Shown here one piece after another: positions 1 through 22,248 of a DNA stretch of 22,248 bases. Source of the stretch: a virus; the IMG/VR virus record IMGVR_UViG_3300036670_000183, positions 1 through 22,248 of that record; one strand, given 5' to 3'. Made by a program: the position numbers and the translations under genes. Under the pieces are notes generated by a model that saw only the letters and a list, made by a program, of their open reading frames with translations, searched no databases and was not told the DNA's origin. Numbering within the stretch: the stretch's first letter is position 1; each line of letters starts with the position of its first letter.

Positions 1-243
1 TCATTGGGTGTCCTTTTTGTGCAGCGTAGGCTGCAATTTCACACGTGCAAAAATGCCTGCTAAGAAAACCACAAGTGCTGTTACGGCAACAGCTTTATCA
101 CTTGGCAGGCCGAACAGGTCCATTAGCAACCCCTTGTTTTCCTCTGACATCACAAGCCAAGCGCCCATTGCTGCCGCGCCGATGATTTGAACCTGAACGA
201 CTAAAAACCGCCAAGCCTTATGCCAGCCCTCAATCAGCTTCAT
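1..243 (-). CDS. Small two-helix membrane protein, putative holin
   Basis: This is an 80-residue protein with two hydrophobic segments, about residues 11-33 and 49-66, separated by a short acidic loop (SEENKG) and followed by a charged tail (HKKDTQ). Size, topology and position at the end of the late operon fit a phage holin, which would permeabilise the inner membrane for an endolysin. The ATG at 243 overlaps the TGA of the upstream gene as ATGA, so translation is probably coupled. The stop codon occupies the first three bases of the window, so the gene is complete. The holin role is inferred from topology and context; no catalytic motif can confirm it. The neighbouring small membrane proteins are alternative candidates for the holin. 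Confidence 0.7.
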   Translation of the reverse strand: MKLIEGWHKAWRFLVVQVQIIGAAAMGAWLVMSEENKGLLMDLFGLPSDKAVAVTALVVFLAGIFARVKLQPTLHKKDTQ

Positions 244-524
244 TGCTTGCCTTTCGCTAGCTCACGCGCCAGCTGGTTTACGGCGATGTTGGTCTCTCTC
301 ACGTCGCGCTTTATCTCCGCCAGGGTGATATTTGTGCGGCTGTCCTGATCAACGATTCGCTCCTCTGCGGTCACTGTGCGCTGCTCGACTACGGTGATGC
401 GTTTGTCGAGAGTGGCGTAAGCTACAAAGCCGCTGACCAAAAACCCGGCGAAGGTCAAAAGATGACCCGCGTTGATCGTCGGATCAAAGGTCAGGCGGCT
501 CGGGGGTGGGTTGGGTTGTGTCAT
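240..524 (-). CDS. Small membrane-anchored coiled-coil protein of the lysis region
   Basis: The product has 94 residues. A Pro-rich N-terminus is followed by one hydrophobic segment, about residues 19-39. The rest, residues 41-92, is highly charged and heptad-like (LDKRITVVEQ, AEERIVDQ, LAEIKRDV), suggesting a coiled coil. The ATG at 524 forms an ATGA overlap with the preceding stop. An in-frame upstream extension to 602 is possible but Cys-rich and lies over the preceding gene, so it was rejected. The architecture resembles XhlA-like or spanin-like lysis accessory proteins, but I recognise no specific family. A role in the lysis cassette is inferred from its place between two other small membrane proteins. 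Confidence 0.7.
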   Translation of the reverse strand: MTQPNPPPSRLTFDPTINAGHLLTFAGFLVSGFVAYATLDKRITVVEQRTVTAEERIVDQDSRTNITLAEIKRDVRETNIAVNQLARELAKGKQ

Positions 525-814
525 ATAAAGCTTTGAACAAAGTAAACAGCAACACAAGCGGCAATGGGCGCAGCAAAGTCGAGCACGGAGCCAATGTTCC
601 ACACCCGCTTGTCAATCCAGTCCATTGCTCTCAAGCTTGAGCGCAAACCACCGCCGAACTTAGCGATCCATCGGTATTCGGCTTGGGTGTGCTCGCGGGC
701 AATAAACCAGGTGCAGGCCAGCGCTGCGCCTGCGAACCAGTCACCGAGCCACAGGCCAAACGCAACTTGAACAGCGACTGCGATCAGGGCGTGCTCAATT
801 GGGGTCTTGTCCAT
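521..814 (-). CDS. Small phage membrane protein, unassigned
   Basis: The product has 97 residues. A long hydrophobic stretch at about residues 8-38 could be one or two membrane passes. A polar Trp- and Arg-rich centre (EYRWIAKFGG, MDWIDKRVW) follows, then a C-terminal hydrophobic helix at about 77-96. The pattern of REHTQAEYRWI followed by a Gly-rich turn looks like a recurrent small membrane protein found beside lysis genes in proteobacterial phages, but I cannot attach a proven function. The ATG at 814 overlaps the upstream TGA as TGATG; a GTG one codon earlier is a less likely start. It could be a holin or antiholin partner of the two genes that follow. Confidence 0.7.
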   Translation of the reverse strand: MDKTPIEHALIAVAVQVAFGLWLGDWFAGAALACTWFIAREHTQAEYRWIAKFGGGLRSSLRAMDWIDKRVWNIGSVLDFAAPIAACVAVYFVQSFI

Positions 815-1284
815 CACAGCGCTGCCGCCTGCACAAACAGCGCGTCAATACCGGCAGCGTCCAGTCCAATTGCCCCGCCGATGGCGATCAAGCTGGGCCG
901 GTTGCGCTCAAACTCTTGGCTGTCGTCCCACTCGATTTGCATCATCCCGCGCTGGGTTGCATCCGGGATGGCATCAATGGCGGGCTGCACCAGATCGAGC
1001 TTGCCAGACAACAGTATCGCTTGCCGGGCTTGTCGTCGCGTGACCTTCATCGGCGGGCCGGGTGCAGGCGGTTCTGGGGCTGGTGGCTCTGGCGACGGCA
1101 CTGGAATATCTTCCAACACCCACGCACCGTTCCACTTTGCCAGCCGTCCATCTGGGATGGTTGGGGGCAGCGAATCAACCGCACCAGCAGGGATCAGGTA
1201 AACACCTGGCTCTAATGGCGATTCATCTGCGATTGTTGTGCCAACAAAATAACCGGCTGCGTCAAGCTGGGAAACTGTTTTCAT
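814..1284 (-). CDS. Tail fibre-tip or fibre-assembly-like protein with Pro-rich linker
   Basis: The product has 156 residues in three parts. Residues 1-60 carry the SPLEPGVYLIPAGAV pattern and a W-rich strand (LAKWNGAWVLED), as often seen in small proteins next to tail-fibre genes. Residues 61-78 are a Pro-rich linker with a tandem PEPPAP repeat. Residues 79-156 form a C-terminal domain (MKVTRRQARQAILLSGKLD, then IEWDDSQEFERNRP and ending GIDALFVQAAAL) that is common downstream of collar-domain fibres. The start at 1284 sits just after the previous stop, and the stop codon itself is part of an AAAGG ribosome-binding site. The probable role is fibre assembly, capping or fibre-tip structure. 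This is a context-based assignment, and the exact family is not certain. Confidence 0.72.
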   Translation of the reverse strand: MKTVSQLDAAGYFVGTTIADESPLEPGVYLIPAGAVDSLPPTIPDGRLAKWNGAWVLEDIPVPSPEPPAPEPPAPGPPMKVTRRQARQAILLSGKLDLVQPAIDAIPDATQRGMMQIEWDDSQEFERNRPSLIAIGGAIGLDAAGIDALFVQAAAL

Positions 1285-1293
1285 ATTTGGCCT

Positions 1294-1974
1294 TTAGAAC
1301 TTTATGCAAAACAGCATTGCAATGTTGCGAGGGCGGGTTTCTTCGCCCACAGTAGCGTTGATGCTTGATAGGTTTTGCGCAGCGGTGCCTACGTTGGTTC
1401 CAACAATACCAGGGCTTGAGCCACTATTAAATAAAGCACTTACTGTGTGCGTGTGCGACTTTAACAAATCGATCTGCGCTGAACCAAACGCGCGCCCAGA
1501 ATCAACACCTCGCCCATCATCCCAACCACGCGGAAACTCGCCGCGCATATCAGGAAGGCCAAATGTGGATGATCCGTTGCCTACGCCAAAAGTGGTGCCA
1601 ATAGCCGAAAACAATGCCGCGTAAGTGGTGCGAGATACAAGTGCGCCGTTTGCTTTCAGAAATCCCGTGGGTGCGGTATTGCGGGCAAAGGCAATTACTG
1701 CGCCGGGTGACACGCCGTTGTCTGCTGTGGTGGCTGTGGTGGCTGTGGTGGCTGTGGTGGCTGTTGCCGCATTGCCGCTAATGTCAATGCCCCATGTGCC
1801 GCTTGCGTTGCCGCCGGTGCGGGTGGGCACCACCAGGGCAGTGCGAGCCTCTGCGGCGTTGCCGGTTGCGCCAAGCAGTCCGGTCAGGTAGTCATACAGC
1901 GCGCCAAACCCTGCGTTGGCCGTGGCGCGGGTTGGGGTGCCGCTAACGGCGCTTTTGAGTGGTGGTGCTGGCAT
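1294..1974 (-). CDS. Phage tail collar domain protein, fibre or baseplate tip
   Basis: The product has 226 residues. The core, about residues 86-165, reads as a phage tail collar domain: SPGAVIAFARNTAPTGFL, then ANGALVSRTTYAALFSAIG, FGLPDMRGEFPRGWD and a Gly-Arg-rich GVDSGRAFGS. It ends with the usual SHTHTVS and ETRPRNIAMLFCIKF signatures of short fibre or receptor-contact proteins. Upstream is a Gly- and Thr/Ala-rich shaft with a repeated TTA tract encoded by 9-nt tandem repeats. The start was set at ATG 1974 because AAGGA lies about 8 nt upstream; the longer reading from 2016 overlaps the gpJ-like gene and lacks such a site. The protein probably sits at the tail tip and contacts the host surface. 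Confidence 0.88.
   Translation of the reverse strand: MPAPPLKSAVSGTPTRATANAGFGALYDYLTGLLGATGNAAEARTALVVPTRTGGNASGTWGIDISGNAATATTATTATTATTADNGVSPGAVIAFARNTAPTGFLKANGALVSRTTYAALFSAIGTTFGVGNGSSTFGLPDMRGEFPRGWDDGRGVDSGRAFGSAQIDLLKSHTHTVSALFNSGSSPGIVGTNVGTAAQNLSSINATVGEETRPRNIAMLFCIKF
1724..1764 (-). repeat. 9-nt tandem repeat (4.5 copies) inside the collar-fibre gene
   Basis: Plus-strand GCTGTGGTG occurs four times without mismatch from 1724 to 1759, followed by a partial unit GCTGT. On the coding strand each unit gives three codons, producing the run of Thr-Thr-Ala in the fibre shaft. Because the unit is a multiple of three, gain or loss of copies would change shaft length without breaking the frame. 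Confidence 0.95.
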
Positions 1975-1993
1975 GGGTGTTTCCTTTTTTGAA

Positions 1994-4948
1994 TCAGTAG
2001 CCGAAAACCTCGGCATCTACCACGCCAGCAACAGCGGTGCCGCTGGTGTTGATGGTTTGCACAAGAGGGCCTAGGGTTGGGTTTTTGTCTACGATGCGCA
2101 CGCTGGTGGCTGTGCCGGCGCTGTGCACCGTGAGGCGCACTGTCTTGATTGCGCTGTAGGTCTTAATGATCGGCAGGCGAGTGCCGCCGCTGCCAATAGA
2201 CAGCGCGGGAAACGCTTCTACGATGTCGGGCACATCGAGCACAGCAGCAATCGACGTGATCACGCCTTGCACCGCGCCGGCCGCGAGAGTTATACGAAAA
2301 CGCACTTCAAGCGGTCCATCAATTGCAAGTGAGCCAGGCCATATTTGCCAAGCGGCCGGGGTGCCATAAGTGGGCTGATCAAGCGGCGAATACATAGGGT
2401 CGCCCACAGGCTCAAACATGGGATCGTTGCCGCCGGTTTGAAACTCCAGCGTGTATTCGCCCGTAATCTCAATTTGCAACAGCAGCGTGCCGCCAGATGT
2501 GGGGATGGTCGAGAACTCGTAAACGAGCGCTGCGTACTGCCCGGCCAGGTACATCGGGTCGATGCTGGGCAGGTACATGGGGCCATCGGCTGGCAGGTAA
2601 AAATCATCTAAGCCATCAGCGACCAGCTCACTTGAGACCACAGACCCGTTTGTGATGACACCGGAAAACGCCGGGTTTTGCGGGTAGCTCAACAGGATGT
2701 TGGCAGGCAGCGCGGCGGGGAAGTTGAAGAACGCAAACGCCACTTCGTCGCTCTCGTTGCCAGTGGTGTCGATAGCCTTGACCATGACGGTGCAAGGGCC
2801 CTGCGGCACGCGCTCCAATGTGTAGGGCGACTCTGTAATCACGCCATCGTGCAATTTGCCCGCGCTTGGCCACCAGGTGCTTTCTCCGTATTGAAAGCGA
2901 AGCAGGTAGCCGGCCAGGTCAATGTCGGACACCGTGGTGAATGAGACCTGCGTGTTGCTGACGGTGACCGCTGAAACATTGGCAGGCGGCTCGGTCTTGC
3001 CCACCACCTCATGCGCGATCTGCGCGCCCCAATCGCTCACGGCCAGGGTGGTGCGGGTGCGCGCGCGGATGATGACGGTCTGCCCGTCTGGCGCGTTGGA
3101 CAGCACCGCCTGGGTGTCGCGCCCGCTGGTAGATACGGATTGCCACTGCAACACCGGCGCGGCCACGGCAAACTGCACTTCGACACTGCCCGAATCGAGC
3201 ACACCTGCATCCAGAAGCGCGGGCCAGCTCACGCGCACGCGGCTGATGATGGTGCCGTCTGCCTGGCGAATCAGCTCGGCGGTGCCGCTGGTGGCAGATA
3301 GGCTGGTTGGTGGGTCAATGTCCCACGGGCGGGGAAGGGAGGTGTTGTCTGCGTAGCCGCTGGCCACAAACGCGGCATTGGGCTGGAATATCGCAGCAGC
3401 GGTTTCTTTGAGCTGCAGTTGCACCATGCCGCCCAAGGTCCACTGCCTGCCAAGAACCATGAATTCCTTGGCCGCGAAGCCGTAGCGCGGCACCGTCAGG
3501 GTGATGGTGTCGAACAGGTCAAGCGGGTAGGCGCGCAGCTTGAATGCAGCTGTGAGCGTGAGCGGGTCGCGTGAGTCGCGCATCAAGATGCCTGCGATAT
3601 GCTGCGCCTGCTGCGCAAAGAACACGCCCTGCATTTCGATTTCTTGCACCAGCTCAACGCCGTCGGCGGCGATCAGCGCAGCGCCTTTGACCGGGGCCAG
3701 CGTCACTTGCTTGTAGCCCTGCGCGGCGTCCCAGATTCGCACGTTGACGGAATTGAACCGGTCGGCCCGTGGCGCGTGGGTGCTGATGCTGATCGCTTGC
3801 TGGCCTTGCGAGCCAGACGCATCACGGGTGACGGTGGCCAGATCGGCCTCGGTCAGCGCCATGACCGGGGCACCGTAGACCCCGGCGCGCACAAAAAACT
3901 CGCCCCCGGCGTAGGCCCACTGCCCGGCCATGGCCTGCGCCAGATCATCCAACCCGTCGCGTGCTGCGGTGCCCCATGGCATCACGATGCTGCTGCGGTA
4001 CATGGGCACGGCACCGTCGCCATAGTTGTGCGCGATGTCGCACGCGTTGGCAGCGGCGGTGATGCGGGCGTTTTCTGCGGCGCTCAGGCTTGGGTGCTTG
4101 CCGAAATAGGGGTGGGTGAGGATGTGGCGCTGCTGCAGCGCGGGGTTTTGCGTCCAGACGGTACTGCCGTTGCGCGGGTCAAAGCAGCGCGCGCCGCGAA
4201 TGGTGGCGGTGACGTTGGGCAAGCCGCTTGGGAATGCGGTTTCGTCGTAGAAAAATTCGCACTTGAGGTACGCGATACCGTCGGCGCGGTGTGCGCTTGT
4301 CCACAGGCTCGGGAAGTCGGCGATTACGCCTGCGTCGGCGGTTTGACCTGGGGCGCCCCGGTAGACGGTGATCCTGGCCTTGGAGGTGGAAACCAGATAC
4401 TGGTATGAAGTGAGGAGAAAGCTGTTGCCAAATTCGCTGTTGCCCCCCTCAGAGATGTGAATGGTGCCGGGTATTGCATTGGCCGGAGCATATCCAGCTA
4501 CTGAGGCGCTTTCCCTGCGAGAGAGCGCATAAGGCTCGGTCTGCACCCAGCCGTCTTCGTCCAGTGTGACTTCAATGTCATTGAGCCAGATCTGCTCGAC
4601 AGCATCAATCTCGTGCCCGGCAATGGCGATCAGCATCACGAATTTCTCGCGCTGCGCACCGACCGAGCCACGGAAGAAAACGTGGCCACCCTTGCGCACC
4701 CGGCCCAGCACCAGCTCGCGCGGCGCCACCGTGGCGGGGAAGTTGGCCAGGCGGTCGACCTGGGCGGCGTTGTACTGCGCGCGGGCTTTGCGCTCGGCTT
4801 TGCGCTTTGCGCTGCTGGAGAGCGCCATGGCGCCAAGCAGCAGCGCGCCCGTGGCAATCTGGGTGCTGTAAATGATGAGCGTGGCGCCGGCAAGGCCGCC
4901 CAGCGCGGCCCCCAAGGCGGAGATTCCAGCAACAATGAAGGTTGGCAT
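1994..4948 (-). CDS. gpJ-like tail tip / host-specificity protein
   Basis: This is a 984-residue protein at the position of lambda J, after the hub and NlpC-like genes and before the fibre genes. Residues 4-47 are strongly hydrophobic and Gly-rich, followed by a basic patch (SAKRKAERKAR). Residues about 70-530 form the hub region, with strand-rich segments such as APRELVLGRVRKGGHVFF and DDLAQAMAGQWAYAGGEFFVRAG, typical of TipJ/gpJ-type central tail hubs. Two fibronectin type III-like domains follow, about 545-647 and 653-745. The C-terminal part (about 780-984) carries two copies of a PMY-rich motif and a jelly-roll-like segment. The ATG at 4948 starts 3 nt after the upstream TAG. Known gpJ proteins form the tail tip and can determine host range; here that is inferred from similarity and order. 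Confidence 0.9.
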   Translation of the reverse strand: MPTFIVAGISALGAALGGLAGATLIIYSTQIATGALLLGAMALSSSAKRKAERKARAQYNAAQVDRLANFPATVAPRELVLGRVRKGGHVFFRGSVGAQREKFVMLIAIAGHEIDAVEQIWLNDIEVTLDEDGWVQTEPYALSRRESASVAGYAPANAIPGTIHISEGGNSEFGNSFLLTSYQYLVSTSKARITVYRGAPGQTADAGVIADFPSLWTSAHRADGIAYLKCEFFYDETAFPSGLPNVTATIRGARCFDPRNGSTVWTQNPALQQRHILTHPYFGKHPSLSAAENARITAAANACDIAHNYGDGAVPMYRSSIVMPWGTAARDGLDDLAQAMAGQWAYAGGEFFVRAGVYGAPVMALTEADLATVTRDASGSQGQQAISISTHAPRADRFNSVNVRIWDAAQGYKQVTLAPVKGAALIAADGVELVQEIEMQGVFFAQQAQHIAGILMRDSRDPLTLTAAFKLRAYPLDLFDTITLTVPRYGFAAKEFMVLGRQWTLGGMVQLQLKETAAAIFQPNAAFVASGYADNTSLPRPWDIDPPTSLSATSGTAELIRQADGTIISRVRVSWPALLDAGVLDSGSVEVQFAVAAPVLQWQSVSTSGRDTQAVLSNAPDGQTVIIRARTRTTLAVSDWGAQIAHEVVGKTEPPANVSAVTVSNTQVSFTTVSDIDLAGYLLRFQYGESTWWPSAGKLHDGVITESPYTLERVPQGPCTVMVKAIDTTGNESDEVAFAFFNFPAALPANILLSYPQNPAFSGVITNGSVVSSELVADGLDDFYLPADGPMYLPSIDPMYLAGQYAALVYEFSTIPTSGGTLLLQIEITGEYTLEFQTGGNDPMFEPVGDPMYSPLDQPTYGTPAAWQIWPGSLAIDGPLEVRFRITLAAGAVQGVITSIAAVLDVPDIVEAFPALSIGSGGTRLPIIKTYSAIKTVRLTVHSAGTATSVRIVDKNPTLGPLVQTINTSGTAVAGVVDAEVFGY

Positions 4949-4951
4949 CGG

Positions 4952-5353
4952 CTACACCTTCCAGGCCGCCAGGGCCTGTTGCATCGAAGCCGGGGCCAGC
5001 CCGGCGTCACCGGCACACAGCGCTTCCAGGCCGTTGCACGCAGCCAGCAGCTCGCGCCCGTCTTGCTGCATCAGCACGATGTCGCCCACAGCCGCGAAGG
5101 CCGGGGCCACGCTGGCACCCAGCGCTGCGGTGGCAATGCCGCGCACACCGCCCAGCTTTTTAAGCACACGCGAAGCCTCGGCGGCGGTGGCGTAGGTGCC
5201 GCGCAGATCGGCGGCGAAGTCTTGCCCGGTGAGGGAGCGCACCGCATCGGCGGCCCACAGGCAGCAGTCGTGCTGGCCCCATGCGAAAGCGCGGGCGCGC
5301 CGCTCGATGCACAGCAGCGCGAACCGGGTTTGCCAGTCGGGAAGTCGGGTCAT
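4952..5353 (-). CDS. DUF6950 / NlpC-P60-like tail tip protein
   Basis: The product has 133 residues. The motif FAWGQHDCCLWAADAV near residue 25 matches the Cys-containing helix that starts NlpC/P60-like peptidases, and VGDIVLM near residue 90 resembles the strand that normally carries the next active-site residue. The expected catalytic His is not obvious, so peptidoglycan hydrolysis is uncertain and the fold may be used structurally. The order hub protein, this gene, gpJ-like gene matches the lambda L-K-I-J region, where gpK is NlpC-like. The ATG at 5353 overlaps the previous stop as ATGA; the longer upstream reading (from 5380) runs into the preceding gene and was rejected. Confidence 0.8.
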   Translation of the reverse strand: MTRLPDWQTRFALLCIERRARAFAWGQHDCCLWAADAVRSLTGQDFAADLRGTYATAAEASRVLKKLGGVRGIATAALGASVAPAFAAVGDIVLMQQDGRELLAACNGLEALCAGDAGLAPASMQQALAAWKV

Positions 5354-5925
5354 CGGTAGAACCATTCTTTTGCAGGCCACACAACAGGCTGGTCGGCCTG
5401 CGATGCCACGTATTCAAACGCCCGATCGCCAGGGCTTACGCTTTGCTGGTCAGCGTGGCTCGTGGTGAGTGGGCTGCCGCGCAGCAGATCCACAGCGGTG
5501 CTCTCTGCCGTGGCGGTCACGCGGCAGGTGCCGCCGTCCTCGCTGATGCCCATGGTGTCGCCACGGCCCACCCAATCAAGCGGTGCGTCAACGATCTGCC
5601 CGGTTGCGGCGCTGAGCACAGCGGTGCGGATCGTGATGGGTGTGCCGGGCCATTCGCTAGCATCGTCCAGCGCAAGCGAAATAGACGCGGCAGACGCGCC
5701 CGACAGGGTGAATTGCAGGCCCTTGACTTCGCCTGGGCTGTCTTCAATGGCAGATATTTCGCCCAAGCCCGATGCGCCTTGATAAATGATGCCGTCCCAG
5801 GTCAGATGCCAGTTGCTTGAATTGAGGGCGAGCGTGCCGCTGGGGAATTGCAACAGGATCAGTTGCACCAGCAGCACCTCGGGCTGGGCCAGCGCGGCCA
5901 GGGTGGGGGAGGATAGGCTGCGCAT
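5350..5925 (-). CDS. DUF2163-like tail hub protein (gpL position)
   Basis: The product has 191 residues and is rich in beta strands. Recognisable stretches are LLVQLILLQFPSGTLALNSS near the N-terminus, DGIIYQGASGLGEISAIEDS, LSGASAASISLALD and a C-terminal segment with GDRAFEYV. This is the pattern of DUF2163-type or baseplate-hub proteins that sit between the tape measure side genes and gpJ. Its ATG at 5925 shares a TGATG overlap with the upstream gene, and GGGTGA just upstream can serve as ribosome-binding site. The likely job is to form part of the tail tip ring that joins the tube to the gpJ-like hub. Family assignment is by pattern only. Confidence 0.75.
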   Translation of the reverse strand: MRSLSSPTLAALAQPEVLLVQLILLQFPSGTLALNSSNWHLTWDGIIYQGASGLGEISAIEDSPGEVKGLQFTLSGASAASISLALDDASEWPGTPITIRTAVLSAATGQIVDAPLDWVGRGDTMGISEDGGTCRVTATAESTAVDLLRGSPLTTSHADQQSVSPGDRAFEYVASQADQPVVWPAKEWFYR

Positions 5926-7811
5926 CAGATCACCCGCTCGACAAAATCAAGCGTCACGCCCTCGGCATACCCGCCCACGTAGCGCACGCTCGGGGTGCTG
6001 GCAAGGCGGAACGGCGCGGTCGGGCGGTCAAGCGTGACCTGGCTCACGATGTCCGCTGCCCGTGTTGACTGTGCAGATGTGGCTGTGTCTGCTGCTCGGG
6101 TGACGGCGGCTGTGGTGGTGGGAATGTAGCTGGTGGGATAACTTGCAACTTCTAACTGTGCGCCCCAAAGAAACATACCTGATACGTTATCTCCAGTGTA
6201 GTTAGTAGCGCTGCCGTTCAATAAAAATGTGGCAAAAATTGCATCAGAGCCGCTTGCAACTGCCAAGCCTGAAACCCAAACCCTAAACCAGCCGTTTTCA
6301 AATTCTTCAATGCCTGAACTGACCGCCCCTGCATTTCTTGAAATTACTTTAGTGGTTAGGTTGTAAGTCGCACCTGCTATTCCTCCGCTGAAAATTCCAC
6401 CACTATTGCCAAGCTGAATAAGGCCAATAGAGCGCTCAGAAGCCTTAGCGTAAATTGAAATCGTGTATAGAAATCCTTCGGCAAAGACAAGACTTCTAGA
6501 TGTGTGGTGCGGCCCATTTTCGGTATTTTCAACCAACTTATCTGCGGTTAAAGTGCCATCCGGCGCAGTAGCTGCATTTATGGTTATCGTGCTGCGTGAT
6601 TTAAACCATGCTGAGTTGTTAAACTCTTCCGAATAAATAAGCAAATTCGTCGCCGCATCTTCCAGCATCAACTTAGGCGCAACAGTCAGATTCGCTGGGT
6701 TGTAACCAAAGCGTGCAACGCCTGCTGCGGCAGTCTGAATCAAGCCATTAGAGCCAATGAACGTTCCTGACGATGCCCTGCCTGTGAACGTCTCTGTGCT
6801 GGGGATGTAGCTGGTGGGAAAAGATCCTACTTCAAGTTGAGCGCCCCAGATGTCTACGGAGTCGCCAGAATCATCTAAAATTATTGCAAGTCTTCCGTCG
6901 GTTGACGTTGTTGTATTGGTAAAGGAGACTCTAACCCAATCATTGATAACAACCAGCAAAAGTGAAGGTATAGGGCCAGCACGAAGACGAATGCTTCCAG
7001 TGCCAAACCGTCTACGAATCCAAATGGTTCCGGTTAACAGTGTCCCAACATCAACCGATGGAGCTTGCTGCAAAACAGCCCCGCTTCCAGTCGAAGTTAA
7101 GGTGTAAGCTCCTGGATTTCCGTAGGGTCCAATAATGCCTGCGGTCAGCGTAGCATTAAAAAGCGCATTCCAAGCCGCGTTATCAAACTGCTCAGAAAAC
7201 AGAATCAGATTCGTGGCCTCACCCTCAACCAGCAACTGCCCACCCTGAAACCTCGGCACATTCACACCAGCCGTCTGCAACACGCCATCGCCATCAACAA
7301 AGGTTGCAGTGGTGGCCCGAGCAAGACCAGGCACAGCGCGGCGCAAGCGGTTGGTGAGCGGCACGGTGAGCAGGCCGTTGCTGTCGGCGGTGCAGTCTGC
7401 CGCGCAGCGCAGCAGCAGGTCATCAACGCCCAGCATGTCGCCCGCCAGCAGGGTGGCGCCTGCGGTTGTGGCAATCTGCAAAGTGGCGGCGCCTTGCGCG
7501 GCTGCGATCACGAGGCCCGCGCTGCTTTGCGCTGTGCCCAGCGGCTGCGGGCGCCCGAAGTGGTAGAGATCGGTGTGGTTGGTCTGGCCGCGCATGGCCT
7601 CTATAAACGCCTCTCGCTTGGCCGAGCGGTTGTGCTCGCAAGGTGGCAGATCAAGCGTGCAGCTCCAGCGGTCGTTGAGCATGTCGGTGACCTGCTCAGA
7701 GCCACCGAAGGGCGACGCGAAAGCGCGCTGGTTGGTTTGCATCGCCAGCGAAAACGCAGCGGGCAAGAACGCCCGGCTGTCGCTGGCCACGGGGTAGACG
7801 ATCAAGCTCAT
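5925..7811 (-). CDS. Tail protein with two inserted binding-type domains
   Basis: This 628-residue protein appears to be a small conserved tail protein split by a large insert. Residues 1-165 (N-terminal MSLIVYPVASDSRAF, then LYHFGRPQPLGT and LTVPLTNRLRRA) and residues 592-628 (VTLDRPTAPFRL, then YVGGYAEGVTLDFVE) look like the two ends of one short beta-rich distal tail protein. In between lie two tandem units, about 167-345 and 349-572. Each contains ATNL-x3-SE-x-F-x-N-x-AW near its start and WGAQLEV-S-PTSYIP near its end, a pattern seen in jelly-roll, carbohydrate-binding-like domains of phage adhesins. The insert is clearly AT-richer than the flanks. It starts with an ATGA overlap with the tape-measure gene. 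Host-surface binding by the insert is an inference. Confidence 0.8.
   Translation of the reverse strand: MSLIVYPVASDSRAFLPAAFSLAMQTNQRAFASPFGGSEQVTDMLNDRWSCTLDLPPCEHNRSAKREAFIEAMRGQTNHTDLYHFGRPQPLGTAQSSAGLVIAAAQGAATLQIATTAGATLLAGDMLGVDDLLLRCAADCTADSNGLLTVPLTNRLRRAVPGLARATTATFVDGDGVLQTAGVNVPRFQGGQLLVEGEATNLILFSEQFDNAAWNALFNATLTAGIIGPYGNPGAYTLTSTGSGAVLQQAPSVDVGTLLTGTIWIRRRFGTGSIRLRAGPIPSLLLVVINDWVRVSFTNTTTSTDGRLAIILDDSGDSVDIWGAQLEVGSFPTSYIPSTETFTGRASSGTFIGSNGLIQTAAAGVARFGYNPANLTVAPKLMLEDAATNLLIYSEEFNNSAWFKSRSTITINAATAPDGTLTADKLVENTENGPHHTSRSLVFAEGFLYTISIYAKASERSIGLIQLGNSGGIFSGGIAGATYNLTTKVISRNAGAVSSGIEEFENGWFRVWVSGLAVASGSDAIFATFLLNGSATNYTGDNVSGMFLWGAQLEVASYPTSYIPTTTAAVTRAADTATSAQSTRAADIVSQVTLDRPTAPFRLASTPSVRYVGGYAEGVTLDFVERVI
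6096..7313 (-). repeat. Tandem duplicated domain within the tail protein gene
   Basis: Two diverged protein-level units lie in tandem. Unit 1 covers about residues 167-345 (nt 6777-7313) and unit 2 about 349-572 (nt 6096-6767). Both begin with a TF-x3-G-x2-QTA segment and an RF motif, continue with ATNL and SE-x-F-x-N-x-AW, and end with WGAQLEV-x-S-x-PTSYIP. The central parts have diverged and differ in length. The nucleotide sequence of this stretch is noticeably poorer in G and C than the genes on either side. Confidence 0.85.
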
Positions 7812-9586
7812 GCCATCGCCCCACCGTAACGCGAGCTGCGCTGTAGCTCACCCAAAATCTGCGCGCGCACAGTCTGCATGCCGGCCACCACATCGCCCTT
7901 GCTGGACACATCACCGATGTTGTTGCTGATGTTGATCACCACGCTTTGCCCCCCAGCTCGCTGGCCTTTGGTGTGATCCACCACCGTTTCGTTGGGGTGC
8001 ACCATGGCCATGAAGCCGCCGCGCCCATCCATGCCGCCCGAGCGCGGGCCGTCGCCTGTGTAGCCGCCGCCCTCGAAGTTGAACAGGCTGCCAAAAAAAC
8101 CCCCGCCTTTACCTCCTGTGCCAAGTAACCCATCAACAATGGATGTGGCCAAACTATCTGTGACGCGGGTAAAGATCACATTGGCCAGGGCATCGCCAAA
8201 GGCTCGGATTGGGTCTTTGGTGTCTCGAAATGCGTTGCTCAGTGCACTTTTTACATCGCCATACAGCGTTTGGCTGAAGTCTTGATCAACCAGCTGGTTT
8301 GCTATGGGTGCGTCGGCTTCTGCCTGCAAGCGCTTTTCGTTTCTGTCTGCCAGGTAGTCATACCGGGCGTCGTCGAAGCCGCGCAGAAAGTCCTGGTGGT
8401 CGGCTTCCTGCTGCTCTTTTTCGCTGAGCAGTTTGCTGTTTAGATTCGCCTTGTAGTCAAACGAGGCGTTGTCAAACCCGCGCAGAAAAACCTGAAAGTC
8501 CTCTTCTGTTTTTTTGGATTCGGCAAACAGGCGCTGCGCCGATTCCCGCTGCCGTTTTTCCTCTTCATCCAGCCTCTTTTTTTCTTGGTTTGTGATGGGC
8601 GCCACAGGTGTTGGCGCGGCCAGCGCAGGGTTCAGAAACCCACGCCCGCCACCGGCAGACGCTGGGCGCCCGGTGTCTGATGCGTTGAATGCGCGCCGGG
8701 CCTCGGCCAGTTGCTTTTTGGTGCTGGCTATCTGCTCTTGGAGGTTGCCCGCAAAGTTGAAGGGCCCGGCCTTGCGGCTTTCGAGCGCTTTGAGTTGTTT
8801 GTCCAGAGACAGCACATCTGACGCCAAACCCGCCAGAGACACCTTTTCCGGCAGGGCGAGAAGCGCTTTCAGTGCCTCATTCAACACGGGTAACAGGTTG
8901 TTGGCGATTTTGATGCCCAGCCCGCTGGCGGCTTCACCAATGCGGGTGAGGTTGTCGTTGAATTCGACCGCGGCGAGGCCAATGTCTGTGCTGATGACCT
9001 GGCCGAATTTTTCAGCCTCAAGCCTGGCCGCGATCAGGGCAGCAGAGCCACCGGCGAGAAGCGGGATCAACTCGGGGCCGGCGCGCTCGCCGAGCAGCTT
9101 GGAGGCTGCTGCGGCGCGTTTGGCGGGCTCTTCAATACTGGCGATGACATCAGCAAACTCAAGCAGCAGTGCGTCGCTCGTTTTGGCTTTGCCGCCGGCG
9201 TCGTTGATGGCAATGCCAAGCTCGGCCAGCTTCTTGCCGCCGTCTTCGGCGTCTTTGCCAAGCTCGCGCAGGCCGCGCGCCAGGGTGTTGTTGTCCACAT
9301 CGTTGAGGCGCGCGGCGAAGGCCAGTGCGCTGATGGCCTCGGTGGTGACGCCGGCGCGCTGCCCCAGCTTGGTCATTTCGTCGGCGTAATCGGCGGTGCT
9401 GCTCACCACATTTTTTATCGCCAAAAGGGCTGCTGTGGCGCCGATGCCGGTGATCAAACCCGCCACATTGCGCGCCGCTGTGCCCACGCCGGCGAGATTT
9501 CTCTGCACCGAGTTGAGCCCGGCGGCCGTGCGGTCTTCGGCGGTGATCCGAATCCGGGCTTGTGAGGAAGCGTTACCGAGCAGCAT
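7808..9586 (-). CDS. Tail tape measure protein
   Basis: This 592-residue protein lies directly after the G/T chaperone genes, the usual place of the tape measure. The N-terminus (ARIRITAEDRTAAGLNSVQRNL) is typical of lambda-H-like tape measures, with a hydrophobic segment near residues 42-58. Ala-rich helices follow, then a charged helix with EEKRQRESAQRLFAES, a 33-residue repeat (367-432), a Gly-rich segment (GTGGKGGGFFGS) and a C-terminal region with HPNETVVDH. It sets tail length and is threaded through the tube. At the usual 1.5 angstrom per residue, this length would give a tail near 90 nm (inference). ATG 9586 has a strong AGAGGTG ribosome-binding site, unlike the coupled neighbours. 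Confidence 0.92.
   Translation of the reverse strand: MLLGNASSQARIRITAEDRTAAGLNSVQRNLAGVGTAARNVAGLITGIGATAALLAIKNVVSSTADYADEMTKLGQRAGVTTEAISALAFAARLNDVDNNTLARGLRELGKDAEDGGKKLAELGIAINDAGGKAKTSDALLLEFADVIASIEEPAKRAAAASKLLGERAGPELIPLLAGGSAALIAARLEAEKFGQVISTDIGLAAVEFNDNLTRIGEAASGLGIKIANNLLPVLNEALKALLALPEKVSLAGLASDVLSLDKQLKALESRKAGPFNFAGNLQEQIASTKKQLAEARRAFNASDTGRPASAGGGRGFLNPALAAPTPVAPITNQEKKRLDEEEKRQRESAQRLFAESKKTEEDFQVFLRGFDNASFDYKANLNSKLLSEKEQQEADHQDFLRGFDDARYDYLADRNEKRLQAEADAPIANQLVDQDFSQTLYGDVKSALSNAFRDTKDPIRAFGDALANVIFTRVTDSLATSIVDGLLGTGGKGGGFFGSLFNFEGGGYTGDGPRSGGMDGRGGFMAMVHPNETVVDHTKGQRAGGQSVVINISNNIGDVSSKGDVVAGMQTVRAQILGELQRSSRYGGAMA
8291..8488 (-). repeat. Two-copy 33-residue repeat in the tape measure
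   Basis: FLRGFDNASFDYKANLNSK starts at residue 367 and FLRGFDDARYDYLADRNEK at residue 400, exactly 33 residues (99 nt) apart. Each is followed by a charged, Glu/Gln-rich helix. Periodic repeats are known in tape measures because their length sets tail length. Confidence 0.85.
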
Positions 9587-9589
9587 GGT

Positions 9590-9931
9590 TCACCTCTTGC
9601 GGTTGGCTTGCTCGCGCCACAGATCGAGCGCGCGCCGCTCGATCACCTGCAGGCAATCGAACACCTCGGGCCAGTCGGCAGCGGGTATGCCATGCGCTTC
9701 GCGCAGCACGCCCAGCGCCTCGTAGCGCAGGCCCACCACGCCGCTCATGCCCACATTCATCTGCGTAGATGCGGCTGCAAAGAGGCGCACAGCTGGCCAG
9801 TGCTCCGGCCACAGGTCGAGCGCGGGCGCGGCCAGCGGCGCCTCGGGTTTCAGTCCGAAGGCTGCCAGCGCGGTTTCCTGAGTTTCGGTGTCGGTACATC
9901 CGTTGATCAGCCGGTTGGCAGCCTCTATGAG
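9590..9931 (-). CDS. Tail assembly chaperone T part, made by -1 frameshift as G-T fusion
   Basis: This reading frame has no good start of its own. It is entered from the upstream chaperone gene by a -1 shift at the A AAA AAC heptamer (9931-9937). The shifted product continues KKLIEAANRLINGC and runs 113 residues beyond the junction, giving a fusion of about 220 residues (107 from G plus 113). The segment LDLWPEHWPAVRLFAAA followed by GLRYEAL matches the DUF1799-type C-terminal domain of tail chaperone T proteins. In lambda the equivalent gpG-GT pair loads the tube protein onto the tape measure and is absent from the virion. The stop at 9590 lies 3 nt before the tape-measure ATG. Confidence 0.88.
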   Translation of the reverse strand, partial: LIEAANRLINGCTDTETQETALAAFGLKPEAPLAAPALDLWPEHWPAVRLFAAASTQMNVGMSGVVGLRYEALGVLREAHGIPAADWPEVFDCLQVIERRALDLWREQANRKR

Positions 9932-9937
9932 TTTTTT
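9859..9937 (-). promoter_or_regulatory. Programmed -1 ribosomal frameshift signal
   Basis: The coding strand reads CGA AAA AAC TCA TAG in the G frame, so A AAA AAC fits the X XXY YYZ rule exactly and the G stop follows one codon after it. Six nucleotides downstream of the heptamer, AGGCTGCCA (9924-9916) can pair with TGGCAGCCT (9867-9859): nine Watson-Crick pairs plus one G-U, enclosing 48 nt in which smaller helices are possible. A slippery heptamer with a stem 5-9 nt downstream is the standard design of bacterial and phage frameshift sites. Confidence 0.9.
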
Positions 9938-10251
9938 CGTTTGGCCCTGGTCAACTCCAGCAAATAGCCGTCGCTGATCTCCAGGCGGGCGGGGGTGTAG
10001 GCCTCCAGCAGCTCGGCCAGCGCAGCAAAGCTGTAGGGCACAGGCTCGCCGTCTTTGCGCAAATCCCAGTCGGCAATGACTTGCTTCAGCGTTTCGGCGC
10101 TTGGGTCTGCCACATAGGCTTTGGTCCACTTGACCACCGCTGTGCGGGTTTTGTGGCGGAAGGTGAAGGTGACTTCAAGCGGCTGGGAAACGCCGGGCAC
10201 AGACAAGCCGATGGCGGCTTTGAAGGTGGGCGAAGGCGTAAGGTTGAACAT
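9925..10251 (-). CDS. Tail assembly chaperone G
   Basis: The product has 108 residues and lies between the tail tube and tape-measure genes. It reads as a compact tail chaperone: a beta-rich N-terminus (TFKAAIGLSVPGVSQPLEVTF), KWTKAYVADPSAETLKQVIADWDL in the middle, and a helix FAALAELLEAYTPARLEI. The last codons contain the slippery run AAA CGA AAA AAC, where part of the ribosomes shift into the T frame. It is expected to bind the unassembled tape measure and keep it soluble while the tube grows. The short form is made in excess over the G-T fusion in characterised phages. Its ATG follows the tube stop by 9 nt with only a weak purine-rich site. Confidence 0.85.
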   Translation of the reverse strand: MFNLTPSPTFKAAIGLSVPGVSQPLEVTFTFRHKTRTAVVKWTKAYVADPSAETLKQVIADWDLRKDGEPVPYSFAALAELLEAYTPARLEISDGYLLELTRAKRKNS

Positions 10252-10260
10252 GCGCGCGCT

Positions 10261-11220
10261 TTATTTGGTGTAGATGATCAGGTCGTCGTTGCCGGCCAGG
10301 GGCACGCTGCCCAGCTCAAACCCGATCAAGCGCCGGCCGTTGACCTCTTGCTGGGTTGGGTTGCTCAGCTGCACAGCGGCCATGAACACGCCCACGATGG
10401 CGCCCGGCGCACTGCCGTGCTCCAGGCTCATGGAGCTGAGGGCGTTGGATTTGACGGCGGTCATCAGGGCCACCTGCTCGATAGCGGTGAGGTCCAGCTG
10501 GATCGTGCCGGTGACAGCGCGGGCCGACAGGTCGATGAACTCCCCGCCAAGCAAGGGCGTGAATGAAACCGTATTCCCCAGGCTGAGCTCAAGCCCGCGC
10601 GAGGTGTAGGCGGTGCCGCTGGTGACAGCGCCCGCAGCGTAGCTGCCGCCCATGCGTAAATCGCCAGTGTTGGCGTCGGTGATGACAAGTGGTGCGCGGA
10701 ATGCGGTGAGGGTTACCGCAGGGTTGATCACTGCCGTGTCGCCGCCGTCCAGGCCCTGGAAAGTGAAGGCAAGCGTAGGCCGGTCCCCGACGCCAGCGCC
10801 CAGGGTGAAGGTGCCTTTTGCGCCGAGGAGCCGGTGGCGCACACCGTCATCAAAATAATAGATGCTGCAGCTCTTTTGGCTTGCCGGGCTGCCAGGGGCA
10901 AACTGGCGAAAGCCTGCTGCGCCGCTGCCAACGAAGCCACAGGCCTCGACCAGAGGCCCCCAGGCGGGCGCTGTGCCAGCGGTGCCGCTGCCAGCCAGCT
11001 CCACCGTGAAGCTGACCTCTTTGAACGACGGGCCAGCCAGCTGCTCGTTGCCGCCGAAAAATGGCCGAAGCAGATCGCGCTCGACGTTTTGCGCGTTGAG
11101 CGCGTTGATGGACACGTCGGACACCAGCAGCGCGTTGGCCGAGCCGGAGGGCACCGAATCTGTGCCCTCGGTGGTTTCGATCTTGGCCAATATGGCGGTG
11201 TTTCGGATGTAGCGGGTCAT
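10261..11220 (-). CDS. Major tail tube protein
   Basis: This 319-residue beta-rich protein lies between the tail terminator and the tail chaperone. Landmarks are the N-terminal MTRYIRNTAILAKIETTEGTD, the middle GPSFKEVSFTVELAGSG followed by APAWGPLVEACGF, and LGAKGTFTLGAGVGDRPTLAFTFQG near the centre. These are typical of siphophage tail tube subunits, where the N-terminal eTxeGTdsvP pattern recurs. The C-terminal part, about residues 200-319, has the strand pattern GLELSLGNTV then VTGTIQLDLTAIEQ and probably extends the same domain. The ATG overlaps the upstream stop as ATGA. It is expected to polymerise around the tape measure to form the DNA conduit. No baseplate or sheath gene is visible, which supports a siphophage tail. 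Confidence 0.88.
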   Translation of the reverse strand: MTRYIRNTAILAKIETTEGTDSVPSGSANALLVSDVSINALNAQNVERDLLRPFFGGNEQLAGPSFKEVSFTVELAGSGTAGTAPAWGPLVEACGFVGSGAAGFRQFAPGSPASQKSCSIYYFDDGVRHRLLGAKGTFTLGAGVGDRPTLAFTFQGLDGGDTAVINPAVTLTAFRAPLVITDANTGDLRMGGSYAAGAVTSGTAYTSRGLELSLGNTVSFTPLLGGEFIDLSARAVTGTIQLDLTAIEQVALMTAVKSNALSSMSLEHGSAPGAIVGVFMAAVQLSNPTQQEVNGRRLIGFELGSVPLAGNDDLIIYTK

Positions 11221-11657
11221 GGTGGATCCAATGTGAGGGCGGCAGCCTGGTGCTGCACGGTCAGGGCGAGGGTGACGCTGGCCACCTGCTCGGCCTCTGC
11301 ATCGAATTCGTAAGAGATTCGGGCCGGCGCCAGATCGAGCGCCAGCCCGCCAAGCGTTGGGTCTGCCACCAGGCGGGCATAGACCGCAGACAGCAGCGCA
11401 TCAACCGCCACATCTGGCGACTGCCCCGGCGCAGCGCGGGCAAAGCAAACCACTTCGATCTGCGATTCGAGGTTGATGGGGGCGCCCCGAATGGCCAGGC
11501 GTTCCAGCTCGGCGCTTTGCGGGGTGACTACCACGGCGGTGGTCCAGTCAGCAGAGATTGGCCGAACCCGGCTGCGGTGAATCTGCGCAGACACAGCAGG
11601 CGAGGCCGCCAGCGCTGCGACGATGGCGCCTGTGATCTGGGCGAAAACGGTGGCCAT
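11217..11657 (-). CDS. Tail terminator / minor tail protein gpU-like
   Basis: The product has 146 residues. Its N-terminal helix (FAQITGAIVAALAASPAV), the strand SAQIHRSRVRPIS and the later helix DVAVDALLSAVYARLVADP followed by TLGGLALDL resemble lambda gpU-type tail terminators. Such proteins cap the tail tube once the tape-measure length is reached and provide the surface that joins the head. Its position between the head-tail attachment protein and the tube protein is the canonical one. The ATG at 11657 forms a TGATG overlap with the preceding stop. Assignment is by synteny and predicted secondary structure, as these proteins diverge strongly. Confidence 0.75.
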   Translation of the reverse strand: MATVFAQITGAIVAALAASPAVSAQIHRSRVRPISADWTTAVVVTPQSAELERLAIRGAPINLESQIEVVCFARAAPGQSPDVAVDALLSAVYARLVADPTLGGLALDLAPARISYEFDAEAEQVASVTLALTVQHQAAALTLDPP

Positions 11658-11971
11658 CAGGCGGCCTTTTCCAGCACAAGCCGGGTCATTCCGGTGCCAT
11701 CGGGCTGGATCTCCACAATGGCCCAGGTGCGCGCGTTGATCTCGATATGGCTGCCGTGCACAAGGTCTTGCACCAGCGCGCTTTGCACCAGGGCACTCGG
11801 GCCGCTGGCTTCGGCGAAGCCGCCGAGGGCGTCGGCATACGCGTTGTCGAAGATGACCGGCAGCGTGATCACCTCGCCGAACTTGGTGTTGACGGTGGCC
11901 TGCGCGTTGGACAGGCGCCGCATGGTCGCATCGTTTACGCGCTGTTCGATGGCGGCAAAGGGGGCGAGCAT
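11657..11971 (-). CDS. Head-tail attachment protein, gpFII-like
   Basis: The product has 104 residues. An N-terminal helix (FAAIEQRVNDATMRRLSNAQAT) is followed by a compact beta domain with GEVITLPVIFDNAYAD, then SALVQDLVHGSHIEINA and WAIVEIQPDGTGMTRLVLEKA. This matches the fold pattern of lambda gpFII and related connector proteins, which sit on the filled head below gpW and bind the tail. It lies between the decoration protein and the gpU-like terminator, as expected. The ATG at 11971 follows the upstream stop by 28 nt without a strong ribosome-binding site. Confidence 0.75.
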   Translation of the reverse strand: MLAPFAAIEQRVNDATMRRLSNAQATVNTKFGEVITLPVIFDNAYADALGGFAEASGPSALVQSALVQDLVHGSHIEINARTWAIVEIQPDGTGMTRLVLEKAA

Positions 11972-11999
11972 GGCGATGCCTGGTTGACGCAGCGCGCGG

Positions 12000-12344
12000 T
12001 TATGTGCCTGCTGGCAGGTAGCTGCCCAGCTTGATCTTCACGGTGGGCGATGGATTGGCGGCTGCAGCCACTGCAATGCCGACGCACACCTGCGAAGCTG
12101 CGGTGACGTTGACAGCAGCACTGCCGGGGATCCAAAACACCCGCGCGCCGACCGCGATGGCCAGGGCGCTGGTCTTGGCAATTTCCACCACGCCTTCGGT
12201 GATAAATTCGCCCGGGGTGTCGCTGGCCACGGCTGCGGTGGCAACGCCAAATAGGCCCGCGCCGGCCAGGAAGCCGACGCCAGAGGCCACGGCCACGTTG
12301 GGGGTGATGGTGAGCGTGTTGCCCGTCTGTACATAGTTTCGCAT
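12000..12344 (-). CDS. DUF2190-like capsid decoration (cement) protein
   Basis: The product has 114 residues and is rich in Ala, Gly and Val. It opens with MRNYVQTGNTLTITPN, and the repeated pattern of short strands VASGVGFLAGAGLFGVA, GEFITEGVVEIAKTSA and GARVFWIPGSAAVNVTA is characteristic of the DUF2190 family, small proteins coded directly after the major capsid gene and thought to bind and stabilise the capsid surface. The start ATG is preceded by GAGAAACACCCCC, a weak purine-rich site shared in form with the collar gene. A strong hairpin lies between the capsid stop and this gene, which may affect how much is made. Confidence 0.85.
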   Translation of the reverse strand: MRNYVQTGNTLTITPNVAVASGVGFLAGAGLFGVATAAVASDTPGEFITEGVVEIAKTSALAIAVGARVFWIPGSAAVNVTAASQVCVGIAVAAAANPSPTVKIKLGSYLPAGT

Positions 12345-12378
12345 GGGGGTGTTTCTCGTTTGATTTGGGATGGATCAC

Positions 12379-12403
12379 AGAGACCGGCGCGGTGCCAGTC
12401 TCT
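12379..12403 (-). promoter_or_regulatory. 10-bp hairpin directly after the capsid stop codon
   Basis: On the coding strand AGAGACTGGC and GCCGGTCTCT pair along all 10 positions (nine Watson-Crick pairs and one G-U) around a 5-nt loop, ACCGC. The hairpin begins 8 nt after the last base of the capsid stop codon. No T-rich run follows on either strand, so it is not a standard intrinsic terminator. An mRNA 3'-end stabiliser, a partial transcription block or an RNase-processing site are possible. Confidence 0.75.
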
Positions 12404-12411
12404 GCAGGCAA

Positions 12412-13785
12412 TCAGGCGCCGTTGGCCTTGTGCAGGCCACGGAAGTCGACCGCTTTGGCGGCAAACCACAGCTTGCACTTGATGTCAACGCCATCAACTT
12501 CCCAGCCGCTTTTGCTGGTGACCGTGGGGCCTTCTGCGCCGTCGAGGTAGCAATACTCGATGGTGTCAACCGCACCGCTTGATGCGGCGGCGTACCAAGA
12601 TGTGGCGCTGGTTTCGTCCAGAATCGGCTCGACGATGGGCTCCACAGCGGTGCGACCACCGGCTCTGAACTCGTTGATCGCGCCCACGGTGGCCGGCACA
12701 AAGTTCGTGCTGGTGAGCTGGTAGGCGGTTTGCTCAAGCGAAACCGGCACGATCAGGTAAGCGGGTGCCAGGTTCAGCAGCTCGTTGCCTAGGCCTTTTT
12801 GCTTGCGCATGGCAGTGCGCGCGACAGCCAAAGAACTGGCCTGCAGTGCAGAAGGTGCGCCGGTTTGCAGGTTGCCGTTGGGTGCGCTGTAGTCAGCACC
12901 CACCAGTTGGGCGTATGCCAGGCGGTTTTCCAGGCGCGAGGCAGAGAAACCAAAGGCGCTCAGCAGCCGGTCGAAGCCGCGCAGGTCGTCGTTGATGATG
13001 GCCTCTTCGGTCACTGACACGATGCGCCCGTACTTGACGACCTTGTAGCTGACCTCGCCGTCGACCAAGGTGCCGTAGGTGTATTCACCGGCCTGGTTGA
13101 CCTGCAGCAGATCGGGTGCGCCTGAGAGCTGCACCACGTTGATGTTTCGGGTGTCGGGTGCGTTTGGGGCGCGGCGGGCCCAGGCCTGGTAGGTGCTGGC
13201 GCTTTCTTCGTAGGCGGCGCGCAGGCGGCGGTTGGCCACGCTGCCCAGCAGGCTGGCGAAGTCTGACGTGGTGTGCATGCCGCCGCTGCGCACCTGAATC
13301 ATGCCGCTGGCAATTTCGTTGCGCGCCATGCCGCGCGTGTTGACGCTGCTGCCCTCCAGCATTTCGCGCCCGATTTCCAGCAGGCTCATGCCCCGGTACT
13401 GGCGGCCGTTGTCGTCCATTTGAGCGCTTGGGCTGATGCGGTGCATCATGGCTTGCTCAATGCCGGCCATGCGGGTGGTGTGCTGGTCGCGCACGGTCTC
13501 GATGCGGGGTGCCGCGTTGCGGTGTCCACCAGCGGCTGCGTCAACGCGGGCCAGCTCGTCGAGCACAGCGGATCGCGCGGCGCTCACATCGGCGCCGGAT
13601 CGAATGAGGCCAGCGGCCAGGGCAGGCACGCCGTGGCGGGCGCACAGCTCGCTGATGTCGGCGGCGCGGGCCTGCATATCAACCACGGGCGCGGCAGGGG
13701 CCAGATTTGGCTCCACGCGAACTTCGGTTGCGGGGATGACGGCGGCCGTGGTGGGGGTGCCGCCCTGTTCGTTTGCTTGGGGCAT
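12412..13785 (-). other. Possible nested capsid/scaffold reading frame from internal ATG
   Basis: ATG at 13785 is codon 210 of the fusion gene and is in frame. It begins MPQANEQGGT, echoing the MPQ start of the full gene, and is preceded by the purine-rich CTGAAAGAAACC. The resulting product would be 457 residues: linker or scaffold region plus gpT-like capsid, without the protease. Nested in-frame starts are known for scaffold genes such as lambda Nu3 inside C. This one is a proposal from position and leader only. Confidence 0.35.
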
Positions 13786-14412
13786 GGTTTCTTTCAGGTG
13801 GGTTTGGGCGGCTGCCCGGGTGACGAACTCGCAAGGCGTGGCGCCTGTTGAGGGTTGCGAGCGGGTGCCGCTACCGGCGTCCGCAGGAACGGGAACAAAA
13901 GAGATTTCGGCGGGCGTCCAGCTGACAGCGCGGTAGAGCCAACCGGCACCGCCATCGGTGCGCTGCTCGGGCGGCGTCATTTCCATGCGCTCAACGGTGT
14001 AGCCCGCGCTGATGTGGCGGATGACGCCCGAGCGAATGTCGGCCACGATGCCCGCGAGCTCGGGGCGCTCGCTCAGGCGCACCATGGCGCGGCCTTCGGT
14101 GCCTGCGATCCAGGCGCGTTCGACAACGCCGATCACGTCTCGCAGCTGGTATTGGCCATGGGTGTCGAGCACGCTAGCACCGGCTGCCATTCGGCTCATG
14201 TTCACAGCCGAATCACTTACCTCAAGCTCTTCGTCATACATGCGGTCGCGCATGTAGTCGTAGCGGCGCACGCGGGCGCCGGTGGTGAACACCACCTCGA
14301 CCGTGCGCGCGGCCTCGTCGAATGTGGCCGGCTGAATCTGCGCCGCGCGGATCTGCGTGGGCAGGTCGGCGGTTTCGATGGCCGGGCTTGGCTGGGTTAC
14401 AGGTTGGGGCAT
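12412..14412 (-). CDS. Prohead protease / Mu gpT-like major capsid protein fusion
   Basis: One 666-codon frame encodes two normally separate functions. Residues 1-180 are an HK97-type prohead protease: VLDTHGQY gives the probable catalytic His85, IRHISAGY gives Ser135, and WTPAEISFVP contributes Glu169 as a possible third residue. Residues 210-370 are a linker and scaffold-like, Ala- and Glu-rich region. Residues about 370-666 resemble the Mu gpT major head subunit: HTTSDFASLLGSVANRRL, then GAPDLLQVNQAGEYTYGTL, YGRIVSVTEEAIINDDL and SRLENRLAYAQLVG. Such fusions are known in a group of tailed phages. The protease probably cuts itself and the scaffold away after assembly. The start ATG at 14412 lies at the end of a duplicated leader, and an internal ATG (13785) could give a capsid-only product. 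Confidence 0.9.
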   Translation of the reverse strand: MPQPVTQPSPAIETADLPTQIRAAQIQPATFDEAARTVEVVFTTGARVRRYDYMRDRMYDEELEVSDSAVNMSRMAAGASVLDTHGQYQLRDVIGVVERAWIAGTEGRAMVRLSERPELAGIVADIRSGVIRHISAGYTVERMEMTPPEQRTDGGAGWLYRAVSWTPAEISFVPVPADAGSGTRSQPSTGATPCEFVTRAAAQTHLKETMPQANEQGGTPTTAAVIPATEVRVEPNLAPAAPVVDMQARAADISELCARHGVPALAAGLIRSGADVSAARSAVLDELARVDAAAGGHRNAAPRIETVRDQHTTRMAGIEQAMMHRISPSAQMDDNGRQYRGMSLLEIGREMLEGSSVNTRGMARNEIASGMIQVRSGGMHTTSDFASLLGSVANRRLRAAYEESASTYQAWARRAPNAPDTRNINVVQLSGAPDLLQVNQAGEYTYGTLVDGEVSYKVVKYGRIVSVTEEAIINDDLRGFDRLLSAFGFSASRLENRLAYAQLVGADYSAPNGNLQTGAPSALQASSLAVARTAMRKQKGLGNELLNLAPAYLIVPVSLEQTAYQLTSTNFVPATVGAINEFRAGGRTAVEPIVEPILDETSATSWYAAASSGAVDTIEYCYLDGAEGPTVTSKSGWEVDGVDIKCKLWFAAKAVDFRGLHKANGA

Positions 14413-14418
14413 GGGGTG

Positions 14419-14463
14419 GGATGTTCTTTGGGTTGGTGTCGCATTGCTGGCAGGGCTGCGACT
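14419..14463 (-). repeat. Duplicated hairpin leader, copy A (upstream of protease-capsid gene)
   Basis: A 29-bp identical core (14435-14463), an 8-nt variable spacer and an identical 8-mer GAACATCC (14419-14426) recur at 16186-16230. Within the core, GTCGCA and TGCGAC (14438-14462) form a 6-bp dyad around a 13-nt centre. The 8-mer ends 6 nt before the ATG at 14412, exactly as in the other copy. The upstream end overlaps the portal stop codon. Confidence 0.9.
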
Positions 14464-15964
14464 ATTTCGGGGGCGGCGTGTCTTCTGCGGGCATGACAGC
14501 GGCCGCGTTGCCGCTCTTCATGGCCAGCAGATAGGCCAGCGTGCCGTCTGAGGCCAGGCGCTCCATGTCGCTCTTGATTTCCGCAAAAACGAGGTCGGGT
14601 TTGTAGCCACGGCGGCGCAGCTTTTCGCTGATGGAACACAGGCCGCCCTGCACTTCCGCGTTGTCTGCGTTGACCTCCTGCAACGGGTTTACGTAGTCCC
14701 ACTTGGGGGTGCACCAGTCGACCGCATATTCGGTCTGAGGCATGGCGCCGCTGAGCACAGCAGCGTCGACCCACTCGCGCCAGACGCGCCGGCACAAAAC
14801 GGGGATGACCAGCAAAAACTGCACCTGCTCGACCGATCGGCGAAAGTCAATCAACGCCACGCGGGCGCTGCTGAAATTGGTGCCAGACATGTCGCCGGTG
14901 GCCATTTCGTAGGTCACGCCAATGCCGGCCGCGATGGTGTGCTTTTGCTCTTTGACGTATTCGACATAACCGGGCGCGACCTTGGGCTCGACCACGGTGA
15001 GCGTCATGCCGGGCGGGATCATGGTGATGCCGCCGCTGGCGAGTTGACCCAGCTCTTTCGGGTCGCTCAAGTCTTCGCCACCAGGGCCGGGGCCTTGCAT
15101 GGCGCTCAGATCGCCGGTGGCCAGCACGGCCAGGCGGGTCTCCAGGTTCTTGCGCTGCAACTCGGCGTCTTCGTACAGCTGCAGGTCGCGCACGCGCGAA
15201 ATCACCGGCGACAAGCGCGAGAAGCCGCGCTGCTGGCCCGGCCGGTCGGGCCGGAAGAGGTGAATGATTCGGGTGGCGGGCACCGGGCGGCTGTAGGTTC
15301 CAGCGCGGCGCACAGCCGTGGTGATTTCGCCGGGGTGGCGGTCATACAGCCAGTAATTGACGATGCGGCCCAGTGCGTCGCATTCGATGCCGTTGACGAT
15401 GGTGTTGCCGCCAGCGGTGCCGTTTTTGCTGCTGTCGAGCCAGTCAATTTCGATCACCTGAAGTTGCATGGGCACAGGCAGGCCGTCGGCGGGGGCACGC
15501 GGTCGAATGCGCACCAGCACCTCGCCGTCAACCTCCATGGCCCGGTAGGCGCGGGCCTGCAGGCCGTAAAAGTCGCTCAGGCCATCGGCGTCGGCCACCT
15601 CGGCCCACTGGTCCCACAGCTTGTCAACGCGCTGGCGCGCCGCAGGGGTTTCGGCCAGGCTGCGCGGAGAGATGCCGGTGCCCACGGTGTACGACACGAG
15701 CGACTCGATGGCGCGCGAGACATAGGGCACGTTTTGCACCAACGATCGGGCGCGAATGCGCAGCTCAGCGCCGTCGCCCAGGTGGTCGGTGTTGGCACTG
15801 GCACCTGCGCGCCGGGGCGCCCAGCCATCGCGCCTACTGGCGCCCTCATAGGCTCGGGTCAGCTGCTCGCGCGCAACAGCGCGCATGAGGCCAGCGCGCG
15901 GGGCAAAGTAGCCCACCACGCGATCAACAACGTTGCGGGTCATGGCCGCTTTTTTGTCGGCCAT
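14462..15964 (-). CDS. Lambda-type portal protein
   Basis: The product has 500 residues, close to the usual size of lambda gpB-type portals. Landmarks are the N-terminal VVDRVVGYFAPRAGLMRAVA, then ARSLVQNVPYVSRAIESLVS followed by YTVGTGI, LWDQWAEVADADGLSDFYGL, EVDGEVLVRIRPR, IEIDWLDSSKN and the conserved FRPDRPGQQRGFSRLSPVIS. Later KKL-like helical segments and TNFSSARVALIDFRR fit the stem and wing region. The portal forms the dodecameric ring through which DNA is packaged and to which gpW and FII-like proteins attach. The ATG at 15964 shares a TGATG overlap with the gpW stop. Its stop codon abuts one copy of the duplicated hairpin leader. Confidence 0.95.
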   Translation of the reverse strand: MADKKAAMTRNVVDRVVGYFAPRAGLMRAVAREQLTRAYEGASRRDGWAPRRAGASANTDHLGDGAELRIRARSLVQNVPYVSRAIESLVSYTVGTGISPRSLAETPAARQRVDKLWDQWAEVADADGLSDFYGLQARAYRAMEVDGEVLVRIRPRAPADGLPVPMQLQVIEIDWLDSSKNGTAGGNTIVNGIECDALGRIVNYWLYDRHPGEITTAVRRAGTYSRPVPATRIIHLFRPDRPGQQRGFSRLSPVISRVRDLQLYEDAELQRKNLETRLAVLATGDLSAMQGPGPGGEDLSDPKELGQLASGGITMIPPGMTLTVVEPKVAPGYVEYVKEQKHTIAAGIGVTYEMATGDMSGTNFSSARVALIDFRRSVEQVQFLLVIPVLCRRVWREWVDAAVLSGAMPQTEYAVDWCTPKWDYVNPLQEVNADNAEVQGGLCSISEKLRRRGYKPDLVFAEIKSDMERLASDGTLAYLLAMKSGNAAAVMPAEDTPPPK

Positions 15965-16179
15965 CAGTAGCGTTCACGCGAGGTGGCGAAGCTGAAATAG
16001 CCGGTGCGCGCGGTGCGCCCGGGCTGCGCGGCGGCAATTTCGGCTTGAATGGTTCCTTTGGCCTTGAGCAGGTCGCCCATGCTGCGGTAGGTGACCGTGC
16101 GCCCGTTGTGGCTGACGGTGAGCTCGCCACTTGCAATGGCCGCGTCAACTGCGGCGAGGTCGGATGATGTGAATGCCAT
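15964..16179 (-). CDS. Head-tail joining protein, gpW-like
   Basis: The 71-residue product has the plan of lambda gpW (68 residues): an N-terminal helix (FTSSDLAAVDAAIASGEL), a beta hairpin (TVSHNGRTVTYRS), a second helix (MGDLLKAKGTIQAEIAAAQ) and a short Arg-rich C-terminus. It sits directly before the portal gene, as in lambda. gpW binds the portal after packaging, seals DNA in the head and provides the FII docking site. Its ATG is preceded by AGGAACATCC, part of the duplicated leader. The gene is short but the helix-hairpin-helix pattern and synteny are convincing. Confidence 0.88.
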   Translation of the reverse strand: MAFTSSDLAAVDAAIASGELTVSHNGRTVTYRSMGDLLKAKGTIQAEIAAAQPGRTARTGYFSFATSRERY

Positions 16180-16185
16180 AGGCGC

Positions 16186-16230
16186 GGATGTTCCTGCGAT
16201 CGGTGTCGCATTGCTGGCAGGGCTGCGACT
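16186..16230 (-). repeat. Duplicated hairpin leader, copy B (upstream of gpW)
   Basis: This is the second copy of the 45-bp element at 14419-14463. The 29-bp core is identical (16202-16230), the 8-nt spacer differs and the 8-mer GAACATCC is identical (16186-16193), again 6 nt before the start codon. The GTCGCA / TGCGAC dyad spans 16205-16229. The region lies between the methyltransferase stop codon and gpW. Confidence 0.9.
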
Positions 16231-16245
16231 GTTTTAGGGGTGGGC

Positions 16246-17406
16246 TCAGGCGGCGCCGAACAGATCCACCGTGTGTGCGTCGCGCTCGCTTGCGGGCTTG
16301 AGGAATTGCGCGCCCGATAGGTGCAGCGTGTGCGCGTGGTCGATGCGGGCCTGGGCGATTGCGAGGTATTCGGCTTCGCGCTCGATGCCCACGAACTGAA
16401 AACCTTCCAGCACCGCGCCCTTGCCTGTGCTGCCTGACCCCATGAACGGGTCGAGGACGGTGCCGCCCGCTGGCGTTACCAAGCGGCAGAGGTAGCGCAT
16501 GAGGTCGGTGGGTTTGACCGTTGGATGGTTGTTGGCACGCGGGGAAACCTCGTATCCCTCATCTCGGCGCGTCATGTGCTGGCCGCTGGTGTTGCTCACG
16601 AACCCGCCTGATACTTTGCCAAAACCGTGCAGGCCCTCGTCTCGGTCGGCCTTGCTGGCTTTGGCTTCGTAGAAAAAACGGGCGGCGCTGCCGGTGTCGT
16701 TGTGCCCACCCAGAACCCCAGGCAATCCGCTCGCGCCGCCGTGGTAACCCATCGTTCCGTTCGGGTCGCGCACGCCAATCTTGCTTGGGGATGTGGTCGG
16801 GAACACTGCCAGCACCTCGGCGCTGCCATCGTGAATCAGGTTGGCCGGCCAGCGGCCTTCGTCTGAGCCGACCATCACTTCTTTGGGCACCCAGGCGTCG
16901 TCCTCGTGCGGAAACGCACCAGAGCCGCCGCGCTTCGCTACCTTGGTCGACTCGCTGCCCACCCGGCACGCCTCGATGTTCAGCGCCCCAGTGCCATGCT
17001 CGCGCCAGTTCGCTTCGACCGTGCCAATCAACGGCTTGCGGGCCATCGTGATCGGCTCCAGTGCGGGTTTCAGCGCAGTACCGCCCCATTCGCCGTTGTG
17101 GCTTTTGGGGAAGCCCGAGCCGTAGACCCAGGCGATCATGTCGCGAATGTGAAACCCGGCGTCTTCGATGCGGCAGGCCATGCGGTGTTGGGTGCGGGTG
17201 CCAGCGAAGGCGAGCAGGTGACCGCCGGGCTTGAGCACGCGAAGGCACTCGGTCCACACGTCAACGCCGGGCACGTCAACGTCCCACTTCGCGCCCATGA
17301 ACGAGAGGCCGTAGGGCGGATCGGTCACGATGCTGTAAACGCTGTTGTCGGGCATGGTGCGCAGCACGTCGAGGCAGTCGCCCAGGTGCAGGGTGTAGGG
17401 CTTCAC
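16246..17406 (-). CDS. Beta-class DNA methyltransferase (probable N6-adenine)
   Basis: The product has 386 residues. Motif IV, DPPYG, lies at residues 29-33, and the S-adenosylmethionine-binding motif I, LDPFMGSGSTGKGAV, is near residue 318. This IV-then-I order with a long target-recognition stretch between them defines the beta class, and DPPY favours N6-adenine over N4-cytosine. HPTVKPTDLMRYL before motif I is typical of this class. GTG at 17406 was chosen because it forms a GTGA overlap with the upstream gene and follows GGGGGGAA; the longer reading to 17634 overlaps the HTH gene in another frame. No restriction enzyme is nearby, so it is probably an orphan enzyme that protects phage DNA or marks it for regulation. 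Confidence 0.9.
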   Translation of the reverse strand: MKPYTLHLGDCLDVLRTMPDNSVYSIVTDPPYGLSFMGAKWDVDVPGVDVWTECLRVLKPGGHLLAFAGTRTQHRMACRIEDAGFHIRDMIAWVYGSGFPKSHNGEWGGTALKPALEPITMARKPLIGTVEANWREHGTGALNIEACRVGSESTKVAKRGGSGAFPHEDDAWVPKEVMVGSDEGRWPANLIHDGSAEVLAVFPTTSPSKIGVRDPNGTMGYHGGASGLPGVLGGHNDTGSAARFFYEAKASKADRDEGLHGFGKVSGGFVSNTSGQHMTRRDEGYEVSPRANNHPTVKPTDLMRYLCRLVTPAGGTVLDPFMGSGSTGKGAVLEGFQFVGIEREAEYLAIAQARIDHAHTLHLSGAQFLKPASERDAHTVDLFGAA

Positions 17407-17753
17407 ACGCTTCCCCCCGGTTGCTTCAACAGCCGGTAAACGTGCGGCCGACTGATGCCCAGGCGGCGCGCGACTTCGCGGGCGTTGCGCCCGTTGAACA
17501 AGGCCAGCGCCTTGCGGGCCATGGCGGCGCTGTTGGGCCGGTTGGTGACCGTGCCGCGCAAGCCCAGCAGCTGGTGGCGCACCGCAGCCTCGTGCTCTTC
17601 GCGCGCATGCGGTGCGATGCCGCCTGACTCGCACAGCAGATCAAAAATGGCGGTGACCAGATCGGGCTCGGGGCGAGCGTGGCTGGTTGACTGCCCCACA
17701 AACACGTTGCCCTGTTGTTGCTCGGCTTTTGGGCTTTTGGTGGTTTCGATCAT
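17403..17753 (-). CDS. Small helix-turn-helix protein, Mor-activator-like C-terminus
   Basis: The product has 116 residues. The C-terminal part (about 75-112) carries ARKALALFNGRNAREVARRL followed by GISRPHVYRLLKQPG, in which residues 88-110 form a clear helix-turn-helix. The FNG-x-N followed by REVARRLGIS-x2-VYRLLK layout matches the Mor/C family of phage middle or late transcription activators. The N-terminal half is charged and unassigned, with an IFDLLCESGG helix. It overlaps the methyltransferase start by GTGA, so the two are translated together. It may activate late genes or control the methyltransferase. The ATG at 17753 lacks a good ribosome-binding site, so the exact start is less sure. 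Confidence 0.72.
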   Translation of the reverse strand: MIETTKSPKAEQQQGNVFVGQSTSHARPEPDLVTAIFDLLCESGGIAPHAREEHEAAVRHQLLGLRGTVTNRPNSAAMARKALALFNGRNAREVARRLGISRPHVYRLLKQPGGSV

Positions 17754-17777
17754 GGGCGGTCGGTGGTGGGCTTGGGA

Positions 17778-18470
17778 TCAGCGGGCGCTGGCGAGGGCGG
17801 CGGCAAGCGCGGTGTTGAAGTGGCCGGCAAACTTGGCGTTTGTGGTGGTCTTGGCCAGGCCTTCAAAATTGAACTTGGCTTTGTAGGTGGCGGGCGTCTT
17901 GCTGAACACGATCACCGGAACCAGCTTTCCCTTGCCACCTGGCGTGCTGGATGGCTCGCGGCGCCATATACCCATGGGCGCTTTGTTCCAGCCCTTGCCT
18001 TGCGGGATGCCGTAGAAAAGCTGTACCGCTCCCTTGCCGCTGGCGTTTATGCGCCTGGCAAGCGCGCCGCCAAGGCTTCCGCTTTTTGCCGCCGCCTTGA
18101 GCCGGGCAATGGTGCCCTTGGGAATGTTTCCGAACCCGTTGAGTTGAATGTTGCCGGGCAGCTTGATGCCAGCAGGGCCGGGCGCGCGCCGGCCACCGGC
18201 GATCTGAAGCGCCATGTAGCGGGCCTGGCGGTCTTTGAATCCAACTGTGGCCTCTAAATTGTTTTTCTTGGCGGGCGTTAGATACGTGCTGTTTCGGGTG
18301 GTGAATGTGGTGGGGTTGTCGAGCACGCGCCTCAGTTCTGCGGGGATGGCTTGCTGGAGATCTTTGGCGGTGCGGTTCAGGGCTTGCGAGGCAGCGAAGC
18401 GGGCCTGGTTGCCGTACTGCGCGATGGCGGCGCGCACTTCTTCGAGGTTGGTGGTGATGTTGATTTGCAT
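17778..18470 (-). CDS. Putative minor tail protein, gpZ-like
   Basis: This 230-residue basic protein has an N-terminal helix pattern (MQINITTNLEEVRAAIAQYG, then QARFAASQALNRTAKDLQQA) like lambda gpZ and related proteins, which start with an amphipathic helix and an ALNR motif. The rest is rich in Lys, Gly and Ala, including RQARYMALQIAGGRR, GGALARRINASGKGA and a C-terminal GHFNTALAAALASAR. gpZ acts in completing the tail so that heads and tails join. Its place here, between terL and the HTH gene rather than with the tail genes, is unusual. The ATG at 18470 follows the terL stop by 5 nt. The longer in-frame reading beyond it lies over terL and was rejected. Confidence 0.6.
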   Translation of the reverse strand: MQINITTNLEEVRAAIAQYGNQARFAASQALNRTAKDLQQAIPAELRRVLDNPTTFTTRNSTYLTPAKKNNLEATVGFKDRQARYMALQIAGGRRAPGPAGIKLPGNIQLNGFGNIPKGTIARLKAAAKSGSLGGALARRINASGKGAVQLFYGIPQGKGWNKAPMGIWRREPSSTPGGKGKLVPVIVFSKTPATYKAKFNFEGLAKTTTNAKFAGHFNTALAAALASAR

Positions 18471-18475
18471 GGGGG

Positions 18476-20485
18476 TCACCAGTAACGAGGTTGGGCTGCG
18501 CGCGGTGGGGCGCGGCGCGGGGGCGGCGGGGTTGCGGTGGTCGGTGCGATGGGTTTGACTTCGATGGGTGCCGGGGTGGGTGCGCTGAACAGGTCTACCG
18601 AGGGCTGAAACTTGGCTTCGCGCCGTGCCCAGCCGGTGTCTCGGTAGGTCTGAATGCCGAGGTAGCAGGCGGCGGCGTAGGCGTAGACCATGCAATCGCC
18701 GCCCTCTTCGCGGTGCCCTTGCGGGGTGATCCAGCGCATGCTGGCTTTGCCTTGCACGACCACAGGCAGCAAGCGCGCGGCGGTCATCTGCTCGAATTCG
18801 TCGGTGACGATCAGGGCCTTGGGCACATGCACGTAGCCCGGCCCGGCCTGGGTGATGCGCATGCGGCCGTACAGCAGGTGTTTGGCGGTGTCGGTGCCCA
18901 CGGGCCACAGCTTCACGCCGCCGCGCTGGGTGGCACCGCGCCAGTTCACATCGACCTGGCTTGGCCTGCCGAGCACGGGGCGGCCGTATTGGCTGGCGCC
19001 CTTGACAGCAAGCACGCCCGCGTGGGCATGGGCGCGGCAGTAGGCGTAAACGGCGTGGGTGTTGTGGCCGCCAGAGTCGATGCCGGTGGCTTCGATCGGC
19101 ATCTGCGCACCTGTGGCGGTGTGCAGCGGGGTGCGCCTGATTTCGGTCAGGCGGGTCCATGGGCTGCCCTCGGTGTTTTCGTCTAGGTTCGGGTCGCCGT
19201 AGAGAATGTGGCGGTCGACCAGCCAGCTTTCTTCACCACGACCGTAGGCGTAGACGCGGGCTTCCAGGCGGTCGGGCTGGGTGTCCACGCCCATGGCGAG
19301 CATGAGGCCCCCACGGGGCACGATGCCCATCGGGTAGTCTTCGGCGCGCACGGCCAGGGCCTTGCTGTCGGCGCCGGTGCCCTGCTCTTCCCATGTCTCG
19401 GCCAGCGAGCTGTTGAGGAACTTTTTGAGTGGGGCGCTGTTGCCTGCGCGCCGGGCCTCTTGCGCGCCTTCCCACTCTTCCACCAGATCGCCCCAGCTGC
19501 GCCAGCCAAGCGGGCTGTAGAGCTTGTTGAGCCAGAAGCCGGCGCGCTTGCCCTGGCCGGCGCCTGGTGCCTGGGGCACCCAAACGCCACCGCGCAGCAT
19601 GCTGTCTTTGCGGTGCTCTTCGATGGCCGCGCCACAGTGGCGGCAGATGTAAACGGTGGTCTCGGGCCGGGCCTTGCCCTGGGCGTCTTTGAGCCACTTG
19701 ATGCCCCACGCTTCTTTGGCGCCCCACAGCAGCACCTGCGACTTGCCGCAGTGCGGGCAGGGCACGTGGTATTGGCGCCGGTCGCTGGCCAGGTATTCAG
19801 ACTCGATGATGCTGTAGCCCTTGATGCTGCAGGTGCTGGCGATGATCAGCTTGCGGCTGCTGAAGTTGCTCATGCGCTCTTCCAGCAGACCCAGCGGCGG
19901 GCCTTCGTTGTCGACGTCGGCGGGCCACTTGTCCACCTCGTCGGCCACCGCAAAGCCCAGCGGCTTGGAAGCGAGCGAGGCGGCGCTGTTGGCGCCGGCG
20001 AAAAAAACCGTAAAGCCGCCTTGAATGCTGCGGCTGCGCCAGCTGGTGGATTCGTCTCGGCTCTTGCGCACCGCCACCTTGCCGTGCATGGCGGGCGTCT
20101 GCAGGATGGTGGGCAGGAAGCGCTGGGCGCTGTGGTCTTGCGCGTCTTGCAAGGTGGGCTGCACCATCATCATGTCTTGCGGGTCGGTGTGGATCCGCTG
20201 CATAACGGCGTTGTAAAGCACCTCCGATTTGCCGAGCTGGGTGGCGAACCACAGCACGACGCGCTCGTAAGGCTGGTGCGAGCTGGCGCATTGCATGGGT
20301 TCGACCAGGTAGGGCGTGCGCTCGTTGCGCCACGGGCCGCGCTCGGGGCCCTTGGCGATGTGGCGGAAGCGGGCGGCCCATTCGGCGGTGTCGATGCGCG
20401 GCGGGGGCGCGAGGAACTGGCGCTTGGCAGCGGCCAGCAGCTCGGCGGCTCGGGCGTAATCAGTTGGGGTGTCGCGTGCGGTCAA
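18476..20485 (-). CDS. Terminase large subunit, lambda gpA family
   Basis: The product has 669 residues. The ATPase shows an atypical Walker A region, FATQLGKSEVL (residues 80-90), the PTLQDAQDHS segment and Walker B LGFAVADEVDKWP (about 176-188). Two Cys pairs, CPHC (243-246) and CRHC (281-284), suggest a zinc ribbon, as seen in gpA-family enzymes. The nuclease domain begins near GVDTQPDRLEAR with metal-binding Asp401. It cuts concatemeric DNA and drives it into the prohead with the small subunit. The start is TTG at 20485: terS ends in TTGA overlap and GAAGGAG lies 7 nt upstream. gpA-type enzymes usually cut at cos sites, so cohesive ends are likely but unproven. Confidence 0.95.
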   Translation of the reverse strand: MTARDTPTDYARAAELLAAAKRQFLAPPPRIDTAEWAARFRHIAKGPERGPWRNERTPYLVEPMQCASSHQPYERVVLWFATQLGKSEVLYNAVMQRIHTDPQDMMMVQPTLQDAQDHSAQRFLPTILQTPAMHGKVAVRKSRDESTSWRSRSIQGGFTVFFAGANSAASLASKPLGFAVADEVDKWPADVDNEGPPLGLLEERMSNFSSRKLIIASTCSIKGYSIIESEYLASDRRQYHVPCPHCGKSQVLLWGAKEAWGIKWLKDAQGKARPETTVYICRHCGAAIEEHRKDSMLRGGVWVPQAPGAGQGKRAGFWLNKLYSPLGWRSWGDLVEEWEGAQEARRAGNSAPLKKFLNSSLAETWEEQGTGADSKALAVRAEDYPMGIVPRGGLMLAMGVDTQPDRLEARVYAYGRGEESWLVDRHILYGDPNLDENTEGSPWTRLTEIRRTPLHTATGAQMPIEATGIDSGGHNTHAVYAYCRAHAHAGVLAVKGASQYGRPVLGRPSQVDVNWRGATQRGGVKLWPVGTDTAKHLLYGRMRITQAGPGYVHVPKALIVTDEFEQMTAARLLPVVVQGKASMRWITPQGHREEGGDCMVYAYAAACYLGIQTYRDTGWARREAKFQPSVDLFSAPTPAPIEVKPIAPTTATPPPPRRAPPRAAQPRYW

Positions 20486-21102
20486 TCGAATGCTCCTTCG
20501 ATGCGCTCAACGCGGTCGGACGCACCGGCCAGGTCGAGTAGGGCCTGGTGGATCTCGGCATGCAGCAGGTTTTGCACCTTGGCGGTGTCGCTCTCGGCAG
20601 CCAGCAGCGGGCCCATGCGTGCCGGGATCTGCAAAAGGGCGTCTCGGGTGGTGGCGAAGTCGACCGACATTTGCGCTTGCACGGCAGACACGCGGATCAG
20701 CTCGCGGCGCATGCGGGCCTCTTCCATTTCGGCGATGTTGGCGTCGGCAATTTCGCGGCGGGTGCGGGCTTCGTCGCGGTCTTCGCCCATGCCAATGTCG
20801 GGCGGCATGTCGAAGCTGCCACCGCTGCCACCGAACACCGGGCGGCCACCAACCGAGATGCGGTCGGCTTCGCTCACGCGGCGGCTCAGGCGATCGCCAC
20901 CGAGCTCGTCGCGCATCGGGTCGGTTCTGCGGCTGGCTGCGGCGGCAGCGTCGGGCGCGGGCTTGCGCTGCGCCACGTTCTGACGCGCTTCGCGCCACGC
21001 CTGGGCAGCGGCCACCGAATCGACCGGCATACCCTGCCCTTTGAGCTTGCTGATGGCTTGCTTTGACAGCCCGAGGGCGCGACCCAGATCGCTCTGGGTC
21101 AT
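20482..21102 (-). CDS. Terminase small subunit
   Basis: The product has 206 residues. The N-terminus (TQSDLGRALGLSKQAISKLK, then GQGMPVDS) is a winged or plain helix-turn-helix of Nu1-like type that would bind the packaging site. A variable Ala-, Arg- and Gly-rich linker follows. The C-terminal half has the long charged helix DRDEARTRREIADANIAEME and then RRELIRVSAVQAQMSVDFAT with ALLQIPARMGPLLAAE, the usual oligomerisation part of Nu1/DUF1441-like small subunits. The ATG at 21102 forms TGATG with the upstream stop, and GGAG lies about 13 nt upstream. A GTG at 21126 is an alternative start. Its position just before terL is canonical. Confidence 0.88.
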   Translation of the reverse strand: MTQSDLGRALGLSKQAISKLKGQGMPVDSVAAAQAWREARQNVAQRKPAPDAAAAASRRTDPMRDELGGDRLSRRVSEADRISVGGRPVFGGSGGSFDMPPDIGMGEDRDEARTRREIADANIAEMEEARMRRELIRVSAVQAQMSVDFATTRDALLQIPARMGPLLAAESDTAKVQNLLHAEIHQALLDLAGASDRVERIEGAFD

Positions 21103-21479
21103 CACGTTGCGTCCACTCCGGTACACCGTCCACCGTCAACCGTCCACCCTTTCCCAACCCCATGCACTAGCAAATCCTCGCGATGTGAATGACCCGCATG
21201 CAATAGGTGACGGGAGGACCCAAGACGGGGGGTGGGGGTGGCCTCGACGCCCTCGTCGATAGATGCCGGCCGGCTTACCGGGACGCCGCGCCTCTGGAGC
21301 CACACAACACGCTTGTCGACATCAGCCGGGCCCACGGCCGCCCACCGATCGCAGGCAGCCCAGTGCGCCAGCGTGATCGCTCGCGTCTGCTTGAGCGAGC
21401 ACAGGGCATGACCCAGCTCGCCAGCCCACACAGGCACGCCTTGGCTGGTCCAGTTACGGCATGTCAGGCACGTGCTCAC
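21102..21479 (-). CDS. Small Cys-containing phage protein, unknown function
   Basis: The product has 125 residues. It opens with MSTCLTCRNWTSQG, and Cys4, Cys7, Cys27 and Cys43 (C-x2-C, then C-x19 and C-x15) with Trp residues between them suggest a small zinc-binding or disulphide-rich fold. The C-terminal third is low in hydrophobic residues and its DNA contains short direct repeats (CCGTCCACC twice, 14 bp apart, 21126-21148), so it may be poorly conserved. The GTG at 21479 forms GTGA with the helicase stop and has GGGGGTGA just upstream. I recognise no family. Its location between replication and packaging genes gives little functional hint. Confidence 0.6.
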   Translation of the reverse strand: MSTCLTCRNWTSQGVPVWAGELGHALCSLKQTRAITLAHWAACDRWAAVGPADVDKRVVWLQRRGVPVSRPASIDEGVEATPTPRLGSSRHLLHAGHSHREDLLVHGVGKGWTVDGGRCTGVDAT

Positions 21480-22248
21480 AGATCACCCCCGCGATGCGCC
21501 GTGCTGCGCCCTGCCGGCGCCTGCCCCGACCACGCATCAAACCGGGTCTGATCGCCTTGGTAGAACAGGCTCAGCACACCACAGCGCCCGTTGCGGTTCT
21601 TGCTGACGCTCAGCTTCGCGTAGTTGAGGAACTCGCTACCGCAGTCGGGCCGCGCCTGAATCGGGCGGTGCACGAACAGCACCACGTCTGCGTCTTGCTC
21701 AATCGCGCCCGAGTCCCGCAGATCGCTCAGGCTGGGCGTGCTGTCGGCTCGCTCTTCCACCTTGCGGTTCACCTGCGCCAGGCAGATCACCGCGATTTCC
21801 AGCTCCTTAGCCAACGTCTTCAAGCCGCGGCTGATCTCTTCGAGCTGGTACACGCGAGGCTGGCGCGCATCGGTGCCAGACATCAGCCCAATGTAGTCAA
21901 CCAGCAGCACATTGAGCCCATGCAGCCGCTTTATGTTGCGCGCCTTGCTGCGCACCTGGTTGATGTTCAAGCCGCCCTGATCGCTGGCGTAGAAGTTCAG
22001 GCTCTTCGCCTTTTCAACCCCATCCAGCACGCGCCCCCAATCGAGCCCATTGCCCTTGCTGGGCCGCTTCACGCTGCTCAGGCTGACACGGCCCAGCATC
22101 GCCGTCATGCGGTCGCGCAGCTCAACGTGTGGCATCTCCATGCTTAGCATCGCCACCGAGTAATCAGCCGCCATGTTGAGCCCGATCGTCATGGCAAGCG
22201 CCGTCTTGCCCATGCTTGGGCGCGCCCCCACGATCACCAGCTCACCCG
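21476..22248 (-). CDS. dnaB: Replicative DNA helicase, DnaB-type (C-terminal part, cut by window edge)
   Basis: About 257 residues are visible, starting inside the RecA-like domain. The Walker A motif GARPSMGKTA lies at the window edge, Walker B is LNVLLVDYIGLM, and later segments ELEIAVICLAQVNRKVEERA, DLRDSGAIEQDADVVLFVHR and a C-terminal LSVSKNRNGRCGVLSLFY are classic DnaB motifs, including the Arg-finger-bearing region. The enzyme unwinds DNA at the phage replication fork as a hexamer. The reading frame is open to the right edge (GEL before the first GTG), so the N-terminal domain and true start lie outside. The stop TGA overlaps the next gene as GTGA. Confidence 0.95.
   Translation of the reverse strand, partial: GELVIVGARPSMGKTALAMTIGLNMAADYSVAMLSMEMPHVELRDRMTAMLGRVSLSSVKRPSKGNGLDWGRVLDGVEKAKSLNFYASDQGGLNINQVRSKARNIKRLHGLNVLLVDYIGLMSGTDARQPRVYQLEEISRGLKTLAKELEIAVICLAQVNRKVEERADSTPSLSDLRDSGAIEQDADVVLFVHRPIQARPDCGSEFLNYAKLSVSKNRNGRCGVLSLFYQGDQTRFDAWSGQAPAGRSTAHRGGDL

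Follow-up and report, generated by a model that had tools for sequence, protein, structure and literature searches.

The stretch of viral DNA analyzed here, referred to as the window, is the 22,248-nt IMG/VR record IMGVR_UViG_3300036670_000183 and contains a block of head genes on the minus strand (Table 1). Pfam and PHROG matches upheld the earlier naming of these genes as gpW, portal and protease-capsid. Two copies of one element, each on the same strand as its gene, precede the gpW ATG at 16179 (copy 1) and the protease-capsid ATG at 14412 (copy 2). Comparison of the two sites revealed a 29-nt core, AGTCGCAGCCCTGCCAGCAATGCGACACC, shared without a mismatch by positions 16230-16202 and 14463-14435 (minus strand). 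As the original prediction had described, the core is followed in each copy by an 8-nt spacer of differing sequence (GATCGCAG in copy 1 and AACCCAAA in copy 2), an identical GAACATCC, 6 nt and then the ATG. An ungapped 67-nt alignment of the two copies gave 81% identity, and no further copy was found in the window up to 3 mismatches. The chance of an exact 29-mer repeat in 22 kb is roughly 1e-9 by our own estimate, far below random expectation. The copies had also been said to flank the gpW-portal pair; the portal gene does lie between them, with the correction that copy 2 overlaps the portal stop codon (TAG, 14464-14462) and is not free intergenic DNA.

Table 1. Genes and predicted promoter features in the window
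Feature	Positions	Strand	Basis
Mor/C-like activator, 116 aa, C-terminal HTH FNGRNAREVARRLGISRPHVYRLLKQ, predicted to bind both dyads	17403..17753	minus	Family profile, PF08765, PHROG 532/836, fold match
DNA methyltransferase ORF (N6_N4_Mtase), between activator and promoter 1	16246..17634	minus	PF01555, E 7.6e-29
Copy 1 A-tract AAAA, just 5' of dyad, UP-element-like	16232..16235	minus	A-enrichment at corresponding positions, 94 elements
Copy 1 upstream dyad arm GTCGCA, predicted about -48 to -43 of gpW promoter	16224..16229	minus	Sequence; place conserved in 80 loci
Copy 1 13-nt inter-arm spacer GCCCTGCCAGCAA	16211..16223	minus	Sequence
Copy 1 downstream dyad arm TGCGAC	16205..16210	minus	Sequence; exactly 11 nt to -10 in relatives
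Copy 1 predicted -10 hexamer GAACAT (nAnnnT), first letters of GAACATCC	16188..16193	minus	Conserved offset, 57/57 gpW copies
gpW / head-tail adaptor Ad1 gene, predicted target of promoter 1	15964..16179	minus	PHROG 2545 'head-tail adaptor Ad1', E 4.5e-21
Portal gene, between both predicted promoters	14462..15964	minus	PF05136, E 9e-99
Copy 2 upstream dyad arm GTCGCA, overlaps portal stop codon	14457..14462	minus	Sequence
Copy 2 13-nt inter-arm spacer, same letters as copy 1	14444..14456	minus	Sequence
Copy 2 downstream dyad arm TGCGAC	14438..14443	minus	Sequence
Copy 2 predicted -10 hexamer GAACAT of capsid promoter, 8 nt before ATG	14421..14426	minus	37/37 capsid copies keep nAnnnT
Protease-major capsid fusion gene, predicted target of promoter 2, without Shine-Dalgarno	12412..14412	minus	PF25209, E 1.5e-51, and Mu gpT match; anti-SD energy -0.9

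The methyltransferase ORF has a listed GTG start at 17634, and its domain begins near 17330. In relatives this gene is missing or replaced; it is variable cargo outside the element, and its place, with the activator gene on one side and the gpW promoter on the other, resembles a slot for changing cargo. As separate observations, the slot is occupied in locus L013 by another ORF resembling another DNA methylase and holds nothing but a terminator in locus L014. Elsewhere in the window, a minor-tail-like ORF (MQINITTNLEEVRAAIAQYGNQARF..., about 17778-18480, minus strand) is flanked by the large terminase and the activator, an unusual location for a tail gene.

Three IMG/VR contigs with portal identities of 97-98% carry the element; two retain the pair, and the third contig stops short of the second site. 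The DNA upstream of copy 1 differs in these contigs (methyltransferase, other genes or terminator), while the element is unchanged. No close DNA relatives were found among cultured phages. A prophage in a Burkholderiales MAG (L009; portal identity, 61-62%) has a different hairpin, GTCTCAA...TTGAGAC, at the same two places. For comparison, a profile search identified 80 portal-related viral loci, nearly all of which have at the gpW site a dyad whose 6-nt arms are separated by 13 nt (in rare cases 14-16). The commonest form is GTCTCA-N13-TGAGAC, and the spacer in relatives is mostly gTTTTCCgggaaa. Covariation analysis of the dyad found that the arms vary in a compensated way: GTCTCA/TGAGAC, GTCGCA/TGCGAC (the window form), GTGCCA/TGGCAC, GTTTCA/TGAAAC, GTTCCA/TGGAAC and TTCTCA/TGAGAA. 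The arms at the capsid site equaled those at the same phage's gpW site in 25 of 30 cases. Several relatives (L092-L097) have 3 to 10 kb of extra genes between portal and capsid, and the second copy stays beside the capsid gene. In one phage, a third copy follows a terminator and precedes a holin gene. Three pattern matches in the capsid set (the second in L044, that in L085 and the reverse match in L095) were judged spurious. Stenotrophomonas phage S1 (54% portal identity) and loci L066/L067 have a distant activator homolog and no recognizable dyad plus hexamer. An unrelated 13-bp perfect hairpin stands before gpW in phage S1 (L010 3698-3741).

That the window copies share even their spacer letters would suit a recent local duplication or a functionless mobile repeat. 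The relatives refute this reading, to which we assign a negligible probability: both copies persist, with diverged sequences, at portal identities of only 53-68%, the element travels with the capsid gene, and each phage has no more than two or three copies, all of them oriented like their genes. A mobile repeat of the REP/IS-like kind was rejected as a candidate, given that the 2.6 Mb genome carrying L009 has no hairpin copy beyond its two. Conservation across relatives thus bears out the original prediction that the element is under selection and is not a product of chance. The proposed link to capsid-assembly genes also held when the core was sought in relatives, where the element precedes gpW and capsid genes and was neither absent nor scattered over random places and orientations.

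A hexamer of the form nAnnnT, with A at position 2 and T at position 6, stands exactly 11 nt after the dyad in 57/57 non-redundant gpW copies and 37/37 genuine capsid copies, and at other offsets such a hexamer occurs in 0 to 5 copies. The hexamer had played no part in picking these sites. In a second sample, drawn from 2.9 million viral contigs solely by the letters of dyad and spacer, all 116 distinct copies had the hexamer at 11 nt; 66 of them lay before capsid genes, 41 before gpW and 9 before others, of which about 6 preceded a holin gene. A and T at these hexamer positions (-11 and -7) are the two most important bases of the sigma-70 -10 element. Read in this light, GAACATCC is the predicted -10 region and not a second RNA element. 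The window hexamer, GAACAT, matches TATAAT at only 3 of 6 positions, and activator help is therefore expected. Matches to the -35 sequence TTGACA number 2/6 in the window and mostly 2-4/6 in relatives, so that no good -35 is present; in all copies, a dyad in place of the -35 is combined with a -10 hexamer, as in Mor/C promoters. Across 94 elements, A makes up 50-89% at positions -55 to -51, immediately upstream of the dyad, compared with a background of 19%, and Mu Pm has a proximal UP subsite at the same place (PMC4390567). Intrinsic terminators upstream of the element were found in 2/94 cases, not convincingly above chance, and a terminator before the element was dropped as a general rule. 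Since such terminators are rare, read-through from gpW into capsid is likely.

Additional promoter copies were seen at other genes. A third promoter class, with a longer leader, lies before a holin-like gene in L106, L124, L160, L170, L196 and L096 (MSKISGPELTSYAG... and similar), and L113 and L157 have copies preceding small genes of different types, one with an AlpA-like sequence.

A Mor/C-like gene lies upstream of gpW in all 82 loci and directly upstream of 39 of the 41 sampled gpW copies. The encoded homologs are 105-160 aa long and end in FNGRNAxEVARRLxISRxTVYRxxKQ. PF08765 (Mor) was matched by 22 of 27 homologs (E<=0.01; best, 1.5e-11), which places the proteins in the Mor/C family by sequence profile at the family level, and single members match PHROG 532/836, 'late transcriptional activator'. 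The L009 homolog scored 25.3 against the Pfam Mor cutoff of 24.9; the window activator alone scored 15.1 bits, below that cutoff, and its Mor/C membership therefore rests on the family. The best PDB match of the family profile was Mor 1rr7 (E 1.4e-4). An AlphaFold model of the activator, of modest quality (pLDDT 68), also had Mor 1rr7 as its best PDB fold match (probability 0.96, E 0.085, TM 0.3-0.4). An Ogr-type zinc finger, as in P2, was considered as the activator, and none was noticed.

The class of the recognition helix co-varies with the class of the dyad arm on the portal tree, with 8 independent pairs in agreement and 0 opposed (p=0.008). Helix [SG]RA[ST] pairs with arm NTCTCA, SRRT with GTGCCA and SRVT with GTTTCA, and the window helix, SRPH, pairs with GTCGCA. 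With helix GRTT, found on several separate branches, arm position 4 is C in all nine cases and the arm is never GTCTCA. Loss of the helix Arg accompanies loss of the outer G:C pair (TTCTCA/TGAGAA). These data tie the dyad to the Mor/C-like DNA-binding protein and argue against an RNA element. Furthermore, 12 of 14 departures from arm symmetry are mismatches and not G-U pairs, which fits half-sites read one by one in DNA.

We weighed these observations against a structured RNA leader, in which a 6-bp mRNA hairpin bound by a phage protein (e.g., portal or capsid) would control translation of gpW and capsid. Such a leader would be compatible with compensated arms and with copies close to start codons, and the hairpin can fold in both window copies (z -2.5 for copy 2 and -0.7 for copy 1). 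It is nevertheless very improbable, because it conflicts with the invariant -10-like hexamer at fixed spacing, the mismatched arms, the co-variation of the arms with the HTH recognition helix and a distance to the ATG that ranges from 6 to about 75 nt; moreover, mRNA from the predicted start would not contain the hairpin. Rfam 15 gave no match at gathering thresholds for 11 sources, and nothing plausible for the window region even with E allowed to reach 10. Of the earlier proposal of a cis-acting RNA or operator, the operator half is thus supported by co-variation with the neighboring HTH protein, and the RNA-hairpin half is not, given the fixed hexamer partner, the variable ATG distance and the hairpin-free predicted mRNA.

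Co-variation between HTH and arm would equally be expected of a repressor operator, through which the HTH protein or another phage regulator would shut both promoters, for instance in a lysogen, and the dyad covers the -35 region, a usual repressor site. We give this arrangement a small chance of being correct, as the promoters lack a -35 adequate for unaided activity, the protein is related to Mor/C, which are activators, its gene sits with late genes, and the targets are late structural and lysis genes. Taken together, the sequence features indicate that the two copies are very probably Mor/C-type activator-dependent late promoters of the head operon and not an RNA leader. Many phages of only distant relationship have the same predicted switch ahead of these two genes.

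Every capsid copy has its ATG 6-8 nt beyond the hexamer. Roughly half of the gpW copies resemble them, and the rest have leaders of 25-75 nt. Pairing of the 17 nt before capsid ATGs with the anti-Shine-Dalgarno sequence averaged -1.3 kcal, weaker than random (-2.5) and than portal (-6.2); only 2.7% of capsid starts, versus 86% of portal starts, had a Shine-Dalgarno at or below -4.5 kcal. An ATG 6-8 nt after the -10, together with the lack of a Shine-Dalgarno, leads us to predict that the capsid mRNA is leaderless. For every capsid copy, that of the window included, a normal start would coincide with the ATG or fall at most 2 nt from it.

Many relatives have another inverted repeat around the -10 box, which stops at the ATG or takes it in, as in L039 (GGCGCCC-GAGCAT-GGGCGCC-ATG) and L054 (CTCGGACA...TGTCCGAG). 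Its letters differ widely and the pairing is kept: folding was better than in shuffled sequences for 22/37 capsid copies (p<0.05), with a conspicuous register at i+j=29 (peak z 4.0; 0/500 shuffles). We first assumed that this repeat was a general feature and then set that idea aside, with 22/37 capsid copies on its side and no inverted repeat around the -10 of the window capsid copy. Because the window copy lacks it, the repeat is offered as a possible second layer for the family only. Where present, it would hide the start codon in read-through RNA and not in the promoter's own mRNA.

We infer the following mechanism. A small protein of the Mor/C kind, encoded just upstream of the head-gene block, would occupy, in dimeric or higher oligomeric form, the 25-bp dyad with its 6-bp arms separated by 13 bp, in place of a -35. 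Together with the A-rich UP-like stretch, it would recruit host sigma-70 RNA polymerase to the degenerate -10, GAACAT, 11 bp downstream. Promoter 1 would drive gpW and portal, promoter 2 would drive the protease-capsid gene and the genes after it, and in some relatives a third promoter would act ahead of the holin gene. For capsid, and in many cases for gpW, transcription would begin on the ATG or 1-2 nt from it and give mRNAs translated without a leader. It is possible, at somewhat less than even odds, that this represents a widespread, undescribed circuit of gpW/portal phages, comprising a Mor/C-like activator, paired promoters and a leaderless major-capsid mRNA, in many members with the -10 in a repeat loop so that only activator-made mRNA is translated. 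The relation between recognition helix and dyad arm offers a readable operator code for phage activators barely recognized by current family models, and it makes late promoters callable from sequence in many uncultured phages. It also predicts that the major capsid protein of a tailed phage is translated from a leaderless mRNA.

No description of such promoters was found in open-access full texts, an incomplete body of literature. A close likeness is to Mu Pm and Mor, which share the activator family, a dyad replacing the -35, a -10 hexamer and an A-rich proximal UP subsite just upstream. The Mu Pm site spans 16 bp, with 5-bp arms and a 6-bp spacer, and is centered at -43.5 (PMC4390567). In contrast, the site described here spans 25 bp, with 6-bp arms, a 13-bp spacer, a predicted center at about -36 and arms about 19 bp apart, and the protein is only distantly alike; since the geometry differs, we regard it as a variant and not as a Pm-type site. 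In cryo-EM entries 9l0x and 9l0y, going by chain counts, Mu C and Mor are each represented by four chains. Mu C binds dyads at four late promoters (PMC4287176), and Plys, PI, PP and Pmom share with our system one late activator acting at several dyad promoters before structural and lysis genes (PMC4287176, PMC4461284). The targets here are instead gpW-portal and protease-capsid, with a portal of the lambda family, the starts are predicted to be leaderless, and the operator sequence is different. P2 Ogr and P4 Delta are likewise small phage activators of dyad-marked late promoters without a -35; neither the zinc finger of the Ogr protein nor its dyad position, near -55, is seen here. At the T4 genes e, soc, 49 and I-TevI, the start is concealed in long read-through RNA and not in mRNA made from the late promoter (PMC3014915). 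These T4 promoters and those of many relatives share a -10 inside an inverted repeat that would cover the start codon in read-through RNA, whereas the window capsid copy has no such repeat. T4 late promoters use gp55, and their mRNAs have a Shine-Dalgarno; a leaderless capsid mRNA is predicted here. Judged from the DNA, what is new relative to Mor/C-type promoters is the operator geometry, the target genes and the predicted leaderless capsid mRNA.
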